Under the pieces are notes generated by a model that was given only the letters and a program-made list of their open reading frames with translations, was not told the origin of the DNA and made no database searches. A DNA stretch of 64,000 nt, taken from NCBI RefSeq assembly GCF_000026045.1, contig NC_007426.1, forward strand, positions 2,108,001 to 2,172,000. The letters run 5' to 3'. The first letter of the stretch is position 1. Each line of letters opens with the position of its first letter. This document shows positions 1-64,000 of this stretch, in pieces. The position numbers were made by a program, and so were the translations under genes. The stretch comes from Natronomonas pharaonis DSM 2160. GTDB lineage: Archaea > Halobacteriota > Halobacteria > Halobacteriales > Haloarculaceae.

Positions 1-52
1 GATGGACGCCGGCGCGCGCGTCGGTATTTTTGAGGTACCGACCGACGGTCAC
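1..52 (-). CDS. 5' end of an unidentified gene leaving the window
   Basis: Reading leftwards from a GTG at 52-50 the frame stays open to the window edge and gives MTVGRYLKNTDARAGVH. An AT-rich box (TAATAAAC on the minus strand, about 74-81) lies some 25 bp upstream, the spacing of a leaderless haloarchaeal start. Only 17 residues are visible, so no product can be named. The gene would be divergent from tfb. Confidence 0.4.
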   Translation of the reverse strand, partial: MTVGRYLKNTDARAGVH

Positions 53-91
53 CTGTTTACCCAGTGAGGAAACGTTTATTACCCACCATCC

Positions 92-109
92 GTGTGAACA
101 CGTTCACAC
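92..109. promoter_or_regulatory. Palindrome in the divergent region upstream of tfb
   Basis: GTGTGAAC and GTTCACAC form 8-bp arms separated by 2 bp. It sits between the putative leftward start at 52 and the TATA-like box TTTAAGTA at 183-190 of tfb. A dyad of this size is typical of a dimeric regulator's operator. It is about 75 bp upstream of the tfb core promoter and roughly 12-18 bp behind the leftward box, so it is more likely to act on the leftward gene. Function is inferred only from position. Confidence 0.35.
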
Positions 110-182
110 ACGTGATGCGATATACCGGTTAGCGCCTGAGAGCGGCTAACACCCCGCTTTAGGGAGCCAGCTCGGCGAAAGG

Positions 183-190
183 TTTAAGTA
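183..190 (+). promoter_or_regulatory. Probable tfb core promoter (TATA-like box)
   Basis: TTTAAGTA is a good haloarchaeal TATA-like box. Transcription would start near 210-215 and leave a leader of about 75 nt before the ATG at 286, unlike the leaderless genes around it. Confidence 0.45.
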
Positions 191-285
191 GCTTTCGGAC
201 TAACATTGTATTAGGAGTTAGGCCCCTCCGAGTTCTTTGGTTTTCCTCCCTCGGAGCCGGCTGTAACCGACCCATCAATCCAACC

Positions 286-1269
286 ATGAGTGACACCGGA
301 ATCCGAACCTACACCGAGAAGAGCCGCACCGAAACGACCGAACAGACCGACGAGACGGAGCGCAACGAGGGCGTAGCGACGTGTCCGGAGTGTGACGCCC
401 GGCTGCAGGCGGATACCGAGCACGGCGAAACCGTCTGTAGCGACTGTGGCCTCGTCGTCGAGGAGGACGAAATCGACCGCGGTCCCGAATGGCGTGCCTT
501 CGACAGCGCCGAAAAGGACGAAAAATCGCGTGTCGGTGCCCCCACGACCAACATGATGCACGATAAGGGGCTCTCGACGAACATCGGCTGGCAGGACAAA
601 GACGCCTACGGCAACTCCCTGTCGAGCCGCCAACGCCAGAAAATGCAGCGACTCCGCACCTGGAACGAGCGGTTCCGCACCCGCGACTCCAAAGAACGCA
701 ACCTCAAACAGGCCCTCGGCGAAATCGAACGCATGGCCTCGGCGCTCGGCCTCCCCGAAAACGTCCGCGAAACCGCCTCGGTCATCTACCGCCGCGCGCT
801 CAGCGAGGACCTGCTCCCCGGACGCTCCATCGAAGGCGTCGCAACCGCCGCGCTCTATGCGGCGGCCCGGCAGGCCAACGTTCCGCGGAGCCTCGACGAA
901 GTCGAGCACGTCTCCCGCGTCGACCGGATGGAGCTGACCCGGACCTATCGGTACATCATCCGGGAGCTGAACCTCGAGGTCCAGCCCGCCGACCCCGAAA
1001 GCTACATCCCCCGGTTCGTCAGCGACCTCGACCGCTCGGACGAAGTCGAACGACGCGCCCGACAGCTCATCGACAACGCCCGGGAAGCGGGCGTCATTTC
1101 GGGCAAGTCGCCGGTCGGCCTCGCTGCGGCCGCCGTCTATGCCGCCTCGCTGCTCTGCAACGAGAAGGTCACCCAGACCGAGGTCAGCGAGGTCGCCGAG
1201 ATCTCCGAGGTCACCATCCGCAACCGGTACAAGGAGCTGCTCGAAGCCAGCGAAGTCGCCACCGCCTGA
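286..1269 (+). CDS. tfb: Transcription initiation factor TFB
   Basis: Archaeal TFIIB homologue of 327 aa. It bridges TBP on the TATA box and RNA polymerase. The N-terminus has a zinc ribbon with Cys33, Cys36, Cys51 and Cys54, followed by the B-finger/linker region (about 60-115) and two cyclin-like repeats of about 90 aa each (about 125-215 and 220-310). Length and domain order are normal for the family. The first 30 residues before the ribbon are a polar Thr/Glu-rich extension, common in halophiles. Haloarchaea usually carry several TFB paralogues and the sequence alone does not say which one this is. The ATG at 286 follows a leader of about 75 nt. Confidence 0.95.
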   Translation: MSDTGIRTYTEKSRTETTEQTDETERNEGVATCPECDARLQADTEHGETVCSDCGLVVEEDEIDRGPEWRAFDSAEKDEKSRVGAPTTNMMHDKGLSTNIGWQDKDAYGNSLSSRQRQKMQRLRTWNERFRTRDSKERNLKQALGEIERMASALGLPENVRETASVIYRRALSEDLLPGRSIEGVATAALYAAARQANVPRSLDEVEHVSRVDRMELTRTYRYIIRELNLEVQPADPESYIPRFVSDLDRSDEVERRARQLIDNAREAGVISGKSPVGLAAAAVYAASLLCNEKVTQTEVSEVAEISEVTIRNRYKELLEASEVATA

Positions 1270-1398
1270 GCGCCGCGCGAGCAGAGCGGTAGGCGTCCAT
1301 CGTCCCCGTACGGGTGGTCCGGGTCGGCGGCCGGTCACGGCGGCCACGCCGTCAGACAGCAACAAAGGTTTTCATAACGGGGCGTCGTTGTGCTGAGT

Positions 1399-1572
1399 AT
1401 GGAAACGTATGTCAGACTGCTGTGTCCCGAGTGCGGCAAGAACTGGCAGAAATCACCCAGCGACCTCCCGGAGCCGTCGACGACGTTCCACTGTCCCGGC
1501 TGTCATGCGAGCCGCCGGCTTTCGGAGTTCACCCGGACCGAACAGGATCTGAAGACGCTCAAGGAGCTGTAG
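1399..1572 (+). CDS. Small zinc-ribbon protein
   Basis: A 57-aa protein with two CxxC pairs (Cys9/Cys12 and Cys32/Cys35), which should bind one zinc. The rest is polar with a charged C-terminal helix. The ATG at 1399 is preferred over an upstream in-frame GTG at 1390 because it begins directly at the conserved-looking METYVRLLCPECG stretch. It lies between tfb and a CBS protein, same strand, with its own AT-rich box about 20-25 bp upstream. Similar mini-proteins are common in haloarchaea and have no known role. DNA/RNA or protein binding is a guess from the fold. Confidence 0.8.
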   Translation: METYVRLLCPECGKNWQKSPSDLPEPSTTFHCPGCHASRRLSEFTRTEQDLKTLKEL

Positions 1573-1623
1573 CACTCCGCGGGCGGGCGTAGGCTTATTG
1601 CGGTTCGGACGGTGGGTCGAACC

Positions 1624-2058
1624 ATGGCGGAACACGACACCAACGTCGAATCGCTGATGACCTCTCCGGTGGAGACAATCGCGCCGGATGCGTCGCTGGC
1701 CGACGCCGCGACGCGACTCACCGAACAGAGCATCGGTTCGCTCGTCGTCGGCGAGGGGCAGTTGCGCGGTATCATCACCGAATCCGACATCGTGACCGCA
1801 GTGAGCGAAGAGCTTGACCCCGAAACGCCGGTCACCGAGCTGATGTCCGACCCCGTCGTGACAATCCGGCGGACGGAGACGCTGCAGGCGGCCGCCGAGC
1901 GAATGGGGCACAACGGGGTCAAGAAGCTCCCGGTGGTCGAAGGCGGCTCCGCAATCGGTATCATTACCACGACGGACCTCGCGCTCCACCTGCCGAACTA
2001 TCAGGTCAACATGGCCCACCAAGCCGAACCGGACATCGTCGACGGCGAGTGGGAGTAA
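1624..2058 (+). CDS. Two-CBS-domain protein
   Basis: A 144-aa stand-alone CBS pair: CBS1 about residues 8-60 and CBS2 about 70-125, each with the usual 'D.ITTTD/ITESD' turn (GIITESDIV and GIITTTDLA). Such proteins sense adenosyl ligands (AMP, ATP, SAM) and regulate a partner. No effector domain is fused. The ATG at 1624 is chosen because a TATA-like box (CTTATT, about 1594-1599) lies about 25 bp upstream; the GTG at 1612 would be too close. It is convergent with the lipoprotein gene, whose stop is 7 bp away. The target protein cannot be inferred from the context. Confidence 0.85.
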   Translation: MAEHDTNVESLMTSPVETIAPDASLADAATRLTEQSIGSLVVGEGQLRGIITESDIVTAVSEELDPETPVTELMSDPVVTIRRTETLQAAAERMGHNGVKKLPVVEGGSAIGIITTTDLALHLPNYQVNMAHQAEPDIVDGEWE

Positions 2059-2064
2059 TCCGGG

Positions 2065-2997
2065 CTATCCGTCCCCGAGCCGGTCTCTGAGTTCCGATAT
2101 CCGGACCGGGTCGAGCACCACCCAGTAGTTTTCGCCGTCGTATTCGACGAGCCACTCGCCCTGCCTGTTCGTTTCGTATATCGGGTCGTGTGCAAGCAGC
2201 CGTTCGCCGAGGGCAACGTAGGCCTCGTTGTCCAGCCCGACGACAGTACGGCCGTCATCGAGTGCATCTTCAACGAGCGCCCGCTCGTCGTCGGAGAGTC
2301 CCTCGAACACGACCGTTGCATCGGCTGCGAGCCGGTCGCCGAACGCGGCTGGGTCGTCGCTCCGGACGGTGGCGCTGTACTCGAAGTCGGTCAGCGTCAC
2401 GGTCTCGGCCTGCGGCGCGATATTGAAGGCGGTCGTTCCGACGATGACATCGTATTCGGGGTCGGGAACGAGCACTGACGCTGAAAGCGCCGCCTCGTCG
2501 TACCAATAGTAGTCGAAGGCCATCTCGAAATCCTCGTCGAACGCCGCATCGCCGAGTTCTACCTCGTGGCGTTTGAGGTCGGCGAGAGCGATACGGTCGA
2601 TAGACGGAAGTTCTTCGTACTCGATTCGGTCCCGTCCGTTTGTCGACGGCGACACGACGGCGAGATAGCGGTCGACGGGGTCGGTGGGTCCCTCGGTCAC
2701 CGAGACATCGTAGACGGTCGCTCCGTAGAGCACCGGTCGGTCGGCTGAAAGCGGCGGCCGCTCGTCGGTGATAACGGCAGCGGTGTCCGCGAGCGCGGCA
2801 TCGAGGACGGCCGCCTCGCGTCGGTGCCGCTCGGGGTCGATGCTACGTGTTGCCGCCTCGGCGACCGCGGTGCCGTCGGGGGCAGGGTGCATTTCGAGTG
2901 CGCCGCCGGGAGTGGGGCTTGGACAGCCCGCGAGGGCGCTGCCCAGAGCGGCGGCACCGCCCACGAGAAGGCGTCGTCTGGAAATGGAGGGCATCAT
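2065..2997 (-). CDS. Tat-exported lipoprotein of unknown function
   Basis: A 310-aa protein starting MMPSISRRRLLVGG: a twin-arginine signal followed by a hydrophobic stretch and the lipobox LAGC, so it should be exported folded and lipid-anchored on the outer face. The mature part is acidic, with no domain I recognise. The start is one of two adjacent ATGs (2997 or 2994); a TATATTT box lies about 22 bp upstream, fitting leaderless transcription. The open frame continues upstream, but that part has no start signals and is antisense to panB. Convergent with the CBS gene. Confidence 0.8.
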   Translation of the reverse strand: MMPSISRRRLLVGGAAALGSALAGCPSPTPGGALEMHPAPDGTAVAEAATRSIDPERHRREAAVLDAALADTAAVITDERPPLSADRPVLYGATVYDVSVTEGPTDPVDRYLAVVSPSTNGRDRIEYEELPSIDRIALADLKRHEVELGDAAFDEDFEMAFDYYWYDEAALSASVLVPDPEYDVIVGTTAFNIAPQAETVTLTDFEYSATVRSDDPAAFGDRLAADATVVFEGLSDDERALVEDALDDGRTVVGLDNEAYVALGERLLAHDPIYETNRQGEWLVEYDGENYWVVLDPVRISELRDRLGDG

Positions 2998-3031
2998 CCG
3001 AAACTCCAGCGGTTGGGAAATATATGTTCCG

Positions 3032-3838
3032 TCAGTAGATATCCTCAATGTCGTCCTCGTAGTGGCTGTGCTCGTCGCCGGGGAACGAACCGGAATCGAC
3101 GGCGTCGGTGTAGGCTTCGATAGCCTCGCGCATCTCGCCGCGAACGTCGCCAAAGCGCTTCGAGAACGGAGCCGTCCCTTCAGCGAGGCCGACAACCTCG
3201 TCGACGACGAGTACCTGCCCGTCGCAGTCGGGACCGGCCCCGATGCCAATGGTCGGAATCGAGAGCGCGTCGGTCACCGACGCCGCGAGGTTCGCCGGCA
3301 CGTGTTCCAACACGAGCGAGAAGGCCCCGGCGGCCTCGTGTTCGCGGGCGAGTTCGAGGATACGGTTCGCCGACTCCTCGTCGGTCCCCTGCCGGTACAG
3401 CCCCGTCTCGTTTTCCCGCTGGGGGGTCAGCCCGAGGTGGGCCTGTACCGGGATTCCGAGGTCGGAAAGCGTCTTCGTCAGCGACACGGTGTGGGGACCA
3501 CACTCCAGTTTGACCGCGTCGGCGTCGGCCTCCTTTAGCATCCGGCCGCAATTGTCGACAGCATCGGCCTCGTCGGCTCCAAAGGAGAGAAACGGCATAT
3601 CGGCGACGACAAGCGCGTCGTCGGTCGCACGCGCGACGGCGGCGGTGTGGCTCGCCATCTCGTCGACGGTTACGGGCAGCGTCGAGTCGTAGCCGAGCCG
3701 CGTGTTGCCAACCGAGTCGCCGACGAGGAGCACATCGACGCCAGCCGCCTCGGCTATCTCGGCGGTCGGCGCGTCGTAGGCAGTAAGCATCGTAATCGGC
3801 TCGTCGCCGGCCTTCGCGCGAATATCCTTCGCTCGCAT
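3032..3838 (-). CDS. panB: Ketopantoate hydroxymethyltransferase
   Basis: A 268-aa enzyme that transfers a hydroxymethyl group from methylene-tetrahydrofolate to 2-oxoisovalerate to make ketopantoate, the first step of pantothenate and CoA synthesis. It begins MRAKDIRAKAGDEPITMLTAYDAPTA and has the metal/substrate motif GDSVGNTRLGYDST near residue 40 and the catalytic Glu region LVLEHVPANL near residue 180. Length fits PanB. It ends 34 bp before the lipoprotein start and may be transcribed from its own promoter. No other pan gene is in the window. Confidence 0.95.
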   Translation of the reverse strand: MRAKDIRAKAGDEPITMLTAYDAPTAEIAEAAGVDVLLVGDSVGNTRLGYDSTLPVTVDEMASHTAAVARATDDALVVADMPFLSFGADEADAVDNCGRMLKEADADAVKLECGPHTVSLTKTLSDLGIPVQAHLGLTPQRENETGLYRQGTDEESANRILELAREHEAAGAFSLVLEHVPANLAASVTDALSIPTIGIGAGPDCDGQVLVVDEVVGLAEGTAPFSKRFGDVRGEMREAIEAYTDAVDSGSFPGDEHSHYEDDIEDIY

Positions 3839-3944
3839 GTCACGGTCTGTGGGTCCAGAGCGGATGAAGCTACCGCTCGCCGGCAGGTACTGCAGTTCGT
3901 CGGGAACCGTAACTGCTTACCCGGAGACAGACGGAGTTTCGGTA

Positions 3945-4223
3945 ATGCCGACTCGCGTCGAGACGACCGACCCCGATGGCGTCGACTACGGGTGGGTGAT
4001 GCAGACGACGTTCGTGTTGACGATTATCGTCGGCGCACCGGTCGTCGCGGCGCTGTCGCTGCTTGTCGAGCTACCAACATGGGGCCAGCGGGCCAACTTC
4101 GCCATCCGGGTCGGAGCCGTCGTGTGGCTCTGTCTCGGAATTGGCGTATTCTTCTATGCGCGGCGGGATGCTGGAGCCGGACAGGCAGACAGCGACGGTG
4201 AAAGCGGCGACGAAACGAGATAG
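3945..4223 (+). CDS. Small two-helix membrane protein
   Basis: A 92-aa protein with a polar N-terminus, two predicted membrane helices (about 16-38 and 50-70) and an acidic tail. The ATG at 3945 is chosen because a TATA-like box (TGCTTACC, about 3914-3921) lies about 25 bp upstream; the longer reading from 3837 would overlap the panB start. It is divergent from panB. The family is widespread in haloarchaea but has no assigned function. Confidence 0.65.
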   Translation: MPTRVETTDPDGVDYGWVMQTTFVLTIIVGAPVVAALSLLVELPTWGQRANFAIRVGAVVWLCLGIGVFFYARRDAGAGQADSDGESGDETR

Positions 4224-4370
4224 CCGCTCTGTTCGTCGAACGCACCAAACGCCACTTATCCACATCGGCCGGAGAAGAGACCGTAGCGCCACACACTCCC
4301 GGCTGCCCCGCTCACGTCCGGTGTGGGTCCGGAGCGAGCGGCGGGCGACAGGGATGCGGCGACAAAAGAG

Positions 4371-4709
4371 ATGAACGGTCTCAAATCCCACCTCGGAAGC
4401 TGGCTCGGCCCGGAGCTCGCACCGATACTTCTCTGTGCGATTGCGCTGGCGATTCTCGGGACGATGCTGCTTTTTGCGCTCGGAGTGGCGGCCTATCTTC
4501 GGACCCGGAGCGATAGATATCTCCTGTTGGCTGCCGCAACCGGAGCGCTTGTCGCCCGGTCGCTGCTCGGGCTCGGGACCGTCTTCGATATCGTACCGAT
4601 GTTTGTCCACCACCTCGTCGCTCACAGTCTCGATTTTCTCGTCGCGCTTACCATCCTCGTTGCGGCATACCTGCACCGCGGCAGCGACAATTACAGCACG
4701 AACACGTAG
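4371..4709 (+). CDS. Small membrane protein, probably three helices
   Basis: A 112-aa hydrophobic protein with helices at about 14-36, 44-66 and 78-98, and the short motif RSLLGLGTVF..VPMFVHHLVAH. The ATG at 4371 is the first start followed by typical sequence; a GTG at 4323 would add an Arg/Asp-rich tail. Membrane proteins of this pattern occur in haloarchaea next to small transcription regulators, but none is beside it here. Its end overlaps the convergent 52-aa gene by 19 bp. Function unknown. Confidence 0.6.
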   Translation: MNGLKSHLGSWLGPELAPILLCAIALAILGTMLLFALGVAAYLRTRSDRYLLLAAATGALVARSLLGLGTVFDIVPMFVHHLVAHSLDFLVALTILVAAYLHRGSDNYSTNT

Positions 4710-4849
4710 AGAATCCCCGCGGCAGCGAGCAACAGCACGGTGTAGACGAGCAGGCTGACAAGCAGCGAGACTATCTTGAACGGCAGCATGAGCAGCTTGA
4801 ACGGAAGCTTCAACAGCGTCACGAGGAGTCCAAGCAGGGTGCGGAGCAT
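4691..4849 (-). CDS. 52-aa membrane peptide with a repeated LPFK motif
   Basis: Begins MLRTLLGLLVTLLKLPFKLL and contains LPFKLL twice over (LPFKLLM then LPFKIVS), followed by an uninterrupted hydrophobic C-terminal half. It looks like an amphipathic surface helix plus one or two transmembrane helices. The start at 4849 has a TAATTTAAG box about 25 bp upstream on the minus strand, so the gene looks real despite its size. It overlaps the 3' end of the previous gene tail to tail. Function unknown. Confidence 0.6.
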   Translation of the reverse strand: MLRTLLGLLVTLLKLPFKLLMLPFKIVSLLVSLLVYTVLLLAAAGILYVFVL

Positions 4850-4947
4850 AGAACGACCGTAGCCGGCGGGGGAACTTAAATTACGCCACACGGACGGTCG
4901 GTTCCGCAGCCCCGTATTATAAACGGCGGCGACGCCTCAGTGTTGGT

Positions 4948-5943
4948 ATGTTCCGTGAGGCGATGGGGTATCCGACCCGGCAACCAAACGGCGGCCGGGT
5001 CGTCTTCGCCGGCGGCGCGCTGCTGGCAGTCGTCTTCGTCGCCGTTGCGATGACGCAGTTTGGGTGGCCATACGGGCTCGTGGCGGTCATCGGACTGCTG
5101 CCGTGGCTGCTGGTCCGCGGCTACTACGTCCGTGTCATCCGGACGACAATCGGTCGGGACGCTCCCTTGCCCCCCTCGTTTTCGAACTGGCGAGCGCTGC
5201 TTGCTGACGGCGCGACGGCAGTCGGCATCTCCGTTGCCTACATGTTGCCCGCAGCGATTATTTTGGCCCCGCTTGCGGCCGTCCAACTGCTCGGCAACGA
5301 CCTTTCGGCACCCATCTCCGCGCTGCCGACGCCGGTCGTCGACGGTGTCCTCTCGGGAGTCGGCTTCCTCGCCGTCTTTGCGCTGATGTACCTGCTGGGG
5401 GCGCTCTACGTTCTCCCCGTCGCTGTCGCCCGGTTTGCGTACACCGACCGGGTTTCAGCCGCGTTCGATATCCGAGCAGTCGTTGCCGGGGCGCTGACCG
5501 AGGATTACGCCACGGCTTGGTTCGTCTCGGTCGCGCTACAGTTCTTCGTGCTACCCGTCGCCTACCTACTACGGATTATTCTCGTTGGGTTCCTCCTCCA
5601 GTTCGTGGTCGCGGTTGCGGTCCGGTACTGCTACGGCCAGGGCGTCGGCGATGCGATGGGCTGGGACCCCGTCGACCCCGACGGCGGACCGGTCCCATGG
5701 AACGAGCTAACGCCGGCAGTAACGCGGGTCGCGGAGGCTGGTGCCAAGCGGGCGACCACACGGAGAAACACCACGCGCGCCGGTCGTTGGCCGGACACCG
5801 AGCCGGCGGTTGCCCGCATCAAGGCCCCAGCATCCGATGGAGGCGGCGAAGACAACGGCAACGGGGACACCAACGGGGGACAGGAGGCCGAAGGCGACTG
5901 GGTTCCGGCCTCGTCCGTGACGATACGGCGGAACGACGGGTAG
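4948..5943 (+). CDS. DUF4013-type integral membrane protein
   Basis: A 331-aa protein with about six hydrophobic segments in the first 225 residues, including a pair separated by an aromatic/Arg loop ([13 protein letters not shown]) that is typical of the DUF4013 family. The last 90 residues are polar, Arg/Thr-rich and then acidic, probably a cytoplasmic tail. A TATTATAAA box at about 4913-4921 supports the ATG at 4948. Function of the family is unknown. It is followed by pelA on the same strand, 53 bp later. Confidence 0.75.
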
Positions 5944-5996
5944 CGCCCCGGGCCGAGAATGGGAGAGCACTTACCGATGCCGGCCGCAGGGTCGGT

Positions 5997-7064
5997 ATGC
6001 GCATTGTCGACCGCGAGTCCGCCGAGGGCCGTCGGGAGCGAATCACGCTCGTTCCCGAGACCCTCGACGACCTCTGGCATCTCACCTACGTACTCGAACC
6101 CGGAGACCTCGTCGCAGGGGATACGACCAGACGGATTCAGCGCGACGACGACAAGATGCGGGACACCGGCGGCGAACGCGAGCCGATGTGGATACGGATA
6201 GACGTCAACAACGTCGAGTTCGCCAAGTTCGCAAACCGGCTCCGGGTCGGCGGCGACATCGTCGACTGCTCGCGTGAGGACCAACTCGGGTTTCACCACA
6301 CGTTCAACGTCGAGGAACACGACGAGCTCACAGTCGAGAAGGTCTGGCAGGTCGACCAGCTCGAACGGCTCGAAGAAGCCGTCGAGGCGGCCGAACAGCC
6401 TGACGTCGCCATCGCGACTGTTGAAGAGGGACAGGCCCACATCCACACCGTCGCCCAGTACGGCGTCGAGGAACGCGCCTCGATAACCGGCACGACCGGT
6501 AAAGGCGAGTACGCCCGCAGCCGTGACGAGCTGTTCGAGGAGTTGGCGGCAATTTTGCGGCGGTTGGACGCCGAGGCTATCATCCTGGCCGGCCCCGGAT
6601 TCACGAAGCAGGACGCACTGGAACACATCGAGGACAACGCACCGGAGGCCGCCGAGAAGATACAGGTCGTCGACACCGCCAGCGTCGGCGACCGCGGCGT
6701 CCACGAGGTGCTCAAACGGGGGGCCGTCGACCGCATCCAGACGGAGACGCGCGTCTCGAAGGAAGCAGAGTTGATAGACGAGTTGATGGAGCGAATCGGC
6801 GAAGGCGAAAAGGCCGCCTACGGCGTCGACGAGGTCGCCGAGGCGGCGGAGTTCGGAGCCATCGAGACACTGTTGATTCTCGACGAGCGGCTCCGCGAGG
6901 AGCGGGCCGGCGAGGGCGACTGGGCGGTCGACGTCAACGACATCATCGAGAACGTCGAACAGCAGGGTGGCGAGGTCGTCGTCTTCTCACACGAGTTCGA
7001 CCCCGGCCAGCAGCTGGCGAACCTCGGCGGTATCGCGGCGCTGCTCCGCTATCGGCTCAGCTAA
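5997..7064 (+). CDS. pelA: mRNA surveillance protein Pelota (Dom34)
   Basis: A 355-aa eRF1-like protein that recognises stalled ribosomes with an empty A site and, with aEF1A/ABCE1 partners, splits them. It starts [21 protein letters not shown], a typical Pelota N-terminal Sm-like domain (1-130), followed by the central (about 135-255) and C-terminal (about 260-355) eRF1-like domains. There is no GGQ motif, as expected for Pelota rather than aRF1. The ATG at 5997 is selected by homology; the longer open frame upstream is antisense-like sequence over the preceding gene. Confidence 0.95.
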
Positions 7065-7070
7065 CGACGG

Positions 7071-7829
7071 CTAGACGCCCGAGATAGAGACCGTCAACCC
7101 GTCGTTGGCAATTCTGACATCGCCGTCGAAGCAGTCTTCGACAGCCGCGACCATCTCCTCGTGGTGGCCGTCGGTGTGGGGATACAAATGCGTCAGATAG
7201 ACCCGCCCGATATCATAGCCGGAAAGTGTCTCCCCGAGCCGGGACGGCGTTGGATGGTTGTCGACATCGACGCCGTCGGGAAACGAACAGTCGTGGGCCA
7301 GCACCGCAGAGCCTTCCGCCAGCGCTGCAATCTCGTCTATCGGTTCGGTGTCGCCGGAGAACGTGAAGATTGCGTCGTCCGTTTCGAACCGGTAGGCGAG
7401 TCCGTCCATGGAGTGGTCCGTTTCGACGGCCGTGACATCGTAGCCGGCGACAGTCGCCGACCCCGCCGACAGCTCTCGAACGGTGATAGCAACCCGGCCC
7501 TGCAGGTACTCGTGAACCGACAGCAGGTCTTCGATAAGTGCCGCCGTCCCTGCAGGACCGACGAGTTCGAGGTCGGTCTCGCCGGCCAGCCAGCGGGCCT
7601 TCAACAGCGGCAACAGGTCGGCCACGTGGTCGAGATGATGGTGTGTGAGCAGGACTGTTCCGGGGGCCTCGTATCCACCGTCGGTCCGTGCAAGGCCGTG
7701 CAGGACGCCGCTGCCGCAGTCGACGAGCAACGGGCTGGCAGTGCCGCCGCTGTCTTCGAGCAGCAGCCCCGTCTGGAACCGGTCGCCGGATGGCATCGCC
7801 GCGCCGGTACCGAGGAAGGTCACGCGCAT
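7071..7829 (-). CDS. Metallo-beta-lactamase-fold hydrolase, RNase Z-like
   Basis: A 252-aa protein starting MRVTFLGTGAAMPSGDR with the zinc motif HxHxDH at His63-His65-Asp67-His68, plus DH near ETDHSMD, a bridging Asp in FSGDTEP and a late His in LTHLYPHT. This is the ElaC/RNase Z arrangement, but the protein is shorter than typical archaeal RNase Z (about 300 aa) and I see no clear exosite arm, so it could be a related phosphodiesterase. It sits beside a tRNA gene and its 3' fragment, which may be coincidence. The start at 7829 is chosen from the conserved N-terminus; upstream in-frame sequence runs through the tRNA fragment. Confidence 0.8.
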   Translation of the reverse strand: MRVTFLGTGAAMPSGDRFQTGLLLEDSGGTASPLLVDCGSGVLHGLARTDGGYEAPGTVLLTHHHLDHVADLLPLLKARWLAGETDLELVGPAGTAALIEDLLSVHEYLQGRVAITVRELSAGSATVAGYDVTAVETDHSMDGLAYRFETDDAIFTFSGDTEPIDEIAALAEGSAVLAHDCSFPDGVDVDNHPTPSRLGETLSGYDIGRVYLTHLYPHTDGHHEEMVAAVEDCFDGDVRIANDGLTVSISGV

Positions 7830-7894
7830 GGGTGGCAGTCGGTGCCTGCGGGCAAGTACGCTGTGGTCGGCGTCGCTAAGAAGAAATGCGGCGA

Positions 7895-7915
7895 GCGTGA
7901 CGGGATTCGAACCCG
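7895..7915 (-). repeat. tRNA-Arg 3'-end fragment (possible attachment-site relic)
   Basis: A 21-bp exact copy of positions 8001-8021, which are the T-arm and 3' acceptor strand of the tRNA-Arg gene. It lies 106 bp downstream of the tRNA copy in the same orientation. No 5' half of a tRNA can be folded around it, so it is not a functional tRNA. Partial 3' copies next to tRNA genes are what tyrosine-recombinase integration leaves behind (attR); here almost nothing remains between the two copies. Confidence 0.7.
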
Positions 7916-7998
7916 ATGGCGAGGCATCGCTTCGCTCGCCTCGCGTGGCTCGAATCGACAGTCCCGCCGAATCACGCACGGCGATTCGTGAACACGAC

Positions 7999-8071
7999 GG
8001 GCGTGACGGGATTCGAACCCGCGCTCTAGAGGTTAGGAACCTCTCGCCGTCGTCCGCTTGGCCACACGCCC
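7999..8071 (-). tRNA. tRNA-Arg(CCT)
   Basis: A 73-nt cloverleaf on the minus strand. The 7-bp acceptor stem is GGGCGTG/CACGCCC, the D stem GCC/GGC, the anticodon stem AGAGG/CCTCT around the loop TTCCTAA (anticodon CCT, reading AGG), and the T stem GCGGG/CCCGT with loop TTCGAAT. No intron and no encoded CCA. It is followed downstream by a duplicated fragment of its own 3' end. Confidence 0.95.
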
Positions 8072-8087
8072 AGAAAGGATGCGACGG

Positions 8088-8525
8088 TCAGTTCGTCTTC
8101 GATTCGGCGTCAGCGATGTCGACCGGTTCATCGGCGTCGTCCTCGGCCGACTCCGCCGTGTCATCGGTGTCGCTGTCGTCGGCTTCGGCGTCAGTACTCT
8201 CCGTGTCATCCGATTTGGACATCTCGTCGGCGGCGGTATCGGCCGCGGTCGAGCCGCCGGCGGACCCCGATTCAGCGCGCTTTGTCTGCTCGACAGCCCG
8301 GTCGACGGCCGTCTGTGGCGATGACGAGGAGCTACCGCCTTTTACCTCTTCGAGTTCCTCTTCGATTTCCTCGCGGCCCTTCTGGAACTCGCCCATCGCC
8401 TCGCCGGTCGAGCGGGCGAGCTTCGGGACCTTGTCCGCCCCGAAAAGTAGGACTGCGATGAGCACCACGACGAGCAGCTCCATGCCGCCCGGGATGCCGA
8501 ACTGCAGCGGAAGCAGGTCTATCAT
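8088..8525 (-). CDS. tatA: Sec-independent translocase subunit TatA
   Basis: A 145-aa TatA/E-type protein. It has one N-terminal membrane helix (about 14-30), the hallmark FG at LLFGADKVP, an amphipathic helix (about 32-55) and a long, very acidic, disordered tail (about 65-145). TatA forms the pore that exports folded proteins with twin-arginine signals. Halophilic archaea send most exported proteins this way, and at least three Tat lipoproteins are in this window. A second tatA lies immediately upstream in the same orientation, 65 bp away. Confidence 0.9.
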   Translation of the reverse strand: MIDLLPLQFGIPGGMELLVVVLIAVLLFGADKVPKLARSTGEAMGEFQKGREEIEEELEEVKGGSSSSSPQTAVDRAVEQTKRAESGSAGGSTAADTAADEMSKSDDTESTDAEADDSDTDDTAESAEDDADEPVDIADAESKTN

Positions 8526-8590
8526 TAGCGGCAGCTAGCCGAGTATCGGTTATAGGCCTTTTTGTCGGCAGCAAAACGGAATCCGGACAC

Positions 8591-8926
8591 TCAGGCGCTC
8601 GAGCCGTCGGGGTCGGTCTCCGGTTCGGTCTCCGACTCAGTCTCCGGTTCGGTCTCGACATCCGGTTCGGACGCAGCATCGGAGGCCGATTTGATGTCGG
8701 CTTCGTCGTCGTCGACCGTTTCGTCACCCGTCGTGGACTCGCCGTCGCGCATTTCTTGGAGTTCCTGCTCGACCTCCTCGCGGCCCTTCTGGAACTCACC
8801 GGTGGCGGTCCCCATCGACCGGGCAAGCTCCGGCAGCTTGCTCGCACCGAACAGGAGGACTAACACACCAGCAATCAGCGCAATCTCCATCGGACCGAGT
8901 CCGCCGATGAACAGTAGCGTTGTCAT
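8591..8926 (-). CDS. tatA: Sec-independent translocase subunit TatA, second copy
   Basis: A 111-aa paralogue of the following gene, with the same plan: membrane helix about 9-28, FG in LLFGASKLPEL, amphipathic helix about 30-55 with the shared segment GEFQKGREE, then an acidic tail of about 50 aa. The two copies differ in the periplasmic N-terminus and tail, so they may form distinct pores or a mixed one. No tatC is visible in the window. Confidence 0.9.
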   Translation of the reverse strand: MTTLLFIGGLGPMEIALIAGVLVLLFGASKLPELARSMGTATGEFQKGREEVEQELQEMRDGESTTGDETVDDDEADIKSASDAASEPDVETEPETESETEPETDPDGSSA

Positions 8927-8998
8927 ACATCGACCTTCGCGCGGGTGCTTGTAGGCCTTTCGCCAGATGGTTTCGTCAGATGTGTGCGACGGAACCGA

Positions 8999-9487
8999 CT
9001 ACAGCACGGCACCGAAACCGACGAGGATGGCTCCGAGTACTCCCGAAAGCGCCGTGAGACCGACAACGGCCGTGCGCGACGGCGGCGCGGGGAGGTCGGC
9101 GGTGCGTGCGTCCCGTCGGTGTTTCTCGACGGCGACAACGAAGCCAGCCGCGCCGAGCAAGACCCCATAGCCCGCCGAGCCCACGAGAGTGACGGCGACA
9201 TCCAGCCACGTCCCCTCGGCCAGCGGCACACCGAGCCGCCCGGCGGTCGGCACGAGGCCGCAGGCCCAACTGGCGAGCAGTCCCCCGTTCAGATAGCCGG
9301 CGACAAAGGCCAAGACGAGACCTCCGGCCGTACCGACTGCGACGGCCGGCCAGCCGACCCCCGGCGCTCCACCGCCGACGCTGAGCCGAGCGGCCGCAAC
9401 GCCGGCGACGAGCAGCGACAGCCCGACCGCAAGCCCACAGAAGTACAGCGTCAGCCGCGGTGTCCGGCCGAAGAGGTGTTGCCGCAT
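8999..9487 (-). CDS. Four-helix membrane protein of unknown function
   Basis: A 162-aa Gly/Ala/Val-rich protein with predicted helices at about 12-34, 45-68, 95-120 and 138-160. No catalytic or binding motif is visible. The start at 9487 has a GTATACAG box about 25 bp upstream on the minus strand. It lies between tatA and sucD in the same orientation and has no obvious link to either. Confidence 0.65.
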
Positions 9488-9563
9488 ACCCGGCGGTATG
9501 CCGCCGGCTGTATACCACAGTTTCGGTCGCGAAAGCGGAAAGTGAGACGGCGAAGCGACGCCG

Positions 9564-10433
9564 TTACAGGAAGGACTCGATGTTGTCAGCGACTTCTTCC
9601 GGCGTATCGCCGACGGGCACGCCAGCGTTGTTGAGGGCGTTAATCTTCGATTCGGCGGTGCCGGTGCCGGAGCCGGAGACGATAGCGCCGGCGTGGCCCA
9701 TCCGCTTGCCCGGCGGGGCCGTCCGGCCGGCGATGAAGCCGGCGACGGGCGTGTCCATGTTCGCGCCGATGAACTCGGCGGCCTCTTCTTCGTCTTCGCC
9801 GCCGATTTCGCCGCACATCACGACCGCCTCGGTGTCGGGGTCGTTTTCGAACATTTCGAGGGCGTCGACGAAGTCGGTGCCGATGATGGGGTCGCCGCCG
9901 ATGCCGACGGCGGTCGTCTGGCCGATACCGCGCTGGGTGAGGCTGTCGACGACCTGGTAGGTAAGCGTCCCGGAGCGGGAGACGAGGCCGACGTTCCCCT
10001 CGGCGAAGATGTTGCCCGGCAGGATGCCGAGCTTGGCCTCGCCGGGGGTAATGAGGCCGGGACAGTTCGGACCGATGAGGTTCGTGTCGGTCTCACGGAG
10101 CTTGCGGTAAACCTTCGCCATATCCTGCTGGGGGATGCCCTCGGTGATGGCGACGACGAGGTCAACCGGCGAGTCGAGCGCCTCGAAGAGCGCGTCGGCA
10201 GCGAACGCCGGCGGTACAAAGACGACAGCGGCGTTGGCGTCTTCCTCACGAGCAGCCTTGTGGACCGTGTCGTAGACTGGAACGCCTTCGACTTCCTGGC
10301 CGCCACGGCCGGGGACCGCTCCGGCGACGACGTTGGTTCCGTACTCAAGCATCTGGCCGGTGTGGAACTTCCCTTCACCGCCGGTGATGCCCTGTACCAC
10401 GACGCGTGTGTCGTTGTCGACGAGGATGCTCAT
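9564..10433 (-). CDS. sucD: Succinyl-CoA synthetase alpha subunit
   Basis: A 289-aa ligase subunit that carries the phosphohistidine intermediate. It has the CoA-binding Rossmann part near the N-terminus ([13 protein letters not shown]), the central segments TEGIPQQD and IGPNCPGLI, and the active-site His in [12 protein letters not shown] near residue 245. With SucC it interconverts succinyl-CoA and succinate with NDP phosphorylation in the TCA cycle. Its ATG overlaps the sucC stop by 4 bp, so the two are translationally coupled. Confidence 0.97.
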
Positions 10434-11572
10434 TGTTCTTCCTCCGCGTATTTGACGGCGCGCTGGACGGCGTCCTCCAGCGTCTTTTCGACCGTCACCA
10501 AGTCCGTGTTCAGAATCTCCATACCTTCCTCGGCGTTGGTGCCGGCGAGCCGCACGACGACGGGCTTGGGAATCTCGTCGAACTGCTCGAGCGCTTCGTT
10601 GATACCTTTGGCGACCTCGTCGCCGCGGGTGATGCCGCCGAAGATGTTGAAGACGACTGAGTCGACGTTGTCGTCGGAGAAAACCATATCGAGCGCGTTG
10701 GCGACCCGCTCGGCTTTGGCACCGCCGCCGATGTCGAGGAAGTTCGCCGGCTCGCCGCCGTAGTGGTCGACGAGATCCAGCGTCGTCATCACGAGTCCGG
10801 CACCGTTGCCGATGATGCCGGTGTTACCCGACAGTCGGACGTAGTCGAAGCCGTACTCGTTGGCTTTGGCTTCGAGTTCGTCTCCCGCGGCTTCTTCCTC
10901 CATCTCTTCGAGGTCGGGATGGCGGAACAGAGCGTCCTCGTCGATGTTCATCACCGCGTCGGCGGCGATGACCTCGTCATCATCGGTGACCATCAGCGGG
11001 TTGACCTCGATTTCGGTGGCGTCCTTGTCGGCCCACAGCTCGTAGAGCTGTGTGAGAATCGAGGCGACATCGTTTGCGACCGCGCGGTCGACGCCGGCCT
11101 CGAACGCCGCCTTCCGGGCCTGGAAGGGGTGCATGCCGAACGCCGGGTCGATGTGCTCGCGGACGATGGCGTCCGGGTCCTCTTCGGCGACTTCTTCGAT
11201 GTTGACGCCGCCGCGGGTCGAAACCATCGCGACGGGCTTGCCCGCCGCGCGGTCCATCGTGACGCCGACGTAGAGTTCGTCGGTGAAGTCGACGGCGGCC
11301 TCGACGAGAACGCGGTCGACGTGCAGTCCCTTGAGGTCCATGCCGAGAATCTCGTCGGCGGCCTCGCGGGCCTCGTCGGCGTTTTCGACTAGCTTGATTC
11401 CGCCGGCCTTGCCGCGGCCGCCGACCTGTACCTGCGCCTTGATAGCGACCGGGTAGCCGATGTCGTCGGCTGCCTCGACCGCCTCGTCGACGGTCGACGC
11501 GAGCGTCGACTCCGGGACGGGAATCCCGGCATCGGCGAATACACCCTTCGCCTGGTACTCGTGCAGTTTCAT
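10430..11572 (-). CDS. sucC: Succinyl-CoA synthetase beta subunit
   Basis: A 380-aa ATP-grasp subunit, first gene of sucCD. It starts [20 protein letters not shown], has the nucleotide-binding stretch [16 protein letters not shown], and the C-terminal CoA-ligase half with [16 protein letters not shown]. Length and order are standard. A TAATACTAACT box at about 11607-11616 lies 35-44 bp upstream, so the leader would be short. The right end of the neighbouring TnpB element stops only about 15 bp beyond this promoter. Confidence 0.97.
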
Positions 11573-11630
11573 CGCTGACTCGCCTGAGTGGTCGTTCGAC
11601 CCGGAGTTAGTATTACCGGAACCGGCCCAG

Positions 11631-11690
11631 GTGAACTACCTCTGCCTACTCGGCGGCTTGCGCCGCCTCTTTGAGGCAGGGGCTTCCTGT
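11631..11690 (-). ncRNA. Candidate omega/guide RNA scaffold at the tnpB 3' end
   Basis: TnpB proteins use an RNA derived from the 3' end of their gene plus the right end of the element, with the guide read from flanking DNA. Here the last codons of tnpB and the following bases fold into a two-tier hairpin (see the element entry) that ends at 11631. The guide would then be the sequence below 11631, towards sucC. Boundaries are inferred by analogy, not seen. Confidence 0.4.
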
Positions 11691-12914
11691 TTCGACGACG
11701 CGACTTGCAGATACGGCAAGCGTATCCACAGCGGTTGCAGTCTCCGCAGGCGTAGCTTCGGAGTGAACCACTCCTAGTCGATTCCAACCGCGTTGTTGGA
11801 CGTTCAACGCAGCGTTCCAATCACGGTCGAGTTCGAAGCCACAACTTGGGCAGGAATGCTCGCGGACCCACAGCGGTTTCGCGGTTTCAACCCCGCACTC
11901 GGCGCATTCTTTCGTGGTGCCTCGGGCTTCGACTTCGACGACGTGACAGCCGTTCTTGTCGCCGTGATGTTCGAGAATGGTAAGGAAGTCACGCCACCCG
12001 ACCTCGGCCTTGTTCCGGGCGTTCTGCTGGCTTTCTAGCATCCTCTTCACGTCGAGGTCTTCGACGAACACGGCGTCGTACTCGGTGGTGTAGAAGTGTG
12101 CGAGTTTGTGCTTGAAGTCCTGTTTCTTGTTCGACATCCGCGCGTGGACTTCGGCGACGCGTTGGCGTTGTTTCTCCCAGTTGTTCGAGCCTTTTTGTTT
12201 CCGTGACAGCGAGCGTTGCTCGCGTTCGAGTCGCTCGCGGTCACCTGACAAGTTGAGGCGGTCAACGCAGCGTCCGTCCGAATCGTGGATGAAGTTGCAG
12301 ACGCCGAGGTCAAGGCCCACCGTGTCTTCCGCGTCGATATTGCCCGGCTCGGGTTTCTCGGGGGTGTCGGTGTCGATGGTGAACGACGCGTACCACTCGC
12401 CCGTTGCGTCTTTTTTCAGCGCAACCTCTTTGATGCCGTTGTGGTCGGGGAGGTCGCGGTGGAGTCGAACTGGTATCTCACGACTTTCGCCTTTGAGTTT
12501 CTTTAGCTGAAGGAGTGCGTGTCCGTCGGGGCCACTCTTCTTGTTGAGTTCGAAGCCGGATTGACGGTACGTGAAACTCCTGAATTCGCGTGGTGCCTTC
12601 CAGTTCAGCGCCCCCACGTCGTAGCCTTGTTCTTTTAGTTCGCCGAGGCTGTTGATGTTGTCGCGGATGCGTTCGACGGCTTTCTGTAAGACGGTGGAGT
12701 AGACTTGCTTCAGGTCGGGCCACCAGTCTTTCAGTTCGGGGATACTGTCGCGGACCATCCAGACGCGTTGCCGGAGCGTTCCGGCGTCCTCGGGGATTTT
12801 GTTGAATTCTCTGAGCGCGTGGTTGTATAATTGTCGTACGGTGTCGCGTTGCCAGTCCATCGCCTGCCGTTGCTCTTCGGTTGGGAAGAGTCGGTAGCGT
12901 GGACTGTACTTCAT
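11646..12914 (-). CDS. tnpB: RNA-guided endonuclease TnpB
   Basis: A 422-aa protein with a complete catalytic set. The N-terminal part is an OrfB helix-turn-helix region (1-120), the RuvC-like residues are Asp202 (VGLDLGVC), Glu285 (VFVEDLD) and Asp365 (DRDWNAALN), and the zinc finger is Cys337/Cys340/Cys355/Cys358. TnpB cleaves DNA at targets matching its omega RNA and helps the element persist. No frameshift or stop is present, so it may be active. It is in the same orientation as the downstream sucCD. Confidence 0.93.
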   Translation of the reverse strand: MKYSPRYRLFPTEEQRQAMDWQRDTVRQLYNHALREFNKIPEDAGTLRQRVWMVRDSIPELKDWWPDLKQVYSTVLQKAVERIRDNINSLGELKEQGYDVGALNWKAPREFRSFTYRQSGFELNKKSGPDGHALLQLKKLKGESREIPVRLHRDLPDHNGIKEVALKKDATGEWYASFTIDTDTPEKPEPGNIDAEDTVGLDLGVCNFIHDSDGRCVDRLNLSGDRERLEREQRSLSRKQKGSNNWEKQRQRVAEVHARMSNKKQDFKHKLAHFYTTEYDAVFVEDLDVKRMLESQQNARNKAEVGWRDFLTILEHHGDKNGCHVVEVEARGTTKECAECGVETAKPLWVREHSCPSCGFELDRDWNAALNVQQRGWNRLGVVHSEATPAETATAVDTLAVSASRVVETGSPCLKEAAQAAE

Positions 12915-12984
12915 GCGACGTGGCTCCTGCTACGAATTATCATTAGTTAAGGATTCTGATTGAAACGATTGTAACTCGTGCGGG

Positions 12985-13077
12985 CGCTGTATCCCCGCCC
13001 TACTCGCTCGGCTTCGCCTCGCTCCTTGAGGACGGGGGCTTAGCGCCCTCACTTTCAGCTAAACCGGCAACTGGTTC
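12985..13077 (-). pseudogene. Stump of a second tnpB: last codons and right end
   Basis: On the minus strand, a frame ending at a TAG at 13000-13002 reads ...GAKPPSSRSEAKPSE*, which resembles the tail of TnpB proteins. It is followed by a hairpin (CCCCGCCCT at 12993-13001 against 13029-13037, one mismatch) in the same position as in the intact element at 11639-11682. The two right ends align well over about 50 bp, including CGAGTAGG at the stop. The rest of this older tnpB is gone; upstream sequence runs into glpQ. Confidence 0.6.
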
Positions 13078-13096
13078 GCCGTTCGAAAGCCGACGG

Positions 13097-13777
13097 CTAC
13101 TGGCGGCTCTCCGGGAGCGAAACGGGTCGGTCGGCGATGACGCCGTCGACACCGCGTTCAGCGAGGGTCTCGGCGTCAGCGGGTGTATCGACCGTCCACG
13201 CGTTGACGCTCATGCCGGCGCGGTGCGCCTCGGCGACGACGCGCTCGGTCGCGACATCCAGCGAGGGATGGAGAAACGCACAGTCGAGGTCGATGGCGAC
13301 CTCGACGGCGTCGGTGCCCGATTCGTCGCTGCCGTCGGTGATGTAGGCCCGCGGCAACTCCGGTGCCGCGTCCCGACAGGCAGCAAGCACCTCACGGGAC
13401 CGGGACGAGAGGGTCACCTGCTGGCGCGTCTCCGAAAGCAGCGCGACCGCATCGGCGGCGATTCCCGACTCTTTGAGGTCGAGCGTGATGCCGATGTGAG
13501 CGGGGACGGCCTCGAGCACCGCCGCGAGCGTCGGCACGCCCTCACCGGTGTCGAGTACATCAAGCGCGTCGAGGTCTGTGCGGGTGAACGACGACACCGG
13601 ACCCGACGCGTCGGTCACCCGGTCGACGGTCTCGTCGTGGATGACAACCAGTTCGCCGCTCCCACAGCGGCGGACATCGACCTCAACTCCGTCGGCGACC
13701 TCGGCGGCCTCGGTCACCGCCTGCAACGTGTTCTCGGGGGCGGTGGCAGCGAACCCGCGGTGGGCGATGAGACGCAT
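13097..13777 (-). CDS. glpQ: Glycerophosphodiester phosphodiesterase
   Basis: A 226-aa GDPD-family TIM-barrel enzyme hydrolysing glycerophosphodiesters to glycerol phosphate and an alcohol. It starts MRLIAHRGFAATAPENT, giving the catalytic HRG (His6) and PENT (Glu15); EVDVRRCGSGELVVIHD supplies the metal ligands and second His (about 47). There is no signal peptide, so it acts in the cytosol. The stop lies about 20 bp from the tnpB stump. Confidence 0.9.
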   Translation of the reverse strand: MRLIAHRGFAATAPENTLQAVTEAAEVADGVEVDVRRCGSGELVVIHDETVDRVTDASGPVSSFTRTDLDALDVLDTGEGVPTLAAVLEAVPAHIGITLDLKESGIAADAVALLSETRQQVTLSSRSREVLAACRDAAPELPRAYITDGSDESGTDAVEVAIDLDCAFLHPSLDVATERVVAEAHRAGMSVNAWTVDTPADAETLAERGVDGVIADRPVSLPESRQ

Positions 13778-13943
13778 ACCGGCACTCCCCGGCGGGACGG
13801 CAAGTGCCTGTCGACTGCCGGCCGATGGCGGACGTCCGATTCGAACAGTAGCCGGCGTCTCCCGCGTGCCGACGGTTGTTGTGTGCTGTCACAATGCCTC
13901 CGTGTCGTGCCGCTTATGTGAGGCGGCGGGCGAATGTCACCCA

Positions 13944-15272
13944 ATGGAACGAGAAACGTGGGCGACACGTATCGGATTCATTCTTGCGGCGGTCGGCAGC
14001 GCCGTGGGGCTCGGGAACATCTGGCGGTTCCCCTTCCAGGTCGGGCAGAACGGCGGCTCGGCCTTTCTGATAATGTACCTCGCGTGTGTGCTGCTCATCG
14101 GTATCCCGGCGATTCTCGTCGAGTTCGTCATCGGACGCCGGTCGCAACGGAACCCTATCGGGGCCTTCCATGCCCTCGGAAAATCGCGGTTCAGGGCCAT
14201 CGGGGCCGTCTGTGTCGTCACCGGCTTCGTCATTCTCTCGTATTACACCGTCGTCGCCGGGTGGGTCCTGCGGTACATCGGCGGGAGCGCGACGGGAGCG
14301 TACTTCGGCAGCGAGGAGGCGTATTTCCTCGAAATCGCCACTGGATACGATGCCGTCGTCCTGCATGCCGTCTTCCTGGCAGTGACGGTCGGTATCGTGA
14401 TGCTCGGCATCAAGCGTGGAATCGAGCTCGCGGTCAAGGCGATGGTGCCGGCCATCGCGCTGTTGCTTGCCGGGCTTGCGGTGTACGCGCTGACGCTCGA
14501 CGGCGTCGTCGACGGCTACCGCTACTATCTCTCGCCCGACTTTGCGACGCTTGCGGCCGAGTGGACAACGATTCTCCCGGCCGCGGTCGGACAGGCGCTG
14601 TTTACCCTCTCGCTCGGGATGGGCGTGATGATAACGTATGCGTCCTACGTCGGCGAAGACCAGAGCCTGCTCGTCGACAGTGGCTCAATTGCGCTTTTGG
14701 ACACCGTCATCGCCTTCCTCTCGGGGCTCATCCTCTTCCCGATTCTCTTCACCATCGACGCCACGCCGGGCGACGGCGGGGCCGGCGAGTTCTTCATCGG
14801 CGTCGGCGGCGCGTTCGCCGACATCCCGCTTGGAACCATCGTCGGCGTTGTCTTCTTCGTGACGCTCGCGGTGGCGGCGCTGTCCAGCGCTATCAGCATC
14901 CTCGAAGTCATCGTCTCGTATTTCATCGACGAGTTCGGCTTCGACCGACGGGTCGCGACGTTCGGCGTCGGTGTCATCGTCTTCGTCGCCGGTATTCCGG
15001 CAGCGCTCGACATGGGCACGTTCGAGGTCTACGACCAAGTGACCGGCGAGCTGTTGTTGCCCCTCGGAATGTTCCTGCTCGTGCTGTTCGTGGCGTGGGT
15101 GGTCCCGGAAGAGAGCCTCGACGAGCTGCTCAAGGGCCGCTCGGGCAGCAACCTCGACGTGTTCTGGTTGTGGTGGGTCCGAACCGTCGTCACCGTCGCT
15201 GTCGGCCTCACGCTCGTGTTGAGCGTGTATGGCTTCGCCGTCGAGTTCGGACTGCTAGCCGAGTCGGCCTGA
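13944..15272 (+). CDS. Sodium-dependent transporter, NSS/SNF family
   Basis: A 442-aa neurotransmitter:sodium symporter-like protein of the shorter 11-12 helix prokaryotic type. The N-terminus has the family signature WATRIGFILAAVGSAVGLGN followed by IWRFP, which contributes to the sodium and substrate sites. These proteins usually import amino acids. The ATG at 13944 is chosen because METWATR-type starts are standard and the upstream frame overlaps glpQ antisense. Substrate cannot be told from sequence. Confidence 0.92.
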   Translation: MERETWATRIGFILAAVGSAVGLGNIWRFPFQVGQNGGSAFLIMYLACVLLIGIPAILVEFVIGRRSQRNPIGAFHALGKSRFRAIGAVCVVTGFVILSYYTVVAGWVLRYIGGSATGAYFGSEEAYFLEIATGYDAVVLHAVFLAVTVGIVMLGIKRGIELAVKAMVPAIALLLAGLAVYALTLDGVVDGYRYYLSPDFATLAAEWTTILPAAVGQALFTLSLGMGVMITYASYVGEDQSLLVDSGSIALLDTVIAFLSGLILFPILFTIDATPGDGGAGEFFIGVGGAFADIPLGTIVGVVFFVTLAVAALSSAISILEVIVSYFIDEFGFDRRVATFGVGVIVFVAGIPAALDMGTFEVYDQVTGELLLPLGMFLLVLFVAWVVPEESLDELLKGRSGSNLDVFWLWWVRTVVTVAVGLTLVLSVYGFAVEFGLLAESA

Positions 15273-15338
15273 TACGGCCGCCGCTCCGATAGCGGAACGC
15301 CTTTTTCGTTGCTGTTCGTTTCCAGACCAAGGTGGCCT

Positions 15339-16889
15339 ATGACAATGGACGATGAAATCGAGGAACTCCGAGAGAAAAAGCGGGACGCAGAGCTGGGGGG
15401 CGGCGAGGAACGCATCGAGAAACAACACGAGAAAGGAAAGCTGACCGCGCGGGAGCGCATCGAGTATTTCCTCGACGACGGGACCTTCGAGGAGTTCGAC
15501 CAGCTGAAGACCCACCGGTGTACGAACTTCGACATGGAGGACGACCAGCCGTACGGCGACGGCGTCGTCACCGGCTACGGCGAGGTCGACGGCCGGAAAG
15601 TCTTCGTCTTCGCCCACGACTTCACGGTCTTTGGCGGGTCGCTGGGGGAGGCGTTCGCCGAGAAGGTCTGTAAGGTGATGGACCGAGCCATCGAAACCGG
15701 CGCGCCCATCATCGGCCTCAACGACTCCGCCGGCGCACGCATTCAGGAGGGCATCGACTCGCTTGCCGGCTACGCCGACATCTTCCACCGAAACCAGAAG
15801 GCGTCGGGTGTTGTCCCGCAGATTTCAGCCATCATGGGCCCCTGTGCCGGCGGCGCGGTCTACTCGCCGGCGATTACCGACTTCATCTACATGGTCGAGG
15901 ACACGAGCCACATGTTCATCACCGGGCCGGACGTTATCGAGACGGTCACCGGCGAGGAGGTCGGCTTCGAGGAACTCGGCGGCGCAAGCACCCACACCGG
16001 GGAATCCGGCGTTGCCCACTTTTCGGCCGCCGACGAGAAGGATGCCCTCGACGATATCCGGTATTTGCTTTCGTATCTCCCGTCGAACAACGTCGAGGAC
16101 CCGCCGCGCGTCGAGCCGTGGGACGACCCCGAGCGCCGCGATGAAAAGCTAAAAGAAATCGTCCCCAGCGAACCGAAAAAGCCCTACGACATCGTCGATG
16201 TCATCGACCGGATCGTCGACGAGGACTCCTTTTTCGAGGTCGCCGAATCCTACGCCCGCAACCTCGTGACCGGCTTCGGCCGCCTCGATGGCCGTTCTGT
16301 CGGCGTCGTCGCAAATCAGCCGCGCGTCAACGCCGGCACGCTCGACATCGACGCCTCGCTGAAGGGCTCGCGGTTCGTCCGGTTCTGTGATGCGTTCAAC
16401 ATCCCCATTGTCACGTTTGTCGACGTTCCAGGCTTCATGCCCGGGACCGACCAAGAGCACAACGGCATCATCAAGCACGGCGCGAAGCTCCTGTACGCCT
16501 ACAGCGAGGCGACGGTGCCGCTTTTGACCGTCATCACGCGGAAGGCCTACGGCGGTGCCTACGATGTGATGGCCTCGAAGCATCTCGACGCCGATGTCAA
16601 CTACGCGTGGCCGACCGCCGAAATCGCCGTGATGGGGCCGAAGGGCGCGGTCAACGTTCTCTACCGGGACGAACTGGCCGACGCTGACGACGTCGAGGCT
16701 CGCCGACAACAGCTCATCGACGAATACCGGGACGCCTTCGCCAATCCCTACACGGCCGCCGAGCGCGGCTTCGTTGACGATGTCCTCGAACCGCAGGACA
16801 CCCGCCCCCGCCTCATCAACGACCTCGAGATGCTCGAATCGAAACGGAAGGACCAACCGGACCGGAAACACGGCAACATCCCGCTGTAA
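15339..16889 (+). CDS. pccB: Acyl-CoA carboxylase, carboxyltransferase subunit
   Basis: A 516-aa carboxyltransferase that moves CO2 from biotin to propionyl-CoA and/or acetyl-CoA. Both crotonase-like halves are present, with the oxyanion-hole motifs [11 protein letters not shown] (near 170) and [12 protein letters not shown] (near 400). It is the first gene of pccB-pccX-pccA. Start chosen at the first ATG of [14 protein letters not shown]. In haloarchaea this enzyme makes methylmalonyl-CoA in propionate and acetate assimilation; whether it also carboxylates acetyl-CoA cannot be read from sequence. Confidence 0.95.
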
Positions 16890-16891
16890 CG

Positions 16892-17134
16892 ATGCAGGTC
16901 GAGATACCACCGGATGCCGACGCCGACGAGGCCGCAGCTATCGTCGCAGCGGTTCGGTCCCACGTGGCCGCCCTCGAAGCCGCTGCCGACGACGGCGACG
17001 CGGACGACGACTGGCACGGCGACCGCTGGCGGTTTACCGGCCGCCTCAACAGCCTCCAGAACCGCCGAAGCCGAGTGCCGACCGACGCCCCGCGAAACGA
17101 GTGGGCGGCGGCCGGCCGCACTGACCGGTACTGA
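16892..17134 (+). CDS. pccX: Small third subunit of the acyl-CoA carboxylase (PccX-like)
   Basis: An 80-aa acidic protein starting 3 bp after the pccB stop. The position between beta and alpha genes, the size and the pattern (amphipathic helix with [18 protein letters not shown], acidic spacer, then [18 protein letters not shown]) match the acc-operon X protein described as necessary for propionyl-CoA carboxylase in Haloferax mediterranei. It resembles the epsilon-type subunits that strengthen alpha-beta association. The assignment rests on context and size. Confidence 0.75.
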
Positions 17135-17242
17135 ACCGCACGACTGCGGCCGGTTGCCGTCCGGTTCGTATACCACAGATTCACCGTTTGTTTACGTTCA
17201 ATCGATAGAATAACGTGGGCGGCGCGACAGCCATCGCACAGT

Positions 17243-19084
17243 ATGTTCGACAAGGTGCTCGTCGCCAATCGGGGGGAAATCGCGGTTCGTGTCATGCGCG
17301 CCTGCGACGACCTCGGTGTCGATACCGTTGCGGTCTACAGCGACGCCGACAAACACAGCGGCCACGTCCGGTACGCCGACGAGGCGTACAACATCGGACC
17401 GGCGCGTGCGGCCGACTCCTATCTCGACCACGAGGCAGTCATCGACGCCGCCGAGAAGGCCGGCGCGGACGCTATCCATCCGGGGTATGGCTTCCTCGCC
17501 GAAAACGCCGAATTCGCACGGAAAGTAGAGGCGACCGAGGGCATCAAGTGGGTCGGGCCGGCGGCCGACTCGATGGAACAGGCCGGCGAGAAGACGAAGG
17601 CCCGGACAGTCATGCAGGAAGCCGACGTACCCATTGTCCCGGGGACGACAGACCCAGTCGAGTCGGCTGAAGAGGTCGAAGCGTTCGGGGACAAACACGG
17701 CTACCCAATCGCCATCAAGGCCGAAGGCGGCGGTGGCGGCCGCGGCATGAAAATCGTCCGCAGCCCCGACGAGGCGGCCGACCAGCTCGCGGCTGCACAG
17801 CGGGAAGGCGAAGCGTATTTCGACAACGACTCGGTGTATCTGGAGCGGTATCTGGAGAACCCGCGGCACATCGAGGTCCAGATTCTCGCCGACGAGCACG
17901 GCAACGTCCGCCATCTCGGCGAACGGGACTGCTCGCTGCAGCGTCGCCACCAGAAGGTTATCGAGGAGGGACCGAGTCCCGCGCTGTCTGACGAGCTCCG
18001 AGAGAAAATCGGCGAGGCAGCCCGCCGAGGGGCCGACGCGGCCGACTACTACAACGCCGGCACCTTCGAATTCCTCGTCGAGGAAGAAGACCGCGAGGAC
18101 GGCGAACTGCTCGGTCCGGACGCGAATTTCTATTTCCTTGAGGTCAACACCCGGATTCAGGTCGAACACTGCGTCACCGAGGCGCTGACCGGCATCGACA
18201 TCGTCAAATGGCAGCTCCGAGTCGCAGCCGGCGAGGAACTCGACTTCGAGCAGGCGGATGTCGACCTCGACGGCCACGCCATCGAGTTCCGTATCAATGC
18301 CGAAAACGCCGCTGACGACTTCGCGCCGGCGACGGGCGGCACGCTGGAGACCTACGACCCGCCGGGCGGTATCGGCGTTCGCGTCGACGACGCACTGCGG
18401 CAGGGCGACGACCTCGTCACGGATTATGACTCGATGGTCGCAAAGCTCATCGTCCACGGCGGGGACCGCCAGGAGTGCTTCGCTCGGTCGGACCGCGCTC
18501 TCGCCGAGTACGACATCGAAGGCATCCCGACCATCATCCCGTTCCACCGGCTGATGCTCGAAGACGACGCCTTCAGCGCCGGCACACACACGACGAAATA
18601 TCTCGACGAGGAACTGGACGCCGAGCGCATCGAAGCGGCACAGGAACGCTGGGGAACCGAAACGACGGCCGAGGCCGGCGACGAGGAGGTCGTCGAACGG
18701 GAGTTTACCGTCGAGGTCAACGGCAAGCGCTTCGAGGTCAACCTCGAAGAGCGCGGCGAACTGCTCGGAGCCGTCGAGGCCGGCGGGAGTGCCGAATCGT
18801 CCGGGCCGCCACAGCGTCGCTCCGGGGGCGGCGGCGGGGACAGCGGCAGCGCGTCGGCTGTCGACGCCGACGGCGAAGTCGTCAGCGCCGAGATGCAGGG
18901 GACGATTCTCGAAGTGAACGTCGAGGAAGGCGACACCGTCGAAAGCGGCGACGTCATCTGTGTCCTCGAAGCGATGAAGATGGAAAACGATGTCATCGCC
19001 GAGACGGGCGGGACCGTCGCCGAGGTCGCCGTCAGCGAAGACGACTCGGTCGACCAGGGTGACCCGCTCGTCGTCTTGGAGTGA
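17243..19084 (+). CDS. pccA: Acyl-CoA carboxylase, biotin carboxylase/biotin carrier subunit
   Basis: A 613-aa fusion. The biotin carboxylase part (1-450) has the ATP-grasp glycine loop [11 protein letters not shown] (about 165) and the catalytic [14 protein letters not shown] (about 295); the C-terminal biotinyl domain has the acceptor lysine Lys579 in LEAMKMEN. A linker of about 120 aa (450-540) separates them. It is 108 bp downstream of pccX and has an AT-rich box (about 17205-17214), so it may have its own promoter. The biotin ligase BirA that would modify it is encoded at 25167. A palindromic element abuts its stop codon. Confidence 0.96.
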
Positions 19085-19166
19085 ACCGCCTCGGGGGCAA
19101 GTGGTTCGAGACGCCGAAGGCGTCTCGTCATCACGGAAGACTTCGTCTTCCGTACGACCCCGAGGC
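19081..19166. repeat. Perfect three-way palindromic element
   Basis: Three perfect 9-bp stems nest as a three-way junction. The outer stem pairs GCCTCGGGG (19088-19096) with CCCCGAGGC (19158-19166). Hairpin 1 is CGAGACGCC/GGCGTCTCG (19107-19127) with loop GAA; hairpin 2 is ACGGAAGAC/GTCTTCCGT (19133-19153) with loop TTC. The left edge GTGAACCGCCTCGGGGGCAAG strongly resembles the reverse complement of the TnpB-type end at 38906-38937. It overlaps the pccA stop and could end transcription or be a mobile-element relic. Confidence 0.75.
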
Positions 19167-19249
19167 ACTCGGCCTGCTCCGCCTGTAGAAAGCGTCCAAA
19201 TCGGCAGCCGCCGGTACAATCATAGGTGCGGCGGCTGTCGAATCCGTCT

Positions 19250-20041
19250 ATGCCGACAGACCAGTTCAGTGTCGACGGACAGAACGTTATCGTAACCGGC
19301 GCCTCACAGGGTATCGGTCGCGGAATCGCCGAGCGGTTCGCCGCTGACGGTGCGAACGTCGCTATCTGTTCCCGCGCACAGGAGCGAATCGACCCGGTTG
19401 CCGAGTCCATCCGTGAGGACGGCGGGACGGCCCTGGCCGTCGAATGTAACGTCAGAGAACCGGAGGATGTCGAGGCCTTCGTCGAGGCGACAGCCGAGGA
19501 GTTCGGCGGTATCGATGTGCTCGTAAACAACGCTGGTGGCGAGTTCGTCGCCGCCTTCGAAGACATCTCCGAGAACGGCTGGAAATCCATCATCGACCTC
19601 AATCTCCATGGGACGTTCCACTGCACGCAGGCGGCTGGCGAGTATATGCGCGACGACGGCGGCGGCTGTATCATCAACATGTCGAGTGTCAACGGCCAGC
19701 ACGCTGCGCCGAACGAGAGCCACTACAGCGCCTCGAAAGCGGCCATTATCCGGCTGACCGAGACGCTCGCCGTCGAGTGGGCAAGCGACGGCATTCGGGT
19801 CAACTGCATCGCACCGGGGCTGGTTCAGACGCCAGGGGTCGCGGAAACGCTCGGCATTCAGGAAGACCAGATGCCGCCACGGGAGACGGTCGACCGCCGC
19901 ATCGGTCACACGGAGGACATCGCCGACGTCGCACAGTTCCTCGCCAGCGACGCCGCGGCGTTCATGACCGGCGAAACGGTCACGGCAAAGGGCGTCCCCC
20001 GCCCGGGCAACAGCTTCGAGGTCGACCTCGGTCTGCAGTAG
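19250..20041 (+). CDS. Short-chain dehydrogenase/reductase
   Basis: A 263-aa classical SDR with the NAD(P) motif TGASQGIG near residue 20, NNAGG near 95, the catalytic Ser of MSSVNG near 146 and the YSASK pair near 160. A residue specifying NADP versus NAD (Arg after the second strand, CSRAQER) suggests NADP(H). The substrate is unknown; similar proteins are called glucose dehydrogenase, 3-oxoacyl-ACP reductase or dienoyl-CoA reductase. A TACAATCAT box about 25-30 bp before the ATG at 19250 supports leaderless transcription, independent of the carboxylase operon. Confidence 0.85.
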   Translation: MPTDQFSVDGQNVIVTGASQGIGRGIAERFAADGANVAICSRAQERIDPVAESIREDGGTALAVECNVREPEDVEAFVEATAEEFGGIDVLVNNAGGEFVAAFEDISENGWKSIIDLNLHGTFHCTQAAGEYMRDDGGGCIINMSSVNGQHAAPNESHYSASKAAIIRLTETLAVEWASDGIRVNCIAPGLVQTPGVAETLGIQEDQMPPRETVDRRIGHTEDIADVAQFLASDAAAFMTGETVTAKGVPRPGNSFEVDLGLQ

Positions 20042-22303
20042 CTACGACCGAAACAGCACCCGGTCGATAATCGGTTCGAGGAACGTCGTTCGGCGGCTTT
20101 TCTGTGAGTGGACCAGTATGACCGGCTGGTCGAGCCGGGCGGCAACCCGGTCGGACCGCTGTGCGAAAAGCAGGTCCGGAAGCCGTCGGTGAGTCACCGT
20201 CGAGAGCATCACCATGTCCGCACCAGCGAGGGACTCGACGAGGGCATCCGTGTCGTCGGACTTGACGACGACACCCTCGACAGGCGCATAACAGCGGTTG
20301 TCGAGTTCGTCGTGGTAATCCTGAATCGTCTCTAAGTACTGCTCGGAGGGGTCGTCGCCAGCGGCGAAGACGAACCGCAGGTTCGCGCCGGCCACACCGG
20401 CGATGGCGTCGGCGAGTTCGATTTTCAGCGGGTCATTGAACGGGCTCCGGTCGGTGACGATGGCCAACTCCGAGAGGGAATCGAAGGCCCCCGGCTGGAC
20501 GAAGACAACGTCGCAGGGCGCATGCTCCATAATCCAGTCGCTGTCGCGGCCGAAGAGCGTCCGGAGGCGGCTGACTGGGTCCGACCGGGTGATGATGAGG
20601 TCGACACCGCGCCGTTCGGCGTAGTTGACCACCGCGTGTTTGGTGTCGTGGCTGACGATTTCGCCGACCTCGATGTCGACATCGTACTGGTCGGCCAAGT
20701 CGTCGGTCCGCTCTTCGAACTCGATGTCCGAAGGCGTCTGGCCGGTCGCCTGGTCAAGCGGATACTGGTCGGGGACTTCGTCGAAGCGGACGACACGAAT
20801 CTGGCTGCCACGAGTCTGTGCGACTGGGGCCGCCACCTGCAGAAGCCGGTTTTCTTCGAGCCGGCTGGCGTCCTGTCGGAGCGCGATGAGTATCTCATCG
20901 CCGTCGGTCGTGGCTTCGTCAAGCCGGCTTTCGGTTTCCGAAACGAACTGTCGGCCAGCCTGTCGTCGAGCCGCGTCGACGGCGACACCCTCCCGGTCGA
21001 CTTTGCTGCGGGCATACCAGAGATACCACGCCAGCCCGAAGACGGTGATGCCGACGGCACCGACCTGCGGGAGCAGGTCCATCTGTGAGATGATGTAGAG
21101 CCCCGAGACGATACCGAATATCTGCACCCACGGATACCCCGGCGCATGGAAGTCCGGGTCGTACCACTCCAGCGGCCGTTCACGGAAGGCGATGAGCGAG
21201 GCACAGACCAGCGCGTAGACGAGAATCTGGAACGCACCGGCCGTCTTGGCTATGTCCTCGACCGGGAGGGCGACAATGATAAACAGCATCGCGCCACCAG
21301 TCACGAGAATGGCCGTCGTCGGGGTCCGGAACCGCGAGTGGACGTGTGCGAACTGGTCGGGCAGCAGGTCATCGCGGCTCATCGCCAGCGGATAGCGCGA
21401 GGCGGTGAGAACGCCTGCGTTGGCCGTCGAAACAAGGGCAAGAATGGCAGCGAGAACGATAGCCGCCACCGCGATGAACAGCAACTGTGCCGAATCGAGC
21501 ACCCAGACCCCAGCCCAGCCGACCGCATCAACCGCATCAACCATGGGGATGTTCGAGTCCGCGAGCTGGGCGGGGTCAACAACCCCGACGAGCACGAAGA
21601 CAATGAGTATATACAGGAACGCGGTCAGAATGAGCGACCCGAACAGCCCAAGCGGCAGGTTCCGACCGGGGTTTTCTATCTCCTCTGCAACGGCAGCGAT
21701 TTTCGTGACGCCGGCATACGAAACCAGTACCGTCGTCGTCGCAGCGATGAGGCCGCTGTATCCGTCGTCGAAAAACGGCTCGTACTGTGCGCCATCAACG
21801 CGAGTAATCGTCGCGATGACGAATACTGAGAGGATGACGATGAGCACGACGACCATAATCGACTGCAACTGCCCGGTCTGTTTGACCCCAAAGAGGTTGA
21901 TGAGGATGAGCACCGTGCCGATAACGACGGCGGCGGCGGCGTGGCTCGGAAGCTGTACGAGCACGTCGAGATAGAACATTCCGCCGACAAGCGCGAGCGC
22001 GCCCTTGAACATGAGCATTAACCACGTCCCGAGGCCGGCGATGGTACCAGCCGCTGGACCGATACCCCGTTCGATGAAGACGTAGTCGCCGCCGGCGTCG
22101 GGCATCGCCGTCCCTAGCTCGGCGATGCTCAGCGCGGCCGGAACGACGAGAACCGCTGCGAGAGCGAACGCAAGAATCACCGATGGCCCGGCCTCGTTCA
22201 TCGCGATGCCGGGAAGAACGAAGATACCGCTCCCGATCATCGCGCCGGTGCTTATCGCGACGACGGAAACGAGCCCAAGGTCCCGCTCAAGGTCTTTTGT
22301 CAT
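20042..22303 (-). CDS. APC-family amino acid permease with two C-terminal Usp domains
   Basis: A 753-aa fusion. Residues 1-430 form a 12-helix APC transporter with the unwound-helix motif GAMIGSGIFVLPG near 20. Residues about 450-600 and 610-745 are two UspA-like alpha/beta domains in the cytoplasm that probably bind nucleotide and gate transport. It is convergent with the SDR gene, whose stop is adjacent. The start at 22303 lies inside an inverted repeat and has a CATATAGG box 30-38 bp upstream. Substrate is unknown. Confidence 0.9.
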   Translation of the reverse strand: MTKDLERDLGLVSVVAISTGAMIGSGIFVLPGIAMNEAGPSVILAFALAAVLVVPAALSIAELGTAMPDAGGDYVFIERGIGPAAGTIAGLGTWLMLMFKGALALVGGMFYLDVLVQLPSHAAAAVVIGTVLILINLFGVKQTGQLQSIMVVVLIVILSVFVIATITRVDGAQYEPFFDDGYSGLIAATTTVLVSYAGVTKIAAVAEEIENPGRNLPLGLFGSLILTAFLYILIVFVLVGVVDPAQLADSNIPMVDAVDAVGWAGVWVLDSAQLLFIAVAAIVLAAILALVSTANAGVLTASRYPLAMSRDDLLPDQFAHVHSRFRTPTTAILVTGGAMLFIIVALPVEDIAKTAGAFQILVYALVCASLIAFRERPLEWYDPDFHAPGYPWVQIFGIVSGLYIISQMDLLPQVGAVGITVFGLAWYLWYARSKVDREGVAVDAARRQAGRQFVSETESRLDEATTDGDEILIALRQDASRLEENRLLQVAAPVAQTRGSQIRVVRFDEVPDQYPLDQATGQTPSDIEFEERTDDLADQYDVDIEVGEIVSHDTKHAVVNYAERRGVDLIITRSDPVSRLRTLFGRDSDWIMEHAPCDVVFVQPGAFDSLSELAIVTDRSPFNDPLKIELADAIAGVAGANLRFVFAAGDDPSEQYLETIQDYHDELDNRCYAPVEGVVVKSDDTDALVESLAGADMVMLSTVTHRRLPDLLFAQRSDRVAARLDQPVILVHSQKSRRTTFLEPIIDRVLFRS

Positions 22304-22325
22304 TCACGAATGTCTTTTTCGTGAA
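22303..22325. promoter_or_regulatory. Candidate operator at the permease start
   Basis: TTCACGAA (22303-22310) and TTCGTGAA (22318-22325) are perfect 8-bp inverted repeats 7 bp apart. They lie between the TATA-like box (about 22333-22341 on the minus strand) and the ATG, where a bound dimer would block initiation. No regulator gene is adjacent. Confidence 0.55.
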
Positions 22326-22405
22326 CACCTATATGCAGTTCGCTTCCGCCCGGATATGGGATAAAGAATTCAAGAAAAGTTAGTTATAGTTTCTGTTCTT
22401 CACAC

Positions 22406-23407
22406 TCATCCGTCGCTTGGCGCGAGCGCGTTGGTCGTCTGTCGCCGTTCGTCTGCATCCATGTCCCCGAAGTAGCCGATACGAACCGCGTCAACGCCAT
22501 CGACTGCTTCATACCGGCGCACTGTCTCTCGGACGGCCTCCGGCGTGCCGGCAGCGACAAGCGAGTCAACCATCTCCTCGGTGACGGCTTCGATGGCCCG
22601 CTGGCGGTCGCCGTCCGTCCACGCCCCGTGGATGTCGTCGGTTGCGGCCTCGAATCCCTGTCGGGCTATCGACTGTCGATAGTAGGGGCCGTAGGCACCG
22701 ACCATGAACGCCAACTGTTTTCTGGCGGCCGTTCGGGCACGGCTGGCATCCTCTAGAGCACACGAGCGGACCGTCACAGCGACGCGGAGGTCGTCCGTCG
22801 AGCGGTCCCCAAGCGCCGCGCCGCGACGGAGGTCTTCAAGCCGGTCTTCGAGGGCCGCAACGGTAAAGAGCTGCGGCACCCAGCCGTCAGCGAACCGGCC
22901 GGCAAGCTCGACTGCCTTCGGTCCGAGCGCCGCGACATCAACCGGCACCGAACGCGGCTCGACGCCACGGAGTCTGAGGCCGCCGCCGTCGAAGTGGTCG
23001 CCGTCGTAATCGAGTTCCTCGCCGGCAGTCACCTGCCGAATGATATCGATGGTTTCCCGGAGCCGTCGCAGCGGCCGCTCGTATGCCGCCAGATGCCAGC
23101 CCTCGGTGAGGTTTGGCGAAGACGTTCCAAGGCCCATCCGGTAGCGGCCGCCGCTTGCTTCCTGTACGGTGACCCCCGTCTGGCCGAGCATCGCCGGCGA
23201 CCGCCCCCACGGGGAAAAGACGTCGTTCGAGAGGCCGATGCGGTCGGTCCGAGCCGCAAGCGTCGCCAGCAGCGTAACCCCGTCTCGGCCGGTCACCTCC
23301 GGCAGCGAGAGGCGGTCGTAGCCGAGTGATTCGGCGCGCTGTGCGACGGCGACGACGTCGTCGAGCGAGTCGAGCCCGCTGGGGAGCACGATATCACGGT
23401 CTACCAT
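22406..23407 (-). CDS. Luciferase-like (F420-dependent) oxidoreductase
   Basis: A 333-aa bacterial-luciferase-fold TIM barrel. It begins MVDRDIVLPSGLDSLDDVVAVAQRAE and contains GRDGVTLLATLAARTDRIGL and GRYRMGLGTSSPNL, features of the coenzyme F420-using LLM group (a family first named from Natronomonas pharaonis). It probably reduces or oxidises a small organic substrate with F420. The start at 23407 is picked by the family N-terminus. It lies downstream of glnA in the same orientation, 95 bp away. Confidence 0.85.
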   Translation of the reverse strand: MVDRDIVLPSGLDSLDDVVAVAQRAESLGYDRLSLPEVTGRDGVTLLATLAARTDRIGLSNDVFSPWGRSPAMLGQTGVTVQEASGGRYRMGLGTSSPNLTEGWHLAAYERPLRRLRETIDIIRQVTAGEELDYDGDHFDGGGLRLRGVEPRSVPVDVAALGPKAVELAGRFADGWVPQLFTVAALEDRLEDLRRGAALGDRSTDDLRVAVTVRSCALEDASRARTAARKQLAFMVGAYGPYYRQSIARQGFEAATDDIHGAWTDGDRQRAIEAVTEEMVDSLVAAGTPEAVRETVRRYEAVDGVDAVRIGYFGDMDADERRQTTNALAPSDG

Positions 23408-23502
23408 GCGGGAGCCGTCGTCGTCGGCAGCAAAAAAGGTGGGTACGCCCGAGAGGCGGAGCCGTTTCGTACGGACAGAGGCGTCCGCGACAGTCGCCGC
23501 TC

Positions 23503-24858
23503 TCAGAAGGTTTCGAGGTAGCGGTCGAGTTCCCACTCGGAGACCTCGACGAGGTATTCGCCGAACTCCTCGCGCTTGGCCTCCATGAACTTCTCGGGAA
23601 CGTGCTCGCCGAGAGCATCGAGGACGACCTCGTCGGCTTCGAGGGCATCGACGGCCTCGCCGAGGTTGCTCGGCAGCGTCTCGATACCGTATTCGTCGCG
23701 TTTGGCCTCGTCGAACTCGTAGATGTTCTCCCGGACCGGGTCGGGACAGTCGAGGTCGTTTTCGATGCCGTCGAGGCCGGCGTGAATCATCGCCGCGAAG
23801 GCGAGGTATGGGTTACACGACGGGTCCGGCGAGCGCAGTTCAATGCGCGAGGCCGCCGGTACGCGTGCAGCCGGCTTGCGAACCAGCGCCGAGCGGTTCG
23901 TGTCGGACCACGCGACGTAGACGGGGGCCTCATAGCCCGGCACCAGCCGCTTGTAGCTGTTGACCGTCGGGTTCGCAACCGCCGTAATCGCCGGCGCGTG
24001 CTCGAGAACACCGGCGAGGAACGAACGGGCCGTATCGGAGAGGTCGAACTCGTCGTCGCCGTCGTGGAAGGCGTTTTCGCCGTCTTCGGTGAAAAGCGAC
24101 AGGTGCGTGTGCATGCCAGAGCCGTTGATTTTCGGAATCGGCTTGGGCATGAACGTCGCATGCAGGTCGTGCTGAGCGGCGATGGCCCGGACGACGGCGC
24201 GGAAGGTAGCGACGTTGTCGGCCGTCGTCAGCGCGTCGTCGTACTCGAAGTCGATTTCGTGTTGGGATTCGGCGACCTCGTGGTGGGAGGCTTCGACGTC
24301 GAAGCCCATCGATTCGAGCCCGGCGATGATGTCGTAGCGGACATCGGACGCGAGGTCCTTCGGCGCGAGGTCGAAATACCCGCCCACGTCGGAGAACTCC
24401 GTGGTCGCACGGCCCTCGTCGTCTTCCTCGAAGAGGAAGAACTCCGGCTCGGGGCCGGCGTTGACAGTGTATCCCATCTCCTCGGCGCGTTCGAGGGCCT
24501 GCTTGAGGACATACCGCGGGTCACCCTCGAACGGCTCGCCGGTCGAAGTGTTGTAGATGTCACAGATCATCCGCGCCGACGCGCCGTCCTCGCGTTTCCG
24601 CCACGGGAGAATGGCGAAGGTGCTGGGGTCGGGCTTGAGCCGCATGTCGGACTCCTGAATGCGAACGAATCCCTCGATGGAGGACCCGTCGAAGTAGATA
24701 CCTTCAGTGAACGCCTTCTCAGCCTGGTCGGCCGGGACGGCGACGTTCTTAATCGTACCGAGGATATCGATGAACTGCAGTCGCAGGAAATCGACGTTCT
24801 TCTCTTCTATCTCATCAAGGACGCGCTTTTCGTCCGGAGTGAGGCTTTCGTCCGTCAT
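23503..24858 (-). CDS. glnA: Glutamine synthetase type I
   Basis: A 451-aa ATP-dependent ligase making glutamine from glutamate and ammonia. Signature regions are FDGSSIEGF (near 60), [12 protein letters not shown] (near 130), [11 protein letters not shown] (near 250), and [15 protein letters not shown] (near 325). I see no adenylylation loop typical of enteric enzymes, so control is probably by feedback and transcription. The ATG at 24858 follows a TATATCC box at about 24888-24894 with a leader of only a few nucleotides. Confidence 0.97.
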
Positions 24859-25166
24859 CTCTTGTACACGTAGACAATACAGACACAGGATATAAGCCGT
24901 AGCTAATCGTGCAAGTATTCTCAAAACGCATCTATCATAGAACGTTCGTCCATAACAATGCTTGAATAGAGGTATGTGAACAGATACACGGGCCGCATCG
25001 GGAGCTGAACGGGACGTTCGTCAGTCTGTATCGGTCGATAATGTTCATTGACGGGCGCATCTGCCCACGTAGAAAACGGATGGTCGGATTCGGGAGGCCG
25101 GCCCGCGGGACAGCGGTCGGGGGCGGCGACGGTGGCGTTATGGCCATCGGACCCACAACGGACGGT
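24859..25166. promoter_or_regulatory. Divergent glnA/birA intergenic region
   Basis: 308 bp without a credible gene. The left part (24880-24990) is AT-rich and holds the glnA box (GGATATAAG, about 24887-24895). The right part is G+C-rich with a box (GCGTTATGG, about 25135-25143) about 25 bp before the birA ATG. Short open frames here lack start signals and codon bias. Confidence 0.5.
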
Positions 25167-26087
25167 ATGCAACAGACGCGACGACAGGTACTCGATGCGC
25201 TCGCCGATGGCCCGGTTGCGGGACCGGAACTCGCGACGCGGCTCGACATCTCCCGTGCGGCGGTCTGGAAGCACGTCGAGGCACTCCGCGAGGACGGATT
25301 CGACATCGAGAGCCGCAACAACGGCTACGTGCTCGTCGACGTGCCGGAGTTCGGCGGCGCAGCCGTCGAACATCAGCTGGACGCCTCAGTCGACATCGAA
25401 TACCACGACCGGATAGCGAGCACGAACGACCGCGCGCGCGAATTGGCGGCCGACGGAGCCGAGGGCGTCTGCGTCCTCGCCGACGAACAAACCGGCGCGC
25501 GCGGTCGGCTCGACAGGCCGTGGGAGTCACCCGCCGGCGGCGTCTGGCTCAGTCTCGTCTACCGGCCCGACCTGCCGCCGTCGCAGGTACCGGTGTACAC
25601 GCTGGCGGCTGCGGTTGCGGCGACAGCGGCACTCAGGGAGGTCGGTGTCAGCGCCGAAATCAAGTGGCCGAACGATATCCTCGTCGACGGGGAGAAACTC
25701 GTCGGCATCCTCACCGAGATGGAGGGCGAAGCCGACAGGGTCTCGTGGGTCGTCGTCGGCATCGGCATCAACGCCAATATCGACGCTGCATCGGTCCCAG
25801 ACCACGCAACGACCGTCAAAGAGCAGGTCGGTGACATCGACCGGGGGGCACTAACTGCGTCCATCATCGACCGACTCGAAGCACTCCGAAACGCCCCGGA
25901 GGACGTTCCCGAGGCGTGGCGGGAGCTTTCGACGACCATCGGACAGATTGTCCGCGTCGAGACGCCCGGTGAAACGGTCACCGGTGAAGCGGTTGGTATC
26001 GAGTTCCCGGGAACTCTTGTCGTCGAAACTGACGACGGCAAGCGGCGAATCGCTGCCGGCGACTGCGAACACTTGCGCCCTGCCTAG
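25167..26087 (+). CDS. birA: Biotin-protein ligase with N-terminal HTH
   Basis: A 306-aa bifunctional BirA. Residues 1-60 form a winged helix (ISRAAVWKHVEALREDGFDI), the centre is the ligase fold with the biotinyl-AMP loop GARGRLDRPW (usual form GRGRxGRxW) and KWPNDILVDGEKLVGIL, and the last 50 aa form the C-terminal SH3-like cap. It would biotinylate the PccA lysine and repress biotin genes, though no biotin synthesis or uptake gene is in view. The ATG at 25167 is selected by the HTH start. Its stop overlaps the ccmF-like stop by 4 bp, tail to tail. Confidence 0.93.
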   Translation: MQQTRRQVLDALADGPVAGPELATRLDISRAAVWKHVEALREDGFDIESRNNGYVLVDVPEFGGAAVEHQLDASVDIEYHDRIASTNDRARELAADGAEGVCVLADEQTGARGRLDRPWESPAGGVWLSLVYRPDLPPSQVPVYTLAAAVAATAALREVGVSAEIKWPNDILVDGEKLVGILTEMEGEADRVSWVVVGIGINANIDAASVPDHATTVKEQVGDIDRGALTASIIDRLEALRNAPEDVPEAWRELSTTIGQIVRVETPGETVTGEAVGIEFPGTLVVETDDGKRRIAAGDCEHLRPA

Positions 26088-28417
26088 TTGCGCCGGCGGT
26101 CGGCTGCGAGCACGGTCCCCATCCCGAGCAGCATCAACACCACGCCGAGCCAGATATAGTTGGCAAGCGGGTACGTATCAACGGTGATGCTGGCACCCGC
26201 CTCGTTTATCGAGCCGACGACGTAGGTGTCGCCGGTCGCGCCGCGTTCGATGATAGCGTCATTGGTGTTCATCTCCGAGCGGAGATACTCCTGTTCGGCT
26301 ATCGTGCCGCTTGCGACCTGCCGGTCGCGTTCGTAGACGGTCACGTCAAGTTCGTGGGAGACGACGCGCGGCGAATGAGCGTCTCGGGGCGGGTCCGAGA
26401 CCGGACCCATATTTTGGCTGTCGGTGTACACGTACGCCTCGACGTTGTCTCCGAGTTCATCGCCGCCGAAGACGGTCCCGCGGGCGATGACTTCCTCGCC
26501 GGACTCGAAGGTCACCTCGGGGTCGGCGCTGGCGAGCCAGACCGTCGAGTCATCGAGTCGGGCGACATCGGTGTTTTCTATCGACCCGACCTCGGTTATC
26601 GTTCCCCGCACAAGTGAGGCGTCCTCGTTGACTTGGAGCACCTCTTCGGGCGACCGGGCCGCTTCCTCAACGGTCGGCTCTTCGATGGTCCGGTAGTCGC
26701 TTATCTCGACGGTGTAGGCCGACTCGGGGACCTCCTCGACTATCGGTTCTGGGTTGTTCTGTGCGTCGTCGACACCGATAACGGCGACCGATGCCGAGGT
26801 AGCAAACAGGTACACAAACGAGACGGCGACGATGAGTATCGCACCGCCGACGTGGATACCGAGGATGCCGGTTTCTCTGAGCTTGAACGTCCGCGACGGG
26901 ACGCCCCTGACTCGTGAGACGTACCGGGTCGTCCACGCGCCAGCGAAGAAGGCCGCTGGCGGAACGATAGAGAGGACACTGAGGGTGCCGACGATGCGGT
27001 AGATAGCCGGGTCGTGGGCGCTTGGGTCACTCAGATACCAATTGGCAGACGGCGTCACGAAGGCCGCAGCGACAGTTGCCACGGCCACGGCGGCGGTAGC
27101 AGCGATGGCGAGCCGCCGTCGCTGGATGTCCAGCAGCGCATAGAGCCCGCCGGCGAGGAGTCCGAAGACGACGACGGGGTAGCTCCAGAGGTTGTAGTGG
27201 TCCTGACCGACGCTCACTTCGACGCCGGTGGCTGCGTTCCGCAACACCGGGAACGACAGTCCCCACGCGGAAATAAACGCGAGCGTAACGAAGGAGAGCA
27301 CCGCCGCGTGGTAGACCGTCCGGCGGCTGAGCCACGACTCGCCGGCGGCGCGTTCGACACCCTCCGACTGCAACAGCCAGTAGGCGAGCGGAAGCCCGAT
27401 GGCTGCAACGCCAGTTGTAGCCAGCAAAAACAGGATACCGGTCCCGATGCCGCCGGCGGCAAAGGAGTGAACGCTTCGGAAGACGCCGCTGCGAACGACT
27501 GTGGTCGCGAAGATGACGAGTGGGAAACACGCCGCGGCGGCAGCCGGTGCGAAGACGGGGTACTCGCCGGTCTTGCCGTACCGGTTGATGGCGTGTAACG
27601 AGGCGGTCAACCCGAGCCACGGGATGAGTACCGCCGTCTCAACGGGGTCCCACGACCAGAACCCTCCCCAGCCGAGAACGCCGTAGGCCCAGATACCACC
27701 GAAGACGATAGCAGCCGTGAGGAGCAGCCACGAGACGCGGAGCCACTGCAGTAGGCTCGCGTGCCATTCATCGAAGACGCTTTCCTCGCCGCGGAACAGC
27801 GAGACGAAATGCGTCACGCCGAGGGCAAAGGGGACGACCAAAAGCGCATACGCCGCAAACGTTATCGGCGGATGAATCGCCATCCATGGGTCGATGAGCA
27901 GCGGATTGAGACCGTCACCATCGGGCGGAACGAAGCCCTCCGGCGTGTCGGGAAACTCTATTCCGATAGGAGTAAACGGGCTCTGAACGACGAGCATTGT
28001 CGCGAACGTGGCGACGATACCGAGTGAGATGGCTTGTGTGAGGCGTGCACCGCGGCCGCTGAAGCGCCCGGAGTAGACGGTCCACGTCGCGACGACGGCG
28101 GTCAGCATCGCCCACAGGAGTATCGACCCCTCGTGGCTCGCGTACGCGCCGGTGAACCGATACAGCAACGAAAGATAGTCGGCGGAGTTGCGCCAGACGT
28201 AGGCGTTCGTGTAGTCGCCGACGATGAACTGGTAGGTCAGATAGCTGTGAGCGACGACGAGTGCTGCAGTCGCCGTGCCGGCCGCCGCGAGCGTTACCCG
28301 GCGGAAGTCGTCTGTTCGGAAGACGTAGCCGTACGCCAGCAGAATGGCTGCAAGACTGCTGCCGACGGCAGCGAGCAAGATGAGTACCGTACCGGTGGTG
28401 AGTATCGTCGTTATCAT
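26084..28417 (-). CDS. ccmF: CcmF-like cytochrome c heme lyase
   Basis: A 777-aa polytopic membrane protein of the heme-handling family with the tryptophan-rich motif LGWGGFWSWDPVE (near 250), which binds heme on the outer face. About 13-15 helices fill the first 510 residues, followed by a large extracellular domain (about 530-740) and a final helix. System I CcmF attaches heme to apocytochrome CxxCH motifs. It is the last of a three-gene run with a thioredoxin (4-bp overlap) and a di-heme peroxidase. No CcmA-E genes are in the window, so they must lie elsewhere or be dispensable. Confidence 0.92.
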   Translation of the reverse strand: MITTILTTGTVLILLAAVGSSLAAILLAYGYVFRTDDFRRVTLAAAGTATAALVVAHSYLTYQFIVGDYTNAYVWRNSADYLSLLYRFTGAYASHEGSILLWAMLTAVVATWTVYSGRFSGRGARLTQAISLGIVATFATMLVVQSPFTPIGIEFPDTPEGFVPPDGDGLNPLLIDPWMAIHPPITFAAYALLVVPFALGVTHFVSLFRGEESVFDEWHASLLQWLRVSWLLLTAAIVFGGIWAYGVLGWGGFWSWDPVETAVLIPWLGLTASLHAINRYGKTGEYPVFAPAAAAACFPLVIFATTVVRSGVFRSVHSFAAGGIGTGILFLLATTGVAAIGLPLAYWLLQSEGVERAAGESWLSRRTVYHAAVLSFVTLAFISAWGLSFPVLRNAATGVEVSVGQDHYNLWSYPVVVFGLLAGGLYALLDIQRRRLAIAATAAVAVATVAAAFVTPSANWYLSDPSAHDPAIYRIVGTLSVLSIVPPAAFFAGAWTTRYVSRVRGVPSRTFKLRETGILGIHVGGAILIVAVSFVYLFATSASVAVIGVDDAQNNPEPIVEEVPESAYTVEISDYRTIEEPTVEEAARSPEEVLQVNEDASLVRGTITEVGSIENTDVARLDDSTVWLASADPEVTFESGEEVIARGTVFGGDELGDNVEAYVYTDSQNMGPVSDPPRDAHSPRVVSHELDVTVYERDRQVASGTIAEQEYLRSEMNTNDAIIERGATGDTYVVGSINEAGASITVDTYPLANYIWLGVVLMLLGMGTVLAADRRRN

Positions 28418-28884
28418 TCGTTCGAAACCGCTCCGAGGGCGCTTTCTATTTCCTGTAAGAACTGGTCGCGCTCGACGAAGCCGCCGAGCTGGGATATCTC
28501 CTCGCCATCAGGCGTCATCATCACGTGCTGTGGCGGATAGCTCGCGCCGTGGTCGGCCGCCATGCTCGCTCCCGGACCAGGGTCGTCAAGATTGATGGCG
28601 AGCAGGGTATACGCATCGAGTGTGTCCCGTATTTCGTCGTGTTGGTAGTGGTTCTCGTCGTATGTCTGGCAGTACGTACACCACGTCGTCCAGTAATAGA
28701 CGAGTACCGGTTTGTCCTCGTCTTGTGCGATAGATAGCGCTTCGTCGGGGTCTTCGTGCCACTGAAGGCCGCCCTGATAGGTGTAGTCGTGGTCGCTCAA
28801 CACCGGTGCGGCGTTCATCGAGTAGTAGCCGAACCCCAGAACCGCGACGAGAACAGCTATCGTGATTACCTTCCGGGGATTCAT
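28414..28884 (-). CDS. Membrane-anchored thioredoxin-fold protein
   Basis: A 156-aa protein with one N-terminal membrane helix (about 6-23) and a thioredoxin domain on the outside. The redox motif is Trp68-Cys69-Thr-Tyr-Cys72 and the cis-proline lies in YPPQHVMMTPDG. Coupling to ccmF by a 4-bp overlap suggests it keeps apocytochrome cysteines reduced for heme attachment (a CcmG-like role), though its sequence is nearer the general Thioredoxin_7/DsbD-C type. A repair role for the peroxidase cannot be excluded. Confidence 0.88.
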   Translation of the reverse strand: MNPRKVITIAVLVAVLGFGYYSMNAAPVLSDHDYTYQGGLQWHEDPDEALSIAQDEDKPVLVYYWTTWCTYCQTYDENHYQHDEIRDTLDAYTLLAINLDDPGPGASMAADHGASYPPQHVMMTPDGEEISQLGGFVERDQFLQEIESALGAVSNE

Positions 28885-28953
28885 TCGATATTCTGGTTTG
28901 GGATAGGGGACTGATAGGCGTGTCGCTCAGTCGAAAAAGGCGGGAATGCGGCC

Positions 28954-30315
28954 TTACTGCTCGGTGCGGCGGTTGTAGCCGATGAGGGCCGTTGCCAGCA
29001 CGAGCGCAAGCGCGAGGACGGCGGCACCGATGGTGAAGCCGGGAGTGTCCTCGACTTCCTCGTCGTCAGCGCCGTTCTCCTCGATATCGTTCTCCATGTC
29101 TTCTTCGGGCTCTTCTTCCATGTCCTCGAATTCAGTGTCAGCATCCATCGGGATCATGGATTCACCGCTCGGGTTCGGGAGCCGGGGCATCTCCTGGTCG
29201 GGGTACTCGCCCGTCAGGCTGGTGAGGAAGGCGTGGATATCCTCGACTTCCTCATCGGAGACCTCCTCGTCAAGCGAGCAGGCGGCCATCACGCGGATGG
29301 CGTCCTCAAGCGTTTCAACCTGTCCGGTGTGCATGTACGGGGCGGTGTGTTCGACGTTCCGCAGCGTCGGGACCTTGTAGAGGAACTCGTCGGCGGCGTC
29401 GTCAGTCACACCCATTCGGCCGGGGTTGTCCATCAGACCGTACTCCTCGACGTATTCCTGACACTGCTCGTTCTCGCGGAACGTCGGGTGGGGCTGGTAG
29501 ACGCCCTCACCGGATTCAGGCTCTTCCCACTGGCCGCTGAACATCGGGCCGCTGTGGCAGCTCTGACAGCCAAGCTCCTGGAACGTCTCCATGCCGTCGA
29601 GCTGCTGTTCGGTCAGAGCGTCTTCGTCACCCTCGACGTACTGGTCGTATGGGCTGTTCGGCGTCACCAGCGTCCGCTCGTAGGCGGCGATGGCGTCAAC
29701 GGTTCGTTCGAGCGTGATGAGGTCGTCGGGGTCGGTGCTTTCGGCCTCGTCACCGTAGACTTCCTCGTAACTCTCAACGTAACCGGGGACCGAGCGGATT
29801 CGGTCAAGGGCTGCCTCGTGGTCGGGCATCCCCATTTCGACATCAGCAACGAGCGGGCCTTCGGCCTGCTCGGCGAGCGTGTCGGCGCGACCGTCCCAGA
29901 ACTGGGTGTGGTGGAACCCGGAGTTCCAGACAGTCGGTGAGGCGACCGGACCGGTCTGGCCGTGGACACCCATCGCGGTCGGGCGGCTATCGTCACCGCC
30001 CTCCATCACGTTGTGGCAGGTGTTACAGGAGATGGTCCCGGTCTCGGAGATGCGCGGGTCCAAGAAGAGCTGTTCACCGAGTTCTATCTTTTCTTCGGTG
30101 TCACCTTCCTGTCGGATATACTCGTATCCGGGGTGGGAGACCTCAGTGGGTGGCTCAACCGGCAGGTCGGTCGTCTCGTTGTCCATCTGCTGGACCTGCG
30201 AGACATCGCCGGTGTCCGATTCGACGTCGTCGGCCGCGGCGACGGCCCCGGCTCCTAACACGAGCATGAGGGCGACGCCCAGCGCGACAAACAGTTGCCG
30301 TCGTCGATTCAGCAT
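28954..30315 (-). CDS. Di-heme cytochrome c peroxidase with PGF-CTERM anchor
   Basis: A 453-aa MauG/CcpA-family protein. A Sec-type signal (1-28) is followed by two heme c sites, Cys97-x2-Cys100-His101 and Cys250-x2-Cys253-His254, each in a conserved peroxidase half. After residue 360 comes a Pro/Glu/Asp-rich linker and a C-terminal PGF-CTERM signal: Pro425-Gly426-Phe427, a membrane helix, and a basic end. Archaeosortase would trim it and attach a lipid. It should reduce H2O2 at the cell surface, or oxidise another partner. First of the peroxidase-thioredoxin-ccmF run. A CTTTATGG box lies about 27 bp upstream. Confidence 0.93.
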   Translation of the reverse strand: MLNRRRQLFVALGVALMLVLGAGAVAAADDVESDTGDVSQVQQMDNETTDLPVEPPTEVSHPGYEYIRQEGDTEEKIELGEQLFLDPRISETGTISCNTCHNVMEGGDDSRPTAMGVHGQTGPVASPTVWNSGFHHTQFWDGRADTLAEQAEGPLVADVEMGMPDHEAALDRIRSVPGYVESYEEVYGDEAESTDPDDLITLERTVDAIAAYERTLVTPNSPYDQYVEGDEDALTEQQLDGMETFQELGCQSCHSGPMFSGQWEEPESGEGVYQPHPTFRENEQCQEYVEEYGLMDNPGRMGVTDDAADEFLYKVPTLRNVEHTAPYMHTGQVETLEDAIRVMAACSLDEEVSDEEVEDIHAFLTSLTGEYPDQEMPRLPNPSGESMIPMDADTEFEDMEEEPEEDMENDIEENGADDEEVEDTPGFTIGAAVLALALVLATALIGYNRRTEQ

Positions 30316-30446
30316 ATTCGGGGGTTCTCACTACCATTCCATAAAGGCATGTGATAAGTATCTGACGCGAACACGGTGGTCTTCCGAACATGTGCGCCGT
30401 TTATACATTCGACCCGCCCTATTCGTCATGAAAGTATACATACATT

Positions 30447-31406
30447 TCATCGAACAGTGTTCTCAAGCGTCCCGATGCCGTCGACGAACAGCGAAACCGT
30501 GTCGCCGGATTCGAGGAACTGGCCGAGCTCGAGGCCGCACCCCTCGCCGACGGTCCCACTACCGAGGACGTCCCCGGGATAGAGCGTCTCACTCTGTGAG
30601 ACGTGGGCAACGATATCGGCAAAGGTGTGGTACATTTCGCCGGGCGTCCCCTCCGACCAGACCTCGCCGTTAACAGTCGCCCGCATTTCGGCGGTTTCGG
30701 GGTCGAAATCGTCAGCAGTGACCAGATACGGCCCGAAGGCGTTGGCGAAGTCTTTGCCCTTCGCGGGGCCGAGTCGGGCCTGCATCTCTTCGCCCTGAAT
30801 GTCGCGGGCGCTGAAGTCGTTGAATATCGTGTACCCGGCGATGTATTCGTCGGCCGCTTCGGCGGGGATGTCCCGTCCCTCTTTGCCGATGACGGCTGCC
30901 AGTTCTAGCTCGTAGTCCATCAGCGAGGAGTACGCCGGCCACTCGACCGTCTCGCCGGGGGCGACGACGCTGTCGGCAGTGCTCTTGTAGTAGACCGGCA
31001 TCTCGTACCAAGCGTCGGGCGGCTCCTCGCCGAGGGCGTTCCGGACGTGCTCTTCGAAGACCATGAAATCACGCAGGGAGTTCGGGCGCGGCACCGGCGC
31101 AAGCAGCGACACCTCGTCGGCATCGAACCGGAGCCGACCGCCGGTCGGGCCGCGCTCAATGGCAGCCTCGTCTGCGTACGCGACTGCTTCTTGGGCCGCC
31201 TCGCGGCTTCGGTCGCCCCGGCGGAGGAACTCGATGATATCCGGCGGCGCGTGAGCGTCGGCGATAGACACCGGGTCGGCCTCCCCATCGGCGGCGAGCG
31301 CGGCCGCATACGCACTGTGGATATCGATGAGTTCGTCGTCGTGAGGAACGCCGAGTCGACGGACGGGGCCGACCGGCGTCTCAACTTCGAAGGTGGCGAG
31401 CTTCAT
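30447..31406 (-). CDS. Fumarylacetoacetate hydrolase-family protein
   Basis: A 319-aa FAH-fold protein with the metal-binding set EEH (MVFEEHVRN), DYELELAAVIG and FNDFSARDIQ, and the oxyanion loop near GSGTVGEGCG. Enzymes of this fold cleave or hydrate/decarboxylate beta-diketo or hydroxymuconate-type acids in aromatic breakdown. It shares a 4-bp overlap with the upstream cyclase-family gene, so the two probably act in one pathway. The substrate is not determined by the motifs. Confidence 0.88.
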   Translation of the reverse strand: MKLATFEVETPVGPVRRLGVPHDDELIDIHSAYAAALAADGEADPVSIADAHAPPDIIEFLRRGDRSREAAQEAVAYADEAAIERGPTGGRLRFDADEVSLLAPVPRPNSLRDFMVFEEHVRNALGEEPPDAWYEMPVYYKSTADSVVAPGETVEWPAYSSLMDYELELAAVIGKEGRDIPAEAADEYIAGYTIFNDFSARDIQGEEMQARLGPAKGKDFANAFGPYLVTADDFDPETAEMRATVNGEVWSEGTPGEMYHTFADIVAHVSQSETLYPGDVLGSGTVGEGCGLELGQFLESGDTVSLFVDGIGTLENTVR

Positions 31407-32200
31407 GCCGTCCCCTCCGGAAAGACAGCGAGCGGCCGCACCCAGCCGGCGCTGCCGTCCTCAACGACGACCGGGGCAGCGACAAGCGGCACCGCTGTCT
31501 TCCGTGGCAGCGCATCGAGGTTCGCCATCTTCTCTATCTGGCAGTACTCCCGCTCGCGGCCGGCGAGATGTGCCGGCCACAGCTCCTCGCTTTCACCGTT
31601 GGCCTCGAACCGGCGACCCATCTCAAGGAACGGTTTGTCGAACCCGTACGCGTCGGTCCCGATGACGCGTACGCCCTGTTCGACGAGCCACAGCGTCGCA
31701 TCCCGTCCCATTCCGGGGAAGTCGGTCAGGTACTCGGCGGAACCCCACAGCTCGTCAGCACCGGTCTGAATGAGCACGATCTCGTCGCCGGAGAGTTCGT
31801 ATCCGAGGTCCGAAAGCGCGGCTTCGAGATGCGGCACCGTAATCTCATCGCCGCCGTCGAGATGGCGAACGTCGAGAACGACGGCCTCGCCGAGACACCA
31901 ATCGAGCGGCACGTCGTCGATTCGTCGGGCGGGGTCGCCGCCGCTTTCCGGTCCGTAGTGGTATGGCGCGTCCATGTGGGTGCCGGTGTGGGTAATCGCC
32001 TCGATTTCCTCCCATGCAAGTGCGGTTCCGTCGGGGAAATCGTCGGCGCTCACGTCGACGCCCATCGCCTGCAGGTTCTCAGCGAGCCACTCAGCGCCCT
32101 CCCGGTGGTCCATCCGGTCGATAGTTGCAGGGTCGGGTTCACTTGCGGCCCCGTCTTCGATGCCGATGCTCAAATCGACGATGGTCGCGTCGGCGAACAT
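31403..32200 (-). CDS. Cyclase-family metal hydrolase (kynurenine formamidase-like)
   Basis: A 265-aa protein with the zinc/manganese motif HTGTHMDAPYHYG (HxGTHxDxPxH, near residue 80). The family includes arylformamidase and isatin hydrolase. The ATG at 32200 is chosen because a GTATAC box lies about 25 bp upstream on the minus strand; a TTG at 32224 is less likely. Its stop overlaps the FAH-family start, suggesting an aromatic or tryptophan-derivative breakdown pair, but no other pathway gene is present. Confidence 0.85.
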   Translation of the reverse strand: MFADATIVDLSIGIEDGAASEPDPATIDRMDHREGAEWLAENLQAMGVDVSADDFPDGTALAWEEIEAITHTGTHMDAPYHYGPESGGDPARRIDDVPLDWCLGEAVVLDVRHLDGGDEITVPHLEAALSDLGYELSGDEIVLIQTGADELWGSAEYLTDFPGMGRDATLWLVEQGVRVIGTDAYGFDKPFLEMGRRFEANGESEELWPAHLAGREREYCQIEKMANLDALPRKTAVPLVAAPVVVEDGSAGWVRPLAVFPEGTA

Positions 32201-32319
32201 ACCCTGCTCCGCGTTGGCAACCAACGTATACTTTCGGCTTGCGGTCAGCGCTCATCGACACACGTGCCGCTGTGCTAGCAGCGGAAAAGTTTAGAAACGG
32301 GTCGGTGCTAGATACCGCT

Positions 32320-33045
32320 GTGGAACGAGTACACGTCGTCCTCGCTGTCGTCGGCTGCCTACTGCTCGCCGGCTGTGCCGGGTTCGGCGGGACTGAGGGC
32401 GGAACCGAAACCGAGTCACCATCGGTGAACGCGACCGCGCTTGCGGCAAACACCGATGCGGTCGAGACATACTCCGTCGAGATTACCCGGACGCTCCAGT
32501 CGACAGGCGCAAACCAGACTGTCGAGGTCGACGGCGCCGTCGATAGAGAAAACGAGGCCGCACGGCTGGTACAGACGACGGAAACAGCGTTCAGAGACGA
32601 GCCGCGCCGGACGGAGCAGTACGTCCACGAGGGGACGCTCTACACCAGCAGCGACGGTGAGTGGGAACAAAGTGAACTCGAAGATTGGACCACCGTCGAC
32701 CATCTCGCAAGCGCGATTCCGGGGCCGCTTGCCAGCGACGACCTGGAACCAATCCGCACTGAGACCGTCGCCGGGACCGAGACGACGATGTACGAAGCGA
32801 ACATCACCCGTGGGCAGGCTGCCGACCTCGCAGGCGTCGACGGAACGGGTCACGTCCCGATGACAATCGAGGACTACGTCTACTACGTTCTGGTCGACGA
32901 CGAGACGGACACGCTCTACGGGGCTGACCTCCGGCTGGAGGTTTCACAGGGCGGCGACCCCGCGTTCGTGACCATCGAGACGACAATCACCGACCGCGAC
33001 GGCCCGGTCGACGTCGAACTACCCGAGGAAGCGACAGCCGACTGA
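32320..33045 (+). CDS. Lipoprotein of a halo-specific family
   Basis: A 241-aa protein starting with GTG at 32320 (VERVHVVLAVVG...), with a short hydrophobic signal and lipobox LLAGC. There is no twin-arginine pair, so Sec export is likely. A TTTAGAAAC box about 25-30 bp upstream supports this GTG. The mature domain (about 45-240) has repeated beta-strand segments like LolA/DUF6612-type lipoproteins found in several copies in haloarchaea. Function unknown. Convergent with the next lipoprotein gene. Confidence 0.75.
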   Translation: MERVHVVLAVVGCLLLAGCAGFGGTEGGTETESPSVNATALAANTDAVETYSVEITRTLQSTGANQTVEVDGAVDRENEAARLVQTTETAFRDEPRRTEQYVHEGTLYTSSDGEWEQSELEDWTTVDHLASAIPGPLASDDLEPIRTETVAGTETTMYEANITRGQAADLAGVDGTGHVPMTIEDYVYYVLVDDETDTLYGADLRLEVSQGGDPAFVTIETTITDRDGPVDVELPEEATAD

Positions 33046-33101
33046 TGCCGTCGGGGGCGGCCCGCAAGCCCGCAGCGCAGGAAGCGTGCGTTCGATGACA
33101 C

Positions 33102-34190
33102 CTACGGCTCGAACGCTTCGAGCCGGCGCACGCTCGGCAGCCCGTCGATTACGTCTTCGTTTCTGAGAATACGCCGTCCATCACGGCGCCGACCGTCGCC
33201 GGTTTCGGTGTCCCGGTCCCTGTACGCCGCTGCGCTGGCACCGTACTCGGTCGCGGCTTCGGCGAGCGCCTCCGCCATCCGGACGAACGTCTGATACCGG
33301 GTGTCGAATCGCCGGTCGTCGACTGGGTCGGCGGCAAGTCGTTCACTGGCGTCTTCGAAGGCCGAGGCCGCTTGGTCGAACCGCTGTTCGGCGCTCGTCC
33401 ACGACCGCCGCCGGTAGAGCCGCTCGCCTCGAATCCAGTCGTCGTGTGCCTGCGTGTATGTCTCGCGGGCATCGAGCAGCCGATGGAACGCATCGCGCTC
33501 GGCGGCCAACTGGTCGGTTTTGTTTGCCAGTTCGTCCGCGGAGACGTGGTCGCTCGCGTCGGCATCGGAGGGGTCGCCGGCGTCAGTAAGGCGGTCGAAG
33601 CGCGTGTCGATGGTGGCCATCCGCTCGTCAAGCCGTCGCCACGCGACCGGACTGACGGTATCGCCTTGGTGGGCCACGACGATATCCCCGAACGACTCGA
33701 AGGCCGTGGCGACGCGTTCCTGTGTTCTGGCCATCTCAGTGAGGAGTGCACCGACGCGGCGGAGGGTGTCGACCCGAGTTCGCTGTGCGGCGGTCCCACG
33801 GTTTGCTGCGCGGGCAAACTGTTCGTTTGCCGCTTGAACGTGTCTGTAGACCGGCACCCACCGGAACCCCGTCGTCGAGGCACGGACATCGAGAAACGAC
33901 TCGCTGTTGCCGGCGTCGGCGTAGGCAGAAAGCGCCTCCCGAAGCTGTTCGTCACCGCTCTGTATGCGGCTTTCCGCGAACTGCTCGGCGTCGGACGGAG
34001 GCTCGTCTTCCGGTGTCGGCTCCGGGTCATCCGGAGCGGGAGTTTCGTCGGGAGCGGGCTCGGACTCTGGCGTCTCTTCCGGGGAGGGCTCCGGCTCCGG
34101 CGTCTCTTCGGGGGCTTCCTCGGGTTGAAGCTCGCTACAGCCGGCGAGGGCAGCGGCGGCGATGGTCCCGAGATAGTAACGGCGCTTCAT
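33102..34190 (-). CDS. Tat lipoprotein with helical mature domain
   Basis: A 362-aa protein. MKRRYYLGTIAAAALAGC is a short Tat-like signal with lipobox. Residues 22-65 are a Pro/Glu-rich spacer with repeats of PEETPEPEP type, and the rest (70-350) is mostly alpha-helical, with long amphipathic heptad-like stretches. No known domain is recognised. The final codons and stop form a perfect 9-bp hairpin (33105-33125). The 5' end of the gene is part of a 40-bp direct repeat. Confidence 0.75.
   Translation of the reverse strand: MKRRYYLGTIAAAALAGCSELQPEEAPEETPEPEPSPEETPESEPAPDETPAPDDPEPTPEDEPPSDAEQFAESRIQSGDEQLREALSAYADAGNSESFLDVRASTTGFRWVPVYRHVQAANEQFARAANRGTAAQRTRVDTLRRVGALLTEMARTQERVATAFESFGDIVVAHQGDTVSPVAWRRLDERMATIDTRFDRLTDAGDPSDADASDHVSADELANKTDQLAAERDAFHRLLDARETYTQAHDDWIRGERLYRRRSWTSAEQRFDQAASAFEDASERLAADPVDDRRFDTRYQTFVRMAEALAEAATEYGASAAAYRDRDTETGDGRRRDGRRILRNEDVIDGLPSVRRLEAFEP
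33105..33125 (-). terminator. Hairpin in the last codons of the lipoprotein gene
   Basis: CGGCTCGAA (33105-33113) and TTCGAGCCG (33117-33125) form a perfect 9-bp stem with a 3-nt loop ending at the TAG. It lies between two convergent lipoprotein genes and could end or stabilise transcripts. There is no T tract after it. Confidence 0.35.
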
Positions 34191-34255
34191 ACGGACAACT
34201 TACCGCCGGGGGACAAGATAGTAACGGCACTTCACCCGGACAACGTACCGCCGGG
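34171..34255. repeat. Imperfect 40-bp tandem direct repeat at a gene start
   Basis: Positions 34171-34210 and 34216-34255 are 40-bp copies with four differences. The first covers the first seven codons of the lipoprotein gene and its upstream bases; the second copy lies directly upstream. It looks like a recent local duplication and doubles the promoter-proximal sequence. Confidence 0.85.
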
Positions 34256-34278
34256 AGAAAAGAAGCTATGGCCCCCGG

Positions 34279-34764
34279 TTACGGACGCCGACCGTCCCCG
34301 GCTTCGACACAGCCGTCGGCAACAGCACGCCCAATTCGTCCACAGGCGAGCCCGAACGCAGCAAACAGGCCGCCACTGACAGCGCCGATACTGGCACCGA
34401 CGACGACGGTGCGGGCGACCACGGCCGGAGCCGGCTCGACCGGCGTTGGCGTCGGCGAGACGAACCCGACGACGAGTACCACCGTGAGATAGACGACCGC
34501 GACCCCGCCGCCGGCGGCTGCCGTCCGGGCAATTGCGAAGGGATAGCCGTCTTTCGCGTCGAGCACGTCAACAAATCCAGCGGCGACGAGTGACAGCAAC
34601 CACAGGTAGCCGAACAACAGTCCCGCTGCGGCCGTCCCTATCGCTGGAAGTACGGTCGACAGCACGCCGACGAGGTGGCCGGCAAGCAGCGCGCCGACGG
34701 TGACGACCACAAGCGCAGCGGTGCCGGCCGTCCAGACGGCCAGTCTATCGGCTGGTTCAGCCAC
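34279..34764 (-). CDS. Membrane protein following the CopD-like gene
   Basis: A 161-aa protein with four predicted helices (about 8-32, 42-66, 80-105 and 118-145). The GTG at 34764 is chosen because GTGGCTGA overlaps the stop of the upstream gene by 8 bp; the longer frame adds an Arg-rich tail antisense to that gene. It contains VAAGFVDVLDAKDGYPFAI between helices 2 and 3. It is probably co-transcribed with the CopD-like gene. Function unknown. Confidence 0.6.
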   Translation of the reverse strand: MAEPADRLAVWTAGTAALVVVTVGALLAGHLVGVLSTVLPAIGTAAAGLLFGYLWLLSLVAAGFVDVLDAKDGYPFAIARTAAAGGGVAVVYLTVVLVVGFVSPTPTPVEPAPAVVARTVVVGASIGAVSGGLFAAFGLACGRIGRAVADGCVEAGDGRRP

Positions 34765-35185
34765 GGGCGAGCACCCCCGCGAGCAGGACCGCCGCCGTCG
34801 AAAGCCACGCTGTCGCCGCATAGAGCAGGCGGAGCCGCCGACCGCCGACAGCTCCGTTGCCCGCTCGCTGGAGCTCGATGACTGCGGCGGCCCGAACGAG
34901 GGCGAACACAGCGAGGCCGAGAACGGCTACAAATTTCGCTGTCAGCACAATACCCCGGTGACTATCCACCGGAGGGATGCCGAAGGCGACGAGATTGCCG
35001 AGGCCGGTGAAGACGACGATGCCGAGGCCACCCCAGAAGACGGCTTCGAACCACGACAGCAGACGGACCGGGAGCCGAGCGGTGCCGACGCGAAGCCCGA
35101 GCCACAGGACGGCGCTGCCACCAACGAGCAGCGAAACGGCGAGAACGTGCAACGTTCGGACGGCGGCGTACGTCGAAAGCACCAT
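34757..35185 (-). CDS. CopD-like four-helix membrane protein
   Basis: A 142-aa protein with four hydrophobic helices and the pattern RTLHVLAVSLLVGGSAVLWLG followed by FEAVFWGGLGIVVFTGLGNL, resembling CopD/DUF2269-type proteins that handle copper or heme in membranes. A His at position 13 in helix 1 is a possible metal ligand. A CGTATATGG box lies about 27 bp upstream of the ATG. Copper handling is only suggested by fold, as no CopC or copper ATPase is nearby. Confidence 0.7.
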   Translation of the reverse strand: MVLSTYAAVRTLHVLAVSLLVGGSAVLWLGLRVGTARLPVRLLSWFEAVFWGGLGIVVFTGLGNLVAFGIPPVDSHRGIVLTAKFVAVLGLAVFALVRAAAVIELQRAGNGAVGGRRLRLLYAATAWLSTAAVLLAGVLARG

Positions 35186-35560
35186 CGTCTATCCGTCCCG
35201 GCGGCGGGGCCATATACGTTCGCCATCGTTGTCGGTGCTCCACATATCGGAGCCTTCCACAGCAGAGCGGCCGTCTCCGCCGACCCACCGTCCGGGTGCT
35301 TGCGTGGCACCGCCACAGCCCGACGGTGTCCCGGCCGCGTTGCCACGCCGCGCAGGACTTTGTTACGCCGGTCTATGCCAGGACAGAGACACACCCGGCG
35401 AGGACACTATATCCGTGAATAATACGCGTATATTCCTGTCCGTTACCGGTCCAATACAGAACAGTAATATTGTTCTATACACCCAAAACCGTTATTTACC
35501 CCTGCGTGATAGCCTCCGATAGCAACACACAGATGATTCGAACACAGCGAAAACGGGGCA
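35186..35560. promoter_or_regulatory. 375-bp intergenic region with two dyads
   Basis: No credible gene. The left third holds the promoter of the CopD-like gene. Further right are a 10-bp palindrome ATACGCGTAT (35422-35431) and an inverted repeat AGAACA-N7-TGTTCT (35458-35476), both upstream of a TTATTTACC box (about 35492-35500) that would drive the microprotein at 35561. The dyads look like operators for dimeric regulators. Confidence 0.45.
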
Positions 35561-35719
35561 ATGTCGATGCTTGATACAGTGCTCGCTTCGCCGGCGGTAC
35601 AAGCGATTGCGGTACTGGCTCTCGTCTCAGTCGAGGCGGTCGCCCTGTATCTCGGCTACGGCGTCGTCGAAAAGCGCGCAGCGCCGGCTCTCTTCGAACG
35701 AATCGAAGCCGAGGGGTAG
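35561..35719 (+). CDS. 52-aa single-helix membrane microprotein
   Basis: Reads MSMLDTVLASPAVQAIAVLALVSVEAVALYLGYGVVEKRAAPALFERIEAEG (given here as: N-terminal MSMLDTVLASP, one membrane helix about residues 13-35, and a charged C-terminal helix). ATGs at 35561 and 35567 are both possible. Similar microproteins occur in many haloarchaea and are easily missed. The stop abuts the ZIP gene stop (35719/35720). Function unknown; the metal transporter next door is convergent, not co-transcribed. Confidence 0.65.
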   Translation: MSMLDTVLASPAVQAIAVLALVSVEAVALYLGYGVVEKRAAPALFERIEAEG

Positions 35720-36520
35720 TCACTCCGTCAGCAGCATCACCGGGAGCATAATCGCGACGCCGACGGCGATGCCGACGAGCAGTTCACGCCGACCGTGTCC
35801 GGGAAGGTCGCTGCCGTGGTCGAGCCCTTCGGGGAAGATGTCATGGAGAACGAGGAATATCATCGCCCCGGACGCGAAGCCGAACCCGAACGGGAGGAAC
35901 TCTCGGGCGGTCGTCACGAAGACGTACGCGATGCCGGCCCCTATCGGCTGCGGGATGCTGGAGAAGACCGCCCAGCCGAATATTTTCCAGTTTGCGATGC
36001 CGTAGGTGTGGAGCGGAATGGCGACGGCCAGTCCCTCGGGGATGTTCTGAATGGAGATTGCAGCGGTGATGAATATTGCAAGCCCCGGAATCGCAAGCCC
36101 GGCCAACACGAGGTCACCCTCGATGCCGAGGTCGGCGAAGGCAACGCCGAGAGCGACCCCCTCGGGGAAGCTATGGACCGTTAGAACACCGACAATAAGT
36201 ACCAGTTTCCGGAAGTCCGCATCCGGGATGTCGCGGGGTTCGAACTCATAGCCCGTGATAATACGGTCGGCGACGACGACAACGACGACGCCGACGACAA
36301 GGCCGGCACCGACCTCAAAAACGGTGCCGTCCCTGAGTCCTTCGAATATGAACCCGAAAAGCGACGCAAAGAGCATGATACCACCGGCCAGTCCCCACAG
36401 AGCGACAGTGACGCGGTCACTAATCTCGTCGACAAAAAAGAACGGGAGCGTTCCGAACCCACAGACGATAGCGGTGAAGATGCCGGCGGCGAGGACAAAG
36501 AGGAGGCCTTCGAGGAGCAT
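35720..36520 (-). CDS. ZIP-family divalent metal transporter
   Basis: A 266-aa protein of eight predicted helices. The metal-site motifs are HSFPEGVALG in helix 4 and QNIPEGLAVAIPL in helix 5. Helix-2/3 loops are short, without a His-rich loop. It should import Zn2+ or another divalent ion (GufA/ZupT type). The ATG at 36520 is chosen from the hydrophobic start MLLEGLLFVLAAG; the open frame upstream is low-complexity antisense to the Met/Gly-rich gene and not used. Confidence 0.88.
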   Translation of the reverse strand: MLLEGLLFVLAAGIFTAIVCGFGTLPFFFVDEISDRVTVALWGLAGGIMLFASLFGFIFEGLRDGTVFEVGAGLVVGVVVVVVADRIITGYEFEPRDIPDADFRKLVLIVGVLTVHSFPEGVALGVAFADLGIEGDLVLAGLAIPGLAIFITAAISIQNIPEGLAVAIPLHTYGIANWKIFGWAVFSSIPQPIGAGIAYVFVTTAREFLPFGFGFASGAMIFLVLHDIFPEGLDHGSDLPGHGRRELLVGIAVGVAIMLPVMLLTE

Positions 36521-36621
36521 CCGTTGTGGGGGACTTTCGACTCCGATACCGTTGTAGTTCCGGTTCGTTGCGGGTCGGCCGAACCTGTGGACTTTTCTAT
36601 CGCGAGACAAAAGAGAGGGCC

Positions 36622-37026
36622 ATGACGGACGAAGAAGAAGGCGAAAGCGGCGAGGAGAAATCGTTCCGAGAGCGAGTCGAAGAAATCCGCCAACAGCGCG
36701 CCGAGGAAGGCGACGGCGAGGGCGACGGCGAAGGCCTGAGCCGAGAAGAGAAAATGCAGGAGATGATGGGTGGCGGCGGCGGCCCCGGTGGCATGGGCGG
36801 TGGCGGCGGCATGGGCGGCAGCCCCTTCGCGCAGATGATGGGCGGCATGATGGGTGGCGGCGGCCCCGGTGCCGGCGCTGGCGGCCCCCCCGGAATGGGC
36901 GGCAGCCCCGAGGGAGAAGGCAGCGACAACGAAGAACTCGTCCGCGAAGTCCGCAAGGTTCGCGACGAACTCCACGACATCCGCCGTGAGATGGAGCGCG
37001 TCGCCGACGCCCTAGAAGAGCGGTAG
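36622..37026 (+). CDS. Met/Gly-rich low-complexity protein with coiled-coil ends
   Basis: A 134-aa protein in three parts: a charged helix (about 10-46), a tract of only Gly, Met and Pro with a few Ala/Ser/Gln (about 47-92, containing MMGG and GGMGG units), and a charged C-terminal helix with heptad character (about 97-134). No transmembrane or export signal. The GGM tract resembles the flexible tails of thermosome/GroEL subunits. The ATG at 36622 fits a GGGCCATG context. Function unknown; neighbours (ZIP divergent, Bat regulator downstream) do not explain it. Confidence 0.75.
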   Translation: MTDEEEGESGEEKSFRERVEEIRQQRAEEGDGEGDGEGLSREEKMQEMMGGGGGPGGMGGGGGMGGSPFAQMMGGMMGGGGPGAGAGGPPGMGGSPEGEGSDNEELVREVRKVRDELHDIRREMERVADALEER

Positions 37027-37081
37027 TGTTCTCGGAGCGGCGCAGCTTTTTGTAGCTCGGCGCGAAAGCGGGCGATGACCC

Positions 37082-38671
37082 GTGGCAGCGCCTACACTCG
37101 AACTGGACGATTCGATAGCGAGTCTGCTGGAGTCGGTCCCGGATGTCGTCTGTATCCTCGATACCGACGCCAGGCTCCGCTGGTGGAACGCACGCGTGCC
37201 CGAGGTAACCGGCTACGGCGTCGGCGCGCTCGCGGGGCGGGATGTCGGCGAACTGCTTGCCGCCGAATCCGGCGAGGTCGCCCGGCGAACGCTCGCCGAT
37301 ATTGACGACCATCCGCCCGACCACAGCCTCGAAGTCGACATTCTCACTCGGGACGGCAGACAGCTTCCGTACGAGTTCAACGGCGGCCTCGTCGATATCG
37401 GCGGCGAGCAGTTCGTCGTCACTATCGGCCGGAACATCACCGCCAGACGGAACCGGCAGGCCGCTATCCGGAGACAGCACGACGAGCTCGACACGCTCCA
37501 CCGAATCAGTCAGTCAGTCCATCGGGCGATTAGTGCCGTCGCCGAGGCGGCCGACAGAGCCGAAATCGAACAGGCCGTCTGCGACCGTCTCACCGCCTCC
37601 GAACTGTATCGAGCGGCGTGGGTCGGGCGCAGCGGCCCCGGAAAGACGATGACACCGACGGCAGGGACCGGCTCGGTTGACGGATTGTTGTCGGAGGTCG
37701 AACGGCTCAACGCGCTCGACTGGGAGGGTCCAGCGGTCGTGGCTGTCGAAACCGGCGAGATACAGGTCGTCCAGCAGATTGCAGAGTCTGATTTCCCCGA
37801 GGAAGTAAAGCAGGCAGCTGACGGACGTGACATCGCTTCCGGCGCATCGGTTCCCCTCGTGCACCAAGACTCCGTCGTCGGCGTGCTCTCTGTGTACTCG
37901 TCTCGACCGACCGCCTTTACCGACCGCGAGCAGGCCGCGCTGCGCCGGCTGGGCGAGGTTGTCGGCTTCGCGGTCACCGCGCTACGAATGCGACGGATGT
38001 TGCTGGCCGAGACGACGACGGAGCTTACCTTCCGTATCACGGGGCGGGAGGCGTTTCTGGCGACGATTTCCGCGAAAACCGGCGGCCGTTGTGAACACGA
38101 ATGGTCCGCAGCCGACGGCGACGGCGAGTACCGGCACTACTTCACGATGGCGGATGCCGACCCGGAGACCGTCGGCGAAATCGCTGCCGAGACGGACAAC
38201 GTCACCGAAGCCACCCGTGTCGGCAGCGACGGCGACGCCGACATCTTCGAGGTCCGCTTCCGTGAGTCACTCGTCGAGCAGTTCTTCGACGCCGGAGCCG
38301 TCCCGACGGCCGTTGTCTCTGAGGCGGGCGAAACGACCGTCGTCGCCGAACTCCCGAGCAGGGAGAACCCACGGCCGCTCGTTGATGCGGCCGACGACAT
38401 CTACGGCGCCGACCTCGTCTCGAAGCGTGAACTCGACCGGCCACCGCGGACGGAAGACGAGTTCCGAACCGCCGTCGACGAACGCCTCACCGACAGCCAG
38501 CGGACCGCACTCCGGCATGCCCACCTCAGGGGCTACTTCTCGTGGCCACGCGAGCAGACCGCCGAGGAAATCGCCGAGGCGATGGACCGCAGTTCAGCGA
38601 CGTTCCACTACCACATCCGTCGAGCACAGCGGGCGCTCGTCGAGGCGTACTTCCGTCATCTAGACACCTAG
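37082..38671 (+). CDS. PAS-GAF-HTH regulator of the bacterio-opsin activator type
   Basis: A 529-aa transcription regulator starting at GTG 37082. A PAS domain (about 12-125, with WWNARVPEVTGYG), a GAF domain (about 150-310), a Bat-type sensory/linker region (about 315-460) and a C-terminal HTH_10 (about 465-525, with ADDIYGADLVSKRE then RHAHLRGYFSWPREQTAEEIAE). These proteins respond to redox or light-linked signals. No opsin gene is in the window. It begins 55 bp after the Met/Gly-rich gene and could share its transcript. Confidence 0.88.
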   Translation: MAAPTLELDDSIASLLESVPDVVCILDTDARLRWWNARVPEVTGYGVGALAGRDVGELLAAESGEVARRTLADIDDHPPDHSLEVDILTRDGRQLPYEFNGGLVDIGGEQFVVTIGRNITARRNRQAAIRRQHDELDTLHRISQSVHRAISAVAEAADRAEIEQAVCDRLTASELYRAAWVGRSGPGKTMTPTAGTGSVDGLLSEVERLNALDWEGPAVVAVETGEIQVVQQIAESDFPEEVKQAADGRDIASGASVPLVHQDSVVGVLSVYSSRPTAFTDREQAALRRLGEVVGFAVTALRMRRMLLAETTTELTFRITGREAFLATISAKTGGRCEHEWSAADGDGEYRHYFTMADADPETVGEIAAETDNVTEATRVGSDGDADIFEVRFRESLVEQFFDAGAVPTAVVSEAGETTVVAELPSRENPRPLVDAADDIYGADLVSKRELDRPPRTEDEFRTAVDERLTDSQRTALRHAHLRGYFSWPREQTAEEIAEAMDRSSATFHYHIRRAQRALVEAYFRHLDT

Positions 38672-38708
38672 AGGGACGTTTCATACCCCTCCGCTCCAGA
38701 AAGACAAG

Positions 38709-38929
38709 CGAAGGCCTTGCGATGCGCTGCCGCCCGGCCGGGGACTCCCCGGTCAGCAGGGCCTTCGTGCCGACGGCGCCTCGCGTGGCGTGGGGGCCAT
38801 CCGTCGCCGACCGGCTCGCAGCACGGGGTTGGGGATGCACCTCGTTTCGTTTCTCCCGCCGCCGAACGATGGCGGCCGGGCGTATTTACAGAAATACAAG
38901 GAGAATGCCACGGGGCTTGACCCCGAGGC
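38709..38929. other. Intergenic cascade of hairpins (candidate structured RNA or IS relic)
   Basis: Between two convergent genes, consecutive stems are: CGAAGGCC/GGCCTTCG (38709-38767) enclosing CTGC/GCAG and CCGGGG-ACT-CCCCGG (38738-38752); CGACGG/CCGTCG (38771-38806) enclosing CGCC/GGCG; GCCGCC/GGCGGC (38858-38876), extended by three pairs past a bulge; GTATTT-ACAG-AAATAC (38882-38897); and CGGGG/CCCCG (38911-38925). The last part resembles a TnpB right end. No coding frame fits well and no known structured RNA (SRP, RNase P) is recognised. Confidence 0.55.
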
Positions 38930-38937
38930 AGTTCACA
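38906..38937 (+). repeat. TnpB-type right-end-like sequence
   Basis: A CGGGG/CCCCG hairpin (38911-38925) flanked by GCC/GGC and ending in GAGGCAGTTCAC. The intact element at 11631 ends GAGGTAGTTCAC in the same orientation relative to its hairpin. The reverse complement also matches the left edge of the three-way element at 19081. No tnpB reading frame precedes it. Confidence 0.5.
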
Positions 38938-40081
38938 GGTAGCCAGCGTCGACGAGGCGCTCAACACCGGTCTTGAGCCGCTCTTCGCTGGCCGCATAGG
39001 AGAGTCGCGCGTAGCCGGGCGTCCCGAAGGCGCTGCCCGGAACTGTCGCCACGTGGGCGTCCTCGAGCGCGCCCTCACACCACGCTTGGTCGTCGTCGTC
39101 GACCGGCAGCATCATGTAGAACGCGCCGTCCGGGAAGGGAACCTCCTTGCCGTGGTCGGCAAACAGGTCGATAAGCATGTCGCGCCGGGCCTCGAAGGCG
39201 TCCCGCATCTCGTCGACGGCGTCGTCGGTGTTGCGGAGCGCCTCGACGCCGGCGTGCTGGACGAAGTTGGCCGCACTCGAAACCGAGTGGGAGTGCAGCT
39301 TGCCGGCCTGTTCGACGAGCGGTTCGGGCGCTGCGAGATAGCCGAGCCGCCAGCCGGTCATCGAATAGGCCTTCGAGAAGCCGTTTATCGTCACCGTGCG
39401 GTCGGCCATCCCCTCGAGGCTGCCGAGCGAGGTTTGCTCGGTATCGTAGGTGATGGCGTCGTAAATCTCGTCGGAGATGACGGTGATGTCGTGGTCGACC
39501 GCGAGGTCGCGAACGCCTTCGAGAGCGGCATCGGAGAAGACAGCCCCCGAGGGGTTCGACGGCGAGTTGATAACGAGCAGTTCGGTCTCGTCGGAGACGG
39601 TTGCGGCGAGGTCCTCAAGCGCCGGTTCGAGCTGGAACGACGACCCCGAGAGGTCGACACGCGAGAGGTCACCGCCGGCCATCTTCGCCATCGCCTCGTA
39701 GCTCACCCACGCGGGGTCGAGCAAAACGACCTCGTCGCCGTCCTCGACGAGCGCCTGGAACGTCTCATAGAGGGCCTGCTTGGCGCCGGGGGTGACGATA
39801 ACCTCGTCGGTCGAGTAGTCAAGCCCGTCGGCGTCGAGTTTGTCCGCGATGGCTTCCTTGAGTTTCGGGATGCCGTTCGACGGCGGATACCCGGTATGGC
39901 CGGCGTCGAGGGCATCTTTACCGGCCTCGACGATGTTCTCCGGCGTCGGGAAGTCGGGTTCGCCGACCGACAGGTCGACGACATCGACACCGTCGGCCTC
40001 CAGTTCCGATGCGAGGTTGCTGATAGCGAGCGTCGCGCTCGGTTCGACCCGCTCGAGGCGGGCTGTGAAATCCATTGTCAT
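38933..40081 (-). CDS. Class I/II aminotransferase, aspartate aminotransferase type
   Basis: A 382-aa PLP enzyme. The pyridoxal lysine is in NGFSKAYSMTGWRLGY (near 235), with SVGEPDFPTP near 40, the NSPSNPSGAV loop near 170 and the substrate Arg in ARLSYAAS near 358. It most likely exchanges amino groups between aspartate or similar acids and 2-oxoglutarate; alanine or aromatic preference cannot be excluded. It begins by a 4-bp overlap with the upstream ribH stop, an unusual pairing. Confidence 0.92.
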   Translation of the reverse strand: MTMDFTARLERVEPSATLAISNLASELEADGVDVVDLSVGEPDFPTPENIVEAGKDALDAGHTGYPPSNGIPKLKEAIADKLDADGLDYSTDEVIVTPGAKQALYETFQALVEDGDEVVLLDPAWVSYEAMAKMAGGDLSRVDLSGSSFQLEPALEDLAATVSDETELLVINSPSNPSGAVFSDAALEGVRDLAVDHDITVISDEIYDAITYDTEQTSLGSLEGMADRTVTINGFSKAYSMTGWRLGYLAAPEPLVEQAGKLHSHSVSSAANFVQHAGVEALRNTDDAVDEMRDAFEARRDMLIDLFADHGKEVPFPDGAFYMMLPVDDDDQAWCEGALEDAHVATVPGSAFGTPGYARLSYAASEERLKTGVERLVDAGYL

Positions 40082-40500
40082 TGTCCTTCGAGTTCCTCCG
40101 CGAGTGAAATAGCGCTACGGACGGCGGTCCCACCGTGTTCAATCCGCTCTTCGGCCTCGGCGTGGCTCATGCCGGGGCCGGTGATGCCGAAGGTGACCGG
40201 CGTATCGCGGTCCAATGAGACGTCGGTCAGTCCCTGGGCGGCCGCGTCGGCGATAACCTGGTCGTGGTTCGTGTCACCGGTGACGATGGCACCGAGCACC
40301 GCGACCGCGTCGATGTCGTCGCGTCGGGCGAGGCGGTCGGCCGCAAGCGGCGTGTCGTACGAGCCCGGCACCTCGATGGTCTCGACGATTTCGGCGTCGG
40401 CGTCAGCGGCGGCCTCGCGTGCACGATCTTCCATCTCGTGGGTTATCGGCCGCTCCTTGTTGAACTGTGCGACCACCAGTCCGAGCGCTACCATACTCAT
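40078..40500 (-). CDS. ribH: 6,7-dimethyl-8-ribityllumazine synthase
   Basis: A 140-aa lumazine synthase, penultimate enzyme of riboflavin synthesis. It has GLVVAQFN at the N-terminus, the substrate motif VPGSYDTPLAA near 50, and LGAIVTGDTNHDQVI with the catalytic His near 80. The ATG at 40500 is preferred to the one at 40494 because a TTTTAGC box lies about 22 bp upstream (leaderless). The stop overlaps the aminotransferase start by 4 bp. Confidence 0.92.
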   Translation of the reverse strand: MSMVALGLVVAQFNKERPITHEMEDRAREAAADADAEIVETIEVPGSYDTPLAADRLARRDDIDAVAVLGAIVTGDTNHDQVIADAAAQGLTDVSLDRDTPVTFGITGPGMSHAEAEERIEHGGTAVRSAISLAEELEGQ

Positions 40501-40554
40501 CGGTGGGCAACGGCCGCTAAAAGGCTTGCCGATACCCGACAACCGGACAACTCC

Positions 40555-41508
40555 TCACGGGGCAACGGGGCGGTCGCCGAGTATCTCGACAGCATCACCG
40601 ACCCTGATGTCACATCCAGCCGACTCCTCCGGGACGCGGGTGTTGACCATCAGCCGGAACGGGTGGTCGAAGCGGTCGCAGTCGGTCCACGGCGGGAGCG
40701 TCTCCCGACGGCGGCCGATGAATGTCTCCCGGAACCCCGCTGTCTCCTCACCGGTGTCGGGGTCGCGGCTCGGGACCACACACCGCTGGCAGGGATGATA
40801 CCCCTCAATGGTTGCCTCGCCGACGCGGACGGCGACAGCACGACCCTCGTCGGTGAACAGTCTGTCCTCCCAGAACGGCGGGACGCCGCCGATTTCGAGG
40901 TTCGCCCGGAACCGGCGGCGTGCGGACTCGACGGTGATGTCGAACCACGCGGCGACCTCCCGCAGCGTCGCCGTCGAGACGACGGTCGGGCCGTGGAAGG
41001 TCCGGTCGTCGTGCTGGCCCCCGCCATCCCAACGGACGCTGACGGGCCGGTCGAAATACGACGACAGCCACGCGTCGAGGTCGGCATGGCACTCCGTCTG
41101 GGCGTCGCCGCCCGCCCGGTTGCCGCCCGTCCGGCCATCGTAGAGCCGAAAGCGGCGGGCGTCCGACACTGGGTCGTCGTGACGGCGCAGCGTCACTGCG
41201 GGGCCGCCATCCTCTCGCGAATGAAACGTCGAGCGGAGCCGATGGACAGCGGCGGTCTTCTTGCCGTTGACGTAGTCGCCGCTGCCGCCGACATCGGCCG
41301 CCGTGGGGTCGTATGGAGCTTCCGGCGGCCGGTCGAGAATCGCCCACTCGCGGTCGCCGAAAAGCGCGCCGGAAGGGACAAGCCGAGCCGTCTCCGGATA
41401 CTCGGCGTCAAGGGACTTCACGGGAAACCGGGCGATGGTCTGGAGGTGCGGGTCGGCCGCGGCCGGCGAGACAACCGGGTGGTCAGCGGCGAGGGCGTCA
41501 GCGTTCAT
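40555..41508 (-). CDS. MOSC domain protein
   Basis: A 317-aa protein with an N-terminal beta-barrel MOSC_N domain (about 20-130) and a MOSC domain (about 150-310). The family binds molybdenum cofactor sulfur through a conserved Cys, here in HPCQRCVVPSRDPDTGE (near 245). Related mitochondrial mARC enzymes reduce N-hydroxylated compounds. A molybdate transporter-like gene lies about 1.2 kb away at 42739, which may be meaningful. It is independent of ribH (gap 54 bp). Confidence 0.88.
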   Translation of the reverse strand: MNADALAADHPVVSPAAADPHLQTIARFPVKSLDAEYPETARLVPSGALFGDREWAILDRPPEAPYDPTAADVGGSGDYVNGKKTAAVHRLRSTFHSREDGGPAVTLRRHDDPVSDARRFRLYDGRTGGNRAGGDAQTECHADLDAWLSSYFDRPVSVRWDGGGQHDDRTFHGPTVVSTATLREVAAWFDITVESARRRFRANLEIGGVPPFWEDRLFTDEGRAVAVRVGEATIEGYHPCQRCVVPSRDPDTGEETAGFRETFIGRRRETLPPWTDCDRFDHPFRLMVNTRVPEESAGCDIRVGDAVEILGDRPVAP

Positions 41509-41596
41509 AAATGAGGGGAGTTACCATTCGACGGAAAAGGCTGCGGTTCGGCCGTGGAGCTAACCATTTTTCATCCCGCAACGATAACGGACGTGT

Positions 41597-41944
41597 ATGA
41601 GCGGCGAACCCACTGACGAAGACCTCGAAGAGCTTCGCAAGAAAAAGATGGAACAGCTCAAAGAGCAGGGCGGCGAGGGCCAATCAGAGGCCGCAGAAGC
41701 CCAGCGGCAACAGGCCGAGGCCCAAAAGAAGGCCATCCTGCGAAAGACGCTGACCGACGGCGCGCGCAAGCGGCTCAACACTGTGCAGATGTCGAAGCCG
41801 CAGTTCGGCGAGAAGGTCGAACAGCAGATTGTCGCCCTCGCACAGAGCGGGCGCATCCAGGGGAAGATAGACGAAGAAAAGATGAAAGAGCTGCTCCAGG
41901 AGATGAAGCCTGACTCACAGAGCTTCGATATCAAGCGTCGCTGA
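41597..41944 (+). CDS. PDCD5-family DNA-binding protein
   Basis: A 115-aa archaeal homologue of PDCD5/TFAR19. An N-terminal charged helix (about 5-45) leads into a helical core (50-105) with [21 protein letters not shown], the family signature. It is thought to bind DNA or assist protein complexes; its role in archaea is unsettled. The stop TGA overlaps the ATG of the next gene by one base. Confidence 0.92.
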
Positions 41945-42537
41945 TGGCGTGTGGGCTGTTGTTCAGCGCCGGCAAGGATTCCTCGCTTGCGGCGCTGCTT
42001 CTCGAGCGGTTCTATGACGTGACGCTTGTGACCGCTCACTTCGGGACGACGGACGACTGGCGGCACGCCCGCGACGCCGCGGCCGAACTCGGCTTCGAGT
42101 TCGAGACGCTCGAACTCGACGCGGCGGTCGCCGAAGAGGCCGTCGAGCGGATGCGCAACGAGGGGTTCCCGCGGCCGGGCATCCAGCAGGTCCACGAGGC
42201 AGCGCTGGAGGCCGCCGCTGCCGAGTACGATGTCGTCGCCGACGGAACCCGTCGCGACGACCGTGTACCGACCGTCTCGCGGGCGTTCGCACAGAGCCTC
42301 GAAGACCGGCACGGAATCGAGTACGTCGCACCGCTTTCCGGCTTCGGCCGCGGTGCGGTCGACGACCTCGTCGAGACGTATCTCGAGGTCGAACAGGGGC
42401 CCAGCGAAACGGTCCCGAAGGGCGATTACGAGGCAGAGCTGCGGGCGCTCATCCGCGAGCGCTGGGGAGCAAGCGCTATCGACGACATCTTCCCGGACCA
42501 CGAGCAGACGCGGGTCCGCGGCCGGGCTGACGGGTAG
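41944..42537 (+). CDS. PP-loop ATPase (alpha-hydrolase-like)
   Basis: A 197-aa N-type ATP pyrophosphatase-fold protein with the PP-loop SAGKDSS at residues 8-14 and a later ADGTRRDDRVPTVSRAF. These enzymes adenylate a substrate, as in tRNA thiolation or diphthamide synthesis, but this short archaeal type is unassigned. It is translationally coupled to the PDCD5 gene by a TGATG overlap. Confidence 0.85.
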   Translation: MACGLLFSAGKDSSLAALLLERFYDVTLVTAHFGTTDDWRHARDAAAELGFEFETLELDAAVAEEAVERMRNEGFPRPGIQQVHEAALEAAAAEYDVVADGTRRDDRVPTVSRAFAQSLEDRHGIEYVAPLSGFGRGAVDDLVETYLEVEQGPSETVPKGDYEAELRALIRERWGASAIDDIFPDHEQTRVRGRADG

Positions 42538-42632
42538 CGGCGGCCCGGATGAAACAGGGGCGCACGGTGGGGAGGATGGGGAATGAAATTGCCGTCAGGT
42601 CGTGCGCCCACCGTACGTTCACGGCCCGCTGG

Positions 42633-42641
42633 CATATAAAA
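42633..42641 (+). promoter_or_regulatory. Strong TATA box and long leader of the MOT1-like gene
   Basis: CATATAAAA is the best TATA match in the 200-bp gap. It predicts a start near 42660 and a leader of about 80 nt before the GTG at 42739. The leader contains the imperfect stem GTGTA..TCT..GG (42665-42673) against CC..AGA..TACAC, which could be a regulatory fold. The bases before the TATA contain an inverted ACGGTGGG/CCCACCGT pair. Confidence 0.5.
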
Positions 42642-42738
42642 ACGCGTCAGACGGGACGGCTGCGTGTATCTGGGATGAAACCAAAGATAGTTACACTGCC
42701 GTAGCGGGAAATGGAAGGTAGTTTCTGAAAACGCCTTT

Positions 42739-43839
42739 GTGTATCGCCTTCTTGCATTGTTTGTGCCACCAGAGGCGGCATTTCGAACTGGTCGTGGCTT
42801 CAGCTTTGACGCCGGAGAGGTTACAGGCGCGATAGGGGATTCAGTTACGGTCCTGCCCCTCGTCGTTGCGCTCGGACTCCTGACGCCGGCATCACTGCCA
42901 CATCTGCTTGCCGGGTTCGGCGTCTTCCAAGTCATTTGGGGCCTCTACTACGGCGTTCCGCTCTCGGTCGAGCCGATGAAAGCGCTGGCCGGACTGGCGA
43001 TTGCGGGGACGCTCTCTCACGGTGGCTTAGTCGCGGCGGGGCTTGTGGCCGGCGGTGTGTTGCTCGTTGCGGGGCGGACGGGGTCGCTCTCGTGGATACA
43101 GCAGTTCGTTGGCGAGCCGGTCGTCAGGGGCGTCCAGTTCGCCGTCGCCTGTCTGCTTGTTGTCGCCGCTGTCGACCTCGTCGCCGGGTCGGTTGGCATT
43201 GCCGCTGCGGGCGCTGGGCTGGCGCTTGTGGTTGCGCTCGTCTCCCGAAACGCCGTAGCGCTGGTCGTTCTTGCGGTCGGGGCGGTGTGGGCGGCGACAG
43301 CGGGCGGCATTCCAGCCCCGGCTGCGCCGTCGCTGGAGCTGTTTCCGGCGGGCGGACCGACGCTTTCGGTCGGTGCAATCGAGGGCCTTCTCGCGCAACT
43401 GGCGATGACGGTCGGCAACGCGGCCGTCGCGACCTCGCTTTTGCTTTCGGACCTCTATGACGCCGAGATATCGCCCGACCGGCTGGCCGACAGCATGGGC
43501 GCGATGAACCTCGCGGCCGTCCCGCTCGGGGCGGTGCCGATGTGTCACGGGTCCGGGGGCCTCGCCGGAAAGCACGCCTTCGGCGCGCGGACGGGGACCG
43601 CAAACCTCGTCGCCGGCGGCTTCTATGCCGGGCTTGCGCTTGTCGCCGGGCTGCTCGCCGCGTTCCCGATGGCGCTTTTGGGCGTGCTGCTCGTCGTCGT
43701 CGCCGCGTCGCTTTCGCGGGTCGCCTTCACCAAGACCGACCGGCGACTCTTTGTCGCCGGCGTCGGGGGGCTTGCAGTAGTCACGAACGTCGCCGTCGCC
43801 TTCGTCGCCGCAACCCTGTGGTGGCAGCTCCGCGGGTGA
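42739..43839 (+). CDS. MOT1-like sulfate/molybdate transporter
   Basis: A 366-aa protein with about ten helices and the family motifs GEVTGAIGDSVTVLPLVVAL (near 30) and a repeat-like GAIEGLLAQLAMTVGNA (near 215), typical of the SulP-related MOT1 family. It probably takes up molybdate or sulfate. The GTG at 42739 is used because the preceding bases carry a good TATA and no ATG occurs before the family start. The MOSC gene nearby is consistent with molybdenum use. Confidence 0.82.
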   Translation: MYRLLALFVPPEAAFRTGRGFSFDAGEVTGAIGDSVTVLPLVVALGLLTPASLPHLLAGFGVFQVIWGLYYGVPLSVEPMKALAGLAIAGTLSHGGLVAAGLVAGGVLLVAGRTGSLSWIQQFVGEPVVRGVQFAVACLLVVAAVDLVAGSVGIAAAGAGLALVVALVSRNAVALVVLAVGAVWAATAGGIPAPAAPSLELFPAGGPTLSVGAIEGLLAQLAMTVGNAAVATSLLLSDLYDAEISPDRLADSMGAMNLAAVPLGAVPMCHGSGGLAGKHAFGARTGTANLVAGGFYAGLALVAGLLAAFPMALLGVLLVVVAASLSRVAFTKTDRRLFVAGVGGLAVVTNVAVAFVAATLWWQLRG

Positions 43840-43887
43840 CTGTCAGACGGGGCTATCCTTTTGTGTGCGCGGCGGCCACCGACAGCC

Positions 43888-43983
43888 ATGACGTGGGCCG
43901 ACCTCTTCGAGCGCGCCGACCAGTACGATGTCTCGACCGACGCGGTGACGAACGCACTGGACGCCCGGCGAAATGATAACTGA
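43888..43983 (+). CDS. 31-aa ORF overlapping the PIN-like gene
   Basis: MTWADLFERADQYDVS and then TDAVTNALDARRNDN: an amphipathic, acidic peptide. A CTATCCTTTTG box lies about 27 bp upstream, as for leaderless genes. Its stop (43981-43983) lies 11 bp inside the next gene (ATG at 43973), so translation would be coupled. The size, polarity and overlap look like a small antitoxin-like or accessory partner. Too short for most gene finders. Confidence 0.55.
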   Translation: MTWADLFERADQYDVSTDAVTNALDARRNDN

Positions 43984-44455
43984 CGGCCATGAGCCGGACC
44001 CGACGCGACTCGTCGCCGATGCCGACGTGCTGGCGGCGGACCTGCTGGTCGGCGGGCCGGCACGGGCAGCCCTGGATGAGTGGCGGCGACACTCGTGGCT
44101 CGACCTCGTCGTGACTGCGCCGCTGTGTGCCGATGCCGCGGCCGTTATCGAGTCGCTTGCCGATGAGACGCTGGCTGCCGACTGGCGTGGGCGGCTCGAA
44201 CAGGAGGCGGTCGTCGTCGACCAGCCGGCCGGCGACCACCCGGCGCTTGCGGCCGCATACCGGGGCGACGGAGCGCATATTCTCTCCTTGGACGAGCGGC
44301 TCCAATCAGCCGAGGCCGGGGCGAATCTCCGCGGCATGATGTCGGTCAGCGTCCGCTCGCCGGACGCCTTCGCGACTGTCTTCGACGCGGCGGTCGTCTA
44401 CGAGTCGACGTTCGACGAGCCGTATCCGGGGGCCGACCGCGACCCGCGAGCCTAG
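43973..44455 (+). CDS. PIN-like domain protein
   Basis: A 160-aa protein with a PIN-type layout: an early acidic Asp (VADADVLAADLLV), a mid-protein helix with Asp/Glu, and ILSLDERL late. PIN folds are often RNases. The catalytic acidic set is partly recognisable but not convincingly complete. It is preceded by an overlapping 31-aa ORF and followed by convergent rdgB. Whether it is a toxin or a housekeeping RNase cannot be told. Confidence 0.65.
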   Translation: MITDGHEPDPTRLVADADVLAADLLVGGPARAALDEWRRHSWLDLVVTAPLCADAAAVIESLADETLAADWRGRLEQEAVVVDQPAGDHPALAAAYRGDGAHILSLDERLQSAEAGANLRGMMSVSVRSPDAFATVFDAAVVYESTFDEPYPGADRDPRA

Positions 44456-44467
44456 TCCGACGGCTGC

Positions 44468-45112
44468 CTACCGCCCGGCGTACCACTCGGCGAACGTCGA
44501 TAGCGCCCGGCCGCGGTGAGAGACGGCGTTTTTCTCTTCCGGCGTCATCTCCGCGAAGGTCGTCCCGTCGTGTTCGAAAATCGGGTCGTAGCCGAAACCA
44601 CCGTCGCCCCGCGGCTCCACGATATGGCCCGGGACGGCGGCAGGAAAGAGCTTCACCGGCAGTTCCTCGCCGGCCACCGTCTCGTCGGTCGCCGCCGTCG
44701 CCCGCTCGTCGGCATCGATATCGGTCCCGCGTCGGTCGTCAGTGTCGACCGGCTCCGGCGATGCCTCGAAGGAGTCGCCGTCACAGTAGGCGATGACACA
44801 CCGGAACTTCGCCTGCGTCGCCTCTTCCCGGCGGGCGAGCCGGCCGACACACTCGACGCCGAGCGTGTTCTCGACGTACGCCGAGTAGGGGCCGGGGAAG
44901 CCGTCGAATCCCTCCAGATAGAGACCAGCGTCGTCAACGATGACCGGCTCGCCGACGTGCCGGTAGGCCTTTCGCGCGCCGTCGGCCGCGACCGCCTCCA
45001 GCGAGTCGGCCTGTATCTCCTGATAGTCGTATTCGAAGGCCGCCACATCGTCGTCGAGGTAGGCCTCTGCCTCCCGAACCTTCCCGTCGTTCGTCGTCAC
45101 GTATCGGAGCAT
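44468..45112 (-). CDS. rdgB: Non-canonical purine NTP pyrophosphatase (HAM1/RdgB)
   Basis: A 214-aa enzyme that hydrolyses ITP, dITP and XTP to monophosphates, protecting nucleic acids. It has the substrate loop TTNDGKVREAE (residues 6-16), VDDAGLYLEGFDGFPGPYS (near 60) and GFGYDPIFEHDG (near 175). An acidic insert of about 35 aa (about 120-155) lengthens it beyond the usual 185-195 aa, a halophile trait. The stop is 13 bp from the convergent PIN-like gene. Confidence 0.93.
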   Translation of the reverse strand: MLRYVTTNDGKVREAEAYLDDDVAAFEYDYQEIQADSLEAVAADGARKAYRHVGEPVIVDDAGLYLEGFDGFPGPYSAYVENTLGVECVGRLARREEATQAKFRCVIAYCDGDSFEASPEPVDTDDRRGTDIDADERATAATDETVAGEELPVKLFPAAVPGHIVEPRGDGGFGYDPIFEHDGTTFAEMTPEEKNAVSHRGRALSTFAEWYAGR

Positions 45113-45205
45113 GGGCGGCGGTTGGCCGGCGGGGCGAAAAGACCCACCGGTACTCGATGGCCGGGACCCGGAGGCTTATTCGAGCGACGTGTGTACATAA
45201 CCACC

Positions 45206-45598
45206 ATGGCAGACGACGACGGCGTCAGGGCGCTGCTTCTCGACCACTCCGACCAGCAGGCAGTTCGCAACGTCTTCGAGGCATACACCGGGACAGGGTC
45301 GGCGACGCTGACCGACTACGTCACGGCGATGCGGGCGACGGGTGGCGACCTCGCGGTTGTCGCCAGCGACGGCGCGGCGGATATCTACGCCTGCTGGAAC
45401 GGGAGCGGCGGCCGGTACGAACATCTCACCGTCTGGCCGCCATGGTCTATCGGCGGCTACGACCACGCCGACAGGGCGGGGCTCGAATCGGTGCTCGATG
45501 CTACCGACGACCTCCGGGTGATTCCGCATTCGGAGACGCCGTTCGCCGAGCCGGGGACGCTCGGGTCGCTTTCTCACCGGACAGAGCTGCAGCCGTAG
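45206..45598 (+). CDS. Hypothetical acidic protein
   Basis: A 130-aa soluble acidic protein starting MADDDGVRALLLDHSDQQAV. No membrane segment or motif is recognised; the middle has AACWNGSGGRYEHLTVWPPWSI-like aromatic clusters (WNG, WPPW). A GGCTTATTC box about 27 bp upstream supports the ATG at 45206. It is divergent from rdgB and convergent with aceB. Function unknown. Confidence 0.6.
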   Translation: MADDDGVRALLLDHSDQQAVRNVFEAYTGTGSATLTDYVTAMRATGGDLAVVASDGAADIYACWNGSGGRYEHLTVWPPWSIGGYDHADRAGLESVLDATDDLRVIPHSETPFAEPGTLGSLSHRTELQP

Positions 45599-45637
45599 CT
45601 CGGCGGGCAGCCTAAGAAAAAACGAACGTCGGGGGCG

Positions 45638-46948
45638 TTAGTTGCCGACTTCGATGGCGCGCTCGACGACGTCCTCGCTGTAGAGGTCCGCGAGGTCGTC
45701 GTGCTGGTCCGGACGGTTCTCGTAGACGTCCTGGAACAGCTTGACGGGCGTCATCAGAGCCTGGTAGGTCGCCTCGTCCCACATGCGGTCGCTGGAGACG
45801 TCGACCTGAACGCCGTCGATTTCGATGGTGGCCGCGCGGGTCATCGCGATGGCACCCTTGCCGGCCTCCTTTGCGGCCTCGAACTCCTCCATGGAGTCGA
45901 CGATATCGTCCATGCTGGGGACGTAATCGACGAGGTCAAGCAGTTCGTCGGCGAGTTCCTCCTCGGACTCACAGAAGATTTCGGTGCTACCGACTTCGAG
46001 TTCGTAGCCGCCGTCTTCTTCTTCAAGCTCGATGCGGTCGCCGCTGTAGACCTCGACGCCGTCTTCGCTTTCGAGTTCGACCTCGCGGCCGTCGGCGTCG
46101 ATGAGCCAGTAGCCCGTTGCCGGCGGGAGCGGGCTCTTGTTGGCCTCGACGACCTGCCCGGGCGTCAAAGACCAGATGCCGAGCATCCCCATCGCGTTGT
46201 TGGCGGTGATGCGGTCGTGGTAGCCCTCGACGTCGCGGATGTCGTCGTAGGGACCGTCCACGGAGATGAGGCCGGCAGCGCTGGCTGCGCGGGACGTGTT
46301 GTGGCGGAGCTCCTTCCACTCGGGGAGGCCACCGGTCGGCGTGATGGCGCGCATATCCTTCGTGTAGTCGACCTCGCCGTCGACGAGCAGGAAGAGCCGT
46401 TCGAGGTTGTTGTCAGCCTTGCCCATCTCCTCGCGGAGCTTGCCCATCGCGAGTTCGGCGGAGCCGGACTCGATGATGACGGACATGGCAATCGAGCCCT
46501 CTTCGAGGCCGTACTCGTTTTCGACGATGGTGATGAACTCGTCGGCCTTCTTCCAGTCGTCGATGTCGCCGACTTCAGGGATGACAAAGCCGTCGATGTG
46601 CTCGATAGCGCCGTTTTCGGGGTCGGCGATTTCGAGCATGTGCTGGAAGCCCTGATAGCGGGTCTCGGGGCTGTCGCGGTGCCAGACGACGCGCGGGTGA
46701 ATCTCGCCGGGGAAGTCGGCGCCGCTCTCGGCGACGACCTCGGCGATGTTCTCGGCACCCTCATCGCGCATGTTCGGGGCGGTGGCGTCTTCGTTGTCCG
46801 GGACCCACACGTCGGGGGCCTGCATGCCGCGGAGTTCGATGGCGCTACGAAGCTTCTTGGCGGAGTCTTCGACGCCCTTCTCGGCGGTCGGGGTCGTGAA
46901 GAACGTCCGCACGAACGTTCGGTCGTGGGTTCGCTTGTCGAGAGTCAT
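45638..46948 (-). CDS. aceB: Malate synthase, haloarchaeal type
   Basis: A 436-aa enzyme condensing glyoxylate and acetyl-CoA to malate. Haloarchaeal AceB is shorter than bacterial A/G types and related to citrate-lyase-beta folds. It shows RTFFTTPTAEKGVEDSAKKL at the N-terminus, GEIHPRVVWHRDSPETRYQG (near 85), FLLVDGEVDYTKDMRAI, and SYVPSMDD-like VDYVPSMDDIVDSMEEFEAAK near the end, matching the Haloferax protein. The ATG at 46948 follows a TTTTAATAATGG box at about 46974-46985. It is 132 bp downstream of aceA and may have its own promoter. Confidence 0.93.
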   Translation of the reverse strand: MTLDKRTHDRTFVRTFFTTPTAEKGVEDSAKKLRSAIELRGMQAPDVWVPDNEDATAPNMRDEGAENIAEVVAESGADFPGEIHPRVVWHRDSPETRYQGFQHMLEIADPENGAIEHIDGFVIPEVGDIDDWKKADEFITIVENEYGLEEGSIAMSVIIESGSAELAMGKLREEMGKADNNLERLFLLVDGEVDYTKDMRAITPTGGLPEWKELRHNTSRAASAAGLISVDGPYDDIRDVEGYHDRITANNAMGMLGIWSLTPGQVVEANKSPLPPATGYWLIDADGREVELESEDGVEVYSGDRIELEEEDGGYELEVGSTEIFCESEEELADELLDLVDYVPSMDDIVDSMEEFEAAKEAGKGAIAMTRAATIEIDGVQVDVSSDRMWDEATYQALMTPVKLFQDVYENRPDQHDDLADLYSEDVVERAIEVGN

Positions 46949-47080
46949 CTCGGTCACCAGAACCGTCGAGTCGACCATTATTAAAAGTGGCCGATTCGGC
47001 ATTACGGTCGGAACGGGCCGTTTTCACGTAGTAACCACTACTGACCGCGAAGAAAGAAAGGACGTAATCGGGATGCCGGG

Positions 47081-48145
47081 TTAGTTGCCGTCGGAGGTGA
47101 GCGGGTCCGACTCTTCCTCGGTGAAGCCGGCGGATTTTTCCATCCGCTCTTTGGCTTCGGGGTCGAACTGCGCCTCGATGTCCTGGAAGCGCGAGACGAA
47201 CGAAAGCTCGTGGTGGCTCTCGGTCTCGTGGCCCAGGTAGCGGCCTTCGAGGTCCCACTGCGCTTCCTCGTCGTTCTGCTCGATGTTCTTCATGTCCTCG
47301 TAGACGGCGTGTGCGCCGGAGTGCAGGGCGTACAGCGTGATGAAGATGTACTGGTAGCCGAGGTCGCCGAGTTCCTGGAACGTCAGGGCGTCTTCTTCCT
47401 CGGACCACGCGAAGGAGCTGGAGTAGTTGAAGGCGAGGTCCAGCTCGGGGTGGGTCTCGTGGATGGTTTCGGCGTACTCGACGGCGTCCTCGCGGGACGG
47501 GTCGGGCATCTCGGGCCAGACCAGGTCGACGCCGGCGTCGGCGTAGATGCGGCCGCGCTCGAGGTGTTCTTCCCAGTCACCGTTGGCGGAGCCGTAGGCG
47601 TCCGTCCGGGCGATGATGATGGTGTCCTCGGACTGCTTGGCGTCGACGGCCGCGCTGAAGCGGGCCTCGGCGTCCTCGCGGGAGATGATCTTCTTGCCGG
47701 CGATGTGACCGCAGCGCTTGGGCGTCGTCTGGTCCTCGATGTGGACCGCAGCGACGCCGGCCTTCTCGTATTCGCGGACGGCACGGCGGACGTTGTGGAT
47801 GCCACCGTAGCCAGTGTCACAGTCGGCGACGACCGGCAGGTTCGTCGCTTCGACGATGCGCTTTGCGTTCTCGACCATCTCGGTCATCGTGACCATCTCG
47901 AGGTCCGGGAAGCCGAACTGGCCAAGGACCGTCGAGTAGCCCGACATGTACGCGGCGTCCAGACCGGCCATCTCGGCCAGTCGGGCGTCGAGGGCGTGGT
48001 AGAGGCCCGGCGCGAAGGTGAAGTCCTGCTCCTCGAACTTCTCTCGAAGCTCGCGGGCGGCAGGGTTGTCAACGTCTCGAACAATCGATTCCGTGTTCTG
48101 GACGCGGCTCGCAACCTCGTCCGTTCCGTCGTTGTCGTGTGCCAT
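47081..48145 (-). CDS. aceA: Isocitrate lyase
   Basis: A 354-aa enzyme splitting isocitrate to glyoxylate and succinate, the committed step of the glyoxylate bypass. It has the catalytic Cys motif [10 protein letters not shown] (near 160) as in [11 protein letters not shown] (near 100) and ARTDAYGS (near 190). Its length and the aceB next door support the function over a methylisocitrate lyase. The leader before the ATG at 48145 is unusually long, about 160 nt. Confidence 0.93.
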
Positions 48146-48452
48146 AGTTAATTCGTAGTAGGGTCGGCCCCGAACGCCGAAGCGTCCGAGAAACCGGTGG
48201 TCGTTCCTGAGTGCCCCAGCGCGGCGCGGACGGCCCCCATCGCGGCGGCCACCAAACAGTTCGGCCCGCACCGTCGCTGCGAATCACTCATCGTGTGCAC
48301 TTGACCGGAACGCCGACTGGTACAAAACCCTTATGATTTTTAATGTTAATACTCGATAAACAGTATTGAGTATATAATGGATTGTGATTGACTAGCGACC
48401 GTCTTTGTGTACCACAGGTAACGCAACAGCCGTTAATCGGTGGTAGCAGGCG
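48146..48452. promoter_or_regulatory. aceA leader and promoter region
   Basis: 307 bp with no gene. A G+C-rich leader (48146-48310) precedes an AT-rich promoter zone (48325-48385). A dyad AATACT-N8-AGTATT (48348-48367) lies beside possible boxes on the minus strand (TCATAAGG at about 48332-48340 on that strand). This is the likely control point for the glyoxylate bypass. Confidence 0.45.
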
Positions 48453-49403
48453 TCAATCCGCCGCTGTCGAGTCTTCCGACAGCGTGACGAGCGTCTCGAC
48501 ATCCGGAATCGATGCATCGGCGTCGGTGATGACCTCGATACGCCGGGTGAGTTTCTCGCTTGCGTACTCGACGAGCGGTTCGGGGTCGGTTACCTCGTCG
48601 GTCGCGCTCACCGTCTCCGCGACGAGCGGCAGCAGTTCCTGCAGCGTCTCCCGGACGACAGACTCGTCGACGCCATCCTCGGCGAGATGTGATTGGACTT
48701 TCTGCATCCCGAAGCCGACATGGCGGCCTTCGTCGCTCCGAATGAACGAGATGCCCTTCACTAACCCCTCCAGATGCGGCATGCCGTCTTCCCGAAGGGC
48801 CTCGCTGCCGCGAGGGGACATAGAGGAGACGATGCCCCAGTAGCCGGTCTGGGCGAGCACCGACTCAACAGTGAGATGGTAGTGACAGTAGGCCCGCACG
48901 CGGTTCGTCGGGGTATCTTCGCCCGGTTCCAGAAGCCGCTCCATGGCTGCCTCGGTCCGGTCGAAGAGGTCGACGTAGCCATCGACGAAGAACCGCTGGT
49001 CGGTGGGCGCTCGCCGCTCGAAGCCGCGGGCGTCGGCGACCGGGTGGATGACCTCCCGCCAGTACCGGTCGAAAAACTGGGTGTGTTTCGCCTCCTCGTA
49101 TATCTGTGAGGAGACGAACATCTGGTCGTTGATATCATCCACAACAAGCATGAGCGGCGCGAGGTCTTCGGTGACCGCTTCCTCGCCGGCTCCGAACAGC
49201 GCCAGCGTCCGCATCAGGTCCTCGAACTCGGTTTCGCCGAACTCATCGGCGTCGATGAGCCGCTTGCGGTCCTGTTCGATGAGTGCTTTCTCGATGTCCT
49301 CGTACGGGTCCCAGTGATTGTAGACGGCGTGTTTGAAATAGCCCCCAGCGACGCTGTCAGGGTCGATGCGCATCTCCCGGCTGTCATCCCGTATCTGTGT
49401 CAT
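48453..49403 (-). CDS. Ferritin-like R2/R2lox-type di-metal protein
   Basis: A 316-aa all-helical protein with a complete six-ligand set: Glu79, Glu104-x2-His107, Glu180, and Glu225-x2-His228. It is related to ribonucleotide reductase R2 and to R2-like ligand-binding oxidases. The radical Tyr place (His+4) is Phe111, so it is probably not a classical R2. Tyr175 sits five residues before Glu180, like the crosslinked Tyr of R2lox, but the position of its partner Val (Glu+3) is Ala82. No NrdA-like gene is nearby. Confidence 0.75.
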   Translation of the reverse strand: MTQIRDDSREMRIDPDSVAGGYFKHAVYNHWDPYEDIEKALIEQDRKRLIDADEFGETEFEDLMRTLALFGAGEEAVTEDLAPLMLVVDDINDQMFVSSQIYEEAKHTQFFDRYWREVIHPVADARGFERRAPTDQRFFVDGYVDLFDRTEAAMERLLEPGEDTPTNRVRAYCHYHLTVESVLAQTGYWGIVSSMSPRGSEALREDGMPHLEGLVKGISFIRSDEGRHVGFGMQKVQSHLAEDGVDESVVRETLQELLPLVAETVSATDEVTDPEPLVEYASEKLTRRIEVITDADASIPDVETLVTLSEDSTAAD

Positions 49404-49535
49404 ACGTGTTCGTATGCCGATTGGCTATTCGACGTGTCGCCCCTGATTCGAGGGAAGTTGAAATGCGCTGGTGCTGTGCCGCTGGAGGGGCTGTGGCAAC
49501 AAAAGAGGTAAGCCGGTCCGACAGAACAGCGATAT

Positions 49536-50204
49536 ATGCGCTATGCGACCGTCACTATCACGCCCGAAAGTGGCGCGTTTCAGCCGGCGGACGGGGCGGT
49601 CGCGGACGACCCTGCCGTCGTTCGCGAATCGATAGACCAGCTTGAGTCTCTCGACGACGGTACCTGCGTGATGCTCTCTCGGGTCCGAGGCGACCTCTCG
49701 CGGGCCGCCGACATCCTCGATGGGCAGTCGGACGTCCTCGGCTACGACATCGCGACCGACGGCGACAGCCGAGTCGGCCAACAGCACGGCTACATCTACG
49801 TCCATTTCCGACCGACGGAAACGGTCGCAGAGCTGCTTGCGGCCGTCGAAGAGACGGAGGCCGTCCTGAAGACGCCGCTGGAGTACCGTGACAACGGCGG
49901 CGTCCGGGTGACGCTTATCGGCGACGATGAGACGATACAGCGAACCGTCGAGGCAGTCCCGAATACGGTCAGAATATCGTTAGAGGGAACGGGCGATTAC
50001 CGGCCGAGCACCGGGCGGTTGCTCTCCGTGTTAACGCCGCGGCAGCGGGAAATCCTTGAGGCAGCGGTCGAGGCCGGCTACTACGAGGTACCGCGACAGG
50101 CAACCCACGAGGACATCGCCGAGACGGTCGACGTTTCGGCCGGAACGGTCGGCGAACATCTCCGGAAAGTGGAAGGAAAGCTGCTGTCGTCGCTCGTCGA
50201 GTGA
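49536..50204 (+). CDS. Bacterio-opsin activator-type HTH protein
   Basis: A 222-aa regulator: an N-terminal sensory domain (about 1-145) and C-terminal HTH_10 (about 160-220) with LTPRQREILEAAVEAGYYEVPR and ATHEDIAETVDVSAGTVGEH, the wH type common in haloarchaea. It has no PAS or GAF part, unlike the regulator at 37082. It is divergent from the R2-like gene. Target unknown. Confidence 0.85.
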   Translation: MRYATVTITPESGAFQPADGAVADDPAVVRESIDQLESLDDGTCVMLSRVRGDLSRAADILDGQSDVLGYDIATDGDSRVGQQHGYIYVHFRPTETVAELLAAVEETEAVLKTPLEYRDNGGVRVTLIGDDETIQRTVEAVPNTVRISLEGTGDYRPSTGRLLSVLTPRQREILEAAVEAGYYEVPRQATHEDIAETVDVSAGTVGEHLRKVEGKLLSSLVE

Positions 50205-50258
50205 CCGACAGCGGCCACGACCGACGGGCTCTTTGACGCCCGCCGTGAGCGTTCCCCT

Positions 50259-50741
50259 ATGACTGTTGCCGCCGATACTCGGGCTGCCGTCCGCGAGCGG
50301 CCGTTCCTCGAAACCGCGCTCAGGGCCGGCGTCGTCAACTACACCGCAGCCGCGCGCGTTCTCGATGTCGGCGACACCGAGGCCGTCGCTGCGGCACTAC
50401 GCCGATACGCTGAAGCGGCCGACGAGTACAGCCCGCCCAAGACGGACGCCAGTGTTTCTATGCGGTCGGGCATCGGCCGTAGCGACGACAACAGTAACGG
50501 CCTGTTCTCCGTCGGCGACACGTGCTTTGCCGCCGACGGCGGGGACCTGACGGCTATCGTCGCAGAAGGCGATGTCGAACCCGGGGTGCTCGAACCGGTG
50601 CTTGGCCGGCTCCGAACCGCCGATATCGGGGTTGAGGCCGCAGCCGCGGGCGACGGATATCTCGCTGTTGTCGTCGGCCGCCGGGACGGAGCCGACGCGG
50701 TGCGGGCCGTGGAGGGCAGCCTCGGCCAAGCGACGCATTGA
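50259..50741 (+). CDS. Conserved haloarchaeal protein upstream of cysS
   Basis: A 160-aa acidic protein with MTVAADTRAAVRERPFLETALRAGVVNYTAAARVL at the start, a possible small helical domain (1-55), a loop, then an ACT-like alpha/beta end (about 90-155) with VEPGVLEPVLGRL. The family is conserved next to cysS in haloarchaea. The cysS start lies 26 bp beyond its stop, so they may be co-transcribed. Function unknown. Confidence 0.65.
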   Translation: MTVAADTRAAVRERPFLETALRAGVVNYTAAARVLDVGDTEAVAAALRRYAEAADEYSPPKTDASVSMRSGIGRSDDNSNGLFSVGDTCFAADGGDLTAIVAEGDVEPGVLEPVLGRLRTADIGVEAAAAGDGYLAVVVGRRDGADAVRAVEGSLGQATH

Positions 50742-50767
50742 AACCGGCTCCGGGCGACTCCCCGACA

Positions 50768-52261
50768 ATGACGCTCCGTGTCTCGAATACGCTTTCGGGC
50801 GAACGCGAGGAGTTCGAGCCGGCCGACCCCGACAACGTCCTGCTGTATTACTGCGGCCTGACGGTTTCGGATTACGCCCACCTCGGTCATGCCCGGACGT
50901 GGGTACACGTCGATGTGATTCATCGGTGGCTGGAGGCGCTCGGCTACGATGTCCGCCACGTCGAGAATATCACCGACGTGAACGAGAAAATCGTCGCCCG
51001 CGTCGGCGAACCGGCCGACGGCGACACGTTCGGCGACGACGAGGGTGATGTGGCGACCCACTTCATCGACCAGTTGCTCTCCGATATGCGCTCGCTCAAC
51101 CTCAAGCGGGCGGAGGTCTACCCACGCGTTTCCGAACACGTCCCCGAGATTATCGACCTCATCGAGACGCTCGTCGAGCGCGGCTACGCATACGAATCCA
51201 ACGGCTCGGTGTACTTCGACGTGACCGAGTTCGAGGAGTACGGAAAGCTCTCCAACCAGCGGCTCGAAGCCGTCGAGGCACAGGGGCCCGAGACCGAACA
51301 GGCCGAAAAGCGCCATCCGGCCGACTTCGCCCTCTGGAAGGCCGGCGGCGTCTCCGAATCGGCACTCGAAGAGCACCGCGATGCTGACTGTGAGTACGCT
51401 ACCGAATCCCCCGCCGGCCAGACGTGGGCGTCCCCATGGGGCGAAGGACGCCCCGGCTGGCACATCGAGTGCTCGGCGATGTCGATGACGCATCTCGACG
51501 ACTCCATCGACATCCACATGGGCGGCCGCGACCTCGTGTTCCCGCACCACGAAAACGAAATCGCCCAAAGCGAGGCCGCCACCGGCGAACAGTTCGCCCG
51601 CTACTGGCTCCATGCCGACCTCTTCCAGATGGACGACGAGAAGATGTCCTCCAGCCTCGGCAACTTCATCCCGGTCTCGGAGGCCGTCGCCCGCTTCGGC
51701 GTCAACCCGCTCCGGATGTTCTTCCTGTCGGCGTCGTACAACTCGACCCAGACCTACAGCGAGGCAGCCATCGAGGAGGCACTCGAACGGTGGGACCGGC
51801 TTGCGGCCGCGTATGAACGGGCTGCCGCGGCCGCTGACAGCCCTGCCGCGGGGACAAAGGTCGACTCCCCGCTCGGTGAGGCGGTCGAAGCAGCCGAGGC
51901 GGCGTTTACCGAGGCGATGAACGACGACTTCAACACCCGCGAGGCGCTGTCGGCGCTTTTCGACCTCGCAAGCGCCATCAACAGCCACCTCGACGACCGC
52001 GACCGCTACGACTACCGGGCGCTACGCCGAGGTATCGAGGCGTTCGAGCGGCTCGGCGGGGACGTCCTCGGCTTCGACTTCGACGGCAGCGCCGACGGCG
52101 AGGCGGCGCTGGCTGGCGAGCTCGTCGAGCTCTTGCTCGAGGTCCGAGAGGCCGAACGCGAGGCCGAAAACTACGAACGGGCCGACAAAATCAGAGACGA
52201 CATCGAGGCCCTCGGCGTCGAGATACAGGACACCGACGACGGCGCTGAGTACCGACTGTAG
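50768..52261 (+). CDS. cysS: Cysteinyl-tRNA synthetase
   Basis: A 497-aa class I synthetase. A zinc Cys in YYCGLTVSDYAHLGH with the HIGH-like LGHARTW (near 35), the second zinc/His region near WHIECSAMS (near 230) and KMSSS in DEKMSSSLGN (near 290) are all present. It attaches cysteine to tRNA-Cys in the cytosol. The ATG at 50768 gives the usual MTLRVSNTL start; a TTG 30 bp upstream is less likely. Confidence 0.96.
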   Translation: MTLRVSNTLSGEREEFEPADPDNVLLYYCGLTVSDYAHLGHARTWVHVDVIHRWLEALGYDVRHVENITDVNEKIVARVGEPADGDTFGDDEGDVATHFIDQLLSDMRSLNLKRAEVYPRVSEHVPEIIDLIETLVERGYAYESNGSVYFDVTEFEEYGKLSNQRLEAVEAQGPETEQAEKRHPADFALWKAGGVSESALEEHRDADCEYATESPAGQTWASPWGEGRPGWHIECSAMSMTHLDDSIDIHMGGRDLVFPHHENEIAQSEAATGEQFARYWLHADLFQMDDEKMSSSLGNFIPVSEAVARFGVNPLRMFFLSASYNSTQTYSEAAIEEALERWDRLAAAYERAAAAADSPAAGTKVDSPLGEAVEAAEAAFTEAMNDDFNTREALSALFDLASAINSHLDDRDRYDYRALRRGIEAFERLGGDVLGFDFDGSADGEAALAGELVELLLEVREAEREAENYERADKIRDDIEALGVEIQDTDDGAEYRL

Positions 52262-52298
52262 GCAAAACACACATATTTCGGTGTAAAAAAGCGTGCGT

Positions 52299-53051
52299 AT
52301 GCCGCCCGAGCCCCTCCAGTCCAACGGCTCCTGTCCCGAGCAGACAGCCGACAGCGAGACACCGAGCGGCGGACAGCCAGACACCAACCGGCATCGACCC
52401 AAGGCACTCGGTCGTATCGTGTATGTCTGCGCACAGGCCGGTTCGGCCGCGTTCTTTGTCGGAATTGCCCTCGCAGGGGCGGTCGTTCGGCTCCGGGAAC
52501 CGGAGCGTCAACTGGCCGAAATAGACGCCCCGAAGTCGGCGTTTAGCACACTACCGGACACGACCGAAGCGCTGCTGTGGACCCTGTTTCAAGCCCACGG
52601 CGTCGATATCACCGTCAGGGAGAGCAGTACTGCCCCGGAAACGTCTGCGGCCATCGCGGACGCAGCCATCGTCGACCCTAGCTGGCTTGTTGTGGCCGTG
52701 CCGCTCGTGCTGCTCGCTGCCGGGGGTGCCGCCACCGCGGCTCTTGCTCCCCAGTCGCTTTGGGGGGCTGCCGGGACAGGTGCCGCTATCACGGTTGCGT
52801 ACGCGCCGCTCGCGGCGCTTGCGGTGTGGCTTGCCACGTACTCGCCGTCGACGGTGACGATGGGCATCGAAGGCGACCCTGGTCCGGGAACGGCCGTGTT
52901 CGGTGACGGGTGGGCCGTCGGGTTCAGCATCGGCCCCGACCCGCTGGCCGCGGTGTTTGTTGCCGGCATCGCGTATCCAGTCGTGTTCGGGGCTGTCGGT
53001 GGTGCCGCAGCGCATCTCAAAAAGCAGAGCCGCTCAGAGCCGAGTCAGTAG
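52299..53051 (+). CDS. Membrane protein of unknown function
   Basis: A 250-aa protein with a disordered first 35 residues and about four helices (about 42-60, 115-140, 150-170 and 205-230). No motif is recognised. The ATG at 52299 has a CATATTTC box about 25 bp upstream; the GTG at 52293 is less likely. It is convergent with the PadR-like gene. Similar proteins exist in haloarchaea without assigned function. Confidence 0.6.
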   Translation: MPPEPLQSNGSCPEQTADSETPSGGQPDTNRHRPKALGRIVYVCAQAGSAAFFVGIALAGAVVRLREPERQLAEIDAPKSAFSTLPDTTEALLWTLFQAHGVDITVRESSTAPETSAAIADAAIVDPSWLVVAVPLVLLAAGGAATAALAPQSLWGAAGTGAAITVAYAPLAALAVWLATYSPSTVTMGIEGDPGPGTAVFGDGWAVGFSIGPDPLAAVFVAGIAYPVVFGAVGGAAAHLKKQSRSEPSQ

Positions 53052-53066
53052 CCGCCGCGAGAAGCG

Positions 53067-53558
53067 TCAGTCGTCCATTTCGTCGACATCAATCTCGTCC
53101 AGCGCTCGGCTGAAGACTAATCCGAGCGCGAGGTGCTGCTGCATCGCCGCCTGAATCTCGCCCCGGACTGCTTCTGTGTCATCGATAGTGTATTCCTTCG
53201 TCTGGACGAGCTCCCGCATCTCAAGTAGGTCGTCCGCTTCGAGGTCGTGCAGCATCGGATACACTGTTCCGGGGCTCAACTGTGCGCCGAAAAATCGGCT
53301 GAGGTCCTCCATGATGCCTTTCCCGTGGGTGTCCGTCGAACGAAGGCCGACAAGCAAAAGCAGCAGCTCCGGCAGCGACTGCTTGATAAGTCCGTCATCG
53401 ACATGGAGCGTTCCACCCTCGAACAGCGTCTCGGAAGCCTCTGTGACGACCGCTTCGGTCCGTGCCGCCGGGTCGGCGTCGTCGCGTGTTGCGTCCCCGT
53501 CCCCGAGTTCGGTCACCAGCCGCTCCAGCGTCGGTTCGACGTTACCTTGGGAGCTCAT
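53067..53558 (-). CDS. PadR-family transcription regulator
   Basis: A 163-aa protein. The N-terminal 50 residues are acidic, followed by the PadR winged helix (about 55-130) with LPELLLLLVGLRSTDTHGKGI and SPGTVYPMLHDLEADDLL, then a charged helix. PadR proteins repress genes for phenolics, stress or drug export. A TTATATAA box at about 53604-53613 gives a leader of about 20 nt. Divergence is absent here, and the target is not adjacent. Confidence 0.8.
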   Translation of the reverse strand: MSSQGNVEPTLERLVTELGDGDATRDDADPAARTEAVVTEASETLFEGGTLHVDDGLIKQSLPELLLLLVGLRSTDTHGKGIMEDLSRFFGAQLSPGTVYPMLHDLEADDLLEMRELVQTKEYTIDDTEAVRGEIQAAMQQHLALGLVFSRALDEIDVDEMDD

Positions 53559-53686
53559 TCGTCAACCACCTGCGTGTGAGGCATACTCGCACAAAGAGAG
53601 TCATGTTATATAAATGTCCGGTAATGGAAGGTCAACAAAAACAGTGAAAAGAAGGTGCGACGACGGCTGCTCGTGATGCTTGGCGG

Positions 53687-54910
53687 CTACGTGAAAAGAA
53701 TTGGACAGATTAACACACCCATCAGATTCGCCCGTCGCGCCCGGTATCGGGCCGGAACAAGGCCAACAACGGCGGCAGCGGCATACGCTACGACACCGAC
53801 GGCACCGGCAAAGAGAAACGATACTGCCGCGAGGCCACAAAGCAGCGCCACCGAAAGCCGGGCAGGGTCGAGCGCGCCGACGACAGCGAGATATCTGTCG
53901 CCGACGAGTGGAACGGCGACCACGCCAACGAGCGCTGAGACGCCGACCGAAGCGAGCAGGTGGGGGACCGAAAGCGGGACCGACGCCGCCTCGACAGCGA
54001 CGAGAACGCCTGTCCGCGGCGACCCGAGGGCGATGAGCGCAAAGAGCGCAAAGACCGTGTTTGCTGTATTAACGCCGGATGTGGCGACGATGAACCCCCG
54101 GGCACCGTACCGGCCGGGGACGGCAAGCAGCGCAAACGTCGCGGCGATGGCACTGGAGACCGCCGGGACGTAGCCAACAACTGCGCCGGCAGCGGTCCCC
54201 AGTCCCGCGAGTCCGGTGACGCTCCGCCCCGAGGCAGCGATTTCGGGGCCGTCCTGTGGCGGAATGCCGTCGCCGCTAATGGCGTCGACGAGCACCGGCG
54301 CGCCGAAGAGCCCGGCAAAAAGCGGCGCAAGCATTCCGCCAGCAGAAAGCGGCGCTTCGGGCGAAAGCGAAAGCGTCGCGACGCCTAGCAGGCCGCTCAA
54401 CCCGAACGAGACGGCGGCGACGAGCTTGCGACCCGGAGTGGGCTCTGTCAGGACGAGTGCCGCCGCGACAGCCATCAAGACGAGCGATAGGTGTGCCCGA
54501 AGAACGGGCCACACCGCCGTCATCAGCCGCGTTATCGGAACGGCGAGTGGGACCGCAAGCGCGACCGCGATGCCGCTACCGAGTGCCGATAGGCGCAGCG
54601 CTTCACGCCCACGCCCCTCCAACACGAGCCGGTGGCCGGGGAGCGCGGCGACGGCCATCGCCGGGTCGGGGACGCCGAGCGCGAGCGTCGGGACGATTTC
54701 GAGGAACGTGTGGACAACCCCAGCGGAAAGCATCGCCATCCCGACGTACAGCGGCGGCCCCGGTACCGACGGGGCAATGCCAGCAAGCAGCAGCGCCATG
54801 TTGTTGGCGTGCAGTCCCGGGACAAGCCCGCTCGCGGTGCCGAGCGCGATGCCCGCCGCGACGAACCCGAGGGCGACTGCCGTCTCTCTCGGCGCGAGAA
54901 CCACTTCCAT
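53687..54910 (-). CDS. TctA-like (DUF112) transporter subunit
   Basis: A 407-aa polytopic membrane protein resembling tripartite tricarboxylate transporter permeases. The N-terminus carries GTASGLVPGLHANNMALLLAG, close to the family signature GxxxGxxPGxH. About 10-11 helices. No TctB or TctC binding protein is nearby, so it probably works as the archaeal single-component version. Substrate unknown. Confidence 0.8.
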   Translation of the reverse strand: MEVVLAPRETAVALGFVAAGIALGTASGLVPGLHANNMALLLAGIAPSVPGPPLYVGMAMLSAGVVHTFLEIVPTLALGVPDPAMAVAALPGHRLVLEGRGREALRLSALGSGIAVALAVPLAVPITRLMTAVWPVLRAHLSLVLMAVAAALVLTEPTPGRKLVAAVSFGLSGLLGVATLSLSPEAPLSAGGMLAPLFAGLFGAPVLVDAISGDGIPPQDGPEIAASGRSVTGLAGLGTAAGAVVGYVPAVSSAIAATFALLAVPGRYGARGFIVATSGVNTANTVFALFALIALGSPRTGVLVAVEAASVPLSVPHLLASVGVSALVGVVAVPLVGDRYLAVVGALDPARLSVALLCGLAAVSFLFAGAVGVVAYAAAAVVGLVPARYRARRANLMGVLICPILFT

Positions 54911-55015
54911 CGGAGCGTCTGGCGTCGCTATCCTACATAAGCCGCCGGGAGCGACACGGCCGGGCCGGTAGCTGTCGCTGGGTGAGAGAAAAAACGGGAG
55001 AAGGTGGTGTCGGCG

Positions 55016-55366
55016 TTATCCGAACAGTTCGCCGAGGCCTTCGCCGCCGTCCTCGTCGTCGCCGTCGTCTTCGGCTTCCTCTTCGGCTTCCTCGGCCTCG
55101 TCGGCGTCGCCGCCTTCGTCGGCTTCCTCGGCCTCGTCGGCCTCGGCAGCGCCGCCCGCGGCAGCGCCACCAGCGCCGCCAGCGGGGACGGCTGCGGCCG
55201 TCTCGATGGCCTCCTCGACGTCGACGTCCTCGAGTGCGGCGACAAGCGCCTTCACACGGGACTCTTCGACGTCGACGCCGGCCGCGTCGAGAACGTCAGT
55301 GAGGTTGTCTTCGTTGAGCTCTTCGCCAGATTCGTGCAGGATGAGTGCTGCGTAAACGTATTCCAT
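55016..55366 (-). CDS. rpl12: Ribosomal protein L12 (P1)
   Basis: A 116-aa acidic stalk protein: an N-terminal helical dimerisation domain (1-60, [19 protein letters not shown]), an Ala/Gly hinge, a long Glu/Asp-rich stretch and the conserved end GLGELFG that contacts translation factors. It follows L10 by 6 bp in the L1-L10-L12 unit. Confidence 0.97.
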
Positions 55367-55372
55367 TGTAAA

Positions 55373-56437
55373 TCACCCGAACATGTCGCCGAGCGCGTCG
55401 CCACCGTCGCCGTCTTCCTCGTCGGCGTCGTCGGCGTCGTCGGCATCGTCAGCATCGTCAGCATCGCTTTCGTCTGTCTGTTCTACGTTGCCGGTATCGT
55501 CCTCGTCGTCAGCCTCGGCAGCCGAATCGGCTGCAGCCGGCTGTTCGACGTCCTGGAGTTCCTCCGGGAGCGCCTCCTCGTCGTCGATCTGGGCCGCGAG
55601 CGCACGAACCTGTGCGTCGGCCTTCGAGACGAGGTCGTCGGCGAGGTCGGGGCTCTCGACAGCAGCCGACAGCCCGACGGATTTGGCTTCGCCAGCGGCC
55701 TTCGCAAGCATCGACGGCGCGGTGCGCGCGGTCGGATACTCGGCGTTGACCGAGAGGTTGCGAGCGGCGCTTGCGGCCGACTCGATGTCGGTCCGGTAGG
55801 ACTCGACATCGATGTCGAGTTCCTCGGGGGAGAACAGCACGCCCTCCGAAGAGACACCGCGGAGGTCAAGGCCGACCTCCTTCGGCTCGATACCGAGCTC
55901 GCTCAGGACGTTCGATAGGTCCGAGGAGACCTCCTCGCCGGCCGAAAGGACCGTCGAATCCTCAACGACCTTGATGGAGCCGCCCTCGATGCGGGCGTTG
56001 GCGCCGACCTGCTGGAGGTCGCCGACGAACGGCCCGGGGTCGACGCCGGTGTCGCCCTCCGGAATGACGATGTCGTTGGGGGCGACCTCGCCAGCGTTGA
56101 TGGGCGCGGGCGTCTTGGACTCTTCGAGCTGCTGGTAGAGTCCGAAGGGGTTGTCGTTCGTGCCGATGAGCCCGACCTGCCCTTCGACGTGCTCGACGAG
56201 TTCTCCGAGGCCGTCGCCGCCCTCGTTGAGAGCCCGTTCCATCAGGGTGTTCCGCGAGACGCGCAGCGCAGCGGTGCCGTGTAGGTCACGGCGCATGTCC
56301 TGCAGCTGGCGGCTCGGAATGCCGGTGATATCGACGACACCGACGGACTCGTAGCGTTCGAGGAACGCCACGAGCTCGTCAATTTCTTCCTGCTTCCACT
56401 CAGGGATCGTCTCGGTTTTGCGAGCTTCGGCGCTCAT
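55373..56437 (-). CDS. rplP0: Ribosomal protein L10 (P0)
   Basis: A 354-aa protein, stalk base: L10 core (1-230), helical spine binding L12 dimers (about 230-300) and an acidic C-terminus ending GDALGDMFG, the same factor-contact motif as L12. The ATG overlaps the L1 stop by 4 bp. Confidence 0.97.
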
Positions 56438-57072
56438 GCGGGCACCTCCACAGCTGGCCCCATCGTCGTCTTAACGTACACCGTATCGATGTTCTGGGGG
56501 CCTTTTTCCAGATCCGTGAACAGGCGTCGAAGGATGACGTCGACGTTGTCGGCGATAGCATCGGCGTCCATATCCTCCGCGCCGACGCGCGTGTGGAACG
56601 TGCGCCGTTCGCCGGACCGGACCTGTACGGTGTTCTTCATCCGGTTGACCGTCTCGACGACATCGTCGTCGGGCTGCAGGGGCGTCGGCATCTTCCCTCG
56701 GGGGCCGAGCACGGTCCCGAGGTACCGACCGATGTCCTGCATCAGGTCAGCCTCCGCGATGAAGAAGTCGGTCTCATCAGCGAGATCTTTCGCCGCATTG
56801 TCGTCGTCTCCGAGGTCTTCGAGGTCGTCGCTGTCGAGTACATCGTCAGCAACGTCCTCGGCACGGAGGGCGGTTTCGCCCTCTGCGAAGACGACGATAT
56901 GCGTGTCCTGGCCCGTACCCGAAGGTAGGACGATGCTCTCGTCCACCCGGTTGTTGGGGTCTGCTAGGTCTAGGTCGCGCAGGTTGATAGCGAGGTCGAC
57001 CGTCTCACGGAAGTTCCGCTCGGGTGACTCGCTCATTGCGCGAGATACTGCGTCCTCTATCGAATCTGCCAT
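56434..57072 (-). CDS. rpl1: Ribosomal protein L1
   Basis: A 212-aa L1-stalk protein binding 23S rRNA and, in many archaea and bacteria, its own mRNA. It shows [31 protein letters not shown] and RNMKNT-like [13 protein letters not shown] signatures. First gene of the L1-L10-L12 operon. It has a structured leader with an L1-binding-like motif and Shine-Dalgarno, unusual for this largely leaderless genome. Confidence 0.96.
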
Positions 57073-57166
57073 CGTTCACCTCCGTAGTTGCAGCCACATG
57101 GGCTACTACGGCGTGAAACAGGCTACGCCTGTCTCATTTCGAGGGATGGGGATGACCTACTTAAGG
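57073..57166 (-). promoter_or_regulatory. L1 operon promoter and leader with L1-binding-like motif
   Basis: A CTTAAGTAG box (57157-57166) predicts a start near 57137, giving a leader of about 65-70 nt. It has a 9-bp hairpin (57115-57135), then a stem of 7 bp and 4 bp (57082-57111) separated by a 3-nt one-sided bulge: CCGUAGU-AGCC-loop-GGCU-GCA-ACUACGG in RNA. The lower stem touches the Shine-Dalgarno GGAGGTGA (57076-57083). A short leader and L1 autoregulation are known in archaea; this motif fits that mechanism. Confidence 0.65.
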
Positions 57167-57258
57167 CCGTCGAACCAGCGGCGGTATGCCGACCGCTCCC
57201 ATCGGTAGCGACAGCGATATCGCACGCGGCGAGAAGCGAATAAAGAGCGACGCTCGGC

Positions 57259-57750
57259 TTAGGCCGCCGGCTCGGCTTCGGCGAAGACGTCGTCGAACTC
57301 GCCGTTGTCGAGCCGCTGGTTGAACGTTCGGGCGTCCTCGCCCTCGATGGTAACACCGAGGGAAACGCAGGTGCCGGCGACTTCCTTGGCGGCGTTGCGG
57401 GTGTCGTAAGCAAGCAGGTCAGGGAGCTTCTGCTCTGCGACCGTCTTGAGCTGTTCGGCGGACATGTCGGCGACGAACTCCTCGTTGGGCTCGCCGGAGC
57501 CGGTCTCGAAGTCGAGTTCGTCCTTGATAAGCGCCGCCGTCGGCGGGACACCGACGTCGATATCGAAGGAACCGTCGTCATCGTAGTCGATGGTGACGGG
57601 GACTTCGGTGCCGTCGAAGGCTTCAGTCTGGTCGTTAATCTCGTTGACAACCGCTTGCACGTCAACCGGCGTCGGGCCGAGTTCGGGGCCGAGCGGCGGC
57701 CCGGGGTCGGCCTGCCCGCCGGCGACGAGCACTTCGATAGTTCCAGCCAT
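57259..57750 (-). CDS. rpl11: Ribosomal protein L11
   Basis: A 163-aa protein of the GTPase-associated centre. It has GGQADPGPPLGPELGPTPVDV near 10, the usual L11 proline-rich hinge, and EVAGTCVSLGVTIEG near the end. The ATG at 57750 has a CTTAAAG box about 25 bp upstream. It is separated from L1 by a 186-bp gap with its own promoter, as in other haloarchaea where L11 is a separate unit. Confidence 0.96.
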   Translation of the reverse strand: MAGTIEVLVAGGQADPGPPLGPELGPTPVDVQAVVNEINDQTEAFDGTEVPVTIDYDDDGSFDIDVGVPPTAALIKDELDFETGSGEPNEEFVADMSAEQLKTVAEQKLPDLLAYDTRNAAKEVAGTCVSLGVTIEGEDARTFNQRLDNGEFDDVFAEAEPAA

Positions 57751-57862
57751 ACACGAACGGAGTGTCCGGGCGACTTTAAGGGTTGTCGATTCGTTCCGAC
57801 GTGGGACTGTCGGACACCCGCTGCTGGTTTCGGCGGTGGTGGAGTCGCCGATAACAGCCGTC

Positions 57863-58027
57863 TCAGGCGCTAACCACAAAGAGCCCGAAGACAGCCGCCG
57901 CGACGAGCACGCCGCCGACCCACCGGAGCCCGTAGTCGAACGCCGTCGAAAACACGATGTGGAAGACGCCGACGAACGCGAGGCCGACACAGGCGAGCGA
58001 GTACGCGAGCTTCTGCTTGCTCTCCAT
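57863..58027 (-). CDS. Small two-helix membrane protein
   Basis: A 54-aa protein with two hydrophobic helices (about 8-28 and 34-54). It starts MESKQKLAYSLACVG at the ATG 58027; a CTATGGC box lies about 27 bp upstream. An upstream ATG at 58054 would overlap the box. Function unknown. It is divergent from the GTPase gene 103 bp away. Confidence 0.55.
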   Translation of the reverse strand: MESKQKLAYSLACVGLAFVGVFHIVFSTAFDYGLRWVGGVLVAAAVFGLFVVSA

Positions 58028-58130
58028 GCAGCACCGTTGCGGCTCGAAGGCCATAGCCCTGTACGTTCCCGAAGCCGAGACGGCCGGCCAACCGAACGGC
58101 TTTTTCCGCGGGGACGTTAGGACTCACCCA

Positions 58131-59246
58131 ATGGGGCTCAAAGAGGAAATCGAGGCGATAGAGGAGGAAATCGCCAACACCCCGTACAACAAATCGACCG
58201 AGCAGCATATCGGTCGGCTGAAAGCCAAGCTCTCCGAAAAGAAGGAGAAGCTAGAGCGACGGCAGTCGTCAGGAAGCGGTGGTGGTGGGTACGCCGTCGA
58301 GAAACACGGCGATGCGACCGTCGCGTTGGTCGGCTTTCCCTCTGTCGGCAAGTCGACACTGCTGAACGCCCTGACGAACGCCGAAAGCGAGACGGGCTCC
58401 TACGAGTTCACGACGCTGGATGTAAACCCAGGGATGCTGGAATACCGCGGGGCGAACCTCCAGCTGCTCGACGTGCCGGGGCTCATCGAAGGGGCCGCCG
58501 AGGGCCGTGGCGGCGGCCAGGCGGTCCTGTCGGTGGTTCGGACTGCCGACCTCGTGTTGTTCGTCCTCTCGGCGTTCGAAATCGACCAATACGAGCGGCT
58601 TAGCACGGAGCTGTACAACAACAAGGTTCGTCTCGATACGGAGCCCGTTCAGGTCAACATCCGCAAAAAGCACAAGGGCGGCATCAATCTCACCACCTCT
58701 GACAGGGTGAGCCTCGACGACGAAACGATAATGGGGGTGCTCAGACAGTACGAGTACGTCAACGCCGACGTGACCATCCGCGAAGACCTCACCATCGACC
58801 AACTCGTCGACGCGCTACAGGACAACCGCGAGTACCTCCCCTCCGCGGTCGCGGTCAACAAGGTCGACCTCATAGAACCCAACTACGTCGAGACGGTAAA
58901 GGAGAACCTTCGCGCCCACGATATCGACCCCGAGGAGGCGGTCTTCATCAGCGCCGAGAAAGAGAAGGGACTCGAATCACTGAAAGAGACTATTTGGGAG
59001 AAGTTGGGCCTCATCCGGATTTACATGGACAAGCCCGGCCGGGGCATCGACCGGGACGAACCGCTCATCCTGACTGAATCGGAAAACACTGTCGACGATG
59101 CGCTCCAGAAGCTCGGGGGGAGCTTCGACGACCGGTTCCGCTTTGCACGCGTAACCGGCCCGTCCGCCAAGCATGACGAACAACAGGTCGGCCGCGACCA
59201 CGAGCTACAGGACGAGGACGTGCTGCGAATCGTCGCCCGGAAGTAG
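58131..59246 (+). CDS. DRG-family GTPase
   Basis: A 371-aa Obg-like GTPase: N-terminal coiled coil (1-45), G domain with G1 GFPSVGKST, G3 DVPG, and G4 NKVD, an inserted S5D2L-type segment (about 175-250), and a C-terminal TGS domain (about 290-371). Archaeal DRG binds ribosomes or mRNA and is thought to help translation. Its stop is 10 bp from the convergent lipoprotein gene. Confidence 0.93.
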   Translation: MGLKEEIEAIEEEIANTPYNKSTEQHIGRLKAKLSEKKEKLERRQSSGSGGGGYAVEKHGDATVALVGFPSVGKSTLLNALTNAESETGSYEFTTLDVNPGMLEYRGANLQLLDVPGLIEGAAEGRGGGQAVLSVVRTADLVLFVLSAFEIDQYERLSTELYNNKVRLDTEPVQVNIRKKHKGGINLTTSDRVSLDDETIMGVLRQYEYVNADVTIREDLTIDQLVDALQDNREYLPSAVAVNKVDLIEPNYVETVKENLRAHDIDPEEAVFISAEKEKGLESLKETIWEKLGLIRIYMDKPGRGIDRDEPLILTESENTVDDALQKLGGSFDDRFRFARVTGPSAKHDEQQVGRDHELQDEDVLRIVARK

Positions 59247-59255
59247 AGCCGACAG

Positions 59256-60419
59256 TTAGTCGTCTGCCGGCACCCGCCAGCGGCCGTCGACGGTGAGCCG
59301 GTCGCCGTCGATGTCGATGTCGCGGGTGCTCGCTGAGGTGCCGATATCGTTTTCGTGGGCCGCCCGCTCCGGCGCGTCACCCTCGGGATAGACCGCTGCG
59401 AGCGTCGCCGACCCCTCCTCCGGTCCAAGCGTCAACGAACTCACGAGGCCAGTAGCCGCATCGAGCGATTCGCCGCCCTCGATTGCCGTCTCTGCTGCGG
59501 CCTCGTCGGGGTCGATGCCCCACGCGCCGAGTGTGATGTGGCCCTCGCCCGCGGTCGCCAGCGCCCACGCGGCATCGTCGTCGCCGGTAAGTCCCGATTC
59601 GTCGCCGGCGACGATGTCGAGGGCAGCATCGATATCGCCTTCATCAGTCAACGAAACGACAACGACATCGTCGGCGACAGCGAACGCGAGCCCCTCGGTG
59701 CCGAAGAGTCCGTCGTCGGTCCCCTCGTAGACATCGAACGCGCCGCGCTCGTCGGCGAGTTCGAAGCCGTCGCTCGCGGCGACAATCGCTCGTGCGTCGA
59801 AGGCTCCGCGGAAGACACCGACGCCGTCGGCGACGAGTATCGAGTCGATGCGGACCGACTCGTCGATGTCGGTCCCGCCATCGTCCTCATCAGCCGGGGC
59901 GTCAGCATCGCCATCGGCCCCGCCGTTTGCTTCGTCCCCGTCGGCGATGTCGTCCCCGGAGCCGTCCTCGGGCTCCGCTTCGGTATCGGGAACATCGTCG
60001 CCGAACGGCGCAAGCAGTTCGTCGCCGAAGCCGTAGGGGGCAGCACCGAAGCTGACCGTGAGCGAAGCGACCAACAGCCCGCCGATGGGGTACCCAATCA
60101 GCGGGTCGACTTCCGCGACGGTCCCGTCAACTCCGAGGCTCGGGTCGACGGCATCCGGAAGTTCCTCCGCGTACGGTCGGTCGCCGTCGTCGGTTCGAAG
60201 CCACTCGGCGTCGAGATGGACCGCGAAGACGCCGTCACCGTCAGCAGCCAGCATGTCATCGGCGTAGGCGGGCGGGTCCTCGCCGAGGACGCCCGAACAA
60301 CCAGCGAGGGCTGCAACCGCGGCTGCTCCCGTCGCTCCGAGAACGGTGCGTCGGGTCGGCTGGAGCTTTCGGTTGTCCGGCGGCGAGTCCTCGGCTCGGC
60401 GGCGAGTGTCGTCTACCAT
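59256..60419 (-). CDS. Tat lipoprotein of unknown function
   Basis: A 387-aa protein. MVDDTRRR..TRRTVLGATG carries a twin-arginine, a hydrophobic stretch and lipobox LAGC near residue 42. The mature part is acidic with an Asp/Gly linker of about 45 aa (about 150-195) splitting two halves. No known domain. The longer frame upstream to 61517 is antisense to the glyoxalase gene and not used. A CTATACGG box lies about 27 bp before the ATG at 60419. Confidence 0.75.
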   Translation of the reverse strand: MVDDTRRRAEDSPPDNRKLQPTRRTVLGATGAAAVAALAGCSGVLGEDPPAYADDMLAADGDGVFAVHLDAEWLRTDDGDRPYAEELPDAVDPSLGVDGTVAEVDPLIGYPIGGLLVASLTVSFGAAPYGFGDELLAPFGDDVPDTEAEPEDGSGDDIADGDEANGGADGDADAPADEDDGGTDIDESVRIDSILVADGVGVFRGAFDARAIVAASDGFELADERGAFDVYEGTDDGLFGTEGLAFAVADDVVVVSLTDEGDIDAALDIVAGDESGLTGDDDAAWALATAGEGHITLGAWGIDPDEAAAETAIEGGESLDAATGLVSSLTLGPEEGSATLAAVYPEGDAPERAAHENDIGTSASTRDIDIDGDRLTVDGRWRVPADD

Positions 60420-60539
60420 CGTCCGAGTGGAGCGACGCCGGCAAGCCGTATAGGTCGTGTGGCCGTCCACACCGGGTGCCTTTTGTGGTCGACGGGGGTT
60501 TCCGGCATCCTTTCGGTGCTGGCGGCGCTTCCGTCCCAC

Positions 60540-61295
60540 ATGGACGGCATACTCGACCACACGATGATTCGCGTCGAAGACCTCGATGCGTCGCTGGAGT
60601 GGTACACCACGCACCTCAACTACGAGGAGAAGGGCCGCTGGGAGGCCGAGACGTTCACCAACGTCTATCTCGGTCCGGAGGACGCCGGCGACGCTGCCGC
60701 ACGTCTGGAATTGACCTACAACCACGACGGCCGCAGCTACACGATGGGCGACGCGTGGGGCCACATCGCCGTTCGGGTACCGGACGTCGAGGCCGCATAC
60801 GATGAACTGATGCAAAGCGGTGTCGAGGATTACCGACCGCCCGCGGAGAATCCAGGGTATGCGTTCGTTACGGACCCCGACGGCCACGAGGTCGAAATCG
60901 TCGAACGCGACTACGGGACCAAGTGGTCGCTGGACCACACGATGCTGCGCGTCGAGGATGTCAACGCCGCCCTCGGCTACTGGATACGGACGTTCGAGTA
61001 CGAACCGACCGGCCGCTGGGAAGCAGATAGCTTCGCGAACTACTTTGTCAGTCCCCAAGACGCTCCGGCGGAGGCGATGGACATCGAACTGACCTACAAC
61101 TACGACGGCCGTAGCTACACGATGGGCGACGCGTGGGGCCACGTCGCCGTTCGCTGTGCTGACCTCCAGTCGGCGTGGGAGACGCTGCAGGAACGCGAGG
61201 CACCGGACTACCGCGACCCCGAATCCTGTGACAACCGCTATGCGTTCACCAAAGCCCCCGACGGCCACGAAATAGAGATTCTCCCGACGGAGTAG
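60540..61295 (+). CDS. Tandem glyoxalase-fold protein
   Basis: A 251-aa protein made of two VOC (glyoxalase I) domains (1-125 and 130-250), each starting DHTM.RVED and containing GRSYTMGDAWGH followed by GHE-type Glu (GHEVEIVE and GHEIEILP). Metal ligands His/Glu are present in both. It is the fused form of the usual homodimer, so it probably isomerises methylglyoxal-thiol adducts; haloarchaea lack glutathione, so the thiol differs. The two domains share a 40-bp DNA repeat with one mismatch. Confidence 0.9.
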   Translation: MDGILDHTMIRVEDLDASLEWYTTHLNYEEKGRWEAETFTNVYLGPEDAGDAAARLELTYNHDGRSYTMGDAWGHIAVRVPDVEAAYDELMQSGVEDYRPPAENPGYAFVTDPDGHEVEIVERDYGTKWSLDHTMLRVEDVNAALGYWIRTFEYEPTGRWEADSFANYFVSPQDAPAEAMDIELTYNYDGRSYTMGDAWGHVAVRCADLQSAWETLQEREAPDYRDPESCDNRYAFTKAPDGHEIEILPTE

Positions 61296-61331
61296 CCCGA
61301 CCAGCGGCCCGAGGGACCGCTCACCGAACCG

Positions 61332-61856
61332 ATGCAACCGATTGTCCACCCCGTTGTCGGCTATCTCTGCTATGCGGGGTACGTGCGCGCCAGCGACGGA
61401 GAAGCGCCGCAGGGAGAGCTGACGGTCGTTGCCGTGTTCGCTGCGGTGCTTCCGGACCTGATCGACCAGCCGCTGTGGCTCATCGGTGTCACGCCGGTCG
61501 GACGCACGGTCGCACACTCGCTTTTTGGCGGCGCCCTGCTTGTCGGGGCTGTCGGTCTACTCGCCCGTCGGCGGGGCCGCACTGATATCGGCGTCGCGTT
61601 CGCAATCGGCTATGCGTCGCACATTGCGGCGGACATCCCGTGGCACGTGCTGGCCGGCGACTACCACGAACTCGGGTTCCTGCTGTGGCCGGTGACGGGG
61701 ATGCCGGCGTACTCGGGGGTAAAATCACTCGGCACGGTCGGTGCAGTCGACATCACGACGCTGTGGCTGGAAGCTATACTGTTCGTCGCTGGCGCGGCGC
61801 TTTGGTGGAACGACGGCTGCCCGGGGGTCGAGGTCGTCCGCCGATACGTTGGCTGA
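61332..61856 (+). CDS. Membrane-bound metal-dependent hydrolase-like protein
   Basis: A 174-aa protein with about four helices and the YdjM/DUF457 pattern: an early His (VHPVVGYLCYAG), PDLIDQPLW, HSLFGG and SHIAADIPWHV, which supply the metal-binding His/Asp set. It follows the glyoxalase by 36 bp on the same strand. The substrate is unknown for this family. Confidence 0.7.
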   Translation: MQPIVHPVVGYLCYAGYVRASDGEAPQGELTVVAVFAAVLPDLIDQPLWLIGVTPVGRTVAHSLFGGALLVGAVGLLARRRGRTDIGVAFAIGYASHIAADIPWHVLAGDYHELGFLLWPVTGMPAYSGVKSLGTVGAVDITTLWLEAILFVAGAALWWNDGCPGVEVVRRYVG

Positions 61857-61925
61857 TGGCCGTATCGCTCACGCATCGTCATCGCTCGCCCTCGGAGTCG
61901 ATGGCGACCCATCAGCGGACGGGCC

Positions 61926-63155
61926 TCAAAGGTCCGCGGAATAGCGGTCGGCGACGTCATCTATCGCCGGGGCAATCGTATCGACGTTTCCGCCGGCTCG
62001 CATCGCGCTTGCGGCATCCTTCAGCCCGGTCCCGGTGACGACGACCACCACCGATTCACCGGGCTCGATAATTCCGTTCTCGCGTGCGTTCCGCAACCCG
62101 GCGACCGGTGTGGCTCCCGCTGGTTCAGCGTAGATGCCTTCGGTTCGCCCCAGCAGCGACTCCGCTTCGAGGATGTCCGTATCGTCGACGAGAACTGCCG
62201 TCCCACCGCTTGCTTCGAGCGCCGAACACGCCTTGACAGTGTTCCGCGGGCGACCAACGGAGATGCTGTCGGCGACGGTGTCGGCGACCGCATCGACGTC
62301 GTCGAACTCGTGGAACGCGTCGTGGATGGCGCTTGCGCCGTCGGCCTGGACGCCGAGCATCCGCGGCGTCTCCTCGACAAACCCGAGGTCGGCGAACTCG
62401 CGGAACCCTTTCCACCCACCGGCTATCGTACAGCCATCACCCATCGCGAACACGAGCCAGTCCGGAACCGCACCCCGTGTTTCTTCGGCCAGCTCGTGGC
62501 CGACGGTTCGTTTACCCTCGACCTGAAACGGGTTGACCGCGGCGTTGCGGTTATACCAGCCGAACCGGTCTGTCGCCTCCATGCTGAGGTCGTAGGCCTC
62601 GTCGTAGCTTCCCTGCACGCCGAGCACGTCGGCTCCGTACACGAGCGGCTGTGCGAGTTTCTCCTCCGGTGCGTCCTCGGGGACGAATATCCGACAGTCG
62701 AAATCCCCGCGAGCGGCGAAGCCAGCGAGCGACGCTGCCGCGTTGCCTGTCGATGCACAGGTGACAACATCAGCATCGAATTCGGCGGCTTTCGTTACCG
62801 AGACGGAACTCGCCCGGTCTTTCAACACACCAGTGGGGTTTCGGCCGTCGTCTTTTATGTGAAGGTCCACGTCGAGTTCCGCACCGAGCTGCGGCGCAGA
62901 AAGCAGCGGGGTGCCGCCTTCACCGAGTGTCACCGGGTCAGCCTCAGCCTCGACGGGGAGAAACGCTCGATACTTCCACTGGGAGTCGATGGCTCCGTCC
63001 AGCGGCTCGTCAAACCGGTCGACGATGATGTCGTAGTCGTATGTGACCTCGAGGATTCCCGTTACTCCGGGATGATTGGGACACGTATAGCGGAGCTGGT
63101 TCGGGTCGTATTCCGCACCGCAGCGAACGCACTCAAGCGAATCGACGTGGTCCAT
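61926..63155 (-). CDS. thrC: Threonine synthase
   Basis: A 409-aa PLP enzyme converting O-phosphohomoserine to threonine. It begins with a zinc-ribbon-like end (Cys9/Cys12/Cys25 of MDHVDSLECVRCGAEYDPN), has the PLP lysine in GVLKDRASS (near 115), and STGNAAASLAG (near 140), GDGCTIAG and GTGLKDA motifs. The neighbouring metabolite genes do not form a threonine operon. A 10-bp palindrome CACTGCAGTG lies about 90 bp upstream (63248-63257). Confidence 0.94.
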   Translation of the reverse strand: MDHVDSLECVRCGAEYDPNQLRYTCPNHPGVTGILEVTYDYDIIVDRFDEPLDGAIDSQWKYRAFLPVEAEADPVTLGEGGTPLLSAPQLGAELDVDLHIKDDGRNPTGVLKDRASSVSVTKAAEFDADVVTCASTGNAAASLAGFAARGDFDCRIFVPEDAPEEKLAQPLVYGADVLGVQGSYDEAYDLSMEATDRFGWYNRNAAVNPFQVEGKRTVGHELAEETRGAVPDWLVFAMGDGCTIAGGWKGFREFADLGFVEETPRMLGVQADGASAIHDAFHEFDDVDAVADTVADSISVGRPRNTVKACSALEASGGTAVLVDDTDILEAESLLGRTEGIYAEPAGATPVAGLRNARENGIIEPGESVVVVVTGTGLKDAASAMRAGGNVDTIAPAIDDVADRYSADL

Positions 63156-63312
63156 ACGAACTCCTGCATAGCAGGGAGAAAGAAGTTGCCGTTCCCCGAG
63201 CGTCCGCGTGTACTTTCCGCACCGATGCTGTCAGGTCACTGCTGCTGTCACTGCAGTGGGGGCAGTTGTACGCCAACAGCGATGCAGGCCCCGGGGAAAC
63301 GAAAGCCGGACA

Positions 63313-64000
63313 TCAAAGCACGACGAGCGCAGCTGCCAGCGAAAGCACGCTCACAAGCAGGACCGCAGCGAAGACGATAAGCGCCGGGGTGATGCCGGTC
63401 GCACGAAGCTCCGCGGTCCGAATTTGTGTGCCCAAGCCGACAAACGCGAGTAGGAACAGCCAGTCAACGACAGTCGAAATCATATCCTGCTGGGCCGGTG
63501 AGAAAGCCCCGAGGCTGGCGAGGCCAACGAGCACCAGAAATCCAAGCACGAACTTCGGAAAGTTTTCCCACAGCATCCGCACCGATGTCGAGCCACCAGC
63601 GCCGCGGCGCGCGTAGTAGCTTGCGTAGCCGAGCGCCACGACCCCTATCAGAGCGTTTCGAGCGAGTTTCGTTATCGTCGCCCACTGGCCGGCGACCTCC
63701 GAGTGTGCGAAGCCGACCGCGACGACCGGACCGGTAGAGAGCATGCTCACGCCGGCCCAGACGCCGAAGACGACATCGGGAAGGTCGAGCACCGCCCCGA
63801 CAATCGGATAGACGACGATGGTAACCGCATCAACGAGCAATACGACGCCTGCCGCATACGCGATGTGCATTTCCTTGGCCCGTACTGCACCGCCGACCGC
63901 GGCGACTGCGGAAACACCACAGATGCCCGCGCCTGCGGCGAGCAGTGAGCCGAACCGGTCGGTCACGCCGGCGACGTTCCGGGCGAGCACCTCGACGGTG
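63313..64000 (-). CDS. YeiH-family putative sulfate exporter, 5' end missing
   Basis: 229 residues of a membrane protein continue past the right edge of the window. It has GICGVSAVAAVGGAVRAKE near the visible start and at least seven helices; the last segment is ALIVFAAVLLVSVLSLAAALVVL (helix). This matches the UPF0324/YeiH family, for which sulfate or other anion export is proposed but not proven. The true start lies beyond 64000. Confidence 0.8.
   Translation of the reverse strand, partial: TVEVLARNVAGVTDRFGSLLAAGAGICGVSAVAAVGGAVRAKEMHIAYAAGVVLLVDAVTIVVYPIVGAVLDLPDVVFGVWAGVSMLSTGPVVAVGFAHSEVAGQWATITKLARNALIGVVALGYASYYARRGAGGSTSVRMLWENFPKFVLGFLVLVGLASLGAFSPAQQDMISTVVDWLFLLAFVGLGTQIRTAELRATGITPALIVFAAVLLVSVLSLAAALVVL

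Follow-up and report, generated by a model that had tools for sequence, protein, structure and literature searches.

An IS605/IS1341-type (TnpB) transposon has left a terminal-only remnant of 52 bp in the 3' part of the gap between two convergent genes of Natronomonas pharaonis, and the terminus of this element carries the stop codon of the adjacent aminotransferase gene. Such a solo hairpin was very probably left by insertion of an IS605-type element at TTTAC in the convergent spacer together with loss of its core. The window (the whole stretch of DNA that was analysed, 64,000 nucleotides) is located in the 2,595,221-bp chromosome, the second contig of the assembly being 130,989 bp. The flanking genes are convergent, as stated in the initial annotation; they are a BAT/HTH_10 regulator on the plus strand and a class I/II aminotransferase on the minus strand. 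The gap had further been described as filled by a hairpin cascade; stem-loops do exist, but they do not form one structure, and the aminotransferase stop lies inside the last hairpin element. Three independent and unrelated features are found side by side, namely a unique hairpin part (38672-38824), a 17-nt motif (38825-38841) and the transposon scar (38885-38936):

38672-38937 (266 bases): convergent gap studied, between the bat-type regulator (plus strand) and the aminotransferase (minus strand)
37082-38671, plus strand: bat-type regulator (PAS, GAF, BAT, HTH_10), stop TAG at 38669-38671
38708-38768, strand not assigned: strong hairpin GCGAAGGCC...GGCCTTCGT, present once in the genome and without conservation across the genus
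38825-38841, plus strand: linear motif GGGGTTGGGGATGCACC, conserved and associated with the bat gene
38885-38889, plus strand: target sequence TTTAC preceding the element, its complement GTAAA carrying the old TAA stop
38885-38936, plus strand: 52-bp terminal-only IS605/IS1341 (TnpB) remnant, counted with the target pentamer
38906-38930, plus strand: chimeric subterminal hairpin TGCC-A-CGGGG-CTTGA-CCCCG-A-GGCA, A.A mismatch at 38910/38926
38933-40081, minus strand: class I/II aminotransferase, stop TGA at 38933-38935 from the element terminus

No Pfam match was obtained for the reading frames of the gap, in agreement with the initial view that no frame reads as a protein, and peptides that might begin with a GTG or ATG inside the motif showed no conservation among the orthologous gaps when compared by eye.

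The resemblance of the final part of the gap to a TnpB element end, which had been noticed earlier, proved to be real in a search of the own genome and in a comparison of element ends, and explains the 3' part of the gap. When the genome was searched with the gap, three further places matched, with query positions 213-265 only (92-95% identity), and no TnpB gene was found near these solos in this genome. The genome harbors 37 matches to the TnpB domain (PF07282), and 38 tnpB genes have been reported for N. pharaonis (PMC3119063). Loci read for the hairpin core fell into three classes. Left ends read TTTACAG...GAATGCCACGGGGCTTGACCCCGTGGATGAAGCCGACA and right ends GGAAGCCTCGGGGCTTGACCCCGAGGCNGTTCAC; in the third class, the solos, left-end flank and left arm are joined without interruption to the right-end arm and the TTCAC terminus. 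A 15-nt core, CGGGGCTTGACCCCG, is common to the ends, and the pair beneath the GC core is A-T in left ends and T-A in right ends. The window solo carries A.A at this point, as do the sister solos L002, L003 and L004. This mismatch is explained by fusion within the shared 15-nt core, which would leave exactly such a pair; the solo is a fused left and right end.

Besides the window solo, six more were found in this genome. When the seven were aligned, the terminus TTCAC was identical throughout, and variants of TTTAC preceded all of them. A sequence profile built from these seven solos was covered at positions 1-44 by left ends, at 23-52 by right ends and at 1-52 by solos, both in this genome and in other Natronomonas. 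The profile also detected further solos in other Natronomonas genomes, and plasmid records from other haloarchaeal genera contain matches of equal extent.

Elements of the kind seen in the window scar have been published before. The passages on palindrome-associated transposable elements (PATEs) in the Haloquadratum walsbyi genome paper describe terminal-only forms of 52 bp, which arise by repeat-mediated deletion between near-terminal palindromes and may themselves be mobilised (PMC3119063). Core-deleted examples given there are HqIRS46 and ISHwa23, the latter derived from a TnpB transposon, and the IS605-type TnpB transposons of N. pharaonis are named ISNph5-ISNph22 (PMC3119063). The window element spans 52 bp including the target, its halves could be assigned against intact left and right ends, its termini (TTTACAG... 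and ...GTTCAC) are not inverted repeats, and the hairpin at 38906-38930 lies near the terminus. The target is not duplicated, as the orthologues in L059 and L061 have a single TTTAC (CTG TAAA), a comparison of empty sites between species with one genome per species. As far as those passages describe them, the Haloquadratum forms share with the solo the length, the fused ends, the single near-terminal palindrome, the lack of inverted terminal repeats and of coding capacity, and the IS605-type kin, whereas the host genus differs and the elements reported here are known from sequence, in one genome per species. With ISNph5-ISNph22 the solo has in common the left flank, the hairpin core CGGGGCTTGACCCCG and the TTCAC terminus, but it has no tnpB gene, no omegaRNA scaffold and one hairpin instead of two. 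Bacterial REP sequences are IS200/IS605-related palindromes as well; like the solos they are very short palindromes in spacers and kin to IS200/IS605 ends, but their sequence is another one, and copies are few here.

The scar would have originated from an IS605-type transposon, or a core-less form of it, that inserted behind a TTTAC overlapping the aminotransferase stop (complement GTAAA). The left and right subterminal hairpins are nearly identical, and recombination between them would have removed the core, either in place or before arrival, so that the 52-bp solo hairpin remained. Because the right terminus TTCAC (GTGAA on the other strand) mimics the target TTTAC, insertion over the TAA returned a TGA, by which, as the sequence shows, the stop was restored and the protein end kept. 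The solos L002 and L003 are identical and lie at unrelated sites, which may mean that solos are themselves mobile instead of arising at each site; two separate core losses would fit the identity as well.

The TGA of the aminotransferase gene (ORF end 38933) is the complement of the TCA within the TTCAC of the element. In element-free Natronomonas orthologues the same or nearly the same terminal residues are followed by TAA, TAG or TGA; several of these orthologues have CTG TAA, and those in L059 and L061 end with CTG TAAA, which is the intact TTTAC on the opposite strand. Exchange of TTTAC for TTCAC changes CTG TAA to CTG TGA. Since the TTCAC end supplies the TGA, the aminotransferase protein is unchanged, and the replacement of its stop was presumably neutral. 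At all four window-type solos the TGA supplied by the element closes the convergent gene, the sister loci being:

1389359-1389410 of G000:C1: sister solo L002, TGA closes a DUF6517 gene
655004-655055 of G000:C1: sister solo L003, TGA closes a TatC gene
766524-766575 of G000:C1: sister solo L004, TGA closes an AhpC/TSA gene

TatC at L003 retains the WVGR end of element-free orthologues. Random stop placement closed a frame of at least 150 open codons in 12.7% of draws, and such a frame is closed by 7 of the 17 recognised solos overall and by 4/4 of the window type. As this null is crude, using random positions and not target sites in spacers, it is likely rather than proven that solo termini close convergent genes beyond chance. 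A literature search on stop-codon insertions returned nothing relevant, and the stop-codon swap present here is not found in the Haloquadratum account as far as its PATE passages go (PMC3119063).

Termination of the two convergent genes by the hairpins, or by the T-rich stretch behind the motif, is conceivable for the remainder of the gap but rather unlikely. The convergent arrangement and the strong hairpin at 38708-38768, a 13-bp outer stem enclosing a perfect GC inner hairpin (z -3.5 versus dinucleotide shuffles for 38705-38774 alone), speak in favor of it. However, neither strand has a T run behind the strong hairpin, the hairpins are not conserved, and the one terminator-like match with a T-rich tail (38830-38854) is weak, lies on one strand only and stems from a scan that models bacterial terminators. 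A second copy of 38708-38768 was not found in a search of the own genome, and we infer that it is a lineage-specific palindrome and at most a local terminator. The bidirectional terminator considered in the initial annotation might apply to these lineage-specific hairpins.

That the gap is occupied over its full length by a conserved structured RNA or 3'-UTR element is far less probable. Stem-loops are present at 38708-38768, 38770-38814, 38855-38879 and 38903-38934, two hairpins are stable (38885-38936 alone: z -3.8 versus dinucleotide shuffles), and one 17-nt motif is conserved, but folding of the gap as a whole is not unusual and near that of shuffles. On the plus strand a z of -1.75 was obtained, with 9/200 shuffles folding equally well, and on the minus strand a z of -0.5; the best windows of the gap rank 34, 87 and 90 of 1065 in a 120-nt fold scan of the 64-kb window. 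The GTATTT/AAATAC hairpin is composed of three flank bases joined to sequence of the element, and none of the other solos has it. With gathering as well as relaxed thresholds, the sole hit of the gap in Rfam was a microRNA match attributable to chance. Since the spacer is unalignable in ten congeneric loci except for the 17-nt linear motif, the hairpins of 38708-38814 show no conservation that would support a structured RNA. The initial proposal of an uncharacterised structured RNA is thus not supported for the gap as a whole: ten orthologous gaps that cannot be aligned beyond the motif give no conservation of sequence or structure with covarying pairs.

A functional orphan omegaRNA, i.e. a guide without its own TnpB that is used in trans by the TnpB proteins of the cell, can practically be dismissed: right-end arm and terminus are of the TnpB-element type and the genome encodes the TnpB domains mentioned above, but of a right end no more than roughly the final 20 nt remain, gap positions 1-204 match no TnpB right end in the own genome, the stem has a mismatch, and the sequence that would serve as guide is the end of the neighbouring aminotransferase gene. 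The suggested guide-RNA relic is a transposon relic indeed, but upstream of the hairpin there is no match to the scaffold side of TnpB right ends of this genome, and the hairpin is a chimera of left and right ends whose upstream half is left-end sequence and not omegaRNA scaffold. A working guide RNA was rejected on this anatomy. A literature search on orphan TnpB guides yielded nothing relevant.

Insertion and core loss leave the conserved motif of the same gap unexplained. GGGGTTGGGGATGCACC is conserved in ten Natronomonas bat/aminotransferase gaps. The motif core GGGGATGCA is exact in 8/10 spacers and has one mismatch in 2/10, a count that overstates independence because L060, L065 and L075 are close relatives, but the remaining lineages among the ten are unalignable around the motif; in 1000 shuffles no 9-mer was common to more than 4/10 spacers. 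In most spacers the motif lies 109-166 nt behind the bat stop (217 in L063), and the spacers without bat (L061, L066, L067, L068) are also without the motif, as read from their sequences. The motif is probably a site of older origin that is under selection and tied to the bat gene. In the four Natronomonas loci without bat, a gene for a Met/Gly-rich small protein directly adjoins the aminotransferase gene and resembles the window ORF 36526-37026 (region 36526-38671).

An almost identical sequence is found in the spacer that separates the aconitase gene from rimI in most Natronomonas genomes, within a longer conserved element, GAAARCGGGGTGGGGGGTGGGGATGCACCCAAACGGGTGCA; GGGGATGCAC is the motif sequence of the bat/aminotransferase and acn/rimI spacers:

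L077 1490-1560 (G000:C1 about 202,990-203,060), minus strand: acn-rimI element, also in L089, L097, L111, L119, L128 and L131

The element of the acn-rimI spacer is highly conserved (GAAARCGGGGTGGGGGGTGGGGATGCACCC-loop-GGGTGCA, often then CATGAATCTTCTGG after about 45 nt). It is located at the same position in other genera of the family (at least four genera). In a class-wide search of 391 genomes, the exact hairpin pattern with a fixed stem was found in 13, all of this family, while a reversed control pattern gave no match; the acn-rimI element had no match in Rfam. Tentatively, GGGGTTGGGGATGCACC and the acn-rimI element (G-rich tract, TGCACCC-loop-GGGTGCA) might represent a shared, undescribed regulatory site, with one protein binding both, or an sRNA. 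If the sRNA version were true, the G-rich stretch of the RNA from one locus would pair with the aminotransferase mRNA at its C-rich 3' end.

The gap is explained by a transposon remnant of a known type, beside which lie spacer hairpins without conservation, and the motif, as the remaining item, merits attention of its own. The case illustrates the decay of TnpB transposons to 52-bp scars that lie inconspicuously at the ends of genes, and the replacement of TAA by TGA would offer a simple and testable explanation for the tolerance of such scars at 3' ends of genes.
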